64,000 nucleotides of DNA from Hymenobacter sp. 15J16-1T3B (lineage in GTDB: Bacteria; Bacteroidota; Bacteroidia; Cytophagales; Hymenobacteraceae). The notes under the pieces are model-generated. The model was not told the DNA's origin and made no database searches. It saw only the letters and a program-made list of their open reading frames with translations. Location of the stretch: positions 124,001-188,000 of the forward strand of contig NZ_JAJFAV010000011.1 of the NCBI RefSeq assembly GCF_020711235.1. The letters run 5' to 3'. Positions 1 to 64,000 of the stretch are shown here, piece after piece. Each line of letters opens with the position of its first letter. Position 1 is the first letter of the stretch. A program made the translations under genes and the position numbers.

Positions 1-113
1 TCGATTTTCTTCCACTGGGCGTCGTAGGGGCCGCCGGCGGGCGGGGCCGAGGCGTTGGAGGGCAGCACCATCAGTACAAACCAGAAGGGTATCAGCAGGT
101 GGAAAAAACGCAT
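1..113 (-). CDS. N-terminal fragment of a secreted protein (possible alpha-2-macroglobulin-like)
   Basis: Only the first 37 codons lie in the window; the rest is beyond the left edge. The protein starts MRFFHLLIPFW, a hydrophobic signal peptide ending near the SNASA segment, followed by a short Pro/Gly stretch and YDAQWKKI. A YDxxWKxI/V segment right after the signal peptide is familiar to me from the N-terminus of Bacteroidota alpha-2-macroglobulin/MG2-domain proteins, but 20 residues are too few to be sure. A TACCTTGC element lies 7 bases upstream of the ATG, matching the near-leaderless arrangement seen at several other genes in the window. That it is a secreted protein is well supported; the family is a guess. 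Confidence 0.6.
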   Translation of the reverse strand, partial: MRFFHLLIPFWFVLMVLPSNASAPPAGGPYDAQWKKI

Positions 114-120
114 GGGCAAA

Positions 121-128
121 GCAAGGTA
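121..128 (-). promoter_or_regulatory. -7 promoter element (TACCTTGC)
   Basis: Matches the Bacteroidota TAnnTTTG element in 6 of 8 positions counting the free ones and ends 7 bases before the ATG of the left-edge gene. Confidence 0.4.
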
Positions 129-255
129 TTTACGGCTAAGGGATGCGCGCTTGGGGCTGATTTCACACGCTGCGGGCCGGTTTTTATTGTCGGGCTAGCT
201 GCCGCCGGGGCATCCACCGCCCCTGCCGGGGCCGGCCGAGTTGCGCGGCCGGCTA

Positions 256-287
256 TTGGCCGAATGCCCCGGCAGGCCCTACTTTTG
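256..287 (+). promoter_or_regulatory. Bacteroidota-type promoter of the first beta-barrel gene
   Basis: TTG at 256-258 and TACTTTTG at 280-287 are separated by 21 bases, the expected -33/-7 arrangement. The predicted transcript would have a leader of about 45-50 bases before the ATG at 340. Confidence 0.65.
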
Positions 288-339
288 CCGGAATGGTGAA
301 GAATTCACCGCTTGCTTCTATCCCTTTTTCAACTGTTTT

Positions 340-1059
340 ATGCAACACAAGTATTTCGCGGTGCTGGCGGGTTTGCTGCTGACGGCTTCGGCCGCCCAGG
401 CCCAGGTCACGTTCGGTCCGCGCGTCGGCCTGAACCTGAGCAACGTCGCCATCGACACCGACGACGCCAACGTCGACACCGACACCCAGGCCCGCCCCGG
501 CGCGCAGCTGGGCGTGGCGGTAAACGTGCCGATGGGCAAGTTTGCGCTGCAGCCGGCCCTGGTGTTCAGCCAGAAAGGCTTCGCGGCGAAGGAAAAAAGT
601 TCGGGCGGCTACATAAGCACCGTCGAGTCGAAAGTCCGCACAAACTACCTCGAAGTGCCGCTGAACCTGGTGTATACCTCCGGCGGCGACAAGGGCTTTC
701 AGGTACTGGCCGGGCCGTACGTGGGCTTCGGGCTGAGCGGCAAGGTGTCGGCCAAAGGAACCTGGAGCTACCGCGACGCCTTCATCAACGACAGCGGCGT
801 GGTCGACGAAACGCACGACGTGAAGTTTGTCAACAAGTACCCGACCCGCAACCCCGGCGACCACGCCTTCTTCCGCTCGCTCGACGCGGGCCTGAACGTG
901 GGCGTGGGCGGCAAAATCAACGCCTTCCAGGTGCAACTGGTGTACGGCATGGGGCTGGCCAACATCATTCCCGACGAGCCCGTCGGCCAGGATTCCGACG
1001 ACAAAGTGCGCAACCGGGGCTTTCAGCTCACGGCCGGATACTTCTTCAGCGGCAACTAG
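340..1059 (+). CDS. Outer-membrane beta-barrel (porin/PorT-like) protein 1
   Basis: A 239-residue protein with a clear signal peptide (MQHKYFAVLAGLLLTASAAQAQ, cut after AQA) and a mature part of alternating hydrophobic/polar strands, e.g. GPRVGLNLSN, LQPALVFSQKGF, LEVPLNLVY, LLAGPYVGFGLSG and a final strand GFQLTAGYFF. This is the pattern of the outer-membrane beta-barrel / porin family proteins (PorT-like) abundant in Bacteroidota: 'GxxxGLNxS' first strand, 'KGF' and 'LEVPL' motifs. The ATG at 340 is preferred over the upstream in-frame codon because the signal peptide begins there and a promoter lies just upstream. The next two plus-strand genes are paralogues with the same motif order. Role beyond an outer-membrane barrel is unknown. 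Confidence 0.85.
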   Translation: MQHKYFAVLAGLLLTASAAQAQVTFGPRVGLNLSNVAIDTDDANVDTDTQARPGAQLGVAVNVPMGKFALQPALVFSQKGFAAKEKSSGGYISTVESKVRTNYLEVPLNLVYTSGGDKGFQVLAGPYVGFGLSGKVSAKGTWSYRDAFINDSGVVDETHDVKFVNKYPTRNPGDHAFFRSLDAGLNVGVGGKINAFQVQLVYGMGLANIIPDEPVGQDSDDKVRNRGFQLTAGYFFSGN

Positions 1060-1070
1060 TCCGGCCAGCG

Positions 1071-1116
1071 GCTTTTCCGCGGCCTTGGCTGGCACCAGCC
1101 AAGGCCGCGGAAAAGC
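1071..1116. terminator. 22-bp perfect hairpin after the first barrel gene
   Basis: The 22-base arm at 1071-1092 (starting GCTTTTCCGCGG) is followed after a 2-base loop (CA) by its exact reverse complement at 1095-1116. It starts 12 bases after the stop codon. The outer ends are TTTT/AAAA so it could act as a terminator in both directions, though no long free T-run follows. Confidence 0.6.
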
Positions 1117-1174
1117 AACGGGCGCTTACTCCAACTAGAGTACTTGGGAGTGAACCAACTGCCGGACCAGCGCC

Positions 1175-1182
1175 TATTTTTG
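1175..1182 (+). promoter_or_regulatory. -7 promoter element (TATTTTTG)
   Basis: Full match to TAnnTTTG, 48 bases before the ATG of the second barrel gene. No well-spaced -33 TTG was found. Confidence 0.5.
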
Positions 1183-1230
1183 CCGGGCTGCGCCGTTGCT
1201 GTCAGCCGGTTATATTTTCCCTACTGCTTT

Positions 1231-2058
1231 ATGTTCACCAAGTATTCTGTTGCCCTGCTGGGTTTGCTGCTCACGGCCTCGGCCGCCCAAGCCCAGGTGT
1301 ATCTGAGCGCCGGCCCCACGCTGGGCGTTTCTTCCAGCACCGTGTCGGGGGATATGTTTCTCGGCTATTACGGCTCGGCCTACGAGAAAAGCCGACTTAC
1401 GGCCCCGCAGGCCGGCGTCACGTTCAGTGCCCGGCTCGGGCACTTCGCCCTGCAACCCGCGCTGCTCTACACCGAAAAAGGCCTGCTGACGTCCCGCGAC
1501 GCGGAAGGGCAGTACAGCTACCAGTCGCAGCGCTACCACTCGCACACGAAGTACAATTTCTCCGCCCGTTACCTGGAACTGCCCGTCAACGTGGTGGGCA
1601 CGCTGGGCCGCGACGGCCGCGGCCTGCAGCTGCTGGCCGGCCCTTATGTGGCCCTGACCCTGAGCGGTACCCGGCACTTCGAAGAATACTACGACGAGCA
1701 GATTGTGGTGGCGCCCGGCAGTGAGCATCCCTCGTTCGACCGCCACGCCTACGACCAAGACTACCGCATCGGCAAGTCGGGCGACCCTCGCTCCGGCGAC
1801 CTGCCGCTGCACCGCTTCGACTGGGGTGCCAACCTGGGCGCGGGCTACGCTCTGGGCCACTGGCAGGTGCAGGCCATCTACAGCGTAAGCCTGGCCGGCA
1901 GCCCGCCGACGACCCCAACCTACAACACCTCGACCTCGGCCCACTTCTACACCCCTTACCGCGTGTGGCAGGCCCGTCTCAGCTACCTTATCGGCGGCCA
2001 GCGCGAACGAAAATTGCCCGCCTTCCTCAACTTCCTGAACTTGAAGCCGGCCCAGTAA
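1231..2058 (+). CDS. Outer-membrane beta-barrel (porin/PorT-like) protein 2
   Basis: A 275-residue paralogue of the preceding barrel. The signal peptide MFTKYSVALLGLLLTASAAQAQ is nearly the same as in gene 1, and the same landmarks follow in order: a first strand after AQA, LQPALLYTEKGL, YLELPVNVVG, LLAGPYVALTLSG, a loop rich in D/H/S, and a closing strand QARLSYLIGG. ATG 1231 is chosen because the signal peptide starts there. It has its own -7 element and sits behind a strong hairpin, so it is probably transcribed separately from gene 1. A short basic/hydrophobic tail (ERKLPAFLNFLNL) follows the last strand, which is unusual for a barrel that normally ends on its last strand. Ligand or function unknown. 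Confidence 0.85.
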   Translation: MFTKYSVALLGLLLTASAAQAQVYLSAGPTLGVSSSTVSGDMFLGYYGSAYEKSRLTAPQAGVTFSARLGHFALQPALLYTEKGLLTSRDAEGQYSYQSQRYHSHTKYNFSARYLELPVNVVGTLGRDGRGLQLLAGPYVALTLSGTRHFEEYYDEQIVVAPGSEHPSFDRHAYDQDYRIGKSGDPRSGDLPLHRFDWGANLGAGYALGHWQVQAIYSVSLAGSPPTTPTYNTSTSAHFYTPYRVWQARLSYLIGGQRERKLPAFLNFLNLKPAQ

Positions 2059-2189
2059 CGGCCCGGGTTGGCGGGCAGCGGCGACGCTGGCAAATACCGG
2101 CGCGCGGCCGCTAATTATCTGCCGACGCGGCGGTTACTACGGCCGCCGACCGTGTTATTTAGCGGCGTCATCTACTTCGCGCCGTCCCG

Positions 2190-2900
2190 ATGCCTTTTGC
2201 TAGAATCTTTCCGATTGCCGGCCTGCTGCTGAGCCTGCCGAGCCTGGCCACGGCGCAGGCGCAGTTCACATTTGGGCCCTGCGTGGGCGGCGGGCTGAGC
2301 GCCGTGCACTACAGCGCCGCGCTGCCGGCCACTACCCGCGCCGGGCGGCTGGCGGCGTACCAGCTAGGTGCCATGCTGCAGCTGCGGTATAGCCGCGTGG
2401 CGCTGCAATCGGGCCTGCTCGTCGTCACCAAAGGCAACCACGAAACCAACACGTACAGCTTTCAGGCCGGCGGGCGCACCGTGGAGGCCACCGCCACTTT
2501 CCGCGCCCGTTACGCCTACCTCGAGCTGCCGCTTCACGTGGCGTACGGCCCGGCCTGGGCCCGGGGCCTGCAGGTGTTCGGGGGGCCTTACGGCGCCGTG
2601 GGCGTGGGCGGGCGCTACCACAGCGAGTACCAGCAGTTCGACGAGCAGGGCAACTACCTGGGCACCCAGGTCAACGACTCGCCGGTGCGGTACGCGGGCT
2701 TGTTTTTCCAGTCGGGCGGGCCACGCACCTTCGACTACGGCCTGAACGCGGGCCTGGGCTACGCGCGGGGCCGCTGGCTGGCGCAGGCGCAGTACAGCTG
2801 GGGGCTGTGCAATCTGTTTGGCTACGCCCGCAGCGCCGACTTTCGGCAGTACCACCGCACGGCCGCCCTCACGCTCACCTACTGGCTGCTGACACCTTAG
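2190..2900 (+). CDS. Outer-membrane beta-barrel (porin/PorT-like) protein 3
   Basis: A 236-residue third member of the tandem barrel family: signal peptide MPFARIFPIAGLLLSLPSLATAQAQ, then GPCVGGGLSAVHY, VALQSGLLVVTKGNH, YLELPLHVAYG, LQVFGGPYGAVGVGG, GLNAGLGYARG and a final strand AALTLTYWLL. It is the most diverged of the three. A weak TACTTCGC element lies 9 bases before the ATG. Its TAG stop (2898-2900) overlaps the stop of the convergent DinB gene, so the two units end on the same bases with no room for a terminator between them. Confidence 0.82.
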   Translation: MPFARIFPIAGLLLSLPSLATAQAQFTFGPCVGGGLSAVHYSAALPATTRAGRLAAYQLGAMLQLRYSRVALQSGLLVVTKGNHETNTYSFQAGGRTVEATATFRARYAYLELPLHVAYGPAWARGLQVFGGPYGAVGVGGRYHSEYQQFDEQGNYLGTQVNDSPVRYAGLFFQSGGPRTFDYGLNAGLGYARGRWLAQAQYSWGLCNLFGYARSADFRQYHRTAALTLTYWLLTP

Positions 2901-3481
2901 CGGCTGCCGGGCCGGCTGTCGAGCACGCGCTCGGCCTGGGCAATGTGGCGCTGCAGGTGGGCAATCATGAAGGCAAACTGGTCGGTGAGGCGCAGGCGCA
3001 GCAAGGGCACAATGGCGTTCGGAATGCGCACGGCGTTGGCGTTGATGGTGCGCGCCACCTGCAGCTGGTGGCTCAGGTCGTCGAGCTGGCGCAAGAATAC
3101 TTCCACCACGGTGCGCGGCAGCCGCGAGCCGCTGGGGGCAAACTGCTGGGGCGTTTTCAGCGGCTTTTCGCGGGCCGGCGCCTGCATGGCCGCCGTTAGC
3201 TTCTTGCCGAAGTAGCCGTGCTTGACCTGCTCGGCCGGCTGGGTGCCGCGCTCCTGGGCCCGGCGCAGGCGCTGGTTCATCACCGGCAAGTACAGCCCCC
3301 CGATGATGTTGAGGTGCTCCAAGCACTGGCCCACGCTCCACTTGCCGGGGGCCGGGCCGCGGTTCAGCTGGTCTTCGCTGAGCGGCCGAAACCGCTCCTG
3401 CGCCACCCGGCGCACATCGGCCACGGCCTGGGTTAGCTGATCGAGAAACTCAGTGGTACGAAGCGGGGTGGACGCAGCCAT
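2897..3481 (-). CDS. DinB family protein
   Basis: A 194-residue, mostly helical protein. The start MAASTPLRTTEFLDQLTQ is chosen because the longer reading frame upstream has no typical content and the DinB first helix begins here. Recognisable DinB/YfiT-like features are the helix with GKWSVGQCLEHLN (the WSxxQxxxH segment that supplies a metal-binding His in the four-helix bundle), a later LRQLDDLSHQLQ helix, and the C-terminal DQFAFMIAHLQRHIAQAERVL helix with the HxxRH-type His pair. DinB proteins are small metal-binding bundles, often thiol-dependent transferases or of unknown activity. The gene converges on barrel 3, sharing four bases (TTAG). Confidence 0.8.
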   Translation of the reverse strand: MAASTPLRTTEFLDQLTQAVADVRRVAQERFRPLSEDQLNRGPAPGKWSVGQCLEHLNIIGGLYLPVMNQRLRRAQERGTQPAEQVKHGYFGKKLTAAMQAPAREKPLKTPQQFAPSGSRLPRTVVEVFLRQLDDLSHQLQVARTINANAVRIPNAIVPLLRLRLTDQFAFMIAHLQRHIAQAERVLDSRPGSR

Positions 3482-3690
3482 CGGCGGGCGGAAACGAATG
3501 CGGCGGACAGGAATGGATAACAACTCGGCCCGCCCAAGGTACGGCGGGCCGGCGGCTTTGCCAACGCGAAAACGGCCCGGGAGGTTGGCCCGGCCAAGCA
3601 CGGCGGCCGGTGGCGCCGGGCTGGCCGGGGCGCTACCGGTTCAGGCCCTGCGCGCTACCCGTCCGCTACTGCCCATGTGCGGGCAGCTCA

Positions 3691-3698
3691 TATCTTGC
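3691..3698 (+). promoter_or_regulatory. -7-like element TATCTTGC 5 bases before the start
   Basis: Close match to TAnnTTTG ending 5 bases before the ATG at 3704, implying a leaderless or nearly leaderless mRNA. Confidence 0.45.
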
Positions 3699-3703
3699 CG
3701 CTT

Positions 3704-4675
3704 ATGTTGCTCCACTTCCCGCTGCGCCGGCTGCTGCTGGCTTTCCTGCTGCTCGGCCCGGCGGCCGCCCGGGCCCAGGCCGTGCCCAATCCCGGCGAAA
3801 ACATTGCCTACCTCGTCACCTTCGGGGCGCAAGCCGACAAGAGCTGGGGCGACGACGACTTCACCTCGGTGTACTTTTTTCTGGTGCCCAAGGAGCGCCG
3901 CCAGCCCGTCTACATCCGCGTGTTCGACCCCGACTGCGGCGGCAAGCACGACGAGGCTAAGTTCGGCTGGAACACCCAGACCGAGTTCAGCCTCTACGGC
4001 GGCCCCGGCACCCACTCCGCGCCCGACGCCCGCTCGCCCGAGCCCAAAGCCGGCCTGCGCAGCGGCACTCCGCTCAAAACGGTGGCCTTCGGCCCGGATG
4101 CCAAGCTGGACAACCAGTGGTACACCTTCGGCCCGCTCAACCCGCTGGAGGGCGAGCTGGTGCCCGAGTTTCAGGGCTACGTGTTCAAGGTGGTGGTGCA
4201 GGGCAAAAAGGGCGACGACGGCAACCTCTACCGGTTTTTCCTGAGCAGCAGCCCCGCGCAGAACGTGGCCGTGGAAGGCGGCAACGCCTTCACCTACGAG
4301 TACGCCATCCGCCTCACGCCCGAGCGCAACGCCGTGACGCACCTCTACCCCTTCGTCAACGAGCACGTGGTCAGCATCAAGCAGAGCAACTTCGACGCCG
4401 ACGACGACTTGGGCATCAAGCTCTACTCCGTGGCCAAAAACGGGCACGACGCGGCCGTGTCGGGCGACACGCGCTGGGCCAGCAGCACCCACCCCGTCAG
4501 CGCCAAGGAGCACGGCCTCTCCATTGACATGCAGCTGACCAGCCGCTCCCGCGCCGCCAACGACCTGGTGTTTTACGTCACCGACCAGTACGACACGGCC
4601 CTCCCCTTCTTTGCCATTCCGCTGGGCGGCCCGCCCAAGTACCGCTACGACGTGGACGTGAAAATCCGCCGCTAA
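3704..4675 (+). CDS. Secreted protein of unknown function
   Basis: A 323-residue protein with a signal peptide (MLLHFPLRRLLLAFLLLGPAAARAQA). I do not recognise the family. The mature part has strand-rich segments such as ENIAYLVTFGAQ, FTSVYFFLVPKE, PVYIRVFDPDCGG, TPLKTVAFG, GYVFKVVVQG, AFTYEYAIRLTP, GLSIDMQLTSRSRAANDLVFYV and a C-terminal DVDVKIRR, consistent with a beta-sandwich or jelly-roll envelope protein. The ATG at 3704 (not the upstream in-frame start) is favoured by the signal peptide and by the -7 element 5 bases before it. The next gene starts about 100 bases downstream with its own -7 element. Exported and single-domain is as far as the sequence goes. Confidence 0.7.
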   Translation: MLLHFPLRRLLLAFLLLGPAAARAQAVPNPGENIAYLVTFGAQADKSWGDDDFTSVYFFLVPKERRQPVYIRVFDPDCGGKHDEAKFGWNTQTEFSLYGGPGTHSAPDARSPEPKAGLRSGTPLKTVAFGPDAKLDNQWYTFGPLNPLEGELVPEFQGYVFKVVVQGKKGDDGNLYRFFLSSSPAQNVAVEGGNAFTYEYAIRLTPERNAVTHLYPFVNEHVVSIKQSNFDADDDLGIKLYSVAKNGHDAAVSGDTRWASSTHPVSAKEHGLSIDMQLTSRSRAANDLVFYVTDQYDTALPFFAIPLGGPPKYRYDVDVKIRR

Positions 4676-4762
4676 GCCGGGCGGCCACCGAGGCGGCGGG
4701 CGCGTTGGCCGAGCCGGGCGCTGCGTTCAACGCCAACGACTCCCGCCCCCCGGCCTCGGCCG

Positions 4763-4770
4763 TATCTTTC
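4763..4770 (+). promoter_or_regulatory. -7-like element TATCTTTC 4 bases before the start
   Basis: Seven of eight match to TAnnTTTG; ends 4 bases before the ATG of the hybrid sensor gene, so the transcript is probably leaderless. Confidence 0.5.
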
Positions 4771-4774
4771 CCCG

Positions 4775-7700
4775 ATGATTCGTTTTTGCGCGCGGTTTGG
4801 GCTGTTGCTTTGTCTGCTATGGGCCGGGCTGCTGCCGGCCCGCGCCCAGCAGCGGCACTGGCTGAAGCAGTTCGGGCCGGCCGAGGGCTTCGCGCCCAGC
4901 TTCGTCTACGCCCTGCACCAAGACCGGCAAGGCTACCTCTGGGCGGCCACCGCCGAGGGCTTGGTGCGCTACGACGGCACCGAGTTTGTCACCTTCACCA
5001 CCAAGCACGGGCTGGCCGAGGACTTCGTGACCCGCCTCTACGAAGAGCCGCGTACCGGCACGCTCTGGGTGGGCCACTACCAGGGCGGCGTGTCGCGCTG
5101 GGACGGGCAGCGGTTCCATCGGGCCGCTAAAGCCACGCGGCTGCCAGCCGGCCTGAAACCGCAGCCCGGCATTCCACCCGCCGACACGGCCCGCATCGGT
5201 GCGTACCGGCGGCAGTTTCGCCTCAACTCGCAGGAAGTAGCCGACATCAGCTGCCTGGTGGAAGACCGGGAAGGCAACGCCTGGCTGGGCACGGCCGGCC
5301 AAGGCCTGTGGCGGCACTCCGACCGGCACATCACGCTGTACCCGTATCAGCCGCCCACCTTCACGGTCCCCACGGCGCTGGGGCGCGACGCCGTTCGGGC
5401 GCTGTACGGCTCAGCGCTGGGCCGCATGCACGCCTTACGGCCCGACCATTCGCTGGTGCCGCTGTCTCAGCCTTTGTACATGGGGGAAGAGCCGTTGCAC
5501 GTTCCGGCTCCCGTTACGGCATTCGCCTTGGCCCCCACTGGTTCGGGCGCGACGACTCACTACCGCGTAGCCACCGATGGCGCGGGCGTGTGGGAATTGA
5601 CGCGCCTTGACGGTTGGCAGCGCGTGTCGCGCCTGCCCGCCACCCTACGCGCCACCGCCCTGGCCGCCATGCCCGATGGCAGCCTGTGGGTCGGCACTGC
5701 GCTGGATGGCGCTTATTACCTGCCCGCCGACGCCTCCCAACCGGCCCAGCACTATACCACCGCCAACGGCCTGCTGCACAACACCATTTTCAGCCTGCTC
5801 GGCGACCGGGATGGCCGCGTGTGGTTCGGCACCCACGATACCGGCCTGGCCGTGTGGCAGCGCGGCCGCTTCGCCTACCACCGCTTCCCCAGTGGCGCCC
5901 TCGACGTCAGCGCCCTGGCCCAAGACAGCGCCGGCCGCGTCTGGATCGGCACCGAGGGCGCGGGCCTGTTCTGCTTTGAGCGCGGCCAGCTGCGCCAGTT
6001 CACTGGCGCCCAAGGCCTGCCGTCGATGTACTGCTACGCGCTGACGCGGTTCCGCATCGGGCAGACCTACCACGGCGTGTACGCCCCCGGCTATTCCCCC
6101 GATTCCATCTACCCTGACCAGCTGCTGGTGGTGCACCGCAACGGCCTGAGCGCCTACCACCCGGTGCAGAAACGCTTTGTACCACTAGCTTCGCCAAGTA
6201 ATCCGCTGCTGCGCGACTTGCTGCCGCTGGTTGCGCTGGATACGCGCAACCTTGCCGTGTGGGCCGCCACGCGCACGGGGCTGATTTGCCTCAGCACGGC
6301 CGATTCGAGCTTGTTTCCGCGTCGCACGCTGGCCGGCCTCGCGGTGACCCGGGCCGAAGTCGACGGCGAAGCCCGCCGGCCCGGGGCCATCGGCACCCTG
6401 GCGGCCGGCCGGCACCGCGTGGCCTTTGACTTCCGCGGCCTGAGCCTCTCCGGCGCCGCCGACGTGGAGTACCAGTACCGCTTGCGCGGCTACCACGACG
6501 CCTGGAGCCGCCCCAGCCGCCTGGCCGAAGCCCAGTTCCCGGGTCTCGACGCCGGCCGCTACACGCTGGAAGTGCGGGCGCGGCTGCGCGCCGGGGCGCC
6601 CTGGAGCACGCCGGCTAGGGTGCCGTTCGGCGTTGCCACGCCGTTCTGGCGCACGTGGTGGTTTGCCGCGCTGGCCCTGCTGACGGCCGCCGCGGGCGTG
6701 TGGGCTGTCGTCCGCACCCGCGAGGCCACCCTGCGCCGCCAGAAGCTGCAGCTGGAGCGCACGGTGCGCGAACGAACCCAGCAGCTGCGCCAGCAAAAGG
6801 CGCACATCGAGCAAATCAACGGCGACCTAGTGCTGGCCCGCGACGCGGCCGAGGCTTCGCGCCGGGCCAAGGCGCAGTTTCTGGCCAACATGAGCCACGA
6901 AATCCGCACGCCGATGAACGCCGTCATCGGCCTGACGCACTTGCTGCAGCGCACGCCCACCAACGCCGAGCAGACCGAGTACCTGGCGGCTATTCAAGGC
7001 TCCTCGCAAAACCTGCTCACCATCATCAACGACATCCTCGACTCCTCCAAAATCGAGGCCGGCAAGATGTCGTTGGAAAGCGTGCCGTTCGGCCTGCGCG
7101 GGCTGCTGCAGCGGGTGGCGCGCATGTTTGAGTTTGCCACCGCCAGCAAGGGCCTGCAGCTGCGCCTGGAGCTGGCGCCCGAAGTGCCCGTGGCCGTGCT
7201 CGGCGACCCGGTGCGCCTGAACCAGGTGCTCGTCAACCTGGTCGGCAACGCCATCAAATTCACCGCCCGCGGCGCCGTGGCGGTGCGCGTAACGGCCCAA
7301 CCCGGTGCCGCCGCGGCGGGGCAGTGGCTGGTGCGTTTTGCGGTGCAGGATACCGGCATCGGCATTGCGGCCGACAAGCTCGACGCCATTTTCGAAGACT
7401 TTTCGCAGGCCAACACCAGCACCACCCGGCAGTTTGGCGGCACCGGCCTGGGCCTGAGCATTGCCCGCAACTTGGTGGAGCTGCACGGCGGCCAGCTCTG
7501 GGTGGAAAGCACGGTGGGCGTGGGCTCCACGTTTCTTTTCGAGCTGCCCTACGCCGAAGCCGCCCCCGCCGAGCTACCCTCCGAGGCGCCCGCGGAACTG
7601 ACGCCGTTCGAGCCGCCGCTGCGGGTGCTGGTGGCCGAAGACAACGAGCTAAACCAACTGGTGGCTCGCAAAACCCTGGAGGCCTGGAACGTGCAAGTGA

Positions 7701-8419
7701 CGGTGGCGGCCAATGGCCGCTTGGCCGTGGAGGCAGCCACTGCCGCCCACTTCGACGCGGTGCTCATGGACGTGCAGATGCCCGAAATGGACGGCTACGA
7801 GGCCAGCCGCCAGCTGCGCCTGCGCTTCCCCGATGCCGCCGCGCTGCCCATCCTCGGCCTGACGGCTTCCGCCCTGCCCGAAGACCGCGCCCTGGCCCTG
7901 GCCGCGGGCATGAACGACACTTTGCCCAAGCCCTTCGACCCGGCCGAGCTTTACGCCAGCCTGGCCCGCTTTACCGGCCGCACCGCCGCGGCCACCGGGC
8001 CCGCGCCGGCTGCGCCCGCCGAGCCCCTGGAACCGGCCTGCGCCCCTGCAGCTACCCTCGGCGCCCCCGTTGATGCCCCCGACTGGTCGTTGCTGGAAGA
8101 GCTGGCCTTCGGCAACGAAGCCTTCATTGCCCAGATCATCGACACATTTTTGCGCGACGTGCCGCCCTTGCTGCCCCAGCTCCAGGCCGCTACCGCCGCC
8201 GCTGATGCCGCCGCTACGGCCAGCCTTGCCCACCGCATCAAGGGCCAGTTGGCGTATTTCGGCTTGCCCGAATTGCACGAGCAGCTCGACCAACTGGAGC
8301 AGCAGGCCAAACGGGGTGCCCTCCCCCCCGCCACGGCCGCCCAAACTGCCCGCATTGCCGGTCGTCTGCAGGCGCTTTTTCCGCTGCTGCAGCGCCGCCG
8401 CGACGGGGCCCCGGCCTGA
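4775..8419 (+). CDS. Hybrid sensor histidine kinase with periplasmic propeller, REC and Hpt domains
   Basis: A 1214-residue one-piece phosphorelay sensor. In order: signal peptide (ends LLPARAQQ); periplasmic ligand-sensor propeller made of reg_prop-type repeats (LHQDRQGYLWAAT, VEDREGNAWLGT, MPDGSLWVGT, LGDRDGRVWFGT, AQDSAGRVWIGT; residues ~25-510); a Y_Y_Y domain (~520-615, YQYRLRGYHDAW); one membrane helix (~628-648); a coiled linker; HisKA with phospho-acceptor His708 in SHEIRTP; HATPase with NLVGNAIKF, DTGIGI and GGTGLGLSI; receiver domain with Asp999 in LMDVQMPEMDG; and a C-terminal Hpt domain with His1153 in AHRIKGQ. Unlike classical Bacteroidota hybrid two-component systems it lacks a fused AraC domain and ends in Hpt, so phosphate should pass His-Asp-His and on to a separate regulator. 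The LytTR regulator directly downstream is the obvious partner. Confidence 0.95.
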   Translation: MIRFCARFGLLLCLLWAGLLPARAQQRHWLKQFGPAEGFAPSFVYALHQDRQGYLWAATAEGLVRYDGTEFVTFTTKHGLAEDFVTRLYEEPRTGTLWVGHYQGGVSRWDGQRFHRAAKATRLPAGLKPQPGIPPADTARIGAYRRQFRLNSQEVADISCLVEDREGNAWLGTAGQGLWRHSDRHITLYPYQPPTFTVPTALGRDAVRALYGSALGRMHALRPDHSLVPLSQPLYMGEEPLHVPAPVTAFALAPTGSGATTHYRVATDGAGVWELTRLDGWQRVSRLPATLRATALAAMPDGSLWVGTALDGAYYLPADASQPAQHYTTANGLLHNTIFSLLGDRDGRVWFGTHDTGLAVWQRGRFAYHRFPSGALDVSALAQDSAGRVWIGTEGAGLFCFERGQLRQFTGAQGLPSMYCYALTRFRIGQTYHGVYAPGYSPDSIYPDQLLVVHRNGLSAYHPVQKRFVPLASPSNPLLRDLLPLVALDTRNLAVWAATRTGLICLSTADSSLFPRRTLAGLAVTRAEVDGEARRPGAIGTLAAGRHRVAFDFRGLSLSGAADVEYQYRLRGYHDAWSRPSRLAEAQFPGLDAGRYTLEVRARLRAGAPWSTPARVPFGVATPFWRTWWFAALALLTAAAGVWAVVRTREATLRRQKLQLERTVRERTQQLRQQKAHIEQINGDLVLARDAAEASRRAKAQFLANMSHEIRTPMNAVIGLTHLLQRTPTNAEQTEYLAAIQGSSQNLLTIINDILDSSKIEAGKMSLESVPFGLRGLLQRVARMFEFATASKGLQLRLELAPEVPVAVLGDPVRLNQVLVNLVGNAIKFTARGAVAVRVTAQPGAAAAGQWLVRFAVQDTGIGIAADKLDAIFEDFSQANTSTTRQFGGTGLGLSIARNLVELHGGQLWVESTVGVGSTFLFELPYAEAAPAELPSEAPAELTPFEPPLRVLVAEDNELNQLVARKTLEAWNVQVTVAANGRLAVEAATAAHFDAVLMDVQMPEMDGYEASRQLRLRFPDAAALPILGLTASALPEDRALALAAGMNDTLPKPFDPAELYASLARFTGRTAAATGPAPAAPAEPLEPACAPAATLGAPVDAPDWSLLEELAFGNEAFIAQIIDTFLRDVPPLLPQLQAATAAADAAATASLAHRIKGQLAYFGLPELHEQLDQLEQQAKRGALPPATAAQTARIAGRLQALFPLLQRRRDGAPA

Positions 8420-8443
8420 CGAGGCTTTTTCCGCCCGGGCGCC

Positions 8444-8451
8444 TACCTTTG
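8444..8451 (+). promoter_or_regulatory. -7 element TACCTTTG 5 bases before the start
   Basis: Perfect TAnnTTTG ending 5 bases before the ATG of the response regulator; predicts a leaderless transcript made independently of the sensor gene. Confidence 0.55.
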
Positions 8452-8456
8452 GTCGT

Positions 8457-9185
8457 ATGCCCAACTCCACTACGCCCACCGTGTTGCGCTGTCTCGTCGT
8501 CGACGATGATCCGCTGGCTATCCAGGTTATCCAGAATTGCATTACCCACACTGATTTCCTCGAACCGGTGGGCGCCTGCAGCAGCGCCATCGAAGCTGCG
8601 GCCACGCTGCGCACCACCCCCGTCGACCTGCTGTTTCTCGACGTGGACATGCCCGAGATGAGCGGCCTCGACCTGCTCGACACGCTCACCGAGCCGCCCC
8701 TGGTGGTGCTCGTCACCAGCAGCCGCGACCACGCCGTGGCCGCGTTCGAGCATCGCGTGGTTGATTACCTAGTGAAGCCCGTGGCCTACGCCCGCTTCCT
8801 CAAGGCGGCGCAAAAAGCCTTCGAAACCGCGCAGGCCGCCCCAACTCCCGCGCCGGCCGCCAGCCCCGTCTCAACCGACCACACCTTCGTCAAAGTCGAC
8901 AGCAAGCTCGTGCGCGTGGGCTTCGACGAGGTGCACTACGTCGAAGCGCTGGGCGACTACGTGCACATTGTGCTCGGGCAGCAGAAACTCATTGTGTACA
9001 GCACCATGCGCGCCGTGGAGGAGAAATTTCCTGCCCAGCAGTTTGTGCGCATTCACCGTTCCACCATCGTCAACCTGCGCTACGTGCAGGCCATTGACGA
9101 CAACGCCGTGGTTATCGACGGCAAGCACCTACCCATCGGCCAGACCTACCTGCGCGACGTGCTGCAGCGCCTCAACAAGTTTTAA
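8457..9185 (+). CDS. LytTR-family response regulator
   Basis: A 242-residue regulator. The N-terminal receiver domain (~residues 8-125) has the acidic pair in VVDDDP, phospho-acceptor Asp62 in LFLDVDMPEMSG, the Thr/Ser of VTSS and the Lys of LVKPV. After an Ala/Pro linker the C-terminal LytTR DNA-binding domain (~145-240) shows FVKVDSKLVRV, YVEALGDYVHI, VHRSTIVNL and LPIGQTYLRDVL, all standard LytTR landmarks. The ATG at 8457 is chosen because it begins the receiver domain and lies 5 bases after a perfect -7 element; the longer frame overlapping the sensor is a shadow. The gene follows the hybrid sensor by 37 bases and is its likely output, receiving phosphate from the Hpt domain. Targets are unknown. 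Confidence 0.95.
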   Translation: MPNSTTPTVLRCLVVDDDPLAIQVIQNCITHTDFLEPVGACSSAIEAAATLRTTPVDLLFLDVDMPEMSGLDLLDTLTEPPLVVLVTSSRDHAVAAFEHRVVDYLVKPVAYARFLKAAQKAFETAQAAPTPAPAASPVSTDHTFVKVDSKLVRVGFDEVHYVEALGDYVHIVLGQQKLIVYSTMRAVEEKFPAQQFVRIHRSTIVNLRYVQAIDDNAVVIDGKHLPIGQTYLRDVLQRLNKF

Positions 9186-9194
9186 GCGCCCCGT

Positions 9195-9830
9195 ATGCCG
9201 GTGTTGTTTCGCCCGATCAGCCCTGCGCGGCGTCTCCCCAAACTTCTGCTACTGGGCGGCTGGCTGCTGGCCGGCTCCGGGGCACTAGCCCAGCAGGCCG
9301 GCGATACGCTCAGCGTGGCCTGCCCCCGTCCCGCTGTGCCCCCACCCTGCGTTGACCTCGACGCGCGCCGCTCCGTCGACCCTGCCGCGGGCCCGCTTAC
9401 CTACCGCTGGCGCATGGGCGACGGCACCACGCTCAGCGGCCCGGTCGTGTCGCACTGCTACGCCGAGCGCCGCCGCTACCTTATCCAACTCGACGTGGTG
9501 GACGAGCGCACCGGCCGCGTGCGCACCGCCGAACAAACCTACCCCGTCGATTTTACGCTGGAGCCCCTGGTCGATTTTACCCTTTCCACCGACACCGTTC
9601 GCGTCGGCCAGCTAGTCACCTTCGATGCCTCGCAGGCCCAAATTCCGCCCTGCACCAACACCATCGTGCTCTGGGACTTCCGCGACGGCACCATCAGCAA
9701 CGGCCGCCGCCTGACGCACGCCTTTCGCAAGCCCGGGCGCTTCGAAGTGCGCATGAGTTTGCGGGCCAACGGCCCTGATCCGTGCCCCGACAGCCACTGC
9801 GTGAGCCGCCCGGTGGTGGTGGTGCCCTGA
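9195..9830 (+). CDS. Secreted protein with two PKD-like domains
   Basis: A 211-residue protein with a signal peptide (RLPKLLLLGGWLLAGSGALAQQ) and two immunoglobulin-like PKD domains. Domain 1 (~residues 45-120) has the motif YRWRMGDGTT followed by VSHCYAERRRYLIQLDV; domain 2 (~122-211) has VTFDASQA, VLWDFRDGTI and LTHAFRKPGRFEVRMSL. PKD domains mediate protein or carbohydrate contacts at the cell surface. Six cysteines, several in pairs near domain ends, suggest disulfides. It starts 9 bases after the regulator stop and has no promoter of its own, so it is probably co-transcribed with the LytTR gene. No enzymatic domain and no T9SS tail is seen. Confidence 0.8.
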   Translation: MPVLFRPISPARRLPKLLLLGGWLLAGSGALAQQAGDTLSVACPRPAVPPPCVDLDARRSVDPAAGPLTYRWRMGDGTTLSGPVVSHCYAERRRYLIQLDVVDERTGRVRTAEQTYPVDFTLEPLVDFTLSTDTVRVGQLVTFDASQAQIPPCTNTIVLWDFRDGTISNGRRLTHAFRKPGRFEVRMSLRANGPDPCPDSHCVSRPVVVVP

Positions 9831-9865
9831 AGAATTACAACGACCCCGACAAAATGCTTTTTTCT

Positions 9866-9893
9866 AAGCCCGGCCAATACTGCCGGGCTTTGT
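9866..9893 (+). terminator. Terminator after the PKD gene
   Basis: AAGCCCGGC (9866-9874) pairs with GCCGGGCTT (9882-9890), followed by TTG; a 9-bp GC-rich stem closing the sensor-regulator-PKD unit. Confidence 0.7.
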
Positions 9894-10060
9894 TGCGTTG
9901 TACTCGTACCAGACACTTGCACTGTTTCCTGATCAATCTAAATCAGTTACGAAATCCTGTGCAAAAAAATATTTCAAAAGTTCATAATAATTCAGCTTCC
10001 TTCCGTTTCTTTGTCCAACTGATCCAACATCATCACAACGTAATACAACCATACGGCTCC

Positions 10061-10417
10061 ATGAAAAAGCTCCTGACCACCGCTTGCTTGTCGCTCCTCC
10101 TGGTTGGCGCTTATGCCCAAGGCTCGCCTTCCATCTCGCAGCGGGCCACCGAGTTTACCCGCTCGCTTGCTCCCCATGTAGGCCTCGACGACGCGCGTCA
10201 GATTCAGGTAAAGCGCCTGACCGTCAGCCGCATGGAGAAAGAACAGGAAATCGACCGCATGTACGTTGGCGACGAAGCCGTGCGGCAGCCCAAGCTGCAA
10301 GCCGTGGCCGAAGAATACCGTACCAACCTCAAGTCGCTGCTCACGCCCGCGCAGTACCAGCGCTTCGAGCAATGGGCGGCTACGGCCCCGGCCAACGCCA
10401 CGGCCGCCAAGCCCTAA
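10061..10417 (+). CDS. Small secreted helical protein (Spy/CpxP-like)
   Basis: A 118-residue protein. MKKLLTTACLSLLLVGAYAQ is a good signal peptide; the mature part is predicted to be helical and charged (LDDARQIQVKRLTVSRMEKEQEIDRMY, then LQAVAEEYRTNLKSLLTPAQYQRFEQW). The closing LTPAQYQRFEQW resembles the LTPEQ motif of Spy/CpxP-type periplasmic chaperone or metal-resistance proteins, but the match is short. A long AT-rich leader of 230 bases separates it from the terminator upstream; no clear -7 box was found, TTTCTTTG at 10007-10014 being the closest. It converges on the 510-residue gene with only 3 bases between stops. The ATG 10061 is chosen by the signal peptide. Confidence 0.7.
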   Translation: MKKLLTTACLSLLLVGAYAQGSPSISQRATEFTRSLAPHVGLDDARQIQVKRLTVSRMEKEQEIDRMYVGDEAVRQPKLQAVAEEYRTNLKSLLTPAQYQRFEQWAATAPANATAAKP

Positions 10418-10420
10418 TTG

Positions 10421-11953
10421 TTAGCGGCCTTGCCGCTCCCGTTGCTGCTGCTGTTCCGCCATGTGCTGTAGCAGTAGCAGGGTTTGTTGCCAGAGGTTTT
10501 CGTACGGAATGATTTCAATTTCCGCAAACGCCTCGCCCGGTGGCGGCGTTTCGCTGAGCTTGCTCAGCAGCGCCTGCCCCTTCTTTTCGCAGGCCCTTGG
10601 GTCAAAATTCTCCTTGACCGTGAGCTGCAGCAGCCGGAACATCAGCCGGCTGCGCAGCGTGGCAGCGTCGCGCAAGTGGGCGCTTTCGTACTTACGCAGG
10701 CTTTCCAAGCGCGCCAGTAGGGCTTCGATGTTGCCCTCGCGCAGGTAGTGCAGAAACTGTAGAATCAGGATGGCTACGTTGTAGCCCTGCTTGTCGCGGC
10801 TGTGGTCGGGAATGCGCTGCACCAGCTGCGCGAAGTGCAGCGGCCGCAGCCCCGCTTCTTCGGGCCGCACGAAGTACAGATAGGCCCGAAATAAGTCCCA
10901 GCGCTGCCGGGCCGGCTGCGATATTTTCGTCACGAACGGGTTGTTCTGCATCCGCCGCAGCAAGTCGCCGGCCAGAGCGTAGTTGCCGTCGTGCATGGCC
11001 AGCAGGTAGTAATTTTCCAGGAACACGAACCAGTTGTTGCTGGAGCGGTGAAAGGCCGAGAGGTAGCCCTCGGCCACAGCCAACCCGTCCTTCAGGCGCC
11101 GGGCCCGCAGGTGCGCGTACACGTTGTAAAACTTCGTGAAGCGGCTGTCGAAGCGCCGGGCGTTCAGCTTGCCCCGCGCAAACAGGTTTTCGGCCTCCTG
11201 GGTAATGCGGATAATTTCCTCAAAGTTGCCGACCAGTTCCTGCAAAATCAGTTGCAGTTTGAGCAGCGTATCGTACACGTTGTAAGACGGCACGCGCTTG
11301 TATAGCGCCTCCAGCTTGCCGATAATAGTCGGCAGTTCCTGCAGCAGCCGGCGCCGCGACGACACTGAGCGCGCCAGATTCATTTTGGCCTCCCGAAACA
11401 AGTGCTGGGCCTGCTGCTCAACTTGGGCCGTTTGCTCTAGCTTTTCGAGCGCCTTGACGCTTTTGCGGTACTGCGAGTAGTCGTTGGTTTCGATGCTGAT
11501 GGCGCGCAGCATGTCCCAGGCCGTGATGGCGTGCTGCGTGAACTCGCCCTCGGTGGCCAAGCGCGCCACTTTGCGCAGCATCTGCGGCAGCAATATCCGC
11601 TCCCCTTCTCGCAGCAGCACGCTGGCTTGGTACAGCATCTCCAGGCACTGCTGCTCGTAGCGCCGGAAAGCAGGGTGCCGCGGATCCGTGTGGTCTAAAA
11701 AAAAGAGGTGGTTGAGGAGCTTTTGCTGCAAGCGCTGCTTAAGCTTGCGCACGGTGGCTTGGCTTTTGGCCGAGCCACTGTTGTACATGCGCTTGGCAAC
11801 TTGCAAGTTGCTGACATTGGTATCGGCCAACAGGATATCCAGCAGCTCTTCTTCGCGGGTGCGGGCATCGCCGCGGCCGGCAAACTCAATTAGCGGCACC
11901 GTCGTGAGCCTTCGGTTCGTCACAACCTTAGCCAAATTCACCAACTCATTCAT
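10421..11953 (-). CDS. Helical-repeat protein with possible DNA-binding N-terminus; candidate regulator of the repeat-peptide locus
   Basis: A 510-residue soluble protein I do not recognise by name. Residues ~30-85 (EEELLDILLADT, NLQVAKRMYN, KLKQRLQQKLLNHLFFLD) look like a small helix-turn-helix or winged-helix-type bundle; the remainder (~100-500) is a long series of helical pairs with TPR-like texture (LEKLEQTAQVEQQAQHLF, GLAVAEGYLSAFHRSS, YYLLAMHDGNYALAGDLLRRM), ending in a Gln/Glu/Arg-rich tail. There is no signal peptide or membrane helix. This HTH-plus-TPR-like outline is reminiscent of peptide-binding regulators of the RRNPP type in Firmicutes, but I see no sequence-level homology. It is transcribed divergently from the repeat-peptide gene, with 364 bases between starts. 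TAAGTTGA ends 3 bases before its ATG, suggesting a leaderless transcript. Gene is real; function is inference. Confidence 0.75.
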   Translation of the reverse strand: MNELVNLAKVVTNRRLTTVPLIEFAGRGDARTREEELLDILLADTNVSNLQVAKRMYNSGSAKSQATVRKLKQRLQQKLLNHLFFLDHTDPRHPAFRRYEQQCLEMLYQASVLLREGERILLPQMLRKVARLATEGEFTQHAITAWDMLRAISIETNDYSQYRKSVKALEKLEQTAQVEQQAQHLFREAKMNLARSVSSRRRLLQELPTIIGKLEALYKRVPSYNVYDTLLKLQLILQELVGNFEEIIRITQEAENLFARGKLNARRFDSRFTKFYNVYAHLRARRLKDGLAVAEGYLSAFHRSSNNWFVFLENYYLLAMHDGNYALAGDLLRRMQNNPFVTKISQPARQRWDLFRAYLYFVRPEEAGLRPLHFAQLVQRIPDHSRDKQGYNVAILILQFLHYLREGNIEALLARLESLRKYESAHLRDAATLRSRLMFRLLQLTVKENFDPRACEKKGQALLSKLSETPPPGEAFAEIEIIPYENLWQQTLLLLQHMAEQQQQRERQGR

Positions 11954-11956
11954 GGC

Positions 11957-11964
11957 TCAACTTA
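11957..11964 (-). promoter_or_regulatory. -7-like element TAAGTTGA 3 bases before the start
   Basis: On the minus strand TAAGTTGA fits TAnnTTnn and ends 3 bases before the ATG of the 510-residue gene. Confidence 0.35.
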
Positions 11965-12220
11965 GTTTTTTCGCTAAAATCGGCTTTCTGTGCTCCGTTT
12001 CTCTTCACAAAGAACAAGTCACACCGTTCCCCCGTTTTTCCTTGAACATACGGGGTGGCTAGGCGCAGCTTTGTATTGTGGATAATTGGTGCCGTTTGCA
12101 GGGCATCTTGTCACAGAAAGCAGCAAATTACTGGTAAAGCTAGTGCCCTTACTACGCTAAGCAGAAGGCCTTCGCCGCATTTATTCTTAATCTATCACAG
12201 CCAATAAAGTAGGAATTATA

Positions 12221-12250
12221 GTCACAGCAACAGCAGGTTCTTCCTTTACC
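12221..12250 (+). repeat. Upstream element copy A (shared with 16495-16524)
   Basis: Thirty bases beginning GTCACAGCA and ending TCTTCCTTTACC match 16495-16524 at 24 of 30 positions without gaps: 9 identical, 2 different, 3 identical, 4 different, 12 identical. Both copies lie upstream of a small ORF, and both are followed about 22 bases later by TTTGTRTC. The matching continues at the downstream start region (CCAAGGTCAT and ACTGCTAC). Confidence 0.7.
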
Positions 12251-12317
12251 CCGGGTATGTGCATGACCCAACTTTGTGTCAATCAAACATTTGACACCAC
12301 CCCAAAAACCCAAGGTC

Positions 12318-12545
12318 ATGCTGGAACTGCTACTCGCCGCCTTCTTCCAATTCAACTCGATCTTCGTTGGCGTTGACGCTGCGGCTACCGAAACCGGTGG
12401 CACGGGCTGGGGCGAAGGCCAGACAACCACGACGACCACCACGACCACGTCGGCTGATACCGGTGGCACGGGCTGGGGCGAAGGCCAGGTTACGACGACG
12501 GCCTCTTTCGACACGGGCGGCACCGGCTGGGGCGAAGGTCAGTAA
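12318..12545 (+). CDS. Small repeat-peptide precursor with three TGGTGWGEGQ units
   Basis: A 75-residue product. Residues 1-23 are a hydrophobic leader (MLELLLAAFFQFNSIFVGV then DAAAT); the rest holds three exact copies of TGGTGWGEGQ, at residues 26-35, 48-57 and 66-75, the last ending at the stop codon. The copies are joined by Thr-rich linkers (nine Thr in a row, then VTTTASFD). DNA copies 1 (12393-12422) and 2 (12459-12488) are identical over 30 bases; copy 3 (12513-12542) differs at four codons, all silent, so the peptide itself seems to be conserved. There is no Cys and no double-Gly cleavage leader. The ATG 12318 is preferred to GTG 12276. Divergent from the 510-residue gene and 63 bases before a peptide-receptor/permease operon. 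Could be a secreted signal, a RiPP-like precursor or a cell-surface repeat peptide. Confidence 0.7.
   Translation: MLELLLAAFFQFNSIFVGVDAAATETGGTGWGEGQTTTTTTTTTSADTGGTGWGEGQVTTTASFDTGGTGWGEGQ
12393..12542 (+). repeat. Three 30-base coding repeats (TGGTGWGEGQ)
   Basis: Units at 12393-12422, 12459-12488 and 12513-12542. Units 1 and 2 are identical; unit 3 has four substitutions, each at the third codon position and silent (ACC/ACG, GGT/GGC, ACG/ACC, GGC/GGT). Confidence 0.95.
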
Positions 12546-12568
12546 TCGGGCGTTCAGCGGCACTTCGG

Positions 12569-12576
12569 TATCTTGG
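12569..12576 (+). promoter_or_regulatory. Candidate -7 element TATCTTGG before the receptor gene
   Basis: Seven-of-eight fit to TAnnTTTG, 32 bases before the ATG at 12609. It would allow the receptor-permease operon to be expressed apart from the peptide gene. Confidence 0.35.
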
Positions 12577-12608
12577 CCGGCCTTACCTCAGCGGTAGCGC
12601 TTCTGCCC

Positions 12609-14339
12609 ATGCTCCGATTCGCCGTTATTTGGGGGCTGCTCAGCGGTATTCTTGGCCTGACCGCCTGCTCGCCCTCCTCCTCACCCCACTCCGCCAGCGC
12701 CCCCACCGTGCGGGTCTGCTGGCCCCGCGACCCGGAGTCGCTCAACCCGGTGACGCTGCCCAACGCGTACGCCGTGCAGGCCAACAACCTGCTGTACCAG
12801 AGTCTGCTTACCGTGGACGGCCCCACCCGCCGCCACGTGCCCTGGCTGGCGGCCGACCTACCCGCCGTCGAGCACCGCGACTCCCTTACATTCCTGCACT
12901 ACCGGCTGCACCCGCAAGCAACTTGGGACAACGGCACTCCCATTCTGGCCCAAGACGTAGTTTTTACCCTTAAAGTGCTGAACTGCCCGGGCCTGCCCAA
13001 CGAAAGCCTGCGCGGCCTCGTCAGCTTTATCCGGGACGTGCAAACGGACGCGGCTGACCCGCGGCGCTTTACGCTTGTCTGCCGCGGCTACGCCCCCGAA
13101 TACCGCGACAACAGCGGGGAATTCCCCATTCTGCCCGCTTACCTAGTCGATCCGCAGGCGCGCCTTCGCTCGGTCCCGCTGCAGCAGCTGACGCAAGCCG
13201 ACAGTTCGGTAGCGAGTGTGGCCGCCGTCCAGACGTTCCAACAAGAATTCAATCAAGCTGCCCGCTGGCGCGACCCGCGCACCTTGCGTGGCAGCGGCCC
13301 TTACCAGTTGGCCGGCTGGCAAGCCGGACAGCAAGTCACCTTTGTGCGCAAGCCTCGCTGGTGGGCCGACGGCCTCAAACCCGCCACGCCAGCCCTGACG
13401 GCCAACCCCGGCCGAATCGAATTTCACGTGGTGCCTAACCCCGCCACGGCGTTGCTGGCGTTGCGCCGCGGCGAGCTGGACGTGTACCCGAACATGCCCG
13501 GCCCCGATTTTGCGCGGCTCAAGACCAGCGACAGTTCCTCCTTCCGCTTCTATTCACCCGCTTCTTACCGCGTGGTGGTGCTGGAAATGAACGTGCAGCA
13601 GCCCGCGTTGCGCGACGCCCGTACCCGCCAAGCGCTGGCGTTGCTGGTCGACTACGACCGGTTGCTGCGCGCCACCCAGTACGGGCAAGGACAGCGCACC
13701 ACCGGCCTCATCAGCCCGCGCGAAAAATGGGTGTACCACGACAGCTTACCGCTGCGTCCTTACGCCCCGGCTGAAGCAGCCACCCTGCTGCAGCGGGCCG
13801 GTTGGCAGCGCGGCCCCGACGGCTGGCGGCGCGCCGGGCAGCCCTTGACATTGCGCCTGTTTTACAGCGCCAGCGACCGAACGTACGCCACCGTAGCGTT
13901 GCTCTTTCAGCAGAGCGCCCGGCAAATTGGGCTACCCGTCACGCTGCACCCGACCGAAGCCGGGCAGCTGTCGGAGCTGCGGCGCAACGGCGAATTCGAC
14001 TTAAGCCTGCGCACGCTCTACGGCAACCCGTTTGCGTACGACCTGCGCCCCTTGCTCCACACAGGCAGCATCGGCAGCGGCGGCGCCAACCGGAGCCGCT
14101 TTGGCAACGCCGCTTCGGACCGCCTGCTCGAAACCATCTACGCCACGGAGGATTCGGTGAGCAAAGCGCGGCTGCTGCGCCGACTGCAAACGTTGTTGTA
14201 CCAGGAAGTGCCGTTTACCCCGCTGTTTTTTGAGCCCAACCGCCTTGCCGTCTCGCGGCGCTTCGCGCACGTGCGGCCTAGCGGCCTGGAGCCCGGCTAC
14301 GACCTACCATCGTTCACCTTGGCCCCGGCGCAACCCTAA
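12609..14339 (+). CDS. Oligopeptide-type ABC transporter substrate-binding lipoprotein (SBP family 5)
   Basis: A 576-residue DppA/OppA-like receptor. The start MLRFAVIWGLLSGILGLTAC gives a lipoprotein signal with lipobox LTAC (Cys20), so it should be membrane-anchored. Family landmarks: PRDPESLNPVTL at the start of the mature domain, the Trp-Asn-Gly segment ATWDNGTPILAQDVVFTLK (cf. FHDGTPLTAEDVVFSL), GSGPYQLAGWQAGQQVTFVRKPRWW, RQALALLVDYDRLL, and the C-terminal LLRRLQTLLYQEVPFTPLFF. Family 5 receptors bind di- or oligopeptides, nickel or sugars; the substrate cannot be read from the sequence. It heads a tight operon: the first permease starts 4 bases after its stop. The repeat-peptide gene ends 63 bases upstream, which makes a peptide ligand attractive but unproven. 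Confidence 0.9.
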   Translation: MLRFAVIWGLLSGILGLTACSPSSSPHSASAPTVRVCWPRDPESLNPVTLPNAYAVQANNLLYQSLLTVDGPTRRHVPWLAADLPAVEHRDSLTFLHYRLHPQATWDNGTPILAQDVVFTLKVLNCPGLPNESLRGLVSFIRDVQTDAADPRRFTLVCRGYAPEYRDNSGEFPILPAYLVDPQARLRSVPLQQLTQADSSVASVAAVQTFQQEFNQAARWRDPRTLRGSGPYQLAGWQAGQQVTFVRKPRWWADGLKPATPALTANPGRIEFHVVPNPATALLALRRGELDVYPNMPGPDFARLKTSDSSSFRFYSPASYRVVVLEMNVQQPALRDARTRQALALLVDYDRLLRATQYGQGQRTTGLISPREKWVYHDSLPLRPYAPAEAATLLQRAGWQRGPDGWRRAGQPLTLRLFYSASDRTYATVALLFQQSARQIGLPVTLHPTEAGQLSELRRNGEFDLSLRTLYGNPFAYDLRPLLHTGSIGSGGANRSRFGNAASDRLLETIYATEDSVSKARLLRRLQTLLYQEVPFTPLFFEPNRLAVSRRFAHVRPSGLEPGYDLPSFTLAPAQP

Positions 14340-14343
14340 CTAG

Positions 14344-15351
14344 ATGATGGTCCGAGCCTTGGTATTGCGCGTGCTTCGGGCACTGGGCACGGCTTGGTTG
14401 ATTGCCTCCGCCGTGTTTCTGCTGAGCCGCAGCTTACCGGGCGGCGGTCCGCACTTGTTCACCGATGAGCGCGCCGGTACCTTCGGCCAGCAAACCACGG
14501 CCGAGGCCCAGTACCAACGTCGACTGGAGCTGCAGACCCCGCTGTTTTATTTCCGCTTGCTGCCGGGACGGTGGTATGGCACTCCCAATCAGTATCATAC
14601 TTGGCTGGGTCAGTTAAGCCGGGGCCAGTTAGGCCAGTCTTACCGGGACGACGTGGCCGTCACGGAACACCTGGCCCAGGCGCTGCGCCTGACCCTCCCT
14701 TTGACAGTTAGTGCGCTGTGCGTGGCCGCTGGCCTTGGGTTGCTGCTGGCCCAATGCGCCGCCCGCCGCCCGCGATGGTACCGGTGGCTGCTCTCGGCAG
14801 CGTATTTTCTGGACAGCCTGCCGCTGTTCGTCATAGGCATGGTGCTGCTCTTGTTGCTCGCCAATCCGGATTTTCTTTCCCTGTTGCCAGCCTACGGGTT
14901 GCCGGCTGACTATTCGGCCGCCGGCGCGTTATCCTGGTCGGCAGTACCGTATTTCGTCCTGCCGGTGCTGGCCCTCACGTTGAGCAGTCTGCCGGCGCTG
15001 CTTCTGCCCCTCATGGGCGCCCTGCGTGAGCAATGGCAACAGCCCTATATGGTGACAGCCCGGGCCAAAGGCGTTTCCCCGCGGCAGGCCGGCTGGCGTC
15101 ATGCCTTGCCTAACGCTGCCCCCGTATTCATCACCCGCCTCGCCGACCTGGCGCCGGGCGTGGTGGCCGGGGCGGTAGTCATCGAAGTAGTATTTGCCCT
15201 GCCGGGCATGGGCCGGCTGCTGGCCGAAGCTGCCGCGGCCCGCGACGTTCCCGTGCTCGTGGGCGGTGTGCTGCTCATAGCGGCCGTGCGCCTGCTGGCC
15301 TGGCTGCTGGCCGACGTTGCCAACGCTCTTCTTGACCCGCGGCTGCTGTGA
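14344..15351 (+). CDS. ABC transporter permease, DppB/OppB type
   Basis: A 335-residue inner-membrane protein with six or so hydrophobic helices: N-terminal ALGTAWLIASAVFLLS, then LTLPLTVSALCVAAGLGLLLAQ, WLLSAAYFLDSLPLFVIGMVLLLLL, YFVLPVLALTLSSLPALLLPLM, and two C-terminal ones. The EAA loop that docks the ATPase is YMVTARAKGVSPRQAGWRHALPN, close to the consensus ARAKGLSxxxVxxxHxLRN. This is the first of two permeases that form the channel for the receptor encoded upstream. Its TGA stop overlaps the GTG start of the second permease (GTGA), indicating translational coupling. No gene for the matching ATP-binding subunits is in the window. Confidence 0.9.
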   Translation: MMVRALVLRVLRALGTAWLIASAVFLLSRSLPGGGPHLFTDERAGTFGQQTTAEAQYQRRLELQTPLFYFRLLPGRWYGTPNQYHTWLGQLSRGQLGQSYRDDVAVTEHLAQALRLTLPLTVSALCVAAGLGLLLAQCAARRPRWYRWLLSAAYFLDSLPLFVIGMVLLLLLANPDFLSLLPAYGLPADYSAAGALSWSAVPYFVLPVLALTLSSLPALLLPLMGALREQWQQPYMVTARAKGVSPRQAGWRHALPNAAPVFITRLADLAPGVVAGAVVIEVVFALPGMGRLLAEAAAARDVPVLVGGVLLIAAVRLLAWLLADVANALLDPRLL

Positions 15352-16391
15352 GTTGGACTGGTCCGCGTTTTCGCTTGATGAGCCGCTGGTTGGCAGGGCT
15401 ATGGCTGTTGGCACTGCTGTTGGCCGCTGCGTGGGCGCAGTTTGGTCCGGCAGCAGGGCAGCCTGCGCCCCTGAACCTGGAGCAACTTAGCCATCCGCCA
15501 TCCGCCCAGCACTGGCTGGGCACTGACCCCTATGGGCGCGACGTGCTTACCGACCTGATACTGGGCACGCGCCAATTGGTCATCATTAGTTTGCCAGCAG
15601 CGCTGTTGGCGTCGGCATTGGGTGCGGTATTAGGAGCCGCTGCGGGTTACTGGGGCAACACCGGTGTACGGTTGCGCACCAGCGCAGCAGTGGTCTTGCT
15701 AATCGGGATTGTAGGCGCATTGGTTACTGAGCCGGCGGAGGCGGGCTGGTGGCTGCTGGCTGCGGCCGGCTTGTCGGCTTGCACCTATGCTTCGTTTTTA
15801 CCCGCAACCACCCTCGCCTTGCCCTTGGATTGGGCGGTGCTAGGTGCAGCCGCTTGGCTCGGAGCAGTGCCCCGTTTGGTATTGGTTCTGTCCCTGGTTG
15901 CCCTGCATGCACCGGCTGGGTGGTGGCTGGTCAGCATCCTGACCCTTACTTGCTGGCCTAGCACCGCCCGCCTCACGCGTACGTTGGTGCAGCAATTGCG
16001 TCAGCGCCCCTACGTAGAGGCCGGACGCGCCGCGGGGTATTCCACCGGCCGCCTGCTGTGGGTGCACCTAGCGCCCAACGTGTGGCCCAGTCTACGCAAC
16101 ACCCTGCCGCTCAACTTAAGTATCTGCTTGGGACTGCAAACCACGCTTGGGTTTCTCGGCATCGGCTTAAGTCCTGATCAGGCCGACTGGGGACTCACCC
16201 TGGCCAACGCCCGGCTGGAACCCGGCGCGTGGTGGCTGGTGCTAAGTGGGCTGCTGGCCCTCACCTGCACTATGGCCGCTATCTACCATCTGCTACCGGC
16301 TTCTGATGCCGGTTTAGCGCATTTACCCACTGCTAGCACAGCAGCCGACGTCACAAATAGCCAACAAATATCTACATCCATCGAGCAATAG
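15348..16391 (+). CDS. ABC transporter permease, DppC/OppC type
   Basis: A 347-residue membrane protein. HWLGTDPYGRDVLTDLILG is the hallmark of the DppC/OppC permease N-terminal region, followed by TM helices and an EAA loop YVEAGRAAGYSTGRLLWVHLAPNVW, then LGFLGIGLSPDQADWG, also typical. The centre (~residues 85-190) is longer and more hydrophobic than in usual DppC proteins, and there is a polar Thr/Ser/Gln tail of about 30 residues. The GTG start overlaps the previous stop by 4 bases; an in-frame ATG lies at 15378 as an alternative. The dppD/dppF-type ATPases normally following are absent here, so the transporter must borrow them from elsewhere or use a separately encoded pair. Confidence 0.87.
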   Translation: MSWTGPRFRLMSRWLAGLWLLALLLAAAWAQFGPAAGQPAPLNLEQLSHPPSAQHWLGTDPYGRDVLTDLILGTRQLVIISLPAALLASALGAVLGAAAGYWGNTGVRLRTSAAVVLLIGIVGALVTEPAEAGWWLLAAAGLSACTYASFLPATTLALPLDWAVLGAAAWLGAVPRLVLVLSLVALHAPAGWWLVSILTLTCWPSTARLTRTLVQQLRQRPYVEAGRAAGYSTGRLLWVHLAPNVWPSLRNTLPLNLSICLGLQTTLGFLGIGLSPDQADWGLTLANARLEPGAWWLVLSGLLALTCTMAAIYHLLPASDAGLAHLPTASTAADVTNSQQISTSIEQ

Positions 16392-16648
16392 GATGCGCTG
16401 ATTAATGACTATTTATCAGCTTAATACGCCATGTTACAATTACACCACCCTATGTATTATCGATTTTACAGAGCTAATCAGCCACAATTTTCATGTCACA
16501 GCAGTAGCCCAATCTTCCTTTACCGACGCTAAACCATACGCTTCATTTGTATCGAAAACGCTGCTAAACGCCGCTGCCCAAAGGCTCTATCAGTCTCTAA
16601 GCTGCGCGCTTTCTTAGCCAAGGTCATTGCATTTACTCCACTGCTACA
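16392..16648. other. AT-rich intergenic region upstream of the second small ORF
   Basis: Between the second permease and the 60-residue ORF. It carries element copy B and a -7-like TTCATTTG (16542-16549). An open frame at 16405-16617 covers the element but has no signal of being coding. Much of the region looks like a diverged duplicate of 12181-12333. Confidence 0.5.
16495..16524 (+). repeat. Upstream element copy B (shared with 12221-12250)
   Basis: Second copy of the 30-base element (24/30 identical, ungapped). It is followed by TTTGTATC at 16546-16553, CCAAGGTCAT at 16618-16627 and ACTGCTAC at 16640-16647, each with a counterpart at 12273-12280, 12310-12319 and 12326-12333. In copy B the position of the peptide ATG is ATT. 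Confidence 0.7.
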
Positions 16649-16831
16649 ATGCAAGCCAATACACTGCCGCCTAATTCCTCGCCGGAAGCGGGCTCAGACG
16701 TAGTCAGTACCACAGATGGTCTGTTGGTAACGGACGCGTCAAAAGTCGAAGAAGCCTTGCGTCGCGGAGCCGCCGTGCGCATCGGAGATATAATAGTCGG
16801 TCTGTTCCCCACCTTGGAAGGGGCCGCTTAG
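16649..16831 (+). CDS. Second small ORF of the peptide locus (60 residues), hypothetical
   Basis: A 60-residue product with no recognised family: a polar N-terminal half (MQANTLPPNSSPEAGSDV) and an amphipathic/hydrophobic C-terminal half (KVEEALRRGAAVRIGDIIVGLFPTLEGAA). No signal peptide. It follows a region that duplicates the promoter and start region of the repeat-peptide gene, including CCAAGGTCAT, but in that copy the ATG has become ATT with a 6-base insertion, and the homologous reading frame stops early. It may therefore be a different small peptide under the same control, or a chance ORF in the remains of a second peptide gene. A strong terminator follows 70 bases later, which supports a transcript ending here. 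Confidence 0.4.
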   Translation: MQANTLPPNSSPEAGSDVVSTTDGLLVTDASKVEEALRRGAAVRIGDIIVGLFPTLEGAA

Positions 16832-16901
16832 ATACTATCTATCCGGAGATTGGTCACTTGATTAGACCCTTCTCTAGTAGGTTGTTGCAATAGGTGTGTC
16901 G

Positions 16902-16932
16902 AAAAACCGCAGGCTATGCCGGCGGTTTTTTT
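16902..16932 (+). terminator. Terminator of the peptide/permease locus
   Basis: AAAAACCGC (16902-16910) pairs with GCGGTTTTT (16922-16930), followed by more T; an 11-base loop contains an additional short AGGC/GCC-type pairing. Confidence 0.85.
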
Positions 16933-16959
16933 GCGTTTGGCCTTTGCCTAACCGAGCAC

Positions 16960-16995
16960 AAAAAAGCCGCCGCCTTTTCAGGCAGCGGCTTTTTT
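16960..16995. terminator. Bidirectional terminator downstream of ftsH
   Basis: AAAAAAGCCGC (16960-16970) pairs with GCGGCTTTTTT (16985-16995), with an inner GCC/GGC pair. Lies 13 bases past the ftsH stop and works for both strands. Confidence 0.85.
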
Positions 16996-17008
16996 GCGTT
17001 AAAGCGGA

Positions 17009-19132
<2,124 letters not shown>

Positions 19133-19315
19133 GAATAAGATTGGTCTTCAACAAAGGGAGACACTGCAGACCTGAACACGCCGCCGAAGCGGTTTGTTCG
19201 GCCCCGCCTGCTGCAAAGTCGCGGCCGGCGGGGCCTGGTTGCCAGGGCTGACGCACCGGCCCGGCAATTACTTTACCGGGGGCACAAAATCAGCGACGAG
19301 AACGAAGCGGACGGC

Positions 19316-19702
19316 TTACTTAACCGCCGTTTCTTCCTCGATAAAGGAAATTTCGGCGTCGCCCCACAGCTCTTCGAGCGCGTAGAACGAGCGACGGTCG
19401 CGCAGGAAGACGTGGACGACGACGTCGACGTAATCGAGCAGGACCCACTCGCGGTTTTGGCGGCCTTCGCTCTGCCACGGGTTTTGCCCGGTGGATTTTT
19501 CCACTTCCTCCTCTACCGAGCGCGCAATGGCGTCGAGCTGGGTATCGGACGAAGCCGAGCAGATGACGAAGTAATCGGCAACGGCGTTTTTGAGGTGTTT
19601 AAGATTGAGTACGACGATGTCAGAAGCTTTTTTGTCCTGCATCCCACGTACGACGAGGTCTGCCAAGTTGTCCGAATCCTGCCGAACCGGGGTAATTTTC
19701 AT
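19316..19702 (-). CDS. rsfS: Ribosomal silencing factor RsfS
   Basis: A 128-residue protein of the RsfS/YbeB/Iojap family, which binds ribosomal protein L14 and blocks 30S-50S joining during starvation. Landmarks: KKASDIVVLNLKHL, VADYFVICSASSDTQLDAIA, and WVLLDYVDVVVHVFLRDRRSFYALEELWGDA, the signature C-terminal segment. Length is typical (105-130). It starts 42 bases from the divergent biotin-ligase start; the minus-strand -7-like element TACTTTG at 19727-19733 faces the plus-strand element of that gene. ftsH follows downstream in the same direction, the gene order rsfS-ftsH being common in Bacteroidota. Confidence 0.95.
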   Translation of the reverse strand: MKITPVRQDSDNLADLVVRGMQDKKASDIVVLNLKHLKNAVADYFVICSASSDTQLDAIARSVEEEVEKSTGQNPWQSEGRQNREWVLLDYVDVVVHVFLRDRRSFYALEELWGDAEISFIEEETAVK

Positions 19703-19712
19703 GTGGAGAAAG

Positions 19713-19733
19713 TAGGTTTGTCAATACAAAGTA
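19713..19733. promoter_or_regulatory. Divergent, overlapping promoter elements of rsfS and the biotin ligase
   Basis: TAGGTTTG at 19713-19720 (plus strand, perfect TAnnTTTG) and CAAAGTA at 19727-19733 (TACTTTG on the minus strand) point toward each other with 6 bases between, so the two start sites would overlap. Confidence 0.55.
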
Positions 19734-19744
19734 GCGAAAAACAA

Positions 19745-20518
19745 GTGGAGCCAATCAGTCCCCAAACGCTCTTCACGGGCCAACAGCTTATCTGGTTGCC
19801 GGAATGTGGCTCTACGAACACGGAGGCACGCGAGCTAATAGGCCAAAACCGCGCCACCGATGGCTGTACCGTCATAACGGACAAGCAGACCGCCGGCCGC
19901 GGCCAACGCGGCAACCAGTGGGAGGCCGCGCCGGGCGAAAACCTGACGCTGTCGGTGGTGTGGCGCCCAACGTTTCTGCCGGCTGCCGCGCCGTTTCGGC
20001 TGAATCTGGCCGTGGCCCTCGGTGTGCACGACTGGGCCAGCGCCTTGCTCGGCCCCGACCCCGCCCTGCGCCTGAAGTGGCCGAACGACCTGTTCTACCA
20101 GGACCAGAAGCTGGGCGGCATCCTGATAGAAAACACACTTAGCGGCGGACAAATTCACTACAGCGTCGTTGGCATCGGAATAAATATCAACCAGACGCTA
20201 TTTGACGTGTCCACGGCCACCTCGCTTAGCCGCTTGACCGGCCGCGCCTACGCCTTGCCGCCGCTGGCCGCCCGCCTGCTCGAAAGCCTGGAGCGGCGCT
20301 ACCTGCAGCTGCGCGCCGGGCAAGTGGCCCAGCTGCAGCAAGCCTACCGGCAGGTGCTCTACCGCTACGACGAATGGCACCACTTTGAAGTGGACGGCAA
20401 GCGCGTGCCGGGTCGTATTGTGGACGTCACGGACGAAGGCATGCTGGTGCTGGAGCAGACTAATGGGCAGCGACGTAGCTTCGGCATGCAGGAAATCCGG
20501 CACGTGCTCAACGACTAG
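19745..20518 (+). CDS. birA: Biotin-[acetyl-CoA-carboxylase] ligase
   Basis: A 257-residue biotin protein ligase that activates biotin to biotinyl-AMP and attaches it to the carboxylase carrier lysine. Seen: LPECGSTNTEAREL near the N-terminus, the biotin/ATP loop QTAGRGQRGNQW, LRLKWPNDLFYQDQKLGGILIE with the catalytic Lys of KWPND, GIGININQ, and a C-terminal SH3-like part (RVPGRIVDVTDEGMLVLE). The N-terminal DNA-binding domain of E. coli BirA is missing, so it is a monofunctional ligase. There is no ATG; GTG 19745 is chosen because it is near the family start and lies 24 bases after a perfect -7 element; TTG 19718 lies inside that element and GTG 19703 before it. Confidence 0.92.
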   Translation: MEPISPQTLFTGQQLIWLPECGSTNTEARELIGQNRATDGCTVITDKQTAGRGQRGNQWEAAPGENLTLSVVWRPTFLPAAAPFRLNLAVALGVHDWASALLGPDPALRLKWPNDLFYQDQKLGGILIENTLSGGQIHYSVVGIGININQTLFDVSTATSLSRLTGRAYALPPLAARLLESLERRYLQLRAGQVAQLQQAYRQVLYRYDEWHHFEVDGKRVPGRIVDVTDEGMLVLEQTNGQRRSFGMQEIRHVLND

Positions 20519-20783
20519 CAGCAGCAATTTCCGGCCGTGAGGCAACCATCAGCGGGCAGTTTGCGAGTGCGTGGGTGTACTCTTCTGCCCCTCGCCACTA
20601 TGCCTGAACCCTAGCTCGTTAAACCCGGTGGGCTCTTGCTGCTCCAAGGGCCGTGCACTGCCTCGCCTCGTTCCGGCACGCGGCTTGCAACAAGCCACCC
20701 GTTGCCGCCAATTTTCCTCGGAAATTTCCTATCTTAGGCCTAGCCGATGCGTCGGCGGGGCCACGCTCTCAACGCCAAATTCT
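20519..20783 (+). other. Intergenic region before the cupredoxin gene
   Basis: A 265-base gap. The only candidate signal is TATCTTAG at 20730-20737, a partial -7 element 46 bases before the next ATG. Nothing else recognised. Confidence 0.3.
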
Positions 20784-21416
20784 ATGAAGCTTTTTACTCG
20801 CCTCCTCGCTGCCACCGGCCTGCTGCTGCTGCAGGTTCCTGCTTGGGCAGCTACCGTTGTCGTGCAAGTGCGCGACTTTGAGTATTCGCCCCAGGTGGTC
20901 AACATCGCGCCCGGCGACGTGGTGCGCTTTCAGTGGGTCAGTGGCACCCACCCGACCGTGTCGGACAGCTCCCCGGCGGCGTTTGCGGCCTTTACGCCCA
21001 GCGCGTCGGTGCCGACGCGCGACGTGACGTTTAATACTGCCGGCACCTACGATTACCATTGCACGGCCCACGGCGCGGCCGGTCGCGTCGGCATGTGGGG
21101 CAGCGTGAGCGTGTCGCCGGCCAACCCCACCCGCGAAGCCACCAAGCAGGCCGCGGCCCTGCTCAACGTGTACCCCAACCCGGTACGCGGCGGCGAGGCC
21201 ACGCTGACGATGAGCGACTTAAAACCCGGCCAGGCCTACCGCCTGCGCATCACCAACATCATCGGCCGGGAAGTGCAGAATGTGGCGTTGCGCCCCGACA
21301 TCGTGACCAACGGCCAGCCCATCAGTTTCTCCGCGCTGCCGGCCGGGCTCTACATCTGCTCGGTGCTCAGCAACGACAAAGTTCTAGCCACCAAGCGCGT
21401 GACGGTGCAAGACTAA
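20784..21416 (+). CDS. Secreted cupredoxin (plastocyanin-like) with T9SS sorting domain
   Basis: A 210-residue exported protein: signal peptide (MKLFTRLLAATGLLLLQVPAWA), a plastocyanin-type blue-copper domain (~residues 22-112), and a C-terminal type IX sorting domain (~125-210). The copper ligands are visible as His in SGTHPTV and the cluster DYHCTAHGAAGRVGMWG (Cys, His, Met). The sorting domain has VYPNPV, LRITNIIGREV, and the ending LPAGLYICSVLSNDKVLATKRVTV. So it should cross the inner membrane by Sec and be released or anchored at the surface by T9SS. Possible roles are electron transfer or copper binding at the cell surface. ATG 20784 is set by the signal peptide; the longer frame upstream is not coding-like. 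Confidence 0.9.
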   Translation: MKLFTRLLAATGLLLLQVPAWAATVVVQVRDFEYSPQVVNIAPGDVVRFQWVSGTHPTVSDSSPAAFAAFTPSASVPTRDVTFNTAGTYDYHCTAHGAAGRVGMWGSVSVSPANPTREATKQAAALLNVYPNPVRGGEATLTMSDLKPGQAYRLRITNIIGREVQNVALRPDIVTNGQPISFSALPAGLYICSVLSNDKVLATKRVTVQD

Positions 21417-21446
21417 CACCGGCCCTTGCGTCAATTTGATCTGGCA

Positions 21447-21481
21447 ACATCCGCTCCCGCGTTGGGGGCGGATGTTTTTTT
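21447..21481 (+). terminator. Terminator after the cupredoxin gene
   Basis: ACATCCGC (21447-21454) pairs with GCGGATGT (21468-21475) and runs into seven or more T. Confidence 0.9.
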
Positions 21482-21532
21482 GTGCCGTTACCGCCCGAAA
21501 AACGCCTGGGCGGGCCTTGCCGCATTTATGCC

Positions 21533-21540
21533 TACTTTTG
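21533..21540 (+). promoter_or_regulatory. -7 element TACTTTTG of the DUF2723 gene
   Basis: Perfect TAnnTTTG, 20 bases before the ATG at 21561. A TTG at 21517-21519 is too close to serve as a normal -33 box. Confidence 0.5.
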
Positions 21541-21560
21541 GCATTCCTGAAAATCCCTGT

Positions 21561-24500
21561 ATGCAGCGTTACTCGCGACTGAATAACCTGGTGGGCTGGC
21601 TGGTGTTTGCCGTGGCCACCATTACCTATCTGCTCACGCTAGAACCCACGGCTAGTTTCTGGGACTGCGGCGAGTTCATTGCCTGCTCCTACAAGCTGCT
21701 GGTGCCCCACCCGCCCGGCGCGCCCACCTTCCTGCTGCTGGGCCGCCTGTTTTCCCTGCTCTCCTTCGGCGACGTGACGAAGGTGTCGGTGCTGGTGAAT
21801 GCCTTGTCGGGGCTGAGTTCCTCGTTCACAGTGCTCTTCCTGTTCTGGACCATCACCATGCTGGCCAAGAAGCTGGTGCTGGGCCGCCCCGGCATGCACG
21901 ACGACCGGCCGCTGGAGCCCACCGCCGGGCAAACCCTGCTCATTTTGGGCAGCGGCGCCGTTGGGGCGCTGGCGCTGGCCTTTTCCGATTCGTTTTGGTT
22001 TAACGCCGTGGAGGCCGAAGTGTACGCCATGTCCTCCTTGTGCACCGCCGCAGTCGTGTGGCTGATGCTGAAGTGGGAAAACCGCGCCGACGAGTACGAC
22101 TCAGACAAGTGGCTGATTCTGATTGCCTACGTGATGGGCCTAAGCATCGGGGTGCACTTGCTGAACCTGCTGGCCATTCCGGCTCTGGGCCTGATCTACT
22201 ACTTCCGCCGCACTGCTACGCCGACCTGGATGGGCGGCTTTATCACCCTGGTAGTCAGCAGCATCATCGTCGGGCTGATTCTGGTGGGCATTATCCCGGG
22301 CCTGCCGTCCATTGCCGGCTGGTTTGAGGTCTTGTTCGTCAACTCGTTCGGACTGCCGTTCAACTCGGGCCTGATTTTCTTCCTGATTATCTTCTTCGGG
22401 CTGCTCTGGTTTGGCTTCCGCTACTCCAAGCAGCGCAGCAGCCGCCTGCTCAACACGGCCCTGCTCAGCCTGGTATTCATTCTGATCGGCTACTCCTCGT
22501 ACCTGATCATCCCCATCCGCTCGTCCTTCCTGCCGACCATCAACGAGAACACGCCCAACGACGTGCTCTCGTTCGTGAGCTACCTCAAGCGCGAACAGTA
22601 CGGGGACCGTCCGCTGCTCTACGGCCCGCAGTTCAGCGCCCAGCCCTACGACCAGAAAGAAGGCGCTCCGCGCTACGTGCGCGGCACCGATAAGTACGAA
22701 ATTGCCGAGCACCGCCTCGAAACGCTGTACCGCGACGAGGACAAAGTGCTGCTGCCCCGCCTTTACTCGCCCGACCCCGGCCACATTCAGCAGTACCAGA
22801 AATGGGGCGTGAACGTGCGCCAGATGCAGGACCCGGAAACCGGCCAGACCTCTTACGCCAAGCCCACCATGGGCGAAAACCTGGGCTTTTTGTTCCGCTA
22901 CCAGATGGGCCACATGTTCTGGCGCTACTTCATGTGGAACTTCGTTGGCCGCGACTCCGACGTGCAACAGGCCGGCGTGATGTGGCCCAACGAGGGCAGC
23001 AAGAGCGGCTTGCCGGAGCGCATTGCCGACAGCAAGGCCCGCAACAATTTCTTCGCCATTCCGCTGCTGCTGGGCATCGTGGGCCTCTTTTTCCACGCCC
23101 GCCGCGACGGCAACAACGCCCTGATGGTGGGCTTCCTGTTCCTCTTCACGGGCCTGGCCATCGTCATTTACCTGAACCAGCCGCCCATCGAGCCGCGCGA
23201 GCGGGACTACACCTTCGCCGGCGCCACCTACGCCTTTGCCATCTGGATTGGCCTCGGCGTGCTGGGCCTCGCGGCGCTGCTGCGCTCGGTGCTCAAGTCT
23301 GATTCGGCCCGTGGCGGTATTGCCGTGGCTATCGGCCTTGTGGCGCCCGCGCTGATGGCCGCCCAGGGCTGGAACGACCACGACCGCTCCGACCGCTACA
23401 ACTCGGTGGATTCGGCCAAGAACCTGCTGAACTCGCTGCAGCCCAACGCCATTCTCTTCACCAACGGCGACAACGACACCTTCCCGCTCTGGTACGCTCA
23501 AGAAGTGGAAGGCGTGCGCACCGACGTGCGCGTGGCCGTGCTCAGCTACCTGAACACCGACTGGTACATCGACCAGATGAAGCGCCGCAGCTACAAGTCG
23601 CAGCCGCTGCCGATTTCGATGGAGCACTCGGTGTACCAGCAGGGCACCAACGACTACCTCCCCTACGCCGAAAACCCGGCCGTGAAGGAGGTGGACCTGA
23701 AGCAATTCATGCAGCTGGTGGAGCAAAACTCGCCCCTGCTGCAGGTGCAGACGCAAAGCGGCCGCCCGCTGCTGAGCTTCCCGACGCGTAAGTTCTACCT
23801 GCCCATCGACACCGCCGCGGTGGAGAAAATGGGCCTGGTGCTGCCCGAGCGGCGCAACCAAGTGGTGTCGCGCATGGAATGGGACATGGGCCGCGGCGCC
23901 ATCGAGAAGAAAAACCTGGTGATTCTGGACATGCTGGCCACCAACAACTGGCAGCGCCCGATTTACTTCTCCTCGACGGTGAACACGCAGGACTTCATGA
24001 ACCTGCAGCCCTACTTCCAGCTGGAAGGCATGGCCTACCGCGTGCTGCCCATCAAGGATCCGAATTTCAACCCGCAGAGCAACCAAGAAGGCTACGTGGC
24101 GAAGGATCTGATGTACAACATCATGATGAAGCGCTTCGCCTACCGCAACCTCGACCGCGCCGACATCTTCTACGACGAAAACAACCTGCGCTTCCCGGCC
24201 AACTACCGCGACAAGTTCTACCGCCTGGCCCAGAGCTACGTGGATGCCGGCGACAACGCCAAGGCCAAGGAGGTGATGGACTACTGCTTCAAGGTGATGC
24301 CCGACAAGGCTATTCCCTACGACTACTACGTGCCCCAGTTCGTGGTGCCGCTGGTGAAAGTGGGCGAAACGCAGCGCGCCAACGAAATCATGGATACCAT
24401 GACCAACCGCGCCCAGCAGGCCCTGGCCTACTACAACACGGCGCCCGACGGCGGCCTGTTCGACATGGAAGTGCAGCTGAACCTGCTCACCCTGCAGAGC

Positions 24501-24590
24501 GTGTACCGCGCCGCCGAGCAAATCGGCGACCGGGGCCGCGCCACCAAGGCCCTGAACCTGCTGCAGCAGTACTACCCGCAGGGCGGCTAA
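21561..24590 (+). CDS. DUF2723 multi-pass membrane protein, GT117/TMEM260-like glycosyltransferase candidate
   Basis: A 1009-residue protein. The first ~560 residues form about a dozen membrane helices; the signature near the start is ATITYLLTLEPTASFWDCGEFIACSY followed by VPHPPGAPTFLLLGRLF, the DUF2723 hallmark with an Asp-Cys-Gly-Glu pair as in GT-C enzymes. Later come NQPPIEPRERDYTFAGA and FTNGDNDTFPLWYAQEVEGVRTDV, and a soluble C-terminal part (~650-1009) with TPR-like helices. DUF2723 is the domain of human TMEM260, a protein O-mannosyltransferase (CAZy GT117); Bacteroidota have a general periplasmic protein O-glycosylation system, so this protein may be its transferase. ATG 21561 is set by the start of the first helix and the -7 element. 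A strong terminator follows. Confidence 0.9.
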   Translation: MQRYSRLNNLVGWLVFAVATITYLLTLEPTASFWDCGEFIACSYKLLVPHPPGAPTFLLLGRLFSLLSFGDVTKVSVLVNALSGLSSSFTVLFLFWTITMLAKKLVLGRPGMHDDRPLEPTAGQTLLILGSGAVGALALAFSDSFWFNAVEAEVYAMSSLCTAAVVWLMLKWENRADEYDSDKWLILIAYVMGLSIGVHLLNLLAIPALGLIYYFRRTATPTWMGGFITLVVSSIIVGLILVGIIPGLPSIAGWFEVLFVNSFGLPFNSGLIFFLIIFFGLLWFGFRYSKQRSSRLLNTALLSLVFILIGYSSYLIIPIRSSFLPTINENTPNDVLSFVSYLKREQYGDRPLLYGPQFSAQPYDQKEGAPRYVRGTDKYEIAEHRLETLYRDEDKVLLPRLYSPDPGHIQQYQKWGVNVRQMQDPETGQTSYAKPTMGENLGFLFRYQMGHMFWRYFMWNFVGRDSDVQQAGVMWPNEGSKSGLPERIADSKARNNFFAIPLLLGIVGLFFHARRDGNNALMVGFLFLFTGLAIVIYLNQPPIEPRERDYTFAGATYAFAIWIGLGVLGLAALLRSVLKSDSARGGIAVAIGLVAPALMAAQGWNDHDRSDRYNSVDSAKNLLNSLQPNAILFTNGDNDTFPLWYAQEVEGVRTDVRVAVLSYLNTDWYIDQMKRRSYKSQPLPISMEHSVYQQGTNDYLPYAENPAVKEVDLKQFMQLVEQNSPLLQVQTQSGRPLLSFPTRKFYLPIDTAAVEKMGLVLPERRNQVVSRMEWDMGRGAIEKKNLVILDMLATNNWQRPIYFSSTVNTQDFMNLQPYFQLEGMAYRVLPIKDPNFNPQSNQEGYVAKDLMYNIMMKRFAYRNLDRADIFYDENNLRFPANYRDKFYRLAQSYVDAGDNAKAKEVMDYCFKVMPDKAIPYDYYVPQFVVPLVKVGETQRANEIMDTMTNRAQQALAYYNTAPDGGLFDMEVQLNLLTLQSVYRAAEQIGDRGRATKALNLLQQYYPQGG

Positions 24591-24611
24591 GCCCACCTGC
24601 TCTCCTACTCG

Positions 24612-24648
24612 AAAACGCCCCGCCGATGCTGTATCGGCGGGGCGTTTT
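24612..24648. terminator. Terminator after the DUF2723 gene
   Basis: AAAACGCCCCGCCGAT and its reverse complement flank a 5-base loop (GCTGT); the A/T ends make it bidirectional. Confidence 0.9.
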
Positions 24649-24794
24649 GCTTGGCGCAGCCCCCAAGCGGCCTTGCTCAGCAGCCCCGGTCATTCGCCGC
24701 GTTGACCAGCGTTGTCATCATCTGACGCTGTCTTAAAAGCGTTGCTGATTTGCTACTCGCATAGCTTTTTCCGCGCTACCGCCGTTATTGAGAC

Positions 24795-26024
24795 ATGATG
24801 CGTCCGCTCTTGCTGCTTGCCCTGTGCTACCTCGGAATTGCCGGCCCGGCCAGGGCCCAGAAGCAGCCCGTGCCCTGGCGCATCGACTTTGCCGGCCTCT
24901 ACCAGCCCAACCGCCCCAGCATCGACGCCCGACGTGAGGGCCCGGACAGCCTGCGCCTGTTCGTGCGCTTTCCGGCCGGCACCACGCCGCGGGCCGACCA
25001 GCACCTGCGCGTGTTCACCTGGAGCAGCTACGAAGCGCGCCGCCCAGGCTGGCAGGACGACCTCGGCCCTTTCGGCCAGACCAGCCGGGGCAACGACGTG
25101 ACGGTAAGCTTCTGCGTGCCCTTGGCCCCCTTAGCCACTGCCTCGGTGCTGGCCGTGGGCTCCCTCGAAGCCGTTGCCGACGCGCCCGAAGCCTCGGCCT
25201 GGCTGCCGCTGACGGCCGAGCTGCGCCGCCGGCCCTTCGTGCTGGCCGACTCGGCCGGCCGGCCGCTGCTACGCCGCTACCTGCGCGCCGGCGAAACGGT
25301 GCGCCTGGATATCGACGGCACCACCGCCGCCGTGCTCACGCTGCGCCGCTTTCCGCACGACTTCAGCCCCGCCCTGCCCCCGCACACCGACCCGGCGGGG
25401 CAGCGCCCTGCCCCGCGTACCCTCAGCGCTACTTCGGTACAAACGTTGGTGGCCGATCAGCCCATCCGCTTCGCCGAGCCCGGCCTCTACACCCTGCAGC
25501 TTGGCGACGCGCCGCCGCTGGGTGTGCTGGTGCAGCCCGGCAGCTTTCCCGACGTCACCACCGCGCCCGAGCTGATCGAGCCGCTGCGCTACCTGACCAC
25601 TTCCGCGGAGCGCGAGCAGCTGGCGCGGGCCGAAGCGCCCAAGCGCGCCGTCGATGAGTTCTGGCTGCGGGCGGCCGGCGGCGAACAGAGCGTGGCCCGG
25701 GTACTCATCCGCGACTTTTACGGCCGCGTGGCCGCGGCCAACCGCCTCTTCACCGCCCACAAGCCCGGCTGGATGACCGACCGCGGCCTGCTCTACGTGG
25801 TGCTCGGCCCGCCCGACCGCGTGGAGCGCTCCGCCACGGCCGAGCGGTGGGAGTACCTGGGCGCCGAACGGGCCGGTACTTACACGTTCCGGCCCAAACC
25901 GAGTACCTTTGCCCCTGATACCTACGAATTGGTGCGTCGGCCTGAGTACGAATGGCTTTGGATGCGCGCCGTGCAACAATGGAGAACCGGCAAGAACGCC
26001 CCCGCCCCGCGGGCCGGCCGCTGA
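24795..26024 (+). CDS. GWxTD domain-containing secreted protein
   Basis: A 409-residue exported protein: signal peptide MMRPLLLLALCYLGIAGPARAQ, a strand-rich N-terminal part (~25-270), and a C-terminal GWxTD domain (~290-385) with AHKPGWMTDRGLLYVVLGPPDRVE and the downstream EYLWMRAV. The GWxTD domain is found in Bacteroidota and Acidobacteria exported proteins of unknown function. The start is 4 bases before the second ATG-like Met (MM). It follows a terminator, so it begins a unit; the next gene starts inside its last 46 bases in another frame. Confidence 0.88.
   Translation: MMRPLLLLALCYLGIAGPARAQKQPVPWRIDFAGLYQPNRPSIDARREGPDSLRLFVRFPAGTTPRADQHLRVFTWSSYEARRPGWQDDLGPFGQTSRGNDVTVSFCVPLAPLATASVLAVGSLEAVADAPEASAWLPLTAELRRRPFVLADSAGRPLLRRYLRAGETVRLDIDGTTAAVLTLRRFPHDFSPALPPHTDPAGQRPAPRTLSATSVQTLVADQPIRFAEPGLYTLQLGDAPPLGVLVQPGSFPDVTTAPELIEPLRYLTTSAEREQLARAEAPKRAVDEFWLRAAGGEQSVARVLIRDFYGRVAAANRLFTAHKPGWMTDRGLLYVVLGPPDRVERSATAERWEYLGAERAGTYTFRPKPSTFAPDTYELVRRPEYEWLWMRAVQQWRTGKNAPAPRAGR
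25904..25911 (+). promoter_or_regulatory. Internal -7 element TACCTTTG
   Basis: Perfect TAnnTTTG inside the 3' end of the GWxTD gene, 67 bases before the methyltransferase ATG; could give that gene its own transcript. Confidence 0.4.
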
Positions 26025-26827
26025 ATGAGCGCCGCCCCGACTACAAGAAATACCCGCCGCGCCAGGCCCAGGACCGCAGCATCGAAATGGTGTTCGGCCT
26101 GCGCCCCATCATGGAGGCGCTGCAGGCCGGCAAGACGCTGGAGAAAATCTACCTGCTGAAGGGTGCCAAAAACACCATCGTCAGCGACATCAGCGCCCTG
26201 GCCCGCGCCGCCGGCACGCCCATTTCGCTGGTGCCCAACGAGAAGCTTGACAACCTCACCCGCAAAAACCACCAGGGTGCCGTCGCCTTCCTCTCCCCTA
26301 TCGACTACGCCCCGCTGGACAACATCCTGCCGACGCTGTTCGAACAGGGCAAAAGCCCGCTCATTCTGCTGCTCGACCGCATCACCGACGTGCGCAACTT
26401 CGGCGCCATTGCCCGCTCCGCGGAGTGCCTCGGCGTCGACGCCATCGTGGTGCCCACGCACGGCGCAGCCCAGATGAATGGCGACGCGCTGAAGACCTCC
26501 GCCGGCGCGCTGACCCGCGTGCCCGTCTGCCGCGAGTCGAACCTGCACGCTACCCTGCGCCGCCTCAAAGACTCGGGCCTGCAGGTAGTAGCCTGTACCG
26601 AAAAAGGCAACGAGACGCTGGAAAAAGCCTCCATCGACATGACCGGCCCGCTCGTTGTGGTAATGGGCAGCGAGGAAGACGGCATCAGCCCCGAGCTGCA
26701 GGAGCTGGCCGACGCCCGCATCCGCATCCCGATGATCGGGCAAATCGGCTCCCTGAACGTGTCGGTAGCCAGTGGCATCCTGCTCTACGAAGTGCTGCGC
26801 CAGCGCCTCGTAACGCCGCAGGAGTAG
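25979..26827 (+). CDS. rlmB: TrmH/SpoU-family 2'-O-methyltransferase (RlmB-like)
   Basis: A 282-residue SPOUT-class RNA methyltransferase that uses S-adenosylmethionine to methylate a ribose, most likely G2251 of 23S rRNA. After a basic, Arg/Pro-rich N-terminal tail come the substrate-binding domain (VFGLRPIMEALQAG, KIYLLKGAKN) and the knotted catalytic domain: motif 1 DVRNFGAIARSAECLGVDAIV, motif 2 VVVMGSEEDGIS, motif 3 IPMIGQIGSLNVSVASGILLYEV. The start MENRQERPRPAG is the second in-frame Met, 27 bases after the first; both lie within the end of the GWxTD gene. Assignment to RlmB rather than TrmH (tRNA) rests on the N-terminal L30e-like domain. Confidence 0.9.
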   Translation: MENRQERPRPAGRPLNERRPDYKKYPPRQAQDRSIEMVFGLRPIMEALQAGKTLEKIYLLKGAKNTIVSDISALARAAGTPISLVPNEKLDNLTRKNHQGAVAFLSPIDYAPLDNILPTLFEQGKSPLILLLDRITDVRNFGAIARSAECLGVDAIVVPTHGAAQMNGDALKTSAGALTRVPVCRESNLHATLRRLKDSGLQVVACTEKGNETLEKASIDMTGPLVVVMGSEEDGISPELQELADARIRIPMIGQIGSLNVSVASGILLYEVLRQRLVTPQE

Positions 26828-26845
26828 TAGCGCCGAAAAAAGCCT

Positions 26846-27012
26846 GTCATCCTGAGCGCAGCGAAGGACCTTCCTCGCACCTTGCACCGCCGGTTAATAC
26901 CAAGCGCCAACGCAAGTCAATAAAAAAGCGCAACCACTACTTTTCAGGTAGTGGTTGCGCTTTTTCGTTTGTGCAGGGTACGGGGAGGGTCCTTCGCTAC
27001 GCTCAGGATGAC
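26846..27012. repeat. Inverted pair of REP-like sequences around a terminator
   Basis: GTCATCCTGAGCGCAGCGAAGGACC at 26846-26870 reappears inverted at 26988-27012 with one change (24 of 25). The pair encloses the hairpin at 26922-26965. The core GTCATnnnGAGCGCAGCnGARG is shared with the pair at 34414-34536. Confidence 0.8.
26922..26965. terminator. Bidirectional terminator between rlmB and the guanylyltransferase gene
   Basis: AAAAAGCGCAACCACTAC and its exact reverse complement flank a 7-base loop (TTTTCAG); T/A-runs on both ends serve the two convergent genes. Confidence 0.9.
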
Positions 27013-27030
27013 CGGGCTTTCCGCACAGCT

Positions 27031-28116
27031 TTAGTTATAGCCGCTACCCTTCTTCGACTTTACGTCGGCCACGAACTCCTTCACGCGCTGCTCCTCGGTG
27101 CGCTTGCAGATCAGCAGCACGTTGTCGTACTCGGCCACGATGTAGCCTTCCAGGCCCTGCACCACCACGAGGCGCTCTGAGGGCGTTTTAATCACGCACT
27201 CCTTGGTGTCGTAGAGCATGGCGTCGCCGTCGATGACGTTGTTGTGCTCGTCGCGGCGGCCCATGCGGTGCAGCGAGTCCCAAGTGCCCAGGTCGCTCCA
27301 GCCAAAGTCGGCGGGCAGCACGTACACGTTGTCGGCCTTTTCCATCACCCCGTAGTCGATGCTGATGTTGCGGCAACGCGAGTAGGCTTCGTCGATAAAC
27401 GAGGCTTCCTGCGGCGTGCCCAGCTGCTCGGTGCCCTCGTCAAACACCTCGGCAATGTCGGAGAGGTACTGGTGGAAGGCGCGCACGATGACGTCGGCGC
27501 GCCACACGAATAGGCCGGAGTTCCAGAGGAAGTCGCCGCTGTCGACGAACATCTGCGCCAGCTCCAGGTTGGGTTTCTCGGTGAATGTCTTGACCTTGCG
27601 CAGGTGGGTGTCGCCGAGTTTCTGCTCGTCGATGAACTGAATGTAGCCGTAGCCGGTGTCGGGGCGCGAGGGCTGAATGCCGAGCGTAATCAGCACATCA
27701 TTCTGCTGCGCGGCGCTGACGGCTTGGCGAATCACGTCCTGAAACACATCCTCCTTGAGCACGGCGTGGTCGGCGGGCGTCACGATGATGGTGGCCTGCG
27801 GGTCGCGCTGCGCGATGCGGTAGCTGGCGTAGGCAATGCAGGGCGCGGTGTTGCGGCCGATGGGCTCCCCCAGGATCTGGTCGGGCTGCAATTCGGGCAA
27901 ATGCTGCTGCACCAGTTCGGTGTAGTCGCGGTTGGTCACCACAAACACGTTTTCGGGCGGGCAGATGCCAGCGAAGCGGTCCACCGTCAGGCGCAGCATG
28001 GATTTGCCCACGCCCAGCACGTCGTGGAACTGCTTGGGATTGTTGGTGCGGCTAAAGGGCCAGAAACGGCTACCGATGCCGCCGGCCATGACCACGAGGT
28101 ACGTATTCTGATTCAT
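27031..28116 (-). CDS. manC: Mannose-1-phosphate guanylyltransferase
   Basis: A 361-residue nucleotidyltransferase making GDP-mannose from mannose-1-phosphate and GTP. The N-terminal signature MAGGIGSRFWPFSRTNNPKQF is the pyrophosphorylase motif, followed by GEPIGRNTAPCIAYAS, VTPADHAVL, TFTEKPNLELA, FLWNSGLFVW and ADFGWSDLGTWDSL. It lacks the phosphomannose-isomerase half found in bifunctional ManC, so it is the short type common in Bacteroidota. Start MNQNTYLVV is used because the longer frame's N-terminus is not family-like; a perfect minus-strand TACCTTTG lies 71 bases upstream. GDP-mannose feeds envelope polysaccharide, fucose/rhamnose and possibly the O-mannosylation suggested by the DUF2723 gene. 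Confidence 0.95.
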   Translation of the reverse strand: MNQNTYLVVMAGGIGSRFWPFSRTNNPKQFHDVLGVGKSMLRLTVDRFAGICPPENVFVVTNRDYTELVQQHLPELQPDQILGEPIGRNTAPCIAYASYRIAQRDPQATIIVTPADHAVLKEDVFQDVIRQAVSAAQQNDVLITLGIQPSRPDTGYGYIQFIDEQKLGDTHLRKVKTFTEKPNLELAQMFVDSGDFLWNSGLFVWRADVIVRAFHQYLSDIAEVFDEGTEQLGTPQEASFIDEAYSRCRNISIDYGVMEKADNVYVLPADFGWSDLGTWDSLHRMGRRDEHNNVIDGDAMLYDTKECVIKTPSERLVVVQGLEGYIVAEYDNVLLICKRTEEQRVKEFVADVKSKKGSGYN

Positions 28117-28186
28117 CAGGAAGGGAGTAACAAAAGCCCGGCGCGGCACCGTGGTAGGGGAAAAAGTCCGCGCCGTTGGGGACCGG

Positions 28187-28194
28187 CAAAGGTA
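28187..28194 (-). promoter_or_regulatory. -7 element TACCTTTG of the guanylyltransferase gene
   Basis: Perfect TAnnTTTG on the minus strand (CAAAGGTA on plus), 71 bases before the ATG. Confidence 0.5.
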
Positions 28195-28204
28195 AGGGAT
28201 TCGC

Positions 28205-29176
28205 TTAGACCAGCCCCTCGCGCAGCAAATCGTGCAGGTGGATAAAGCCCTGAAAACGGCCTGCTTCCGTCACCACCAGCTGGGTGATGTTGCGCGCCTG
28301 CATGCGCGCCAGCGCCTCGGCCGCAAACTCTTCCACCTCGATGGTAACCGGCCCGGGCGTCATGATGGCGTGGGCCCGCACCTCGCCGAGGCGCTCCGGC
28401 TCGAAGTTGGTGAGCATGCGGCGCAGGTCGCCGTCGGTGATAATGCCCTGCAGCTGACCGGCGCCGTCGAGCACGGCGGTAGCGCCGAGGCGTTTGCCGC
28501 TGATTTCCAGAATTATTTCGCGCAGCCCGGCGTTATCCAAGACTTGCGGTACCTGGTTTTGCCGGCTCAGGTCGCCCACCTTCAGGTAGAGCTTTTTGCC
28601 GAGCGTGCCGCCCGGGTGCAGGGAGGCAAAGTCGCGGGACGTGAAGCCGCGCGACTCCAGCAAGGCCACGGCCAGCGCGTCGCCCAGGGCCAGGGCGGCG
28701 GTGGTGCTGGTGGTGGGTGCCAGGTTGTGCGGGCAGGCCTCGCGCTCTACCGGGGCGTGCAGCACGTAGTCGGCCTGCTTGGCCAGGTAGGAGTCTTTGT
28801 TCGACACCAGCGCGGCCATGGGCACCTGCTTGCGGCGCAGCAGCGGCACCAGCACCTTGATTTCGGGCGTGTCGCCCGACTTGCTGATGCAGATGACGAA
28901 GTCGCCTTCCTGAATCATACCCAGGTCGCCGTGAATGGCGTCGGCCGCGTGCATGAAGAGGGCGGGCGTGCCGGTGGAGTTGAAGGTGGCCACCATCTTG
29001 CCGGCGATGTGCGCACTCTTGCCGATGCCGGTAACGACTACGCGCCCGCGCAGTCCCAAAATGGCACCGACGCAGTCTTGAAAATCTCCGGTTTGGCTTA
29101 TAGCTTCGGCGACTCCCCGAATGGCCTCTGCTTCTTGCAGAAGCACATTTTTTCCAATGGAATTGACGTCCGTCAA
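28205..29176 (-). CDS. kdsD: D-arabinose 5-phosphate isomerase (KdsD/KpsF family)
   Basis: A 323-residue SIS-CBS protein converting ribulose-5-phosphate to arabinose-5-phosphate, the first step to Kdo for lipopolysaccharide. SIS domain (~residues 20-200): VVVTGIGKSAHIAGKMVATFNSTGTPALF, HGDLGMI, ISKSGDTPEI, and APTTSTTAALALGDALAVALL; two CBS domains follow (~205-320), with ITDGDLRRML. The open frame extends to an ATG 105 bases upstream that overlaps recQ, but the extra residues are unlike the family. TTG 29176 is chosen: it gives the family length (~325) and lies 5 bases after a TAGATTGA element, the near-leaderless pattern seen elsewhere here. It diverges from recQ. Confidence 0.9.
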   Translation of the reverse strand: MTDVNSIGKNVLLQEAEAIRGVAEAISQTGDFQDCVGAILGLRGRVVVTGIGKSAHIAGKMVATFNSTGTPALFMHAADAIHGDLGMIQEGDFVICISKSGDTPEIKVLVPLLRRKQVPMAALVSNKDSYLAKQADYVLHAPVEREACPHNLAPTTSTTAALALGDALAVALLESRGFTSRDFASLHPGGTLGKKLYLKVGDLSRQNQVPQVLDNAGLREIILEISGKRLGATAVLDGAGQLQGIITDGDLRRMLTNFEPERLGEVRAHAIMTPGPVTIEVEEFAAEALARMQARNITQLVVTEAGRFQGFIHLHDLLREGLV

Positions 29177-29181
29177 CGGTT

Positions 29182-29189
29182 TCAATCTA
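29182..29189 (-). promoter_or_regulatory. -7-like element TAGATTGA 5 bases before the kdsD TTG
   Basis: Minus-strand TAGATTGA fits TAnnTTnn; supports the TTG start and a leaderless transcript. Confidence 0.35.
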
Positions 29190-29265
29190 AATTTGTCTAG
29201 ATTGAGCAGTAAACCCCGTACGTAGTTTTCGCCTGGTTTACCCTTTTGCTCAGAGAGGAAGTACG

Positions 29266-31497
29266 ATGTCAGAAGCAGCAAATACAGCAGAACTTGCAGC
29301 GCCCGTCAAACGGGCTGCGAAGCCCGTCGGGGCTGATCTGAAGGCCAAGTTAAAGGAAGTTTTTGGCTACGGTCAGTTCCGCGGTACGCAGGAAGCCATC
29401 ATCCAGAACGTCATCGAAGGCCACAACACCTTCGTGATTATGCCCACGGGCGCGGGTAAGTCGCTGTGCTACCAGCTGCCGGCGCTGGTCTTGCCGGGCA
29501 CGGCCATCGTCATCTCGCCGCTGATTGCCTTGATGAAAAACCAGGTCGACCAGCTCAACGCCTTCGGGGTGAATGCGCAGGTGATGAACTCCACGCTGAC
29601 CAAGACCGAGGCCAACAAGGTCAAGCGCGACGTCATCAACGGGGACGTGAAGCTGCTCTACGTGGCGCCCGAGTCGCTGACGAAGGAAGAGACGCTGGAC
29701 TTTCTGCAGAAGGCGACTATTTCCTTCGTGGCCATCGACGAGGCGCACTGCATCTCGGAGTGGGGCCACGACTTCCGGCCGGAGTACCGCCGCATCCGCG
29801 GCATCATCGACGACATCGGCGCCAACGTGCCGATTATTGCCCTCACGGCCACGGCCACGCCCAAGGTGCAGCTGGACATCCAGAAAAACCTGCAGATGGA
29901 CGACGCCTCGGTGTTCAAGTCGTCGTTTAACCGCACCAACCTGTATTACGAGGTGCGGCCCAAGCACCAGACCAAGAAGGCCCTGATTCAGTTCGTGAAG
30001 ACGATGAAGGGGCAGGCGGGCATCGTGTACTGCCTGTCGCGGAAGAAGGTGGAGGAAATTGCCGAGCTGTTGCGCGTCAACGACGTGAAGGCCCTGCCCT
30101 ACCACGCCGGCCTCGACCCGCAGACGCGCATGCACAACCAGGACGCGTTCCTCAACGAAGAGTGCGACGTTATTGTGGCCACCATTGCCTTCGGCATGGG
30201 CATCGACAAGCCGGACGTGCGCTTCGTGATTCACTACGACACGCCGAAGTCCATCGAGGGCTACTACCAGGAAACCGGCCGCGCCGGTCGCGACGGGCTC
30301 GACGGCCACTGCCTGATGTTCTACAGCTACGACGACATCGTGAAGCTGGAGAAATTCAACAAGGACAAGCCGGTAACCGAGCGCGACAACTCCAAGCTGC
30401 TGCTGCAGGAAATGGCCAACTACGCCGATTCGGCGGTGTGCCGGCGCAAGCAGCTGCTGCACTACTTCGGCGAGGTGTACGAAAAGGACTGCGGCTTCTG
30501 CGACAACTGCCGCCACCCGCGCGAGAAGTTCGAGGCCAAGGAATACGTGAAGCTAGCTTTGCAAGCGGTGGTGCAGACGGAGCAGCGCTTCGGCATCGAG
30601 CACCTGACGGCTGTGCTCACAGGCATGACCAACCCGCACGTGGAAAGCTACGGCCACGACCAGCTGCCGGTGTACGGCGCGGGCAAGGACCGCGACATTG
30701 CCTTCTGGCACTCCGTCATCCGCCAGTGCATGATCAGCGGCTTTTTGGGCAAGGACATCGAGAACTTCGGCGTCATCAAGATCTGCGACAAGGGCGAGGC
30801 CTTCCTCGCGGAGCCCTTCAACCTGAAATTCTCCAAGGACCACAACTACGAGGAGGAAGTGCAGCAGGAGGAGCAGAAAGAGGAAGTGCAGCAGTCGGCC
30901 GGGCACGACGCGGCCCTGTTCGACATGCTCAAGGCCCTGCGCAAGAAGCTGGCGACGCAGAAAAACCTGCCGCCCTACGTGCTCTTCCAGGACCCCTCGC
31001 TGAAGGAAATGGCCACCACCTTCCCCGTGAAGATGGAGGACTTGGCGCACGTTTCGGGCGTGGGCCAGGGCAAGGCGCAGAAGTTCGGCGGTCCGTTCCT
31101 GGAGCTGATCAAGAAGTACGTGGCCGAAAACGACATTGAAACCGCCGCCGACGTGGTGGTAAAATCGGCCGTCAACAAGTCCAAGATCAAGATTTACATC
31201 ATTCAGCAGATCGACAAGAAGATGGACTTGGAGGAAATTGCTTCCTCCAAGGGCATCGACATGCGGGAGCTGATGGAGGAAATCGAGCACATCTGCTACT
31301 CTGGCACCAAGCTCAACCTGGACTACTACATCAACTCGGTGCTCGACGAGGACCGGCAGGACGAAATCTACGACTACTTCATGTCGGCCACCACCGACAA
31401 CATCGCCGTGGCGCTGAAGGAGTTGGGGACCGACGACTACACCGAGGAAGATTTGCGCCTGATGCGCATCAAGTTCCTGAGCGAAGTAGCCAACTAA
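29266..31497 (+). CDS. recQ: ATP-dependent DNA helicase RecQ
   Basis: A 743-residue 3'-5' helicase for recombination and fork repair. Order: N-terminal helicase with [11 protein letters not shown] and Walker [11 protein letters not shown] (~residues 60-70), [22 protein letters not shown] (DEAH box plus aromatic loop), SAT-type LTATATP, second RecA lobe with [18 protein letters not shown] and [12 protein letters not shown]; the zinc site [12 protein letters not shown]...[10 protein letters not shown] winged helix; HRDC ([22 protein letters not shown]); and a C-terminal HTH_40-type region (~640-743). It is about 130 residues longer than E. coli RecQ, as in other Bacteroidota. Unusually for this genome, AGAGGAAG 6 bases before the ATG looks like a real Shine-Dalgarno site. 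Confidence 0.97.
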
Positions 31498-31524
31498 GAC
31501 AGCGTTGCAGGCGCTAGGCTTGCC

Positions 31525-31558
31525 CAGCGGCCGTCCCGGATACCCGGGGCGGCCGCTG
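31525..31558 (+). terminator. Hairpin after recQ
   Basis: CAGCGGCCG at 31525-31533 pairs with CGGCCGCTG at 31550-31558, with further CCCGG/CCGGG pairing inside; no T-run follows. Confidence 0.5.
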
Positions 31559-31648
31559 ACGTTTGGGGCCGGTGCTGCCGGGTGAAGCTGCAACCTTTTG
31601 CCCTTACATTCACCTTTCGGTTTCTCTGATCCATTACCCTTCCCACGC

Positions 31649-33718
31649 ATGATTCAACTTTTCCTGCCGGCGCCGCTGCGTAGCGCGGCGGCCCTGCTGA
31701 CGCTGGCCGCCCTGGCTTCGCCGGCCATGGCGCAAAACCCGCTGTTTCCGGCGTTCAACCAGCCGATTGCCTTCCAGAAGGTCACCAAGGCCGACATAAA
31801 ACAGGCCACGGACCAGGCCATCAGCAACACCAAGTCGACGCTGACGGCCATTTACCAGGTGCCCACGGGTAAGCGCACCTTCGCCAACACCATGCTGGCG
31901 CTGGACAACCTGGACGACAACCTCAACCGCGTCGGCGGGCCCATCAGCATCCTCTTCAACGCCAGCCCCGACTCGGCGGTGCGCAACGAGGCCCAGCGCA
32001 GCCTGGCCCGCTTCAGCAAGTACGGCAACGAATTGGAGCTCGACGAGCAGCTGTACAAGGCCGTGAAGGACTACTCGCAGACCAAGGAAGCGCAGGCGCT
32101 GACCGGGGCCCGCAAGAAATTCCTGACCGAAGCAGTAGAAGACTACGAGCGCAACGGCTTCGCCCTAACGCCCGAGAAGCGCAAGGAGCTGCAGCAGATC
32201 AACGACAAAATCGGGGACCTGAGCCTGGCCTTCGGCGCCAACATTGCCAAGGACCGCGGCTACCTGCTGGTGAGCGAGGCGGACCTGAAGGGCCTGCCCG
32301 ACGACTACATCAAGAGCCGGCCCAAGGAAGGTGCGCAGTACAAGATTACCCTGGACGGCCCGGCGTACTCCACGTTTATGAAGTACGCGCAGTCGGATGC
32401 CCTGCGCAAGCAGCTGTACGTGAAGTACAACAACCGCGCGGCCGACACCAACCTGGACGTGCTCAAGCAGCTGCTGCAGGAGCGCCAGAAGAAGGCTCAG
32501 CTGCTCGGCTACAAAACCTATGCGGCCTACCAGACCAGCAGCCGCATGGCCAAGAACCCCGAAACCGTGTGGGCCTTCGAAACCAAGCTGGTGGACCGCG
32601 TGAAGCAGAAAAGCCAGCAGGACCTCGACGAGCTGCTGACCGTGAAGCGCGCCTACCTCAAGGACAACTCGGTGACGACCATTGCCCCGTGGGAGTCCTC
32701 GTTCTACAACAACCTGCTGATGACCAACAAGTACCAGCTCGACGCCGAAAAGGTGCGGGAGTACTTTGAAGTCAACAACGTGGTCAGCGGCCTGTTCCAG
32801 ACCACGCAGTCGTTGTTCGGGCTGAAGTTCAACGAAGTGAAGGGCGGCTCGGTGTGGCACCAGGATGCGCGCATGTTTGAGGTGCAGCGCGACGGAAAGC
32901 TCATCGGCCGCTTTTACATCGACCTGTTTCCGCGCGACAACAAATACACCCACGCCGCCTGCTTCACGGTGAGCAAAGGCAAGCAGACGCCCAAAGGCTA
33001 CCAGCTGCCCACGGCCGTGCTGCTGTGCAATTTCAACGCCCCCACCCCGGGCAAGCCCGCGCTGATGTCGCACAGCCAGGTGGTGACCTTCTTCCACGAG
33101 TTTGGCCACGTGATGCACAACCTGCTGACCACGGCCGAGCTGTCGGGCCAGTCGGGCACCAGCGTGAAGCGCGACTTCGTGGAGGCCCCTTCGCAGATTC
33201 TGGAAAACTGGGCCTGGAACTACGACGCGCTGAAGACCTTCGCCAAGCGCTACCAGTCCGCCGAGGTGCTGCCCAAAGCCCTGTACGACAAGATGTGGGC
33301 CGCCCGCAACGTGGGCTCGGGCATTGCCGCCTCGCAGCAGATTCTCTACGGCACGCTCGACATGACCCTGCACGACAAGTTCGACCCGAACGGCGCGGAG
33401 ACGACCACCGACGTGCTCAAGCGCCTGCAAAACCAGATTACGCCCTTCGCCTACCTCGACGGCACCAACATGCAGGCCGCTTTCGGCCACCTGACGGGCT
33501 ACGGCGCGGGCTACTACGGCTACATGTGGTCGAAGGTCTACGCCGAGGACATGTTCTCCATCTTCGAGAAAAACGGCATCATGGACCAGAAAACCGGCCT
33601 GCGCTACCGCGACCTGGTGCTGGCCAAGGGCGGCACCGATGACGAGTACAACCTGGTGAAAAGCTTCCTCGGCCGAGAACCGAACCAGGAAGCCTTCTTC
33701 AAGTCGCTGGGCCTGTAA
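31649..33718 (+). CDS. M3-family metallopeptidase (peptidyl-dipeptidase Dcp / oligopeptidase type), secreted
   Basis: A 689-residue zinc peptidase with a signal peptide (MIQLFLPAPLRSAAALLTLAALASPAMAQ). The thimet-oligopeptidase fold is helical; the active site is FFHEFGHVMHNL (HExxH) with the third zinc ligand in SQILENWAW about 25 residues downstream, and the substrate loop near GYGAGYYGYMWSKVYAEDMFSIF. M3 enzymes of this branch remove dipeptides or cut short peptides of up to about 20 residues. Being exported, it should act on peptides in the periplasm, which is notable given the peptide transporter in this window, but there is no direct link. It follows recQ after a hairpin and ends in a terminator. 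Confidence 0.93.
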   Translation: MIQLFLPAPLRSAAALLTLAALASPAMAQNPLFPAFNQPIAFQKVTKADIKQATDQAISNTKSTLTAIYQVPTGKRTFANTMLALDNLDDNLNRVGGPISILFNASPDSAVRNEAQRSLARFSKYGNELELDEQLYKAVKDYSQTKEAQALTGARKKFLTEAVEDYERNGFALTPEKRKELQQINDKIGDLSLAFGANIAKDRGYLLVSEADLKGLPDDYIKSRPKEGAQYKITLDGPAYSTFMKYAQSDALRKQLYVKYNNRAADTNLDVLKQLLQERQKKAQLLGYKTYAAYQTSSRMAKNPETVWAFETKLVDRVKQKSQQDLDELLTVKRAYLKDNSVTTIAPWESSFYNNLLMTNKYQLDAEKVREYFEVNNVVSGLFQTTQSLFGLKFNEVKGGSVWHQDARMFEVQRDGKLIGRFYIDLFPRDNKYTHAACFTVSKGKQTPKGYQLPTAVLLCNFNAPTPGKPALMSHSQVVTFFHEFGHVMHNLLTTAELSGQSGTSVKRDFVEAPSQILENWAWNYDALKTFAKRYQSAEVLPKALYDKMWAARNVGSGIAASQQILYGTLDMTLHDKFDPNGAETTTDVLKRLQNQITPFAYLDGTNMQAAFGHLTGYGAGYYGYMWSKVYAEDMFSIFEKNGIMDQKTGLRYRDLVLAKGGTDDEYNLVKSFLGREPNQEAFFKSLGL

Positions 33719-33737
33719 CCAGGCAGCAGCTTGCCCT

Positions 33738-33773
33738 AAAAAAGCCCGCGGCCGATTGGCTGCGGGCTTTTTT
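33738..33773 (+). terminator. Terminator after the M3 peptidase gene
   Basis: AAAAAAGCCCGC and GCGGGCTTTTTT flank an inner GCC/GGC stem; good T-run. Confidence 0.9.
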
Positions 33774-33860
33774 GTGGCTACGCCGGGCCTTGCAAAGCAC
33801 CTGATGGGGCTGTTGCCAATTAGTGCGCGGCCCCTACTTTCGCTCGACACGCCAAATGAG

Positions 33861-33868
33861 TACCTTCC
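33861..33868 (+). promoter_or_regulatory. -7-like element TACCTTCC 3 bases before the start
   Basis: Fits TAnnTTnn and ends 3 bases before the ATG at 33872; leaderless-type arrangement. Confidence 0.4.
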
Positions 33869-33871
33869 GCC

Positions 33872-34396
33872 ATGCGTGAAATCGTCCTCTACATCGCCGC
33901 CACGCTCGACGGCTACATCGCCGAGGAAGACGGCGGCGTGCAGTTTCTGCAGCCCTACGAAGAAGCCGGCCTCGACTACGGCTACCAGGAGTTTCTGAAG
34001 TCGCTCAGCGCCGTGGTCATGGGCTCCAAGACCTACGAGCAGCTTTTGAGTTTCAACCTGCCGGAGTGGCCCTACAAAGGCCTGCCGGTGTACGTGTGCA
34101 CCCGGCGCGAGCTGCCCACAACCGTTGATCCGCAGGTCTGGCTCTGGCCCGATTCGGTGGAGGCGCTGGTGCAGCAGCTGCCCGCGGGCCGCACCTGGCT
34201 GGTGGGCGGTGCCCAGCTGATCGACTCGTTCAACGCCCTCGGCCTCATCGACCGGCTGATGCTGGCGGTGATGCCCGTGTTTCTGGGCCGCGGCATCAAG
34301 CTGCTCAACCAACCGCCCCCGCAGCACCTCGTGCTGGAAAACCTCACGCGCTACCCGGACGGCGTGCTGATGCTGGACTACGCCTTGCAGCGGTAA
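33872..34396 (+). CDS. Dihydrofolate reductase family protein (RibD C-terminal domain)
   Basis: A 174-residue cytosolic protein of the RibD-C / DHFR-like fold: IVLYIAATLDGYIAEEDGGVQFL at the start, SAVVMGSKTYEQLL, the nucleotide-binding ...TWLVGGAQLIDSFNALGLIDRLMLAVMPVFLGRGIKLL, which is the hallmark segment of the stand-alone bacterial YyaP/YwjB-type reductases. These proteins use NAD(P)H; substrates are usually unknown. The start is the only suitable ATG and sits 3 bases after a -7-like element. The gene is flanked by a terminator upstream and REP-like repeats downstream, so it is a single-gene unit. Confidence 0.88.
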   Translation: MREIVLYIAATLDGYIAEEDGGVQFLQPYEEAGLDYGYQEFLKSLSAVVMGSKTYEQLLSFNLPEWPYKGLPVYVCTRRELPTTVDPQVWLWPDSVEALVQQLPAGRTWLVGGAQLIDSFNALGLIDRLMLAVMPVFLGRGIKLLNQPPPQHLVLENLTRYPDGVLMLDYALQR

Positions 34397-34413
34397 TGCC
34401 TGTTCCTATTGAA

Positions 34414-34536
34414 CGTCATGTCGAGCGCAGCCGAGGCATTTTGCGTGCTGACGCCGGACAGAAAACCTTTCGTTTGATGGGAAAAATGCTAGCCACCAGC
34501 AGCACGCGAGAGGCCTCGGCTACGTGCGACATGACG
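34414..34536. repeat. REP-like inverted repeat (second type)
   Basis: The 36-base arm at 34414-34449 (CGTCATGTCGAGCGCAGCCG...) matches the reverse complement of 34501-34536 at 30 of 36 positions; spacer 51 bases. The core GTCATnnnGAGCGCAGC links it to the pair at 26846-27012. Confidence 0.8.
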
Positions 34537-34562
34537 CCCACCTACAAGCCGTTCCGAAAAGC

Positions 34563-34597
34563 AAAAAGGCCCTCGGCAAGTGCCGCGGGCCTTTTTC
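34563..34597. terminator. Terminator between the reductase gene and the bacilliredoxin gene
   Basis: AAAAAGGCC and GGCCTTTTT flank an inner GGCA/TGCC stem; T/A-runs on both sides suit the convergent genes. Confidence 0.85.
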
Positions 34598-34616
34598 GGT
34601 GCATGAAAAACTTTTA

Positions 34617-35042
34617 CTAGTCGCAGTATTCGGCAAAAGCGCCCTGAAGGTTGTCGACAATGCGCATTAAATCGTTGCCCTCAATGTGGTAGCGCTCAAT
34701 CATGTGCACCAGCTCGCCGTCTTTGAAGAGGGCAATGCTCGGCGAGGAGGGCGGGTAGGGCAGCATGAACTCGCGGGCTTTGGCCACGGCTTCGGTTTCC
34801 ATGCCGGCAAACACCGTCACCAGCTTGGCGGGCTTCTTGTCGGACGAGGACAGGGCCATTTTCAGGGCCGGACGGGCCTTGGCGGCGGCGCAGCCGCACA
34901 CCGAGTTGACGGCCACCAGCACGGTGCCTTCCTGGGTGTTGAGGGCCGATTCCACTTCTTCGGGCGAGTAGAGTTGCTCGAAGCCGGCTTCGGTGAGGTC
35001 CTGGCGGATGGGGGCCACCATGTATTCGGGGTACATTGCCAT
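34617..35042 (-). CDS. BrxA/BrxB-family bacilliredoxin-like protein
   Basis: A 141-residue thioredoxin-fold protein of the YphP/YqiW (DUF1094) family. MYPEYMVAPIRQDLTEAGFEQL is the family's conserved N-terminus, VAVNSVCGCAAAKARPAL holds the CGC active site, and TVFAGMETEAVAKAREF, PYPPSSPSIALFKDGELVHMIERYHIEG complete the fold. In Bacillus these proteins remove bacillithiol from protein thiols; Bacteroidota of this group can make bacillithiol, so a de-bacillithiolation role is reasonable. Start MAMYPEYM is used, six bases before a second Met (MYPEYM) and nine after a third. Monocistronic, closed by a bidirectional terminator. Confidence 0.93.
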   Translation of the reverse strand: MAMYPEYMVAPIRQDLTEAGFEQLYSPEEVESALNTQEGTVLVAVNSVCGCAAAKARPALKMALSSSDKKPAKLVTVFAGMETEAVAKAREFMLPYPPSSPSIALFKDGELVHMIERYHIEGNDLMRIVDNLQGAFAEYCD

Positions 35043-35180
35043 GATTGACAAACGCTTGGGGTAGGAAAATGTCGATGGGACGCACGGCCGAAGCCGCGGT
35101 TTGCAAAACTACGCAAACTCCGCCTGAGCGGACCGCGTGTATAACCGCCGGGCCCGGGGCAGAAGTTTGCCTACTCTAAC

Positions 35181-35188
35181 TATTTTTC
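35181..35188 (+). promoter_or_regulatory. -7-like element TATTTTTC 5 bases before the start
   Basis: Seven-of-eight match to TAnnTTTG ending 5 bases before the ATG at 35194. Confidence 0.45.
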
Positions 35189-35193
35189 CGCCG

Positions 35194-35490
35194 ATGACCT
35201 CCGCCGACTTCGCCGCCACCCTCACCGCCCCGGCCCCGCCGGCCCAGCTGCCGCCCTTGCTCCGGGCCCTCTGGCTGGAGCACCACGGGCACTGGGACGC
35301 CGCCCACGACCTCGCCCAGCAGGACGAAACCGACCGGCTGGCCTGCTGGCTGCACGCCTACCTGCACCGCCGCGAAGGCGACCTGGCCAACGCCGGCTAC
35401 TGGTACCGCCGCGCCGGCCGGGCGCGCTTTGCCGGCTCGGAGGCCGAGGAATGGCAGGCGTTGGTGCAGGCGGCCCTGCCGAAAGAATAA
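35194..35490 (+). CDS. Small conserved-type helical protein, unknown function
   Basis: A 98-residue cytosolic protein. I recognise no named family. The sequence LLRALWLEHHGHWDAAHDLAQQDETDRLACWLHAYLHRREGDLANAGYWYRRAGR reads as two helix pairs with TPR/Sel1-like spacing, a pattern I have seen in short hypothetical proteins of Bacteroidota and Cyanobacteria. The start MTSADFAATL is used because TATTTTTC lies 5 bases before it; the longer frame adds an Arg-rich stretch that overlaps this promoter. The next gene starts 77 bases downstream with its own -7 element. Confidence 0.65.
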   Translation: MTSADFAATLTAPAPPAQLPPLLRALWLEHHGHWDAAHDLAQQDETDRLACWLHAYLHRREGDLANAGYWYRRAGRARFAGSEAEEWQALVQAALPKE

Positions 35491-35521
35491 AGCAGAAAGT
35501 GAGCGGTCCGGAAAAATGCAA

Positions 35522-35529
35522 TATATTTC
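35522..35529 (+). promoter_or_regulatory. -7-like element TATATTTC
   Basis: Fits TAnnTTTG except the last base; 38 bases before the ATG of the nine-TPR gene. Confidence 0.4.
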
Positions 35530-35567
35530 GACAAGACACAGACCATTCTCCCCGCCGCGGGCTCTCT

Positions 35568-36623
35568 ATGAAACAATACTTATTCCTTTTTGGATGCGCG
35601 CTAACGGGTTTTGCTGCCCAGGCGCAAACCGATACCGTGCGGGCGTCCACGCTACCGCCGGCCCAGCTTGCCGAGAAATATTACAATAGCGGCGTTGCGA
35701 AGTTCAACGACAAAAGTTACAACGCCGCCATTCAGGACTTCGACAAGGCGCTGGCGACCAAGCCGGATTTTGCCAAGGCCTACTACAACCGCGCCGCCAC
35801 CCGCTACGAGCTGAAGCAGTACGCCCCGGCCGTGCAGGACTATAACGAGGCCATCCGCCTAGACCCCTCGACCTTTACCGCCTGGTACGGCCGCGCCCAG
35901 GCCAAGCAGGCCCAGAACCTTCCCGCCGAAGCCGAGCAGGACTACAGCAAGGTGACGGAGCTGAAGCCCGACTACGCCGCCGCCTGGTACGACCGCGGCG
36001 CCCTGCGCTTCGAGAAAGGCGACTACCAGGCCGCTTTGCAGGACTTCACCCAGGCCACCAAGGTCGACCCGAAGTACGCCTACGCCTGGCACGACCGCGC
36101 CAGCGCCGAGCGGCAGCTGGGCCAGACCGAGGCCGCCGTGCGCGACTACACCGAGGCCTTGCGCCTTAACCCCGACCTGCACGTGGCCCTGCTAAACCGC
36201 GCCGCCGCCAAGCGCCGTCTCAAGGACTACAAGGGCGCCGCGGAGGATTACTCCGACTACCTGCGCCGCCGCACCGACGACCCGGTGGGCTACCTCGGCC
36301 GCGCCGGGGCCCGCTACGAAGCCGGCGAGTACCAGGCCGCCGTCGACGACCTGACGCAGGCGCTCAAGCTGCGGCCCGACTACGCGCTGGCCCTGAACAA
36401 CCGCGCCGCGGCGTATCAGCAGCTCAAAAACTACAAGGCCGCCGAAGCCGACGCCACCGCCGCCATCAACCTGAACGCGCAGTACGCCGAGGCCTACCTG
36501 AACCGCGGCCACGCCCGCGAGATGCTGCGCAACACCGGCGGCGCCTGCGCCGACTGGCGCAAAGCCGCCGAGCTGGGCATCACGGCCGGCACCGCCTACG
36601 CCGCCAACTCGGGCTGCGAGTAG
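35568..36623 (+). CDS. Secreted protein with nine tetratricopeptide repeats
   Basis: A 351-residue exported protein. After the signal peptide (MKQYLFLFGCALTGFAAQAQ) come nine consecutive 34-residue TPR units covering almost the whole mature chain, each with the pattern A-x-x-Y/W-x-x-R-x-x-x...Y/G-x-A-x-x-D-x-x-x-A-I-x-L-x-P (YNRAATRYELKQY, WYDRGALRFEKGDY, LNNRAAAYQQLKNY, and so on). It ends GGACADWRKAAELG, a feature of Bacteroidota periplasmic TPR proteins where the last repeat contains a Cys. TPR arrays are scaffolds for protein contacts. It lies 130 bases upstream of the PorE-like gene in the same direction with no terminator between, so joint transcription is likely. Confidence 0.9.
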   Translation: MKQYLFLFGCALTGFAAQAQTDTVRASTLPPAQLAEKYYNSGVAKFNDKSYNAAIQDFDKALATKPDFAKAYYNRAATRYELKQYAPAVQDYNEAIRLDPSTFTAWYGRAQAKQAQNLPAEAEQDYSKVTELKPDYAAAWYDRGALRFEKGDYQAALQDFTQATKVDPKYAYAWHDRASAERQLGQTEAAVRDYTEALRLNPDLHVALLNRAAAKRRLKDYKGAAEDYSDYLRRRTDDPVGYLGRAGARYEAGEYQAAVDDLTQALKLRPDYALALNNRAAAYQQLKNYKAAEADATAAINLNAQYAEAYLNRGHAREMLRNTGGACADWRKAAELGITAGTAYAANSGCE

Positions 36624-36753
36624 CAAGCGGCGCCACTGTGAAGTGGTGAGTTTGCTCACCGGGCCTTCTGCGAACCGCAGGAAGGCCGTTGCCCAACCCT
36701 CAGCGTCCCCTGCGGGCCAACCGCCGCCCGCATCCTCTCTCGACACACGAAAC

Positions 36754-38808
36754 ATGCTTAGATATCTATCCGCTTCCCTACTGCTGCTCGCGGCCCTGCA
36801 CGGACAGGCGCAGAACGTGGAATTCACCAAGGACGAGTTCAAGGGCGACAAGGAAAGCCTGAAAAACGCCCAGAAAGAGCTTAAGGAAGCCAACAGCTGG
36901 TATGAAACCGACCCGCCGCGCTACGAACAGGCGTTGCCGCACTTTCTGGCGGCCCAGCAGGTCAACCCCAACAATGCCCAGCTGAACTTCCGCATCGGGC
37001 ACTGCTACCTGAACTCGACCTACAAATCGAAGGCGCTGCCCTACCTGCAGAAGGCCTACCAACTCGACCCGCAGGTGGACGCGCGCATCCGCTACATGCT
37101 CGGCCGCGGCCTGCACCTGAACGCCCGCTGGGAAGAGGCCATTGCCGAGTATAAGGCCGCTCAGCCCGCGCCCGGCGCCAAAAACGCCACCGCCCAGCAA
37201 AACGACATCCGCAAGAAGATTCAGGAGTGCGAATCGGGCCTGGCGTTGATGAAGACGCCCACCCGCGCTTTTATCGACAACGTGGGCCCGGCCATCAACA
37301 CGCCCTACCCCGAGTACGGCCCGGTCATCACGGCCGACGAGTCGGTGATGCTGTTCACCTCCCGGCGCGACGGCGGCGTGGGCGACGAGAAAGACCCGTT
37401 CATCGGTGGCTACTTCGAGGACATCTGGCAGTCGGTGAAGGGCAAGGATGGGCAGTGGCAGCAGGCCAAAAACCTGGGCCCGACGGTGAATACCAAGGGC
37501 CACGACGCGGTGGTGGCCCTCTCGCCCGACGGGCAGAAGCTGGTGACCTATGTGGAAGACGGCGCCGGCGACCTGTACGAAGCCGACCTGAAGGGCGCCG
37601 CCTGGAACAAGCCCGGCTCCCTGGGCCGGCGCATCAACGGCGGGCAGTCGCACGAATCCTCCGCAGCCTACGCCCCGAACGGGCGCATGCTCTACTTCGT
37701 CAGCAACGGCTCCCCGGAAAGCTCCCGCGGCGGCCACGACATCTGGCGCCTCGACGTGGAGGGCAAGGGCAAGGCCGAAAACCTGGGCTCGGTCATCAAC
37801 ACGCCCTACGACGAGGACGGCATCTTCGTGCACCCCGACGGCAAGACCATCTACTTCTCCTCCCAGGGCCACAACTCCATGGGCGGCTACGACATCTTTA
37901 AGTCGGAGTGGAAAAACGGGCAGTGGACCAAGCCCGAAAACCTCGGCTGGCCGATCAACACCCCCGACGACGACGTGTTCTTCGTCTTGTCGGCCTCGGG
38001 CCGCCACGGCTACTTCGCCTCGTCCCGCGACGATTCGCAGGGCTCCCGCGACATTTACATGATTACCTTCCTGGGCCCTGAAAAGCCGCCGGTGTTGTCG
38101 TCGGAGGAGCCCTTGCTGGCTTCGCGCGCCGCCCCGGTGCGGCAGACGTTGCTGGCCCCCGCCGTGCCCATTGCCACCGCCCAGGTAACCATCTTGAAGG
38201 GCACCGTGACGGATGCCGACTCGAAGCAGCCCATCGAGGCCACCATCGAGCTGGTCGACAACGCCCTGAACCAGTCGATTGCCTCGTTTAAGAGCAATTC
38301 GCAGTCGGGCCGCTACCTGGTGTCCTTGCCTTCGGGCGTGAACTACGGCATCGTGGTGCGCAAGGAAGGCTACCTGTTCCACTCCGAAAACTTCGACCTG
38401 CCGGCCGGCGCGGCCTACTCGGAAGTGGTGAAGGACATTCCGCTCAAGAAGCTGGACGTGGGCGCCAAGGTGGTGCTCAACAACATCTTCTTCGACTTCG
38501 ACAAGGCCACGCTGCGCAAGGAAAGCACCGCCGAGCTGGAGCGCCTCGTGCAGCTGATGACCACCGAATACCCCGCGCTGCGCATCGAAATTTCGGGCCA
38601 CACCGATAACGTGGGCAAGGCCGAGTACAACAAGGACCTCTCGCTGCGCCGCGCCAAGGCCGTGGTGGACTACCTCACGGCCCACGGCGTAGCCGCCGCC
38701 CGCCTGACCTCGGCCGGCTACGGCGACACTCAGCCGGTGGCGCCCAACACGACTAAGGAAGGCCGGCAGCTGAATCGTCGTACCGAGTTCAAGGTGGTGG
38801 CCAAGTAA
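36754..38808 (+). CDS. PorE-like OmpA-family protein (TPR, WD40-type propeller, CRD, OmpA)
   Basis: A 684-residue envelope protein: signal peptide MLRYLSASLLLLAALHGQAQ; TPR helices (~residues 25-165); a PD40/WD40-like beta-propeller (~175-450) with repeats such as GPVITADESVMLFTSRR, VALSPDGQKLVTY, AAYAPNGRMLYFVSN, VHPDGKTIYFSSQGHNSMGGYDIF; a carboxypeptidase-regulatory-like domain (~470-565, LKGTVTDADSKQPIEATIEL); and a C-terminal OmpA peptidoglycan-binding domain (~570-684) with NIFFDFDKATLRKES and SGHTDNVG...NKDLSLRRAKAVVDYL. This is exactly the domain order and length of PorE of the P. gingivalis T9SS, which anchors the secretion machinery to peptidoglycan. The same architecture has paralogues in Bacteroidota, so PorE itself is likely but not certain. 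Confidence 0.9.
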   Translation: MLRYLSASLLLLAALHGQAQNVEFTKDEFKGDKESLKNAQKELKEANSWYETDPPRYEQALPHFLAAQQVNPNNAQLNFRIGHCYLNSTYKSKALPYLQKAYQLDPQVDARIRYMLGRGLHLNARWEEAIAEYKAAQPAPGAKNATAQQNDIRKKIQECESGLALMKTPTRAFIDNVGPAINTPYPEYGPVITADESVMLFTSRRDGGVGDEKDPFIGGYFEDIWQSVKGKDGQWQQAKNLGPTVNTKGHDAVVALSPDGQKLVTYVEDGAGDLYEADLKGAAWNKPGSLGRRINGGQSHESSAAYAPNGRMLYFVSNGSPESSRGGHDIWRLDVEGKGKAENLGSVINTPYDEDGIFVHPDGKTIYFSSQGHNSMGGYDIFKSEWKNGQWTKPENLGWPINTPDDDVFFVLSASGRHGYFASSRDDSQGSRDIYMITFLGPEKPPVLSSEEPLLASRAAPVRQTLLAPAVPIATAQVTILKGTVTDADSKQPIEATIELVDNALNQSIASFKSNSQSGRYLVSLPSGVNYGIVVRKEGYLFHSENFDLPAGAAYSEVVKDIPLKKLDVGAKVVLNNIFFDFDKATLRKESTAELERLVQLMTTEYPALRIEISGHTDNVGKAEYNKDLSLRRAKAVVDYLTAHGVAAARLTSAGYGDTQPVAPNTTKEGRQLNRRTEFKVVAK

Positions 38809-38827
38809 AATCGTCGCCTGCAACAGC

Positions 38828-38865
38828 CACGGCCCGGTTCAACTGCAACGTTGAGCCGGGCCGTG
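38828..38865. terminator. Hairpin after the PorE-like gene
   Basis: CACGGCCCGG and CCGGGCCGTG pair around an inner TCAA/TTGA stem; no long T-run. Confidence 0.6.
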
Positions 38866-38970
38866 GTGCGTTTGGTCGAAATACCGTTGGACGCACTAGC
38901 CGAAGCGGCGGTACTGGCCGAGGCCGATGGCGTCAAACGGCGCCGAGAGCATTCATGTGGAATCCCAGCG

Positions 38971-40017
38971 CTAGGGCTGGTCGGGCCGCTCAAACGTGCA
39001 GACGTACCGAAAGCCGAGGTTGGCCTGGGGGCCGTCGTAGTGCTGCCGGCTGTCGAGGCGGCAGGCGTCGAGCAGGTCAAGCCAGCTGCCGCCGGCGGCC
39101 ATGCCTTCCGCGCTGAGCATTTCGGCTACATTGCCCAGCAAGTTGTAAATACCGAACTGGTTGGCGGGGTTGCTCCAGACCTGCAGGGGCACCGTCAGGT
39201 TCAAAAACGCGTGTTCGTCGCGCCGGCAGTTGACGAGGTAGTCCTGCTCTTTGTTTTTGGTAAACGCGTCGAGCCGCTGTTGCAACGCCGCGGCCGCCAG
39301 GCCCTGCCGGGTGAGCGGAGCCAGGTAGGCGCCGGCCACGGCCGAAAACTTGACCGGGGCCTTCAGCGCGGTGAAGCCGTGCGGGTACCGGCGGGTGTCG
39401 AGCCCGCCGGCGGCGCACTTCCCCCACTCGGCTTCGCTGGGCAGGCGGAACCGGAACACGGCGTAGTCCTTGTCGGCCGGCTGGTAGCCTTTCTTCTCGT
39501 TATAGGCCTGGGTGACGACTTCGCTGCGCCAGGCGCAAAAGGCTTGTGCGTCCTGGTAACTTACCCCTACGACCGGGTAAAACCGAAACTTGGGGTTGCT
39601 GGCGTAGTCGGCTGGCATACCGGGAAAGGTGCGTTGCGGACCGCGTCCGGTGGCCCGCCGAAACTCCAACCAGTGAATGTTGGCGACTTCCGTTTCGTCG
39701 ATGTAAAGGTTGCGGTCAATCCAGACCACCCCGGGAATGTGGGAGTAGTACTGGTAAGCCAGCTCCCGTTCGCGCAGCAGATCCGCGGAGCCGGTCGGAT
39801 TGAATTCCAGCAGTTTTAGAGGGTTGTACTGCTGCTTGGCCACCTTGGCCTCGTCCAGCCCTTCGTAGGGCTCGACGGGCAGCCCGGCCTCGCTGTTGTA
39901 CGCCCGGCCGCTAACCGTGCTGTACGCCCCGGGCCGGGTTGCCGTTGGCACGTTTCGGGCCAGGCCGAAGCCCAGCAGCACCGGCAAGAGCAAGACAGCA
40001 TAACTTCCCTTTCTCAT
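38971..40017 (-). CDS. Secreted SUMF1/FGE-fold protein (GldK/PvdO-like)
   Basis: A 348-residue protein. MRKGSYAVLLLPVLLGFGLA is a signal peptide; the C-terminal two-thirds (~residues 95-345) has the formylglycine-generating-enzyme fold: IDETEVANIHWLEFRRATG, VGVSYQDAQAFCAWRS, FRLPSEAEWGKCAAGG, and NLLGNVAEMLSAEG...GGSW...FRYV. The active-site Cys pair of true FGE is not apparent, so it is a structural or different-activity member. In Bacteroidota such proteins include GldK/PorK, the outer-membrane ring subunit of T9SS; unlike GldK this one lacks a lipobox. It converges on the PorE-like gene, which fits a link to secretion/gliding, though many paralogues exist. The longer frame upstream of ATG 40017 is not protein-like. 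Confidence 0.85.
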   Translation of the reverse strand: MRKGSYAVLLLPVLLGFGLARNVPTATRPGAYSTVSGRAYNSEAGLPVEPYEGLDEAKVAKQQYNPLKLLEFNPTGSADLLRERELAYQYYSHIPGVVWIDRNLYIDETEVANIHWLEFRRATGRGPQRTFPGMPADYASNPKFRFYPVVGVSYQDAQAFCAWRSEVVTQAYNEKKGYQPADKDYAVFRFRLPSEAEWGKCAAGGLDTRRYPHGFTALKAPVKFSAVAGAYLAPLTRQGLAAAALQQRLDAFTKNKEQDYLVNCRRDEHAFLNLTVPLQVWSNPANQFGIYNLLGNVAEMLSAEGMAAGGSWLDLLDACRLDSRQHYDGPQANLGFRYVCTFERPDQP

Positions 40018-40153
40018 AGTCTGTTGTGCAGGCATCACGGAGCTGCTACTTTCAGCCGTAGTTCCGTGGCAGTTGCAAGCTACCGCCCGAAGCCGCTCCT
40101 CGTGCATTCCCGCCGGAAATAGCGTCCTCGCGCCAACACTCCTCTTCCCTGCG

Positions 40154-40161
40154 TAGCTTTG
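40154..40161 (+). promoter_or_regulatory. -7 element TAGCTTTG 4 bases before the start
   Basis: Perfect TAnnTTTG ending 4 bases before the ATG at 40166; leaderless-type arrangement for the LUD-lpxH-propeller unit. Confidence 0.55.
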
Positions 40162-40165
40162 TCGT

Positions 40166-40822
40166 ATGGCCGAATCGTCAAGAGAAGCAATTCTGCGCCG
40201 CATCCGCACGGCCCTGCAGCAGCCCAGCCCGCAGCAGCCGGCCGTGCCCAACTTCACCGCGCCGCTGTTTCCGGCCCCGGCCGATGACCTCGCCATCAGC
40301 TTCGCCGAGAGCTTCGTGCGGGCCGGGGGCACGTTCTACTACTGCGACTCGGTCGAGCATTTCTACGACCTGCTCTACGCCCACAAAAAGGAGCGCGGCA
40401 TCGAGCACCTGTTCGTGTGGGAGCCGGAGCTGAAAAAGCTGCTGCACGCGGCCGGCATCGTGCACATCGGCGACGAAACCGACTTCATTGCCCACGCCGA
40501 CGCGGGCCTGACCACCTGCGAGGCCCTGGTGGCGCGCACCGGCTCGGTGCTGCTGAGCGCGGCCACGGCCAGCGGCCGGCGCCTGAGCATCTACCCCGAT
40601 CAGCAACTGGTCTTCGCCCGCGCTTCGCAGGTGGTGGCCGACATTGCCGACGCCCTGCAGCTGGCCGAGGACAAGTTTGGCGGGCTGGACAAGCTGCCGT
40701 CCATGCTCTCCCTGGCCACCGGCCCCAGCCGCACCGCCGACATCGAGAAGACCCTGGTGCTCGGCGCCCACGGCCCGCGCAGCATCACGCTTTTTTTACT
40801 GGATGACCTCCCCGCTGCCTGA
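40166..40822 (+). CDS. LUD domain protein (LutC/YkgG type)
   Basis: A 218-residue cytosolic protein of the LUD (lactate utilization) domain family: SREAILRRIRTAL at the start, YYCDSVEHFYDLL, DAGLTTCEALVARTGSVLLSAATASGRRLSIYPD, which is the LutC/YkgG fingerprint (TGTxxxxS...R), and PSRTADIEKTLVLGAHGPRSITLFLLDD (GPSxTADIExxxVxGxHGP). In lactate oxidation LutC works with LutA and LutB, which are not here; stand-alone LUD proteins are common in Bacteroidota and of unknown role. It starts a tight unit: lpxH overlaps its last 20 bases. A leaderless promoter precedes it. Confidence 0.9.
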   Translation: MAESSREAILRRIRTALQQPSPQQPAVPNFTAPLFPAPADDLAISFAESFVRAGGTFYYCDSVEHFYDLLYAHKKERGIEHLFVWEPELKKLLHAAGIVHIGDETDFIAHADAGLTTCEALVARTGSVLLSAATASGRRLSIYPDQQLVFARASQVVADIADALQLAEDKFGGLDKLPSMLSLATGPSRTADIEKTLVLGAHGPRSITLFLLDDLPAA

Positions 40823-41588
40823 GCTGCCCCCGGTGCCCCTGGCGCCCAGCCGCAAGGTGTACTTCGCCTCCGACTTTCACCTCGGCGCCCCCTCGCCCGC
40901 CAGCTCGCGGGAGCGGGAGCGGCGCATCGTGCGCTGGCTGGACATGGCCGCTCAGGACGCGGCCGCCATCTACCTGGTCGGCGACATTTTCGACTTCTGG
41001 TTTGAGTACCGCCACGCCATTCCGCGCGGCTTTATTCGCCTGCAGGGCAAGCTGGCCGAGCTGGTCGACGGCGGGCTGCCCGTGACCTTCTTCACCGGCA
41101 ACCACGACATGTGGATGTTCGGCTACTTCACCCAGGAGCTGGGTATCCCGGTGCTGCGCCACCCCGTCAGCCTGACTATCGGGGAGCAGCGCTTTCACCT
41201 CGGTCACGGCGACGGATTGGGGCCCAAGGACTACACCTACAAGGTGCTCAAGCGCATCTTCGCTTCGCCGGTGGCCCAGTGGCTGTTTGCGCGCATCCAC
41301 CCCAACGTGGGCATCGGCATTGCCAACGCCTGGAGCCAGCGCAGCCGCCTGAGCAACACGGCCAAGGACGACGTGTACCTCGGCGACGACGAGTGGCTGC
41401 TGGTGTACTGCCGGGAGCTGGAAAAGCGTTTCCACCACGACTACTACGTGTTTGGCCACCGCCACCTGCCCCTCGACGTGCCCGTGGGGGAGCACAGCCG
41501 CTACGTCAACCTCGGCGAGTGGGTCAATTATTGCACGTACGGCGTCTACGATGGCCACACCCTGTCTCTGGAGCGTTTTGAAGGCTAA
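40803..41588 (+). CDS. lpxH: UDP-2,3-diacylglucosamine diphosphatase (LpxH-type)
   Basis: A 261-residue calcineurin-like phosphoesterase producing lipid X in lipid A synthesis. The five metal-binding motifs appear in order: ASDFHLGAPS (DxH), LVGDIFDFWFEY (GDxxD), FFTGNHDMWMF (GNHD), HLGHGDGLGPKDYTYK (HGDxLC-like), and VFGHRHLPLDV (GHxH). Length and spacing fit the Bacteroidota enzyme. The ATG at 40803 lies inside the end of the LUD gene (20-base overlap, different frame), implying coupled translation. Its own end overlaps the start of the next gene by 11 bases. Together with kdsD and manC this makes the window rich in envelope-glycolipid genes. Confidence 0.92.
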   Translation: MTSPLPELPPVPLAPSRKVYFASDFHLGAPSPASSRERERRIVRWLDMAAQDAAAIYLVGDIFDFWFEYRHAIPRGFIRLQGKLAELVDGGLPVTFFTGNHDMWMFGYFTQELGIPVLRHPVSLTIGEQRFHLGHGDGLGPKDYTYKVLKRIFASPVAQWLFARIHPNVGIGIANAWSQRSRLSNTAKDDVYLGDDEWLLVYCRELEKRFHHDYYVFGHRHLPLDVPVGEHSRYVNLGEWVNYCTYGVYDGHTLSLERFEG

Positions 41589-42492
41589 GCGCCGCTGGCT
41601 AGGTGCCCGGTTGGGCGGACCGGCCGCAGTGGCTCTGGGCCTGCTCGGCGGACCGGCTCTGGCCCAAACGACGACGCCCCAGCCCACGGCCCCAGCCGAA
41701 GCCCGCCCTGCGGCCCAGCTGCCGCCTAGCCCCGCTGCACCGGCCGCTAGCCTGACGCTGGTGCGCACCGTGCCGCTGGCCCAGCCCGGCCCGGCGTCGC
41801 TGGACCGGCGCGGCAACCTCTACGTGACCGACGCCAAGAACAGCCTGCGCCAGTTCGGGCCCGAGGGGCAGCTGCTGGCTACCTACTCGCCGCCGCTGGT
41901 GGGCCACACCGGCTCGGTGGAAGCCTGGAACGCGGCCAAAATCCTGGTGTACTACGACGACCGGCAGGAACTGCTGGTGCTCGACCGGTTTCTGGCGCCC
42001 ATCGGCGGCACGCGGCTTTCCGAAGTCATCGACAACGGCCTGATTCGCCTGGCCACCATCGCGCCCGACGACAACCTCTGGCTGCTCAACGAAAGCAACC
42101 TCACGCTGCTGCAGTACAACTCCGGGCAGCAGCGCGTGACGGTGGCCACGCCCCTGGACGTGCTGCTGAGCCGCATCAAGCCCGATTTTCGCTTTCTGCG
42201 CGAGTACCAGAACAACCTCTACCTCGTCGACCGCACCAGCGGCATCTGGGTGTTCGACAACCTGGGCAACTTCCGCAAGCGCCTGCCGCTCACCGGCCTG
42301 AGTTGGGTAGGCTTCCGCGGCGACGAGCTGTACTACCTCAAGGACGGCCTGCTGCACTTCTACCATCTCTACAGCTTTCAGGAGCGCACCGTGCTGCTGC
42401 CCGTGCCCGACGCCGCCCAGGTGCTGGTGGGCGAGCAGTACCTCTACGCCCTCAGCCCCGCCGGCTTCGCCGTGTACCAGCTCCCGCGCTGA
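41578..42492 (+). CDS. Secreted beta-propeller-type protein, unknown function
   Basis: A 304-residue exported protein that I cannot place in a named family. TTG 41578 (reading MKAKRRWLGARLGG) is the best start: it gives a classic signal peptide with basic n-region and AVALGLLGGPALAQ, and it overlaps the lpxH stop by 11 bases in another frame. The mature part begins Thr/Pro/Ala-rich and then has short strand repeats typical of NHL/six-bladed propellers: PASLDRRGNLYVTDAKNSLRQF, LVYYDDRQELLVLDRFLAP, IAPDDNLWLLNESNLTLLQY, LYLVDRTSGIWVFDNLGNF, LYALSPAGFAVYQL. Third gene of the LUD-lpxH unit; the close coupling suggests an envelope-related role. Confidence 0.75.
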   Translation: MKAKRRWLGARLGGPAAVALGLLGGPALAQTTTPQPTAPAEARPAAQLPPSPAAPAASLTLVRTVPLAQPGPASLDRRGNLYVTDAKNSLRQFGPEGQLLATYSPPLVGHTGSVEAWNAAKILVYYDDRQELLVLDRFLAPIGGTRLSEVIDNGLIRLATIAPDDNLWLLNESNLTLLQYNSGQQRVTVATPLDVLLSRIKPDFRFLREYQNNLYLVDRTSGIWVFDNLGNFRKRLPLTGLSWVGFRGDELYYLKDGLLHFYHLYSFQERTVLLPVPDAAQVLVGEQYLYALSPAGFAVYQLPR

Positions 42493-42508
42493 TTGCGGGC
42501 GTTGCGGC

Positions 42509-44176
42509 TCACGGAGTATCGAACTGGTTTTCCAGCGCGAAATCCTCAAACGAAGCGGTAACCGAGGCCAAGCCCAAGGCCAGCAGCCCGGCCCGCACAC
42601 CCCGGTCCCAGGGCGGCAGGAAGGAGCCGTCGGTGGCTTCGGCGGTGGCCAAGGGCTGCCAGGTGCGGCCGCCGTCGGTGCTCCAGGCGGCGTGGCATTC
42701 CTTGCCTTGGACCACTTGCAGGCGCAACGTAAGGGCTGCATTGGTGGCGGGCAGAGCGGTTTCGGCCAGCGTCCGCAGCCGGCCTTTCTGGCGCTGCCAA
42801 AGCCGCAGCGCACCGCCGCCGGCGGTCAGGGCCAAGGCGTTGTCCGTGTCGCCGAGGACGGCTAGGCCGGCGCTGGTGCCGGCGGGCAGGAGCTGAGGGT
42901 TGAGCAGCGTGGTGGTGGCCGTGAAGTCGGCTGCGGCAATAGAGCGGCCCAGGGCCGCCCCGCCACCGTCGGGCCGGGCCGTGAGGTGCAGCCGGCCGCC
43001 GCGTAGGGCAACGCGCGGGCGGGCCAGCACGGGCCATTGCCAAGCCGGGTTCAGCCGGGCACCCCGAAAATCATCCCGCCAACGCGTGGGCGCTGCCAGT
43101 GCGGGGGCAGCCGCGGTTGTTTCCGGCCCAAACTCGGGCCAGCCGGCTGCACTCCAGCGAAACTCGCTGAGCACCCCTTGCCGCCCCACGTACTCCCAGC
43201 CGCGGGCGCGGTAGGCGTGGTGCAGCAAAAACCACCGGCCGCCGTGCTCCACGGCGGTGCCGTGCCCGGGGCATTTCCAGGCGTCGGTGCTGCGTAGCAC
43301 CGGGTTGTGCGGGTATTTCTCCCAAGGCCCGAGCAGGCTCCGGGCGCGGGCCACGCCCAGGCCGTAGGTGCAGTTGCGCCCGCAGCAGCCGTTGCCGGCA
43401 TAAAAGGCGTAGAAATACCCCGCCCGGCGCACGATGGACACGCCTTCGACCAAGTTGCCCTCCCAGGGCTGGTCGTTGCGGAACAGCTCGACGGGCCGAT
43501 CCAGCAGGCCGGTGCGGTCCTCGCGCAGCGGCTGGGCCCAGATGGGCGTGGGCTGGTTGCGGCTGTTGCCGTCCTCCTTCCACACCAGGTACAGCCGGCC
43601 GTGTTCGTCGCGCACCGCAAAGCCGTCGATGGAGCCGGCGGGCTGCTCCACCAGCGGACCGAGGTCGGTGTAGGGGCCTTCGGGCCGGTCGGCGCGGGCG
43701 GCGGCCACGCACAGCGCGCCCCCGCGGCGGTGGGCGGTGTAGTACACGTACGCTTGGCCACGGTCGAAGCTGATTTCAGGCGCCCAGAAGTAATAATCGG
43801 CCCAGGCGGGCGGCTCGCCGGGAAACACGTGCCCCACCAGTTCCCAGGTGCGCAGGTCCGTGGACTTCAACAGCGGAAAAGCCGGCGCCCAGTTGGAAGA
43901 GGTGGCGGTGGCCCAGTACGTGCGCCCCCACTTGCTTACCGACGGATCGGGAAAGTCGCCGGGCAACACGGGATTGGCGGGTGCAGGGCCGCTGGCCGAA
44001 GCCGCAGGGGCCGGGCGTTGGCATGTTGTGAACACGACTAGCACGGCGGCGCAGACGGCAACGTGAAAAAGCCGGCCGGACTTACCAGACGGTTGGCGGC
44101 ACAAGGGCTCGGCCGCGCTGAAAAGCCAGTCCGTGAACAGGCGCCCCCAACACTCGTAAATTTTCCCGGTGAACAT
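42509..44176 (-). CDS. Glycoside hydrolase family 43 lipoprotein
   Basis: A 555-residue secreted glycan hydrolase. The catalytic five-bladed propeller (~residues 70-370) shows PGDFPDPSVSKWGRTYWATAT with the general-base Asp, SIDGFAVRDEHGRLYLVWKEDG with the second Asp, and EGNLVEGVSIVRRAGYFYAFY with the general-acid Glu; typical substrates of GH43 are arabinan, xylan and arabinoxylan. A C-terminal beta-sandwich (~395-555; WRDDFRGARLNPAWQW, AGLAVLGDTDNALAL) is common in xylosidase-type members. The N-terminus has a hydrophobic stretch ending VVFTTCQR, a possible lipobox, but 40 residues precede it from the ATG, so the true start may be a non-ATG codon further in. Divergent from the helix-hairpin-helix gene. 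Confidence 0.88.
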   Translation of the reverse strand: MFTGKIYECWGRLFTDWLFSAAEPLCRQPSGKSGRLFHVAVCAAVLVVFTTCQRPAPAASASGPAPANPVLPGDFPDPSVSKWGRTYWATATSSNWAPAFPLLKSTDLRTWELVGHVFPGEPPAWADYYFWAPEISFDRGQAYVYYTAHRRGGALCVAAARADRPEGPYTDLGPLVEQPAGSIDGFAVRDEHGRLYLVWKEDGNSRNQPTPIWAQPLREDRTGLLDRPVELFRNDQPWEGNLVEGVSIVRRAGYFYAFYAGNGCCGRNCTYGLGVARARSLLGPWEKYPHNPVLRSTDAWKCPGHGTAVEHGGRWFLLHHAYRARGWEYVGRQGVLSEFRWSAAGWPEFGPETTAAAPALAAPTRWRDDFRGARLNPAWQWPVLARPRVALRGGRLHLTARPDGGGAALGRSIAAADFTATTTLLNPQLLPAGTSAGLAVLGDTDNALALTAGGGALRLWQRQKGRLRTLAETALPATNAALTLRLQVVQGKECHAAWSTDGGRTWQPLATAEATDGSFLPPWDRGVRAGLLALGLASVTASFEDFALENQFDTP

Positions 44177-44238
44177 GCACGAGACGCTATTTATCGGTAG
44201 ATTTTCCACCGATTTAGACGCCTTATTGCGAGTTTACT

Positions 44239-45240
44239 ATGTCCGTGCTGAATACGTTACGTCGCTTGGTTCGGCGGCACTTCGGGTTTTCCCGCACCGA
44301 AACCAACGGCTTCGCGCTCTTGCTGCTGCTGCTGCTGGCGTTGCTGGCCGCGCCGGCCCTGCTGCGCCCCGTGCTGCCCCGCTACAACCCCGCCGCCGAC
44401 CGCCGCCAGCTGGAGCAGGTAGCCGCCGAGCTGACCGCCGCCCGCCCCACCGAAGCCACTCCCCGCCGCTACCCCGCGCGCCGGCCCACTTACGCCCGGG
44501 TGGCCCGCATTCCGCTCGCGCCTTTCGACCCGAATGCCGTAGACGAAACCGGCTGGCAGGCCCGCGGGCTGCCCCGTTTCTTGGCCAAGCGGCTGGTGAA
44601 ATACCGAACCACCATCGGCGGCTTCCGCGCCAAGGAGCAGATTCGTAAAGCCTACGGCCTCGACGACACGACCTACCAGCGCCTGGCGCCTTACCTGCTG
44701 CTACCCGAGCAGCTGCCGCCGTCCGAGAAAAAGGCCTACGCCAGCCGCTACCCCGAACGTTCCACCCAGCCGTTTGCGGCCGAAGGCAGCGCGGCGAGTC
44801 AGGCGGGCAAGTTTCCGCGCAAGCCGCGTCACTTGCAGCCTTTCGACCTGAACGCGGCCGACACCACCCAGCTCATGCAAATCCGCGGCATCGGCCGGCG
44901 GCTGTCGGCGCGGGTGGTGGAGTACCGCGAGCGGCTCGGCGGCTTCATCAGCCTGGACCAGGCCGCCGAAATTTACAGCCTGCGCGACGCGCCCGACTTG
45001 GTGGACAGCCTGCGCAAATACACTTTTGTGACCCCGAATTACCAGCCGCAACCGCTCAACCTGAACGAGGGTGAGTTTGACGAAATCTGCCAGCACCCCT
45101 ACCTGGGCAAGCGCCTGGCCCGCGTAGTGGTGGCCTACCGCCAGCAGCACGGCCGCTTCCGCCAGCCCGCCGACCTGCGCCAGATTCGGGTGCTCGACGA
45201 CGCCACGTACCAGAAGCTGCTGCCGTACCTGCGCTTCTGA
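44239..45240 (+). CDS. Membrane-anchored protein with repeated helix-hairpin-helix motifs (ComEA-like)
   Basis: A 333-residue protein. Residues ~22-45 form one membrane helix (NGFALLLLLLLALLAAPALL), then a linker, and at least three HhH modules: FDPNAVDETGWQARGLPRFLAKRLVKYR (~95-125), FDLNAADTTQLMQIRGIGRRLSARVVEYRERLGGF (~205-240), and LNLNEGEFDEICQHPYLGKRLARVVVAYRQQHGRF (~275-310). The middle one is the canonical ComEA form (LNxAxxxxLxxIxGIGxxxAxxIxxYR). HhH modules bind DNA non-specifically; with a membrane anchor the protein could take part in DNA uptake or repair at the membrane. ComEA of Firmicutes has one HhH pair; three is unusual but is seen in Bacteroidota. Divergent from GH43. Confidence 0.88.
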   Translation: MSVLNTLRRLVRRHFGFSRTETNGFALLLLLLLALLAAPALLRPVLPRYNPAADRRQLEQVAAELTAARPTEATPRRYPARRPTYARVARIPLAPFDPNAVDETGWQARGLPRFLAKRLVKYRTTIGGFRAKEQIRKAYGLDDTTYQRLAPYLLLPEQLPPSEKKAYASRYPERSTQPFAAEGSAASQAGKFPRKPRHLQPFDLNAADTTQLMQIRGIGRRLSARVVEYRERLGGFISLDQAAEIYSLRDAPDLVDSLRKYTFVTPNYQPQPLNLNEGEFDEICQHPYLGKRLARVVVAYRQQHGRFRQPADLRQIRVLDDATYQKLLPYLRF

Positions 45241-45278
45241 GGAATCTTCCTCGTCCCGCACCGGCGCGGGTACGCGCC

Positions 45279-46052
45279 TCAGGGCCGGAAGGCCACCGCC
45301 AGCCCGCCCATGTGCGGCCCGGCGACGGGAGCCAGCACCAGCCGCCGGGCCAGCGGCGACACCAAGCGGCGCCGCAGCCACGGGTAGAGGTACCACGCCG
45401 CCTCGGCCGACGCAATGCCGATGCCCGCCCCGGCCACCACGTCGGAGAGCCAGTGCTTGTCGTTGAGCATGCGCATGGTGCCGGTGGCGGCGGCCACGGC
45501 GTAGCCCCCGGCGCCGATCCACGGGTTTTGCTCGCGGTATTGCTCGTAGAGCAGCGTGGCCGAGAAAAACGCCTCGCTGGTGTGCGCCGACGGGAAGGAG
45601 CGTTGGTCGGGCGTGGGGCCGGGGCGCCACTCTCCCACCCGCTTTTTCAGCTGGCTGGTCAGCCCATCGTTCAGGGCCCGGCCCGTCAGGTAGAGCAGGG
45701 TGAAATCGAGGGCGTGGTAGCGCCCCTTCACGCCCAGCAGCGGCAGCACGTACGCGGCGGCCGTGGGCGCGTGCCGGGTGTAGTTGTCGAGGCGGGTGTG
45801 AAAGCGGGGAAAGGTTTCCAGCAGCTCTTCGCGGGTTTCGTGGTTGAGGGCATTTTCGCGGCTGCCGGGGCGGTTCAGGGTGGCCACGCCGTAGGCCACA
45901 AACGCGGCCGGCACGCTCAGGCGCGGGACCAGCGCCGCCCGGCGCGGGCGCGGGGCCACGACGACCACCGGCGCGGGCGGCCGGACCGAATCGGGCAACA
46001 GAGAATCGGGCGCGGCCAAAGGCAGCAGTAGGGACAAAACCAGCAGGGGCAC
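45279..46052 (-). CDS. PAP2-family phosphatase
   Basis: A 257-residue membrane-associated acid phosphatase. The three motifs of the PAP2 superfamily are present: KKRVGEWRPGPTPD (K-x6-RP), SFPSAHTSEAF (PSxH) and RMLNDKHWLSDVVAGAGIG (SR-type x5-HxxxD). GTG at 46052 is the start; a stop codon lies five codons upstream. Hydrophobic segments flank the motifs (SLLLPLAAPD, TLLYLTGRAL). Members dephosphorylate phosphatidic acid, undecaprenyl diphosphate or other lipid phosphates; with lpxH and kdsD nearby an undecaprenyl-PP or lipid role is plausible. Converges with the HhH gene; 38 bases between stops. Confidence 0.88.
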   Translation of the reverse strand: MPLLVLSLLLPLAAPDSLLPDSVRPPAPVVVVAPRPRRAALVPRLSVPAAFVAYGVATLNRPGSRENALNHETREELLETFPRFHTRLDNYTRHAPTAAAYVLPLLGVKGRYHALDFTLLYLTGRALNDGLTSQLKKRVGEWRPGPTPDQRSFPSAHTSEAFFSATLLYEQYREQNPWIGAGGYAVAAATGTMRMLNDKHWLSDVVAGAGIGIASAEAAWYLYPWLRRRLVSPLARRLVLAPVAGPHMGGLAVAFRP

Positions 46053-46203
46053 GGGCAGGGACAGTTATTCCCGGAAGTTCCGGCGCCTAGCATGAAGACC
46101 AGCTGATGAATCGACGAATTGCAGCCAATCACCGACGCTTTGCGTAAGGCAGCGCAGAATACCCTCGGTTTCGGCCCGCGAAACCGGCTTTTCCGCTTGC
46201 GCC

Positions 46204-47088
46204 ATGCTGTTCGTACTCCGCGACAAACTGATTCCCCTGCTGATTTTTGCGCACTCGTTGCTTTGCGGCTGCACCAAAAACGATGAACGCGGCGACTTTG
46301 CGCGCGTCAGCAAGGACTATCAAGTGCAAACCGTAGGGCGCCTGCACAAAGAGGAAGTGGTGGAAAGCTCGGGCCTGGCGGTGGCCGACACCGACGGCAA
46401 CCTCTGGACCCACGGCGACGGCGGCAACACCACGTGGCTGTATTTGGTCAGCCCGCAGGGGGACTTGATCCGCACCCACCCGGTGCGCGGGGCCACAAAC
46501 GTTGACTGGGAAGACCTGGCCCAGGACCGGCAGCGCGGCCACCTCTTCATCGGCGACTTCGGCAACAACGCCAACAAGCGCCGCGACCTGCGCGTGTACC
46601 GCCTCAGCGGCCCCGGGCTGAAGAAGGTCGACACCATCCGCTTCCACTACCCCGACCAAAAGCAGTTTCCCCCCAAGAAGAAGGCCCGGAACTTCGACTG
46701 CGAGGCGTTTTTCTACCACAACGACAGTCTTTACCTCTTCACCAAAAACCGCGGCGAGGGCAACTGGGTGAAAGAGTACCACATGCCCGCCCGGCCCGGC
46801 AACTACGTGGCCCGCCTCGCCGACAGCATCCGCATCAACACCTGGATAACGGCCGCCGACATCAGCCCCGACGGCCGCCGCGTGGCCCTGCTCGGCTACG
46901 GCCACGTGTACCTGATCGACGTGGAGCCCGGCCACCCCCTGTTTAGCGGGGCCAAGAGCTGCCTGCCCCTGCCCGGCAGCGGGCAAGCAGAGGCCCTGAG
47001 CTTCGTCAACAACCAGGACTTCGTGCTCAGCAACGAAAAAGGCAAGCTGTTCCGGGCCAGCTTCCGCGGCAACACCGCGGCCCGCTAG
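46204..47088 (+). CDS. Lipoprotein with predicted beta-propeller, unknown function
   Basis: A 294-residue lipoprotein: MLFVLRDKLIPLLIFAHSLLCGC places the acylated Cys at residue 23. The mature domain has strand pairs typical of a propeller, including VVESSGLAVADTDGNLWTHGDGGNTTWLYL, DLAQDRQRGHLFIGDFGNN, RDLRVYRLSGP, NFDCEAFFYHNDSLYLFTKNRG, ITAADISPDGRRVALLGYGHVYLIDV, and AEALSFVNNQDFVLSNEKG. This resembles the SdiA-regulated / phytase-like six-bladed family found in Bacteroidota. No enzymatic residues can be assigned. It is a separate unit; no -7 element was found upstream. Confidence 0.8.
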   Translation: MLFVLRDKLIPLLIFAHSLLCGCTKNDERGDFARVSKDYQVQTVGRLHKEEVVESSGLAVADTDGNLWTHGDGGNTTWLYLVSPQGDLIRTHPVRGATNVDWEDLAQDRQRGHLFIGDFGNNANKRRDLRVYRLSGPGLKKVDTIRFHYPDQKQFPPKKKARNFDCEAFFYHNDSLYLFTKNRGEGNWVKEYHMPARPGNYVARLADSIRINTWITAADISPDGRRVALLGYGHVYLIDVEPGHPLFSGAKSCLPLPGSGQAEALSFVNNQDFVLSNEKGKLFRASFRGNTAAR

Positions 47089-47194
47089 CGCCCGGCGCAG
47101 GCGGGTCCGCCGAGCGTCTGGCCCCAAACAAAGCGGCGAGCTCGGCGGTAGTCGCACCACATCCGTCTTTCCCTCTACCGAACCACTACACCCC

Positions 47195-48073
47195 ATGCCC
47201 GAAACCATTCTGATTACCGGGGCTACCGGCACCGTCGGCTCCGAGTTGGTCCGCGCCCTCAGCAACCGCGGCGTGCACGTGCGCGCCGGCGTGCATTCCG
47301 TCATCAAGGGCGACCGGTTGCGCCACCTTTACCCCGAGGTGCAGCTCGTGGAGCTGGACTTTCAGCGCCCCGAAACGCTGGGCGTGGCCCTCACCGGCGT
47401 CGACCGGGTCTTTCTGCTCGTGCCGTTCACCGAAACGATGGTCGAGGACAGCAAACGCTTCATCGATGCGGCTAAGGCGGCCGGCGTGAAGCAGGTGGTG
47501 AAGCTGTCGGTGATGGGCGCCGAGGTGGAGCCCGGCATTCAGCTGGGGCGCTGGCACCGCGAAGCCGAGCGGTACCTGGCGCAGAGCGGGCTGCCCTACG
47601 TCATTCTGCGGCCCAACAGCTTCATGCAGAACTTCCTCGCTTACCAAGGCACCAGCATCCGAGAACAGGGCCGCATCTACCAGCCCCAGGGCGAAGGGCG
47701 CGCCAGCTACATCGACGCCTTCGACATTGCCGAAGTAGCCGCCGCTATTCTTACCGCCGACGTAGCCCGGCACCACGGCCGCGCCTACCCGCTCACCGGC
47801 CCCGAAGCGCTGAGCAACAGCGACGTGGCCGCCATCATCGGCCAGACGACGGGCCGCCCGGTGCAATACGTCGACGTACCGGAGGAGGCGGCCCGTGAGG
47901 GCATGCAGGGCGCTCCGCAGTGGATGGTCGACGGCATCATGGAGCTGAACGCCCTCATCCGCGCCGGGCACGCGGCCACCGTCACCCCCGACGTGCAGCA
48001 GCTCACCGGCCGGCGGCCGCGCACGCTGCAGGAGTTTGCGCAGGAGCATCGAGCCGCCTTCCTCCCCGCCTAG
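47195..48073 (+). CDS. NmrA/YtfG-type NAD(P)-binding reductase
   Basis: A 292-residue Rossmann protein of the atypical SDR group: ITGATGTVGSELVRALSNRGVHVRAG (GxxGxxG nucleotide site), LDFQRPETL, GVDRVFLLVPF, VKQVVKLSVMGAEVEPGIQLGRWHREAERYL, YVILRPNSFMQNFL, and the C-terminal ITGRPVQYVDVPEEAAR-like segment (TTGRPVQYVDV). This is the NmrA/azoreductase-like/quinone-reductase-2 branch, which senses or reduces with NADPH. The Tyr-Lys pair of classical SDRs is missing from the canonical place, usual for this branch. A strong bidirectional terminator lies between it and the disordered-protein gene. Confidence 0.88.
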   Translation: MPETILITGATGTVGSELVRALSNRGVHVRAGVHSVIKGDRLRHLYPEVQLVELDFQRPETLGVALTGVDRVFLLVPFTETMVEDSKRFIDAAKAAGVKQVVKLSVMGAEVEPGIQLGRWHREAERYLAQSGLPYVILRPNSFMQNFLAYQGTSIREQGRIYQPQGEGRASYIDAFDIAEVAAAILTADVARHHGRAYPLTGPEALSNSDVAAIIGQTTGRPVQYVDVPEEAAREGMQGAPQWMVDGIMELNALIRAGHAATVTPDVQQLTGRRPRTLQEFAQEHRAAFLPA

Positions 48074-48148
48074 CCGCGCCCCGTAGTCGGATCGGTCAGT
48101 GCCCATGGCTGGGCCGATCTGGCTCAATAGCAGTTGCCTCGACGGCAT

Positions 48149-48185
48149 AAAAAAAGGCCCCTCGGCAATGCCGAGGGGCCTTTTT
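48149..48185. terminator. Terminator between the reductase and disordered-protein genes
   Basis: AAAAAAGGCCCCTCGGC and its reverse complement (ending TTTTT) flank AAT; serves both convergent genes. Confidence 0.92.
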
Positions 48186-48201
48186 AGTCAGTTACGCCGA
48201 C

Positions 48202-50022
48202 CTAGTACCGGTCGTCGTCGTCACGGCCGCGGTTGCGGCGCGAGGACGAGCCGGAGCCGTAGTCCGAGTTGTCGTCCTGGTTGCGGTAGTTGCCGCGGTT
48301 CTGCTGGCCGTAGTTCTGGCTGCGGTCCTCGTTGCGCATGTCGCCGCGCGAGGCCGAGCCCTGGCGCGAGTTGCGGTTCGACGAATCGTACTCGTCGTTG
48401 TAGGAGCCGCCGCGCGAGCCGTAGCCCTGGTCGGAGTTGCCCATGTACCCGCCGCGGCCTTCGTTGTAACCGCTGCGCGAGTCGTAGTTGCTGTTCTGCG
48501 AGCCGTAGGACGAGCCCGAGCGGCCCGAGCTGTAGCGGTCATCGTTGTAGCCGCCGCCGTAGCCGCCGCCCATCTGACCGCCGCCCATGTTGCTGCGGCC
48601 CTGGCTGCCCTGGCCGCCGCTGTAGCCGCCACCGTAGTAGTCGCCACCGCGCGAGGAGCCCTGGTTATCGTAGCCGCCACGCGAGGACGAGCGGTCCTGG
48701 TCTTCGCGCTGGTTGCGGGTGCTGTACTGGCCGTAGTCGTCCTGCTCGCGGCCGCCGCGGTTGCTCATGCCGCCTTGCTGGCCGCGGCCTTGGTCGTAGC
48801 CCCCGCCCATCGACGAGCGGCCATAGTCCTGGCTGTAGCCCTGGCCTTGGCCGTAGCGCGAACCGTTGTCGTTCGAGCTGCGGTAATCGTCGCGGTCGTT
48901 GGTTTGCATGCCGCGGCCGCTCATGCCGCCCTGGTTGCCACCTTGGCCGCCGTAGTTACGGCCGCTGTAGTCGCCGCCCTGCGAGCCGTAGCTGTTCTGC
49001 ATGCCGCCGCCCATGTTGCTGCCGCCCTGCTGGCCGTAGCCGCGTTCCTGGTAGCCGTAGGAGTCGCGCTGGCCGAACTGGCTGTCCATGTGGCCTTGGC
49101 GCTGCTCGCCGTAGTTGTGGCCGCCCTGCTGGCCGCCGTAGTTGCCTTGCATGCCGCCGCGGTTGCTGTTGCTCATGCCGCCCTGCTGGCCGTAGCCGCC
49201 TTGGCCGCCGTAGTTGCTTTGCTGCCCGTAGCTGCCGCTGTAGCCGATCTGGTTGCCGCGGTAGTCGTCCTGCCCGCCGTACTGGCCGTAGGAGTTGCCC
49301 TGGCGGCCGCGGTTGTAGCCGTCGTCGCCGTACTCGCCCCCGCGCGAGCGGGTGTCGTAGTCGCGGTCCTGGTTGCCATAGCCGCCCTGGGTGTTGCCGC
49401 GGCCTTGCGAGCCGAATTCGCCGCGCCCGGCGCCGCTGTACATGTTTTCGTCGCGGTCATGGTCGCGGTGGCTGCCCTCCATGGAGTTGCCGAAGTTGCC
49501 GCCGTAGTTGCTTTGGCCGCTTTGCTGACCGCTCATCGAGCCGGAGCTGCCTTGGCCGCTGCTCTGGTCCTGGTTTTTGCCGGACGACGAGCCGCTCTTG
49601 CCCGACGAAGACGAGGCTTTCGTGGAGCTGCTGCCCGATTTTTTGGCCGAGGTCGACGACGAAGCCGAAGTAGAGCCAGTAGCGGATTTGCTGCTGCCCG
49701 ACTTGCCGCTGGCGCTGCCCGAAGAGGACTTGCTGCTGCCCGACTTGCCGGCGCTGGACGAACCCGTGAGGCCGCCCTGGCCCATGCTCGTTTCCGAGTT
49801 GGCCAGCGACTGGCTGGAAGTAGTCGAGCCTGACGTGCGGTTGCTGTCGCCGCTGGTCAGGCCCGAGGAAGAGGAAGTAGAAGAACCGGATTGGTTGCTG
49901 GCGTTGCCTTGCGTGCCCCCGGCGTTGGCGTTCATGCCCGTCGAGCCGCCCTGCGTGGAACCTTGGGTCGAACCGGAGGTCGAGTTCTGGGCGTTGGTCG
50001 GATTTTTGGTGTTGTCAGCCAT
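48202..50022 (-). CDS. FUS-like low-complexity disordered protein (SYGQ/RGG-rich)
   Basis: A 606-residue protein with no folded domain visible. Three zones: residues 1-160 are Ser/Gly/Thr/Asn with a Lys-bearing SSGKSGSSK part; ~160-500 are repeated YGG/QQGG/SYGSQ/MGGG units with Arg-Gly-Asp/Gly pieces (GGYGQQGGMSN, GNYGGQQGG, GQGYSQDYG); the C-terminus is acidic/basic mixed, ending RRNRGRDDDD. Composition is dominated by G, S, Q, Y, N, R, like the low-complexity tails of FUS/TAF15-type phase-separating proteins. There is no signal peptide, so it should be cytosolic. ATG MADNTKNPTN is clear, with a minus-strand TAGTTTTG 43 bases upstream. Function unknown; desiccation or RNA/ribonucleoprotein condensate roles are inference. 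Confidence 0.82.
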   Translation of the reverse strand: MADNTKNPTNAQNSTSGSTQGSTQGGSTGMNANAGGTQGNASNQSGSSTSSSSGLTSGDSNRTSGSTTSSQSLANSETSMGQGGLTGSSSAGKSGSSKSSSGSASGKSGSSKSATGSTSASSSTSAKKSGSSSTKASSSSGKSGSSSGKNQDQSSGQGSSGSMSGQQSGQSNYGGNFGNSMEGSHRDHDRDENMYSGAGRGEFGSQGRGNTQGGYGNQDRDYDTRSRGGEYGDDGYNRGRQGNSYGQYGGQDDYRGNQIGYSGSYGQQSNYGGQGGYGQQGGMSNSNRGGMQGNYGGQQGGHNYGEQRQGHMDSQFGQRDSYGYQERGYGQQGGSNMGGGMQNSYGSQGGDYSGRNYGGQGGNQGGMSGRGMQTNDRDDYRSSNDNGSRYGQGQGYSQDYGRSSMGGGYDQGRGQQGGMSNRGGREQDDYGQYSTRNQREDQDRSSSRGGYDNQGSSRGGDYYGGGYSGGQGSQGRSNMGGGQMGGGYGGGYNDDRYSSGRSGSSYGSQNSNYDSRSGYNEGRGGYMGNSDQGYGSRGGSYNDEYDSSNRNSRQGSASRGDMRNEDRSQNYGQQNRGNYRNQDDNSDYGSGSSSRRNRGRDDDDRY

Positions 50023-50065
50023 TGTAAGGTGTTGGTTGGGTTAGGGTGAGAACTTGGAAAGCAGT

Positions 50066-50073
50066 CAAAACTA
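50066..50073 (-). promoter_or_regulatory. -7 element TAGTTTTG of the disordered-protein gene
   Basis: Perfect TAnnTTTG on the minus strand, about 43 bases before the ATG. A small CCGCC/GGCGG hairpin lies just upstream of it. Confidence 0.55.
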
Positions 50074-50166
50074 TACGCCGCCTTTTCCGGCGGAGTTGTC
50101 CAACTGCATACTTTTCCCCTCCTGCTTTACCCCTACCCCGCACCGTTACTATCCTATTCAGAAACA

Positions 50167-50198
50167 CAGCCGCCGCCCCGTGACCGGGGCGGCGGCTG
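50167..50198 (-). terminator. Hairpin after gldH
   Basis: CAGCCGCCGCCCCG (50167-50180) pairs exactly with CGGGGCGGCGGCTG (50185-50198), loop TGAC. Lies 25 bases past the gldH stop; no T-run. Confidence 0.65.
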
Positions 50199-50222
50199 CC
50201 ATACTAAACCAGTGCTGACGTA

Positions 50223-50747
50223 CTACTTAGCAGCACCGTCGGCCGGCACTTTCTCCACCCGCACGCCCACCGACATAATGCCCGGCAGCACGTCCTGCCG
50301 CATGTACTGCTCGAGCACCACGCGGTACTTGCCGGGCTGCGGAAAGCGCTGCCGCGGCATGGCCAGAAACTGGTGGTCGTAAATGTCGCCGGTGCCGTTG
50401 CCGCGCGGTTCCCCGGTCTTGGGGTCCATCAGAATCATCTGGTGCAGCATGGGCGCCCCCACCGGTTTGCCGTCGGGCCCGGTCAGCGTGGCCTTCATGT
50501 AGAGGTTGTAGTAACCGTAGCCCATGGCGTTGCGCACGTTGAAGTACACGTTGTAGAGCTGGGCCGCATCGGTGATGTCAAACTCGAACGCGGGCTTGTC
50601 TTGCACCGACCAGAGGTAAGGCTGGCCGTTGGTTTTCAGGTCCGCGTTGTCTTCGTACACCCGGTTCGGGTCGCAGGCCACAAGAGCGGGCGCGAGCAGG
50701 AGCAGCAGCGCAGCCCGGCGCCAGTGGGTCAGCAAGTTGTGCATCAT
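50223..50747 (-). CDS. gldH: Gliding motility lipoprotein GldH
   Basis: A 174-residue lipoprotein (lipobox LVAC, Cys25) required for gliding in Flavobacterium johnsoniae, part of the GldD/GldH/GldJ-type set needed for assembly of the motility/T9SS machinery. Family landmarks: CDPNRVYEDN right after the lipid Cys, FDITDAAQLYNVYFNVRNAMGYGYYNLYMKA, TGDIYDHQFLAMPRQRFPQPGKYRVVLEQYMRQDVLPGI. The start overlaps a Met-Met pair. It follows the RicT/PSP1 gene by 12 bases, in the same order as in other Bacteroidota, so the two form an operon. A GC hairpin ends the transcript. Together with the PorE-like and T9SS-cargo genes it implies a working T9SS/gliding system in this organism. Confidence 0.93.
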   Translation of the reverse strand: MMHNLLTHWRRAALLLLLAPALVACDPNRVYEDNADLKTNGQPYLWSVQDKPAFEFDITDAAQLYNVYFNVRNAMGYGYYNLYMKATLTGPDGKPVGAPMLHQMILMDPKTGEPRGNGTGDIYDHQFLAMPRQRFPQPGKYRVVLEQYMRQDVLPGIMSVGVRVEKVPADGAAK

Positions 50748-50759
50748 CGGTGAACTACA

Positions 50760-52301
50760 TCAGGAAGCAGAGGGAGCGGAATTACCGGGGGCGCCGGAGC
50801 CGCCTTCGCCCCCGCCGCTGCGGCGGCCACCGCGGCGCGAACGGCCGCCCCGGCTTTCGTCGCCGGGCGGACGGCCGGCGCCGCCTTCAGGGCTGCCGGC
50901 TTCGCCGCCGGCGGTGTTGCGGAAACGCGGGTCAAAGCGCGGGGCGGGCCGATCGGTACGCGGCGCGTCGGTGCTCACGTTGGCGCGGCCGCGGCGGTTG
51001 TTACCGCCCCGGCCGCCGGCTTTGGCTCCGCGCGCTTCACCGCCTTCCGCCGCTGCCGTGGGCACAGCTTCGACGGGCGGCTTCGGCTTGGGCTCCGTGC
51101 GGGGCCGCGGAGCGTCTTTGGGCACCGTGGCGGTGGGCTTGGGCTGCACGCCGGCGGCTGGGGCCAGCGGGCCTTTTTCCTTCTTCTTTTTGCGCTTGGC
51201 GCGCTTGCCCGCTTTGATTTTGTCGTCGAGGCGGTCGAGCGAACCTTCCACGTGCTCCTGCACGCTGACTTCCACCACCGGCTCCAGCACGGGGGCCAGC
51301 AGGGTGTCGGGCTTTTCGCCGGCCTTGTTCAGGGCCTGGATTTCCTTGACGCGCTCGGTGGGCAGCATCACCCAGTTGTTGTCGCCGCGGAAGGCAAACC
51401 ACATGCGCTTTTTGAAAATGTCGGTCTTCTGCAGGAAGGCGTCGCCCATCTGCGTTTGCAGCGGGCGGGCCACCTGCGGAATGTCCTTGAGCGCGTCGAG
51501 GTAGGTTTCCAGCTCGTAGTTCAGGCAGCACTTGAGGCGGCCGCACTGGCCCGAGAGCTTGGCCGGATTCAGGCTCAGGTTTTGGTAGCGCGCGGCAGTG
51601 GTGCTTACGCTCTTAAACTCCGTCAGCCAGGTGGAGCAGCACAGCTCGCGCCCGCAGGCCCCGATGCCGCCCAGGCGGCCGGCTTCGTGGCGCAGGGAAA
51701 TCTGGCGCATTTCCACGCGCACCCGGAATTCTTCCGCCAAGCGCTTGATCAAGTCGCGGAAATCGACGCGGTCTTCGGCCGAATAAAAGAAGGTCGCGCG
51801 GGTGCGGTCGGCCTGGTATTCTACGTCGGAGAGCTTCATTTTCAGGCGCAGCTCGTCCACCACCGAGCGGGCCCGGAACATGGTGTTCAACTCCAGTTCG
51901 CGGGCAGCCTCGTAGCGTTCCACGTCCTGGTCGGTGGCCACGCGCAGGATGCCGCGGATGTCCTTGGAGTCCTGCGGCACCTTTTTCTTTTTCATCTGCA
52001 GGCGCACCAGCTCGCCCTTGAGCGAGACGTAGCCCAGGTGCCAGCCGTTGCCGCTGGCCTCCACCACCACGGCGTCGCCGGTGGTGAGGTGCAGACGCTT
52101 GTCGTTGCGGTAAAACTCTTTGCGTCCGCCCTTGAAGCGAATTTCGACGAGGTCAAATTCTTGAAAACCGGCCGGCAGGTCAATGTCCTGCAGCCAATCG
52201 AACACATTCAGGCGGGTGCAGCCGCCCGAGGAGCAGCCCCCTTTGGAGCCACAACCAGAGGTGGCGCAACCGCCGCCGCTGGAACATGAAGTGCAAGCCA
52301 C
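50760..52301 (-). CDS. ricT: PSP1/RicT-family protein with Cys-rich head and RGG-type tail
   Basis: A 513-residue cytosolic protein. The conserved RicT/YaaT core (~residues 45-310) includes VEIRFKGGRKEFYRN, ARSVVDELRLKMKLSDVEYQADRTRATFFYSAEDRVDFRDLIK, and the invariant GGIGACGRELCC...CGRLKCCLNYE region. In Bacillus RicT is part of the RicAFT complex, holding Fe-S clusters and helping RNase Y mature mRNA. Here a 28-residue N-terminal head with six Cys (3, 6, 12, 17, 23, 28) precedes the core, and the C-terminal ~150 residues are Lys/Pro then Arg-Gly-Gly-rich (GGRGGNNRRGRAN) and disordered, an RNA-binding type. Start is GTG (MACTSCSS). A perfect minus-strand TATCTTTG lies 63 bases before it. 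First gene of the ricT-gldH operon. Confidence 0.93.
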   Translation of the reverse strand: MACTSCSSGGGCATSGCGSKGGCSSGGCTRLNVFDWLQDIDLPAGFQEFDLVEIRFKGGRKEFYRNDKRLHLTTGDAVVVEASGNGWHLGYVSLKGELVRLQMKKKKVPQDSKDIRGILRVATDQDVERYEAARELELNTMFRARSVVDELRLKMKLSDVEYQADRTRATFFYSAEDRVDFRDLIKRLAEEFRVRVEMRQISLRHEAGRLGGIGACGRELCCSTWLTEFKSVSTTAARYQNLSLNPAKLSGQCGRLKCCLNYELETYLDALKDIPQVARPLQTQMGDAFLQKTDIFKKRMWFAFRGDNNWVMLPTERVKEIQALNKAGEKPDTLLAPVLEPVVEVSVQEHVEGSLDRLDDKIKAGKRAKRKKKKEKGPLAPAAGVQPKPTATVPKDAPRPRTEPKPKPPVEAVPTAAAEGGEARGAKAGGRGGNNRRGRANVSTDAPRTDRPAPRFDPRFRNTAGGEAGSPEGGAGRPPGDESRGGRSRRGGRRSGGGEGGSGAPGNSAPSAS

Positions 52302-52364
52302 AGTGAAAATCTATTAGTAGGCAGGCCGTCGAAACGAGGCCCGCGAGGAACAATCGGTTTAAAA

Positions 52365-52372
52365 CAAAGATA
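52365..52372 (-). promoter_or_regulatory. -7 element TATCTTTG of the ricT-gldH operon
   Basis: Perfect TAnnTTTG on the minus strand (CAAAGATA on plus), 63 bases upstream of the GTG start. Confidence 0.55.
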
Positions 52373-52518
52373 CGCATTTCGACTCCCGGCGCGGGCGGGA
52401 GCTATTGGCCCGGTGCCCCTTCCCGATTTGGGGCGGCAAACGTCCCAGTGCGGGCTTGTTTTCCGGTATCCGGTAAGCTGTTCCCATTTTTGGATTTTAT
52501 CGACACAGCTCTTTTTTA

Positions 52519-52532
52519 TTAGGCTTGCCTAA
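52519..52532. promoter_or_regulatory. Palindrome TTAGGCTTGCCTAA (possible metal-regulator operator)
   Basis: Perfect 6-bp half-sites with a 2-base spacer. The half-site TTAGGC is like those of DtxR/MntR-family operators (TTAGGnnnnCCTAA), but no regulator gene is nearby. Confidence 0.3.
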
Positions 52533-52756
52533 CAAACGTTTGCCAAGCTACAATCTTTAAATTGGCTTTAATGGCAAAGTACCAAAACAAACAACGCAAC
52601 TTATCCCGTTCAACCAACCGGCAACTAAAGCAAATGCCCATTAAAATATAATACCCACCTTATATTACAGCTACATTTTCCGGTTAGTCACAAGGAACCT
52701 GCACCCGCACCAGCGCGCGATACGATGGATAAATAATGAAGTTTCAGTGAATTATA

Positions 52757-52789
52757 TTTGATGTTTTCAAAAAACACTTCTACCTTTTG
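52757..52789 (+). promoter_or_regulatory. Bacteroidota-type promoter of the HEIGH metalloprotease gene
   Basis: TTTG at 52757-52760 and TACCTTTTG at 52781-52789 are separated by 20 bases; 37 bases then lead to the ATG. Confidence 0.6.
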
Positions 52790-52825
52790 CACATTGTTCA
52801 ACCAACTCCCCAACCAAACCACTGT

Positions 52826-53635
52826 ATGAAGTTCAACCACGTACTATCGACCGCCGCTGTCTGCGCATTCGCAGCACTGTCCATGGCCAGCTGCTCCAAA
52901 AAGGAAAATGTACAAGCCAAGGACCTCGTTGCTGATGCCACCACTGCCCAAATCAAAGCCCTTGGTTTCACGGCAGACGGCGCCCGAAAAGTTGAAGAAG
53001 GCGTAGTTGTCGAAGGCGACATTCTGCTGACCAATGAAATGCTGGCCAGCAACCCGGAATCGAAATTGCTGCGCGTCGGCCAGGAAGAGCAGTACCGCAC
53101 CACCAATCTGGTGACCCGCCTGCCCCGCACGATTACGGTTAAGCTGGTCGGCAGCTTCCCGTCGGCTTACGTCTCGGCCGTTGACGAAGCTATTCGTCGC
53201 TACAACGCGGAGAACCTGCAGCTGCGCTTCACGCGCGTTACCGGCTCCACCGCAGCCGAGATGCCAATCACGTCGGCTTACCTGGGTGCTGGCATCCTGG
53301 GTCAATCGGGTGGTTTCCCCTCGGGTGGCAACCCCGCGCCGGGCTTCAAACTCTCGCCGAGCGTCATCAACAGCACCAACGTGGGCTACATCGCTACTAT
53401 CATGGCGCACGAAATGGGCCACTGCATCGGTCTGCGCCACACGGACTACTTCAACCGCGCGTACAGCTGCGGCGGGGCCGCCTCGAACGAAGGTGCCAGC
53501 ACGGTAGGCGCTATCCTCATTCCCGGCACGCCCTCGGGCGCCGACCCCAATTCGTGGATGCTGGCTTGCGTTGGCAACGGTGTTAACCGCTACTTCAACG
53601 CCAACGACAAAATTGCCCTCAACTACCTCTACTAA
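52826..53635 (+). CDS. M57-like HEIGH-type metalloprotease lipoprotein
   Basis: A 269-residue secreted lipoprotein: MKFNHVLSTAAVCAFAALSMASC places the acylated Cys at residue 23. The mature part begins with a polar region, then YNAENLQLRFTRVTGS, and IATIMAHEMGHCIGLRHTDYFNR, the zinc site with the family signature HEmGHCiGxRHTDYf of the Bacteroidota dual-action HEIGH metallo-peptidases (M57 group). Several Cys and Asn/Ser-rich stretches follow; the chain ends NDKIALNYLY, also a family ending. These proteases are secreted by Bacteroidota and probably act on host or environmental proteins; self-processing is suspected. Single-gene unit with its own promoter and a strong terminator. Codon use looks slightly different (more AT at the 5' end) but not clearly foreign. 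Confidence 0.9.
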   Translation: MKFNHVLSTAAVCAFAALSMASCSKKENVQAKDLVADATTAQIKALGFTADGARKVEEGVVVEGDILLTNEMLASNPESKLLRVGQEEQYRTTNLVTRLPRTITVKLVGSFPSAYVSAVDEAIRRYNAENLQLRFTRVTGSTAAEMPITSAYLGAGILGQSGGFPSGGNPAPGFKLSPSVINSTNVGYIATIMAHEMGHCIGLRHTDYFNRAYSCGGAASNEGASTVGAILIPGTPSGADPNSWMLACVGNGVNRYFNANDKIALNYLY

Positions 53636-53656
53636 GCCCGCCGCTTAGCAGAACCT

Positions 53657-53693
53657 AAAACGCCCCCGGCTCAAGCGAGCCGGGGGCGTTTTT
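53657..53693 (+). terminator. Terminator after the HEIGH protease gene
   Basis: AAAACGCCCCCGGCT pairs with AGCCGGGGGCGTTTTT around CAAGCG; long stem with T-run. Confidence 0.92.
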
Positions 53694-54016
53694 GTTGTTG
53701 GTTGTTAGCTGATCAGGCTATTTTCACGCGCGGCAGCGCAGGCCCCAATTAGTATCCGCTAAGCTTTTTGCAGCTGACTGCAGCTAGGAATTGCGTTGCC
53801 TGGACCACGCGTCATTAGATGGGCGAGGGAGCGTTTATGCCCTAGCCGAAGCAGGCAACAACGTAACGGCAGGCTACGTGGCGCCGGCTCGGTGGCAAGC
53901 CCGCCCCTTGTCGCTTGCGCCCCTTGCCAACAGTGGCAGGCCGCGCTGGTAGCCAAGCCGAGGTGCTCATCCAACCAGCGCGGCCTGCCAATGCCGGGGC
54001 TTCGGCAGCCGGGCCT
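53694..54016. other. Intergenic region with a 17-bp inverted repeat
   Basis: A 323-base gap between the HEIGH protease terminator and the S8 protease stop. Apart from the inverted repeat at 53934-53990 nothing was recognised; short open frames here lack coding signs. Confidence 0.5.
53934..53990. repeat. 17-bp perfect inverted repeat, 23-base loop
   Basis: TGGCAGGCCGCGCTGGT (53934-53950) is exactly inverted at 53974-53990. It lies 27 bases past the S8 protease stop on the minus strand; no T-run, so it may be a dispersed palindrome or an mRNA end structure. Confidence 0.75.
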
Positions 54017-56617
54017 TTAGAGCACCAATATGCGCCGGGTTACTTCGCGGCCGCCCGGAAGGCTCACGCGCAGTACGTAGGTTCCGGGGCGTAAACCGGC
54101 CGTATCCAGCTCTTTGATAACGCTGGTATCGGTCGTTATATCACGGTACAAACGGCCCACCACATCGAACAACCGCACGCGCAGTGCCTGGTCGAGCGGG
54201 CCAACTACGGTCAGGGGTTCTCCCACCGCGACGGGGACCGGATACACCAGCACATCGGCCACTGCGGGCACAAAGTTCACGACTTCAATCTGGCTGTAGA
54301 GAGTTTGGCCAGTGCTGAGCTGCAGGCGGGTTCGGTACTCAGCCTGGCCCACCCGCGGCTGCGGATCGGTGAGCACCGTGGTCAGCGGCAAGTTGGAGGA
54401 CAGAGTTTGCACGGCGGCAAAGCTGTCGTCGGCTTCCCGGCGTTCCAGCGCAATGGTCTGGAGCCGGTACGTGGTGCCTAGCGTGAGGGTAAACTGCACC
54501 GTGTCCATTACCAACTGCTTGGGCAAGAAGGAGCGTACGTAGCACCCATACCAGGTCTGCGTCACGTCGATGGTGCTGCCCCGCTCCCCGACTCGGCCCT
54601 GCACAACCGGAGCCACGGCGTAGTAGCGAGCCGCGGCTTCGGCGGCGCTGAGGCGCAAGGCGGTATCGGCCAGCAGCTGGTAGGGCTGCAGCTGGGTAGC
54701 GCCCAGTTGATACACTTGGTACTGCGTCGCGCCCGGCACCGAGGCCCAAGTGAGCAGGGTTTCATCGGGGCAGGCGTACGCTACATCCAGCGGCAGTGGT
54801 CGGGCCACCACAAATGTATCGGAGACGACGGCCCCGGTGCTGCTGACCAAGCGCAGCCGGGCGGCCGTCGGCGCGGCCGGTGCGGCCCAGCGGAACGTTT
54901 GCTGCGCTAAATTCAGGGAAGTGCTAACGGTGCTCCAGGCAGGTTGGCCCAGGGCCTGGTATTCCAACCGGGCGGCCGTGGCCGGTCCGGACCACTGCCA
55001 GCGCAGCAACGTTTCTTCGCCCGGGCGGACAGTGCGCGCTTGGGAGGGCGTAATCCAGGTCAGGCCGTTTGCCAGCTCGTAGGCGACGCTGAAGGCCTGC
55101 GGCCCTTGCCCGAGTCGGTAGCCGCGCACCCGCAGTTCGTACGTACCGGCCGCGGGTAGATCGAGGGTAATTTGCTCGGCGTTGTCGCGGTGGTTGGGTC
55201 GGCGGCGGGCAGGTTGGGCCAGCGAATCGAGGTGTGGGTAGGCGCTAAGCGTCCACGGCAGCCAGCGTTGGCCATCGGCGACGCGGGTCAGCGTCAGGTC
55301 CAGGTCGTTGACGAGGGTAGTCGCAGCGTTGGCGGCGGCTTCGGGGTCGGTCCAGGCCAGCGTAATCTTCAGGCGGTGGGTGCCGGCCGGCACCGTCAGC
55401 GGGAACACCTGTTCCTGCCCTTGGCCCACGCTGCCCTCCACAAAACGGCCGTCGAGCATGGTTTGCACGGCTCCCAGCGCATCGGCCTGCCCGTAGCCCG
55501 CCGCAAAATCCACGTTGGGCGCCCCGGCATCGTCGGCGGTGTTCAACAGGGCAGCCCGTAGCAGCGCCGCGGCGGGCAAGGCGCCGCGGCGCTGCTGGTA
55601 AGCGTGCTGCGCGAGCAAGCTAATCCCCGACACCAGCGCCGCCGCGTCGGAGGAGCCGCCGCTGCCGAAGGCCACTAATTCCGGCTTGACCCGGCCGTCG
55701 GCGGCGGGGCCGCGGGAGCTGAGCGCCACCACCTGCCCGAGGGCATCGGTGTTGCCCACGCTCAGGCTGTTTTTGGCGTTTTTGAATTCCCCAGTCAGGT
55801 TGGCGGTATTGGCCAGCCCGGCGTAGGTACCCGCCGGCCCGGGCTGAGTACCCACGTTGCCAGCCGAAAACACGTGCACCAACGTGGGGTATTGCCGGGC
55901 TTGCGCGTCGTAGGCGCGGGCTTCGAGGCCGTAGAAGTTCTCCGCGCCCACGTTCACCCCGTACGAGTGATTTTGCACCGATACGCCCTGGCCCGCCAGG
56001 CTTGCGCCGTCGTCGGGCAGCAGGTTGGCGGAACTGGCCTGCGCAATGCGCGCCTGCCAGGCGGCGCCCTTGCCATTGGGGGAGGAATTGCCGCCCCCGG
56101 CAATGAGCGTCGCCATAATCGTGGCGTGCGCATCCAATATTCGCGCCTGGGGGTTGGGGTTGACGAGGCGGCCCTTGAAGTCGATGTCCTCGATGTCAAT
56201 CGGGTCCTCTTTTACCGAAACCGTCAGCCCCTGGCCCGTGAGCTGCGGGTAGCGGGCGTGCACGGCCGTGACGGTGTTGGCGGCCAGGTCGGCCCCGTTG
56301 AGCTGACGTTCGGGGCGGGCCCGCCGGTCAGCGGCTTGCACGAAGCGTACGTGAGGGCTAGCGGCCAGCGCGGCGGCATCGGCGACGCCGTGTACGGTCA
56401 GCAGTTGCGCGTCGGCCGTGGCCTGCACGCGCGCGCCGGGCAAGTATTGGGCGGCCCAGCGGCGGAAAGCAGCAGCATCCCCGACCTGTACGCGGAACGC
56501 CGCGGCCCTCGGCGCCACTTGCAGCGGCGGAGCCAGTTTGGTGGACGGCGCGGCGCGGGCGGCCGGCGTTTGCGCGTGGACAACAGACAGCAGCGCCGCG
56601 GGCAGCAGCACCGCCAA
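54017..56617 (-). CDS. S8 (subtilisin-like) serine protease with T9SS sorting domain
   Basis: An 866-residue secreted protease (numbering from TTG 56617). After the signal peptide and a prodomain-like stretch (to ~residue 105), the S8 catalytic domain (~110-400) has Asp138 in VSVKEDPID, His164 in DAHATIMATLIAGG, Asn254 in FSAGNVG and Ser323 in GGSSDAAALVSG. Then come beta-sandwich domains (fibronectin/jelly-roll type, ~405-770) and a C-terminal T9SS sorting domain (~785-866) with VLVYPVPV, LRVRLFDVVGRLYRDI and LRPGTYVLRVSLPGGREVTRRILVL. No ATG begins the frame. TTG 56617 is one option, but a CTG at 56644 would give MKTVLFRSALAVLL, a far better signal-peptide n-region. Monocistronic. Confidence 0.9.
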   Translation of the reverse strand: MAVLLPAALLSVVHAQTPAARAAPSTKLAPPLQVAPRAAAFRVQVGDAAAFRRWAAQYLPGARVQATADAQLLTVHGVADAAALAASPHVRFVQAADRRARPERQLNGADLAANTVTAVHARYPQLTGQGLTVSVKEDPIDIEDIDFKGRLVNPNPQARILDAHATIMATLIAGGGNSSPNGKGAAWQARIAQASSANLLPDDGASLAGQGVSVQNHSYGVNVGAENFYGLEARAYDAQARQYPTLVHVFSAGNVGTQPGPAGTYAGLANTANLTGEFKNAKNSLSVGNTDALGQVVALSSRGPAADGRVKPELVAFGSGGSSDAAALVSGISLLAQHAYQQRRGALPAAALLRAALLNTADDAGAPNVDFAAGYGQADALGAVQTMLDGRFVEGSVGQGQEQVFPLTVPAGTHRLKITLAWTDPEAAANAATTLVNDLDLTLTRVADGQRWLPWTLSAYPHLDSLAQPARRRPNHRDNAEQITLDLPAAGTYELRVRGYRLGQGPQAFSVAYELANGLTWITPSQARTVRPGEETLLRWQWSGPATAARLEYQALGQPAWSTVSTSLNLAQQTFRWAAPAAPTAARLRLVSSTGAVVSDTFVVARPLPLDVAYACPDETLLTWASVPGATQYQVYQLGATQLQPYQLLADTALRLSAAEAAARYYAVAPVVQGRVGERGSTIDVTQTWYGCYVRSFLPKQLVMDTVQFTLTLGTTYRLQTIALERREADDSFAAVQTLSSNLPLTTVLTDPQPRVGQAEYRTRLQLSTGQTLYSQIEVVNFVPAVADVLVYPVPVAVGEPLTVVGPLDQALRVRLFDVVGRLYRDITTDTSVIKELDTAGLRPGTYVLRVSLPGGREVTRRILVL

Positions 56618-56790
56618 AGCGGAGCGAAACAGTACGGTTTTCAGAGCGGTGGCTTGGTTGGGTAAAGCGCGAAATCAACCCGCAACGCACGCGGCGCAGG
56701 TTGACGGCAGGAGCGGGAGAATGGCTTTCAAGATACGAAAGCCGGCCGACGCGCGCACGCCGCTCGGGTCTTGCGTCCCCCGCACCTTGC

Positions 56791-57858
56791 TTAGCGAATT
56801 ACCCGCACGGTGTGGTTGCGCCCATCGGCCACGTACACGGCCCCGCCGGGCCCCACGGCCAAGCCCAACGGACTTTTGAAGCGGGCCGCAGCCGCCGGGC
56901 CATCGGCGCTGCCGGGCGAGTTGGCGTCGCCGGCCAGGGTGCTTACCTGCCCGCCGGCCCCGATGCGGCGCACCACCATGCCAGCCGCATCGGCCACGTA
57001 CAGTGTGCCATCGGCAGCCAGGGCCACGCCCGACGGCGCCATAAACCGGGCCTCTGGGCCCGCACCGTCGGCGTTGCCAAACTTGCGGACCGCGCCGGCC
57101 AGGGTGCTCACCGTGCCGTCGGGGCCGATCCGGCGCACGGTCATGTTGCCGTTGTCGGCCACGTAAAGCGTGCCGCTGGCCTCGACGGCAATGCCGTAGG
57201 GGTAGCGGAAGTTGGCCGCCGCGCCCGGGCCGTCGAGGCTGCCGATTCGCTTGGGGCTGCCGGCCAGCGTAGTCACGGCGCCGGCGGGGCTGATGCGGCG
57301 CACCGTGTGGTTGTACGTGTCGGCTACGAACACATTGCCCGCAGCATCGACGGCCAGGGCGTGGGGCTGGTTGAACCGCGCAGCGGGGCCGACGCCGTCG
57401 GCGGTGCTGGGGCTGCCGGCGGCCCCGGCCAGGGTGGATACCACCCCCTCGGGCGTGATTTTGCGGATGGCGTTGTTGCCGGTGTCCGCCACGTACAGGG
57501 TGCCCTGCGCATCAAGGGCCACGCCGACGGGATTGAACAGCCGGGCCGCCGGGCCGCTGCCGTCGGCGAAGCCTTTCTGCCCGGCAGTGCCGGCCAGGGT
57601 GCTTACCTGGCCCGTAGGGGTGATTTTGCGGATGACGTGGTTGTCGGTATCGGCCACGTACACGGTGCCGGCGGCGTCGACGGCCACGCCCATGGGGCGG
57701 CTGAAGCGGGCAGCCGCGCCGTTCCCATCCGCGCTGCCCTTGCTGCCCGCCGTGCCGGCCAAGGTGCTGACCGCGGCGGGCGCAGCGGGTTGGGCGGCGG
57801 CTACTTGGACTATCAGCAGGCACCACAGCAACAACAAAAACGGGAAACGCAGCGGCAT
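56791..57858 (-). CDS. Secreted six-bladed NHL-repeat protein
   Basis: A 355-residue exported protein: signal peptide MPLRFPFLLLLWCLLIVQVAAAQ, then six ~56-residue NHL units, each starting VSTLAG (or VTTLAG) and containing a GxADGxGxAARFxxP and GVAVDxxGTVYVADxxNHxIRKI pattern. Six blades close one propeller and fill the whole mature chain. NHL propellers bind ligands or RNA/protein; secreted six-bladed forms in Bacteroidota may be surface or periplasmic binding proteins. The start is set by the signal peptide; a TATTTTG element lies 9 bases before the ATG (57868-57874, minus). A longer open frame running upstream is a shadow of the dehydrogenase gene. Confidence 0.9.
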   Translation of the reverse strand: MPLRFPFLLLLWCLLIVQVAAAQPAAPAAVSTLAGTAGSKGSADGNGAAARFSRPMGVAVDAAGTVYVADTDNHVIRKITPTGQVSTLAGTAGQKGFADGSGPAARLFNPVGVALDAQGTLYVADTGNNAIRKITPEGVVSTLAGAAGSPSTADGVGPAARFNQPHALAVDAAGNVFVADTYNHTVRRISPAGAVTTLAGSPKRIGSLDGPGAAANFRYPYGIAVEASGTLYVADNGNMTVRRIGPDGTVSTLAGAVRKFGNADGAGPEARFMAPSGVALAADGTLYVADAAGMVVRRIGAGGQVSTLAGDANSPGSADGPAAAARFKSPLGLAVGPGGAVYVADGRNHTVRVIR

Positions 57859-57867
57859 AAATCGGGG

Positions 57868-57874
57868 CAAAATA
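57868..57874 (-). promoter_or_regulatory. -7-like element TATTTTG
   Basis: Seven-base variant of TAnnTTTG, 9 bases before the NHL gene ATG. Confidence 0.35.
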
Positions 57875-57904
57875 AGCTGCGAAAGGTAAGGCCCGGACAA
57901 CAAA

Positions 57905-57931
57905 CTGCCCCGGCCAGAACGGCCGGGGCAG
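57905..57931 (-). terminator. Hairpin after the zinc dehydrogenase gene
   Basis: CTGCCCCGGCC pairs exactly with GGCCGGGGCAG around AGAAC, just past the dehydrogenase stop; no T-run. Confidence 0.6.
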
Positions 57932-57965
57932 TGGGCAACGCAGTCGGGAAACGCGCCGGCGGCGG

Positions 57966-59129
57966 CTAGGGCTTGAGCACGACTTTGGTGCAGTTGTCCT
58001 TCTTGTTGCGGAAGATGTCGTAGCCGTGGGCGGCTTCGCTCAGCGGCAGCTTGTGGCTGATGACGTCGTCGAGCTTGACCTTGCCTTCCACCACGTACTG
58101 CAGCAGCTTGTCGATGTGCTTGTGGGCCGGGGCCTGCCCGCCGCGCAGGGTGATACCCTTGTCGAAGAACTGGCCCAGGGGAAAGTTGTCGAAGTAGGCC
58201 CCGTAGACGCCCAGCACCGACACGATGCCGCCGCGGCGCACCGCGCTCATGCAGGCCTCGATGACCTTGGGTGAGCCTTTTTCGAAGTTGATAACGGCCT
58301 TGGCGCGGTCCAGCAGGTCGCGCTGCGGCTCGAAGCCCACGGCCTCCACGCACACGTCGGCGCCGCGGCCCTGGCTCATGGCGCGGATTTCCTCGATGAC
58401 CTGCTTGCGGTCCTGCCACAGGATGGTTTCGCAGTTGGCCGCGGCCTTGGCTTTGTCGAGGCGGTACTGCAGCACGTCGACGATGACCACGCGGGCGGCG
58501 CCGCGCAGCCAGGCCGATTTGGCGGCCATGATGCCCACCGGCCCGGAGCCGAAAATGGCCACGAACTCGCCGCCCTTCACCTCGCCCCAGTCGATGCCGG
58601 AGTAGCCGGTGGGAAAGATGTCGGTGAGAAACAGCGCCTGCTCGTCGGTGAGCGAGTCGGGCACGACGCGGGGGCCGTAGTCGGCGTAGGGCACGCGCAC
58701 GTACTCGGCCTGCCCGCCGTTGTAGCCGCCGTAGAGGTCAGTGTAGCCGAAGAGCGCGCCGCCTTTTTCCGTCAGCACGCCGCCTTCGGGGCCGTAGTGG
58801 TCGGGGTTGGAATGCTCGCAGTGGCCGGGCAGGTCGTGGTTGCAGAAAAAGCAGCAGCCGCAGGCCACGGGGAAGGGCACCACCACCCGGTCGCCCACCT
58901 TGAGCTTGCCGCCCACGCCCTTGCCTACTTCCTCCACAATGCCCATGAACTCGTGGCCGAGCACCATGGGCCGGGGCTGCGGAATGCCGCCGTTGTAGAT
59001 GTGCAAATCGGAACCGCAGATGGCGGTGCTCGTCACGCGGATAATGGCGTCGCGCGAATCGACAATTTCCGGGTCATCGACCGTGTCGACGCGCACGTCC
59101 TTGATGCCGTGGAAGACTAAGGCTTTCAT
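57966..59129 (-). CDS. Zinc-dependent alcohol/formaldehyde-type dehydrogenase (MDR family)
   Basis: A 387-residue medium-chain dehydrogenase/reductase. The catalytic zinc site has Cys in STAICGSDLHIY and His-Glu in MVLGHEFMGIV; the structural zinc motif is CGCCFFCNHDLPGHC. The nucleotide-binding Rossmann fold is at FVAIFGSGPVGIMAAKSAWLRGAARVVIVD. The C-terminus HKLPLSEAAHGYDIF is typical of glutathione-independent formaldehyde dehydrogenase-like and threonine-dehydrogenase-like members, whose exact substrates vary. Length and order match the family. The ATG MKALVFHG is unambiguous. Monocistronic, followed by a hairpin. Confidence 0.93.
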   Translation of the reverse strand: MKALVFHGIKDVRVDTVDDPEIVDSRDAIIRVTSTAICGSDLHIYNGGIPQPRPMVLGHEFMGIVEEVGKGVGGKLKVGDRVVVPFPVACGCCFFCNHDLPGHCEHSNPDHYGPEGGVLTEKGGALFGYTDLYGGYNGGQAEYVRVPYADYGPRVVPDSLTDEQALFLTDIFPTGYSGIDWGEVKGGEFVAIFGSGPVGIMAAKSAWLRGAARVVIVDVLQYRLDKAKAAANCETILWQDRKQVIEEIRAMSQGRGADVCVEAVGFEPQRDLLDRAKAVINFEKGSPKVIEACMSAVRRGGIVSVLGVYGAYFDNFPLGQFFDKGITLRGGQAPAHKHIDKLLQYVVEGKVKLDDVISHKLPLSEAAHGYDIFRNKKDNCTKVVLKP

Positions 59130-59265
59130 ACGGGGTGTGGGTTGGTTGTGGTAGATACGTAGCCAAGGCTAACGGTCGGCCCGAAGCGGGGGTTGCCCCG
59201 CCGAACTTTCCTCCCCGAAACCACGCCCCGCACAATTCGCGGCCCCTCAGGCACTTGCCGCCCGA

Positions 59266-61560
59266 CTACCGCCCCGTCTTTTCGTCCTTGCTGAACGAGT
59301 ACGGCGCGTCCTGCGGGCGGGTGCCGCGCTGACGGTTGGGCTGGCTGCTCATGTCGAAATCCAGCGTGGCGCCCCGCAGCAGCTCACTGTGGCGCAGGTA
59401 GTTTTGCTCGTAGGCTTGCCCGTTCAGGCGCAACTGGCCGATGTAGCGGTTGGCCGCGTCCTGGTTGCCGGGGGCGTTGAGCACGATGGTCTGGCCATTT
59501 TCCAGGCGCAGGGTGGCCTTGGGGAAGAGCGGGGCGCCGAGCACGTACTCGTCGGTGGCGGGGCAGACGGGGTAAAAGCCCAGAGCGGAGAAGACGTACC
59601 AGGCCGAGGTCTGCCCGTTGTCCTCGTCGCCGCAGTAGCCGTCGGGAGTGGGCAGATAGAGGCGGTTCATGGTTTCGCGCACCCAATACTGGGTTTTCCA
59701 GGGCTGGCCGGCGTAGTTGTAGAGGTAGGTCATGTGCTGGATGGGCTGGTTGCCGTGGGCGTAGTTGCCCATGCCGGCAATCTGCATCTCGCGGATTTCG
59801 TGGATGACCTCGCCGTAGTACGAAGCGTCGAAGACCGGCGCGAGGGTAAACACCGTGTCGAGGGTGGCTACGAAAGGCTGGCGCCCGCCCATGAGCTGCA
59901 TCAGCCCGTCGACGTCGTGAAACACCGACCAGGTGTAGTGCCAGCTGTTGCCCTCGGTGAAGGCGTCGCCCCATTTGAAAGGGTTGAAGGGCGACTGGAA
60001 GGTGCCGTTCTGGTTTTTGCCCCGCATCAGCCCGGTTTGCTTGTCGAACAGGTGGCGGTAGTTCTGGCTGCGCTTGGCGTAGAGGTTCAGTTCCTTCTTG
60101 GGCCGGCCCAGGGCCTTGCCCAGTTGGTAGATGGCAAAGTCGTCGTAGGCGTATTCCAGCGTACGGGCCGCGCTTTCGTTGATTTTTACGTCGTAGGGCA
60201 CGTAGCCAAGCTTGTTGTAGTACTCGACGCCGGCGCGGCCCACGGCCGTCATCGGCCCGGCGTTGTTGGCGCCGTGCAGCAGGGCCTGGTAGAGCAGGTT
60301 GATGTCGTAGCCGCGCCCGCCCTTAAGGTAGGCGTCGGCCACCACCGAGGCCGAGTTGTTGCCCACCATAATGTTACGGTAGCCCGGGCTGCCCCACTCC
60401 GGCAGCCAGCCGCCTTCCTTGTAGGCATTGGCGAGGCCGGCCTGAATCTGCGCGTTGACACTGGGATACAGCAGGTTCAGAAAGGGAAACAGGCAGCGAA
60501 ACGTGTCCCAGAAGCCGGTGTCAGTGTAGAGGTAGCCGGGCAGCACCTGCCCGTTGTAGGGCGAGTAGTGCACGGGCTGGCCCTGGGCATCCAGCTCGTA
60601 AAACTTGCGCGGAAACAGCAACGAGCGGTACAGGCAGGAGTAAAACGTGCGCTGCTGGGCCTCCGTCCCACCCTCAATCTGCACCTTGCCCAGCTGCTCG
60701 GCCCAGGCCGCCCGCGCCTTGCGCTTCACCGCCTCGAAGTCGTCGGCCCCGACTTCCGCCAGGTTGCGCAGGGCCTGCTCCGGGCTGATAAACGACGAAG
60801 CCACCCGGGCCTGCACCTGCTCGCCCTTGCGCGTCTTGAAGCCCACCACCGCGCCGGTGTGGCCCGCTTCGGCCGCCAGCTTGGCCGCGTCGAGCACCTT
60901 GTCCTGGTACACGGCGGTGCTCGTGAAATCGTGGTCGAACTCGATGACGAAGTAGTTCTTGAAGTTCGCCGGCACGCCCTTGCTGTTGCGGGTGGTGTAG
61001 CCGGTGATGCGTCGCTGCTGGGGCAGCACCTGCACCGCCGAGCCGCGGTCCAGCGCGTCGAGCACCACGTAGGCGCTGTCGGTGCGCGGGAAGGTGAAGC
61101 GGAAGCGGGCGGCCCGCTCGGTGGGCGCTATTTCCGTGGTTACGTCGTGGTCGGCGAGGTACACGCGGTAGTAGTATGGGCGGACTTCCTCGGCCTTGTG
61201 CGAAAACCAGCTGGCCCGCGCGTCCTCCTCGAAGCGGCGCTGCCCGGTGATGGGCATGAGGGCGAATTGGCCGTAGTCGTTCATCCACGGCGAGGGTTGA
61301 TGCGTCTGCTTGAAGCCGCGGATTTTGTCGGCCGCATACTGGTAGGCCCAGCCGCTGCCCATCTTGCCGGTCTGCGGCATCCAGCAGTTCATGCCCCAGG
61401 GCAGGGCAATGGCCGGGTACGTGTTGCCGTTCGACAGCTCGATCTTGGAGTCGGTGCCCATCAGCGGGTTCACCAGGTCGACGGGCTCGGGCCGGGGTTG
61501 GGCCGGGGCCGTCAGGGCAGCCAGCAGCAGGCCAAATAGATAAAGTAGACGTGTATGCAT
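59266..61560 (-). CDS. Glycoside hydrolase family 92 alpha-mannosidase
   Basis: A 764-residue secreted exo-alpha-mannosidase. Start MHTRLLYLFGLLLAALTAPAQ gives the signal peptide. N-terminal beta-domain: VNPLMGTDSKIELSNGNTYPAIALPWGMNCW; catalytic (alpha/alpha)6 domain: AFTEGNSWHYTWSVFHDVDGLMQLMGG, GMGNYAHGNQPIQHMTYLYNYAGQPWKTQYWVRE, and GYCGDEDNGQTSAWYVFSALGFYPVCP, which carries the acidic catalytic pair near the calcium site. GH92 enzymes trim alpha-1,2/3/6-mannose from glycans such as fungal mannan or N-glycans. Alone here, outside a SusCD cluster. Together with GH43 it suggests use of plant or fungal polysaccharides. Confidence 0.95.
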   Translation of the reverse strand: MHTRLLYLFGLLLAALTAPAQPRPEPVDLVNPLMGTDSKIELSNGNTYPAIALPWGMNCWMPQTGKMGSGWAYQYAADKIRGFKQTHQPSPWMNDYGQFALMPITGQRRFEEDARASWFSHKAEEVRPYYYRVYLADHDVTTEIAPTERAARFRFTFPRTDSAYVVLDALDRGSAVQVLPQQRRITGYTTRNSKGVPANFKNYFVIEFDHDFTSTAVYQDKVLDAAKLAAEAGHTGAVVGFKTRKGEQVQARVASSFISPEQALRNLAEVGADDFEAVKRKARAAWAEQLGKVQIEGGTEAQQRTFYSCLYRSLLFPRKFYELDAQGQPVHYSPYNGQVLPGYLYTDTGFWDTFRCLFPFLNLLYPSVNAQIQAGLANAYKEGGWLPEWGSPGYRNIMVGNNSASVVADAYLKGGRGYDINLLYQALLHGANNAGPMTAVGRAGVEYYNKLGYVPYDVKINESAARTLEYAYDDFAIYQLGKALGRPKKELNLYAKRSQNYRHLFDKQTGLMRGKNQNGTFQSPFNPFKWGDAFTEGNSWHYTWSVFHDVDGLMQLMGGRQPFVATLDTVFTLAPVFDASYYGEVIHEIREMQIAGMGNYAHGNQPIQHMTYLYNYAGQPWKTQYWVRETMNRLYLPTPDGYCGDEDNGQTSAWYVFSALGFYPVCPATDEYVLGAPLFPKATLRLENGQTIVLNAPGNQDAANRYIGQLRLNGQAYEQNYLRHSELLRGATLDFDMSSQPNRQRGTRPQDAPYSFSKDEKTGR

Positions 61561-61670
61561 AGGAGAAGCCACGGATGAGGTAGGGCGGGCCTAATGTAGC
61601 CAACAACCCTGCCCCGCCGACGCCTGCTTAGCGCTAACAACGCCGGCTACTCCACTAACCACCCCTGTTC

Positions 61671-61712
61671 CGGTCATCCTCATCTGGCGTACGCCCAAGC
61701 GAAGGCCCCTGC
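61671..61712 (+). repeat. Degenerate copy of the GTCATCCT REP-like sequence
   Basis: Within GGTCATCCTCATCTGGCG...AGCGAAGGCCCC the ends match the REP type of 26846-26870 (GTCATCCT and AGCGAAGG) with changes and an 11-base expansion between them. Confidence 0.4.
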
Positions 61713-61790
61713 TCGAACCCTGCACTGACGACAAAGCGCAGCCACTAACGCCTAATCGTTTGGGCGAGGTGGCTTCGTTTCCTATTCTGC

Positions 61791-62690
61791 TCAGGCCTGG
61801 GCGGCCACGATGTCGATGCCTTCCTCGAAGGAATGCGGCCGAAAGCCCAGCTCCCGCTCGGCCTTGTCGATGACAAAGCCCGTGCGGGCGGGCCGGCGGC
61901 CGGGCTGGGTGAAGGTGCTGGCGTCGACCCGGGTAATCAGCCCGGCCTCCAGCCCGAAGTGCGCCGCCACGCGCAGGGCCATGTCGTAGGGCGTCAACAA
62001 CTCGCGGCCGGAAAGGTGGTAGATGCCCGTGGCGCCTTGCTTGGCTATCAGCCAGCAGCCCTCGGCCAGGTCTTCGGCCAGCGTGGGCGTGCGCCACTGG
62101 TCCGATACGACCTTAATGGGCTTGCCGGCCCGCAGCGAGTCGCGCACCCACAGCACGATGTTCGTGCGCCCGCCGCCGCGCAGCACCCCGTACACGAGCA
62201 CCGTGCGGGCAATGGCCCAGCGCAGGCCGGACGTGGCCTGCACAGCCTGCTCGGCGGCCAGCTTGCTGCGCCCGTAGTGGCTGAGGGGGTTGGGCTGGGC
62301 ATCTTCGGCCAGGGGACCGTGCGAGCCGTCGAAGATGAAATCGGTGCTCAGGTGGGTCAGGTGCACATCCTGGGCGGCGCAGCCGCGGGCCAGGTTTTCG
62401 GTGGCCGTCACGTTGTGCAGCCAGCATTCCTCGGGGTTCAGCTCGCAGTCGTCCACCTGCGTCATGGCGGCGGTGTGGATGACGTGCGTGGGCTGCTGCT
62501 CCCGCAGCACGCGTTGCACGGCCGCCTCGTCGCTCACGTCGAGCGGCACGTAGGGCACGAGCGGGTAAGCTTCCGCCAGCCGAAACGGGCCGCGGCCGGT
62601 GGCAATGAGCGCCACGCCGGGCTCTTGGTGCAGGCGGTCGAGCAGCTTCTGGCCGAGCAGGCCGTTGGCCCCGGTGATGAGCAAGCGCAT
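61791..62690 (-). CDS. RmlD-like NAD(P)-dependent sugar-nucleotide reductase
   Basis: A 299-residue extended SDR: MRLLITGANGLLGQKLLDRL nucleotide site, HVIHTAAMTQVDDCELNP, LSTDFIFDGSHGPLAEDAQPNPLSHYGRSKLAAEQAV with the catalytic Tyr-x3-Lys (YGRSK), ARTVLVYGV, TPTLAEDLAEGCWLI, GIYHLSGRELLT. This order and the STDxVFDG-type motif place it in the dTDP-4-dehydrorhamnose reductase (RmlD) / MAT2B-like branch. No rmlABC genes are next to it, so a dTDP-rhamnose role is not assured. ATG 62690 is set by the first strand. A 29-bp perfect inverted repeat separates it from the cyclophilin gene upstream. Confidence 0.88.
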   Translation of the reverse strand: MRLLITGANGLLGQKLLDRLHQEPGVALIATGRGPFRLAEAYPLVPYVPLDVSDEAAVQRVLREQQPTHVIHTAAMTQVDDCELNPEECWLHNVTATENLARGCAAQDVHLTHLSTDFIFDGSHGPLAEDAQPNPLSHYGRSKLAAEQAVQATSGLRWAIARTVLVYGVLRGGGRTNIVLWVRDSLRAGKPIKVVSDQWRTPTLAEDLAEGCWLIAKQGATGIYHLSGRELLTPYDMALRVAAHFGLEAGLITRVDASTFTQPGRRPARTGFVIDKAERELGFRPHSFEEGIDIVAAQA

Positions 62691-62697
62691 GGGGAAA

Positions 62698-62768
62698 GGT
62701 GAACTTGTGAGAGGTGAAGTTGTGAATGGCCAAGTGCTCTTCACAACTTCACCTCTCACAAGTTCACC
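62698..62768. repeat. 29-bp perfect inverted repeat, 13-base loop
   Basis: The 29-base arm at 62698-62726 (starting GGTGAACTTGTGAGAGGTG) is exactly inverted at 62740-62768. Each arm itself contains two near-copies of GTGAAxTTGTGA. Lies in the 84-base gap between two same-strand genes. Confidence 0.92.
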
Positions 62769-62774
62769 ACTTGG

Positions 62775-63470
62775 CTAGTACTGAAAGCCGTACTCCTGCA
62801 TGATTTTCTTCTTGCTGAGCTTTTTCACCTCGAACTTCATGCGCACCGGCGTCACGGGGCGGTCGGGGCCGGTGGTGGGCACGGCGGCAATCTTGTCGAC
62901 CACGGCCTGGCCCTGCACCACCAGTCCGAACACGGTGTAGTGGTTGTCGAGGTGCGGGGTGCCGGTCACGTTCTGCACGATGTAGAACTGCGAGGAGGAG
63001 CTGGCGCGCTGCGGATTCACGTAGTCGCCCTGCCGGGCGGCGGCCACGGCCCCGCGCTGGTGCTTGAGCTCGGGCACGATTTCGGCCGGAATGGTCGGAT
63101 CCGACGGCTGGCCCAGGCCGTCGTCGTTGGGGTCGTCGTTTTTGGAGTTGGCGTCGCCGCCCTGAATCATGAAGTTCGGAATGACGCGGTGGAAGGTCGT
63201 GCCGTTGTAGTAGCCGCTTTTGGCCTTCTGCAGGAAGTTGGCCTTGTGCTGGGGCGTCTGGTCGTAGAGCAGAATCTTGATGTCGCCGAGGGCCGCGTCG
63301 CCCTGGGTGACGTGAATGGTTACCAGCTCGTCCTTCTTGCTTTTTTTGGTCTTAACCTTAATCAGCTGGGTCGGGCCGATGGACGGGGCCGTTTGGGCGT
63401 GCAGCCCGGTGAGCGGGGCCAGCCAGAGCAGGGCCGCCAGCAGGCCGCCGAAACGAAAAATGCGGTTCAT
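62775..63470 (-). CDS. Secreted peptidyl-prolyl cis-trans isomerase (cyclophilin)
   Basis: A 231-residue exported cyclophilin: signal peptide MNRIFRFGGLLAALLWLAPLTGLHAQ, a 35-residue polar linker, and the cyclophilin domain with GYYNGTTFHRVIPNFMIQGGDANSKN, IPAEIVPELKHQRGAVAAARQGDYVNPQRASSSSQFYIV (QFFI-type), HLDNHYTVFGLVVQGQAVVDKIAAV. These match the active-site Phe/Arg/Gln-type positions of the family. It should speed proline isomerisation during folding of secreted proteins. The start is the ATG at the beginning of the signal peptide. Upstream is the GNAT gene, 53 bases away, same direction. Confidence 0.93.
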   Translation of the reverse strand: MNRIFRFGGLLAALLWLAPLTGLHAQTAPSIGPTQLIKVKTKKSKKDELVTIHVTQGDAALGDIKILLYDQTPQHKANFLQKAKSGYYNGTTFHRVIPNFMIQGGDANSKNDDPNDDGLGQPSDPTIPAEIVPELKHQRGAVAAARQGDYVNPQRASSSSQFYIVQNVTGTPHLDNHYTVFGLVVQGQAVVDKIAAVPTTGPDRPVTPVRMKFEVKKLSKKKIMQEYGFQY

Positions 63471-63523
63471 GAACGTCGGGGAGAATGGGTAAACCCGCCT
63501 GTACGGCGTTTCCAAGGGCGAAG

Positions 63524-64000
63524 CTAAGTTGAATCGGCCGAACGCGCCCGCCAGTCGGCGCGCGTAAGGCCGAAGCTGTAGCTGTCGTGCAGCTGCCCGT
63601 CGCCGCCGCGGAAGTTGTTGCGCAGCAGCCCTTCGCGCAGCAGCCCGCAGCGCTCGGCCAGGGCCGCGCTGCGCCGGTTTTCGGGGTCGACGTGGCAGTA
63701 CACGCGCTCCAGCCCCAGGGCCCGAAACGCCCAGTCGATAACGGCCGCAGCGGCTTCGTGCATGAGCCCTTGGCCCTCAGCAGTACTGCTGAGCAGGTAG
63801 GCCAGCTCGGCTTTGGGCACCTCCCACTCGATGTTGCGCACGCTCACGAAGCCCGCGGGCGCCGCCGCGCCGTGGGGCCAGATGCTGAGTTGAATGCCCT
63901 TGCCAATCAGCCAGTCGGCATCCCAGATTTCAATGAAGGCCTGAGCGCTGGCTTCGTCCCGCACGGCCCGGGTAGTCTTGGGAAAGTCGCGCGTCAGCCG
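63524..64000 (-). CDS. GNAT-family N-acetyltransferase (5' end outside the window)
   Basis: At least 158 residues, open to the right edge, so the start is not visible; the frame reads RLTRDFPKTTRAVRDEASAQAFIE at the edge, as in the RimJ/RimL-type subgroup (FPRTTR...). The core is typical: GFVSVRNIEWEVPKAELAYLLSSTAEGQGLMHEAAAAVIDWAF with the acetyl-CoA-binding Q/GxG loop (EGQGLM), and GLERVYCHVDPENRRSAALAERCGLLREGLLRNNF. Such enzymes acetylate ribosomal protein N-termini or small amines; substrate unknown. It precedes the cyclophilin gene in the same direction. Confidence 0.9.
   Translation of the reverse strand, partial: RLTRDFPKTTRAVRDEASAQAFIEIWDADWLIGKGIQLSIWPHGAAAPAGFVSVRNIEWEVPKAELAYLLSSTAEGQGLMHEAAAAVIDWAFRALGLERVYCHVDPENRRSAALAERCGLLREGLLRNNFRGGDGQLHDSYSFGLTRADWRARSADST

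Follow-up and report, generated by a model that had tools for sequence, protein, structure and literature searches.

Bacillota and their phages are known to use cytoplasmic TPR receptors for peptide signalling. In yeast alpha-factor and in multi-core RiPP precursors, a leader precedes multiple copies of a single short peptide. The RRNPP (or RRNPPA) systems of Bacillota (PlcR-PapR, NprR, Rgg-SHP, ComR-ComS, PrgX, Rap-Phr, and AimR) combine a propeptide gene adjoining the gene of a TPR-like receptor of about 250–500 aa with an oligopeptide-type importer and a promoter element 5′ of the propeptide. The canonical RRNPP propeptide carries a Sec-type signal made up of a basic N-terminus and a hydrophobic core, propeptides exported by PptAB being exceptions within the family (PMC10075063). 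A second source states that all RRNPP receptors but Rap possess an N-terminal HTH DNA-binding domain, and that a search of 13,513 complete bacterial genomes recovered RRNPPA genes in several Firmicutes genera (PMC9765709). Several identical or near-identical pheromone units per propeptide occur in Phr3T and Phr105, and a third source gives one to four repetitions for Phr propeptides (PMC11343458). Among the matches listed from open-licence PMC papers, none describes a locus of the kind reported here, and those containing the text GGTGWG look like 16S primer sequences.

The locus occupies positions 10421–16831 of the window, the 64,000-nt stretch of Hymenobacter sp. 15J16-1T3B DNA that was analyzed. 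A gene on the minus strand encodes a 510-aa protein, P510; it is followed on the plus strand by the genes of a propeptide-like precursor, an SBP_bac_5 protein, and two permeases, and by a terminal small ORF (Table 1). Rfam returned nothing at the gathering threshold for window positions 10000–17400.

Table 1. Features of the locus, in window coordinates.
Feature	Position	Strand	Description or basis
P510, 510-aa all-helical protein	10421–11953	−	ORF, homologs, AlphaFold2, Foldseek
Distal element copy	12018–12073	+	GTCACA-N14-TTCCTT at 12018–12043, TTTG box at 12070–12073; promoter-like arrangement
Proximal element copy	12221–12276	+	Element at 12221–12246, then CAACTTTG, TTTG at 12273–12276
Inverted repeat GTGTCAA-N8-TTGACAC	12276–12297		Alignment; just 5′ of the precursor start
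Precursor, 75-aa propeptide-like gene	12318–12545	+	ORF, relatives, selection
SBP_bac_5 protein	12609–14339	+	Pfam, E 2.2e-58; 63 nt after the precursor
DppB/OppB-like permease	14344–15351	+	BPD_transp_1, E 4.3e-27
DppC/OppC-like permease	15348–16391	+	BPD_transp_1, E 4.7e-13
Third element copy	16495–16549	+	TTTG at 16546–16549; 5′ of the terminal small ORF
Terminal small protein, 60 aa	16649–16831	+	ORF; core DG...ALR.G.A..IG..VG

The precursor begins MLELLLAAFFQFNSIFVGVDAA and consists of a leader without K or R, a T/S-rich linker, and the three exact TGGTGWGEGQ units that an earlier note on this DNA had read behind a hydrophobic leader (residues 26–35, 48–57, and 66–75). Across relatives, the architecture comprises a hydrophobic leader nearly devoid of K and R, a T/A/S-rich linker, and 1–18 short units with the core G-x-(G/S)-G-W. 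Multiple copies are present in 58 of 79 loci and a single unit in 21, the single-unit precursors mostly measuring about 45–70 aa; in some relatives the precursor reaches 271 aa. Unit identity is 0.978 within arrays as against 0.519 between loci. Within arrays, pN/pS is 0.052 (1002 unit pairs) and the DNA differs in 694 of 809 unit pairs of identical amino-acid sequence; selection therefore constrains the copies to a single peptide. The ORF itself is under purifying selection (Ka/Ks 0.08–0.32 in six pairs of four genomes) and occupies the same place in relatives, and it is for these reasons more than a chance reading frame. Its start lies 364 nt from that of P510 in the window, with a median of 368 nt over 78 named loci. 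Sequence search alone finds the precursor at E < 1e-3 in few genomes; elsewhere it was identified by place and architecture. Pfam and PHROGs yielded weak matches only (New_glue at E 0.012 and, at E 0.021, a PHROG without assigned function), which are probably driven by composition. The leader has a hydrophobic core and no basic N-terminus (72 of the 78 precursors at named loci are free of K and R in their first 18 residues), and in this departs from a Sec-type signal.

That P510 is divergently transcribed and all-helical, as the earlier note had proposed, is borne out by the gene orientation and by an AlphaFold2 model of mean pLDDT 89 and pTM 0.85. Foldseek aligns this model with TPR superhelices at modest significance (best E 5.6e-4), so that the predicted fold is a TPR-like superhelix; many TPR proteins serve other roles. 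The arbitrium receptor AimR (6hp3) appears at rank 40 (E 8.3e-3, probability 1.00, TM 0.36/0.45, 14% identity), as one among many TPR proteins and not as evidence of descent. By sequence, TPR_12 is matched weakly in 4 of 32 members of the P510 family (best E 3e-4). In a viral structure library, the model drew general TPR-type matches, none at E ≤ 0.001. The HTH-like start that had also been attributed to P510 is not confirmed. Residues 33–85 form three helices in the predicted structure; when modelled separately, the N-terminal 96 residues (mean pLDDT 70) have their best PDB match at noise level (E 2.6), and Pfam HTH matches in the family are weak and fall on single members (best E 0.0085). 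An hmmsearch of the P510 family against PDB chains (E up to 1) produced one match, KWOCA_73 (E 0.0069), and no known receptor. We propose that P510 is a cytoplasmic TPR-like peptide receptor or regulator.

Downstream of the precursor, the Pfam matches agree with the original reading of an SBP-5 receptor with DppB/DppC-type permeases, and an SBP_bac_5 receptor with two BPD_transp_1 permeases fits the Opp/Dpp/Nik class of ABC importers. The SBP_bac_5 protein, whose start is lipobox-like (LTAC, read by eye), is proposed to be the peptide receptor of this importer. The importer differs from the described members of the class in that all NCBIfam scores, the best being against a nickel-binding model for the SBP and against nickel/oligopeptide models for the permeases, lie far below the curated cut-offs, and in that a search of the cluster turned up no ATPase gene; the sole frame with oligo_HPY matches (692 aa, two matches) sits elsewhere in the genome. 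Precursor and SBP are separated by a median of 99 nt and move together (r 0.91; both over 72 loci).

P510 homologs are present in 146 of 150 genomes of the family Hymenobacteraceae. Among 40 fetched regions, the SBP was found in 39 and the two permeases in 37 each; P510 followed by the divergent SBP_bac_5 and both permeases is kept in 37, and a precursor between P510 and the SBP was recognized by eye in 38, including all 37 with a full transporter. A loss of the gene set in relatives, membership of P510 in an unrelated enzyme family, and an absent or frameshifted repeat ORF in close relatives had been named in the earlier note as outcomes that would count against its reading. None of them occurred: the set is conserved, the predicted structure of P510 is that of a TPR-like superhelix, and the ORF is there and intact. 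At the named loci, whose genomes overlap with the other genome set so that the counts are not independent, a looser filter set after inspection, and hence descriptive and no blind test, assigned a precursor to 78 of 80; for two of these (L172 and L186) the script had chosen a wrong frame and the right ORF was seen on inspection. The two loci without a precursor (L169 and L205) have no transporter either, and in L182 and L193 the precursor is there and the transporter is missing on that side. With a strict small-ORF filter, 50 of 77 named loci scored as against 20 of 1540 mononucleotide shuffles, and the failing loci, when inspected unfiltered, mostly had longer arrays, GTG starts, or K in the leader. 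A close SBP is missing in all four genomes where P510 was not found and is present in all four chosen P510-bearing genomes.

The second small ORF had been described as lying behind a duplicated upstream region. This duplication holds (24 of 30 bases match between 12221–12250 and 16495–16524) and is part of an element, GTCACA-N14-TTCCTT, which occurs twice 5′ of the precursor, the proximal copy about 97 nt before its start, and once 5′ of the terminal small ORF. The element is concentrated at this locus. With the gap allowed to vary from 13 to 17, the pattern has five matches in the 6.33-Mb genome, three of them at the locus (reversed control, 2). Eight genomes have 34 matches to the element, 22 at the locus and 12 off it (reversed control, 6). 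A longer form, present in 22 of 120 genomes, has 31 matches in these 120, of which 23 are at the locus and 8 off it (reversed control, 1), and the strict element lies less than 400 nt from P510 in 34 of 77 named loci. Candidate regulon members outside the locus were rejected: a protein of about 250 aa that looks secreted and is preceded by the element in two genera (G004 and G109) has it upstream in only 2 of 28 aligned homolog loci, and the matches at C37 and C39 in the genome of the window have no convincing target. Among the aligned sequences, only the closest relatives have the inverted repeat next to the precursor start in intact form.

It seems fairly probable that the locus is a peptide-signalling module of Bacteroidota that resembles RRNPP systems in its working and is built of other parts, no kinship to RRNPP being detectable. 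The small gene would give rise to a propeptide whose hydrophobic leader directs it to the inner membrane or through it, and proteases would free a species-specific glycine/tryptophan peptide of the GGTGWGEGQ type in one or several copies. The SBP_bac_5 protein and the two permeases, energized by an OppDF-type ATPase encoded elsewhere, may then import the peptide into the cytoplasm, and the imported peptide may bind the TPR-like superhelix of P510. Peptide-bound P510 would alter, in one direction or the other, transcription at the GTCACA-N14-TTCCTT promoters that serve the precursor-transporter operon and the terminal small gene, and this action on promoters of its own locus would constitute an autoregulatory loop. 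It counts against this reading that a peptide of this size must either cross the outer membrane or stay inside it, and no route is visible at the locus. As in RRNPP systems, a propeptide gene adjoins the putative receptor gene, and with 75 aa the window precursor falls within the 10–100 aa of RRNPP propeptides; P510 shares the TPR-like fold by prediction and, with its 510 aa, sits just above the receptor size range. In contrast to RRNPP systems, the transporter genes lie inside the locus, the leader is without basic residues, the HTH is unconfirmed, and by sequence P510 matches none of the known receptors in the PDB. The copy number of 1–18 also differs from that of the tandem Phr propeptides. 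Comparative evidence carries the peptide-signalling or recycling interpretation of the earlier note beyond proximity; it is only partly supported because the HTH is unconfirmed, the leader lacks a Sec-type basic N-terminus, and the functional steps are read from sequence.

A leader followed by repeated cores also resembles multi-core RiPPs, and a secreted bioactive peptide, unmodified and RiPP-like or microcin-like, could be made from such a multi-core precursor, with the terminal protein providing immunity or assistance and the transporter and P510 serving production or self-protection. That the terminal small ORF and the precursor have the promoter element in common, both in the window and in several relatives, would suit this arrangement. 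Bacteriocin loci, however, are patchily distributed, unlike the near-universal P510, the transporter is of the importer class, and, in contrast to alpha-factor and RiPP systems, the repeats here are bacterial and beside an importer, and no processing or modification enzyme was noticed among the genes recurring in the set; a secreted bioactive peptide is therefore considered improbable. The T/A/S-rich linker and Gly/Trp-rich repeats could instead belong to an adhesive or structural peptide of the surface or matrix, fragments of which the transporter recycles, with P510 as an ordinary regulator. Such a role is hardly likely given the short single-unit precursors at 21 of 79 loci and given units near-identical within a locus and divergent between loci, which point to a specific partner. 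Both the RiPP-like and the surface-peptide alternatives are less likely than signalling or recycling.

Conservation of the leader (Gln-11 in 96%, Ala-8 in 84%, and Leu-9 in 89% of 79 precursors) exceeds the needs of a plain export signal. Together with the near absence of K and R and the operon-like position before the SBP gene, it would be explained by a small membrane protein acting as partner or gate of the SBP and permeases, its leader forming a permanent transmembrane helix and its GGxGW tail a tethered periplasmic ligand. This is judged unlikely, since 1–18 copies with units held to one sequence fit released ligands better and since some P510-like genes of other families have a leader-type small ORF and no transporter. 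The best NCBIfam models, in turn, would suggest a nutritional oligopeptide or nickel transporter, with P510 sensing imported peptides generally and the precursor as a by-player, yet the low scores, the precursor in every region with a full transporter, and the joint absence of SBP and P510 in four of four genomes make this very unlikely.

Possible, although more doubtful than the signalling module itself, is a wider system in which cytoplasmic TPR-like receptors with divergent propeptides occur across Bacteroidia, independently of the RRNPP systems of Bacillota, and in which Hymenobacteraceae possess a core signalling pathway with its own importer, promoter element, and up to 18 pheromone copies, that is, re-import quorum sensing in Gram-negatives. 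Even within Hymenobacteraceae, a conserved and near-universal system of this kind would extend the logic of peptide signalling through TPR receptors to a Gram-negative phylum and would raise the question how its peptides deal with the outer membrane. It would also make dozens of natural peptide/receptor pairs available for specificity studies. Outside the family, a leader filter selected 7 of 33 P510-like loci as against 6 of 149 control genes (Fisher p 0.0027), an enrichment that is suggestive only, as at least three of the seven positives (L218, L225, and L226) look spurious and five loci accepted by eye (L215, L216, L228, L246, and L247) were missed. By eye, leader-type small ORFs divergent to P510-like genes were recognized in 9 of 33 loci of the order, of which one genome contributes three, and in 5 of 17 loci of the class, the gene start being misplaced in several.

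The 510-residue, all-helical protein (P510) faces a divergent set comprising a small ORF with repeated Gly/Trp units (the precursor), an SBP_bac_5 receptor (SBP), two permeases (PERM1 and PERM2) and a terminal small ORF. This gene set is best explained as a re-import peptide signalling system with autoregulation, a reading that derives from the co-occurrence of a propeptide-like precursor, a TPR-like protein, an oligopeptide-type importer and a local promoter element. Among the matches listed, the closest named P510 proteins belong to H. jeollabukensis, H. edaphi, and H. gummosus.

Features of the P510 locus in window coordinates
Feature	Position	Strand	Basis or remark
P510 ORF, 510 aa	10421-11953	-	ORF
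Inverted repeat GTGTCAA-N8-TTGACAC	12276-12297		Directly before precursor start; intact in close relatives only (alignment)
Precursor ORF, 75 aa	12318-12545	+	ORF
SBP_bac_5 protein (SBP)	12609-14339	+	Domain match
BPD_transp_1 permease, first (PERM1)	14344-15351	+	Domain match
BPD_transp_1 permease, second (PERM2)	15348-16391	+	Domain match
Terminal ORF, 60 aa	16649-16831	+	ORF

P510 is present in 146 of 150 Hymenobacteraceae genomes, mostly as a single gene and often in two or more copies in genus g3. Forty P510 regions, fetched from 38 P510-bearing genomes of all six genera and including some second copies, contained SBP in 39 cases and each permease in 37. A divergent small ORF of precursor architecture was recognized by eye in 38; both exceptions (L072 and L102) are second P510 copies. 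With the window precursor as query, three of the 150 genomes matched at E < 1e-20 and the next at 2.5e-8 and weaker, while E ≤ 1 yielded matches in 68 genomes, many off the locus; in most relatives the precursor is therefore assigned by its position and architecture. A further set, which overlaps the first and comprises 80 named loci (the best 80 of 468 relatives), included 77 loci with 900 bp or more of upstream sequence; SBP, PERM1, and PERM2 each lay divergent to P510 in 72 of these. The five loci without a divergent transporter are L164, where the contig ends, L182 and L193, which retain the precursor, and L169 and L205, which have neither. A strict small-ORF filter recovered the precursor in 50/77 named loci versus 20/1540 shuffles, most misses being longer arrays or GTG starts on inspection; a looser filter, written after that inspection, recovered it in 78/80, with the wrong frame chosen in L172 and L186. 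In all four genomes without detected P510, the SBP matches were distant ones (E 1.5e-9 to 4.7e-6), whereas a close SBP was found in all four of a hand-chosen set of P510-bearing genomes; P510 and the close SBP thus go missing together in this comparison of four versus four genomes. Tandem P510 duplicates occur in several g3 relatives (L095, L096, L098, and L099), and in L100 (genome G073) one SBP lies between two P510 copies, with no permeases found within the fetched stretch.

The earlier note had read three exact TGGTGWGEGQ units in the window precursor, and at the protein level they are indeed exact; the DNA of the first two is identical and the third deviates by synonymous changes only. 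Taken over the 78 named loci together with the window (79 in total), the leader approximates M-[LF]-[EN]-L-[LI]-A-I-A-L-[LF]-Q-x-[AS]-[ST], with Gln-11 conserved in 96%. It is hydrophobic, and Lys and Arg are absent from the first 18 residues in 72/78 (the two wrong frames counted in). A Thr-, Ala-, and Ser-rich linker is present, and the units, 1 to 18 per precursor when counted by Trp and two or more in 58/79 loci, carry Gly at −4 (98%) and −1 (91%) relative to the Trp, which is mostly followed by Gly, Asp, or Glu. Units of one array have a mean identity of 0.978 over nine positions, those of different loci 0.519. Of the 1002 within-array pairs that the 58 loci provide, 809 agree in amino-acid sequence, 694 of them with different DNA, and pN/pS is 0.052 (simple site counts on non-independent pairs), which argues for more than recent duplication: selection keeps the copies within one locus at one peptide while loci diverge. 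Whole-ORF Ka/Ks is 0.08-0.32 for the precursor and 0.05-0.12 for P510 (six pairs, four close genomes each). A median of 99 nt separates the precursor stop from the SBP match downstream of it (73-134 nt in 67/72 loci, measured to the profile start rather than the start codon), and array length and SBP position shift together (r 0.91), as in an operon. In Adhaeribacter soli (L084/L180), three precursor genes stand in tandem between P510 and SBP.

The AlphaFold2 model of P510 (79 aligned sequences; mean pLDDT 89, pTM 0.85) is composed entirely of helices: a first helix (2-13) and three more (33-43, 49-57, and 62-85) in a short N-terminal part, then helical pairs to the end. Foldseek against the PDB retrieved TPR superhelices (designed TPR, LGN, MalT domain III) at modest E-values throughout, the best being 5.6e-4 for the anti-sigma factor DdvA, with the arbitrium receptor AimR at rank 40 (8.3e-3). 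The TPR signal in sequence is weak (TPR_12 in 4/32 members, best E 3e-4), and the only match in a profile search of PDB chains was KWOCA_73 (E 0.0069). The N-terminal part alone gave nothing above noise against the PDB; DNA binding by P510 is thus putative, suggested by its architecture.

Aligning the P510-precursor intergenic region of seven genomes revealed GTCACA, approximately 14 nt, TTCCTT(T), and then a TTTG box; related forms are visible family-wide. GTCACA-N13-17-TTCCTT matches five times in 6.33 Mb (reversed-pattern control, two), three times at the P510 locus: twice before the precursor and once before the terminal ORF. With gaps of 12-17, eight genomes of the genus yielded 34 matches, 22 of them on the locus by coordinate comparison with P510 (control, 6). 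A longer form ending in TTTG gave 31 matches in 120 genomes, 23 on the locus (control, 1), and is carried by only 22 of the 120. Within 400 nt of P510, the strict element occurs in 34/77 named loci and the relaxed form in 43/77. The arrangement of TTCCTTTA with nAnCTTTG some 20 nt further along resembles the Bacteroidota −33/−7 promoter, and GTCACA would thus occupy the place of activator binding; as the divergent, co-conserved gene, P510 would be the candidate activator. The inverted repeat may serve as an operator or fold into a hairpin in the mRNA. An off-locus element copy in the window's own genome (L258, contig C37) precedes a 199-residue secreted-looking protein.

The main rivals of the signalling reading hold that the precursor is a bioactive peptide without modification, a small membrane protein that partners the transporter or a surface repeat peptide, or that the importer is a plain nutritional transporter. 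Units that are the same within a locus and different between loci are the pattern expected of a ligand that has a specific partner. Three points count against a simple transfer of the RRNPP model of Bacillota: the leader is devoid of basic residues, the HTH of P510 is putative, and the outer membrane is a further barrier. If re-import signalling operates, export might speculatively proceed via a non-Sec exporter or YidC-like insertion, and sensing may possibly occur inside the producing cell's periplasm, as self-monitoring rather than a population signal.

The signalling logic is already known; the proteins, the phylum, the leader, and the copy numbers appear to be new. In the portions available, RRNPPA genes are reported from several Firmicutes genera by a search of 13,513 complete bacterial genomes (PMC9765709), an analysis of Firmicutes and viruses mentions Bacteroidetes once, as a prevalent gut phylum (PMC10075063), and a third paper cites 1-4 pheromone repetitions per propeptide (PMC11343458). 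Among the matches listed from open-licence PMC papers, neither this locus nor RRNPP-like signalling in Bacteroidota is described.

P510 relatives extend to 70/241 order genomes at E ≤ 1e-5 and to 34/247 class genomes at E ≤ 1e-10; both counts include family members, three in the class count. Among 33 fetched order loci outside the family (L215-L247), only L216, a Rhodocytophaga, has SBP and permeases divergent to the P510-like gene; in L235 they lie on its opposite side. Judged by eye, nine of the 33 (L215, L216, L221, L228, L231, L234, L235, L246, and L247; three from one genome, G240) and five of 17 class loci (L305, L310, L314, L317, and L318; L314 and L317 from one genus) have a leader-type small ORF in divergent orientation to the P510-like gene. 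A rough leader filter gave 7/33 versus 6/149 controls, with spurious and missed cases among the results, an excess that is suggestive only. L314 and L317 (family f25) carry two tandem, near-identical 48-residue leader-type ORFs ending in IIWETNEK. Other P510 paralogs (L222, L224-L227) adjoin a gene of ~145 codons, which we take to be a DUF1232/YkvA look-alike; these loci showed no convincing leader-type small ORF.

Behind PERM2, many relatives encode proteins with the core DG...AL(R)xGxA..(I/V)G..VG. The terminal ORF has no Pfam match; its Ka/Ks is 0.13-0.51 (ten pairs, a fifth genome added to the four close ones). A strict text pattern finds it in at least 29/70 loci, a lower bound that misses cases seen by eye such as L067 and L075 (same contigs as L138 and L141), and 10 of those 29 have the relaxed element upstream. 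On the other flank, before P510 (4775-10417), lie, one after the other, genes for what by eye look like a hybrid sensor kinase and a LytTR-type regulator, for a PKD-domain protein, and for a 118-residue secreted-looking protein. This order is kept in several Hymenobacter loci, e.g., L065, L066, L071, L078, and L104.
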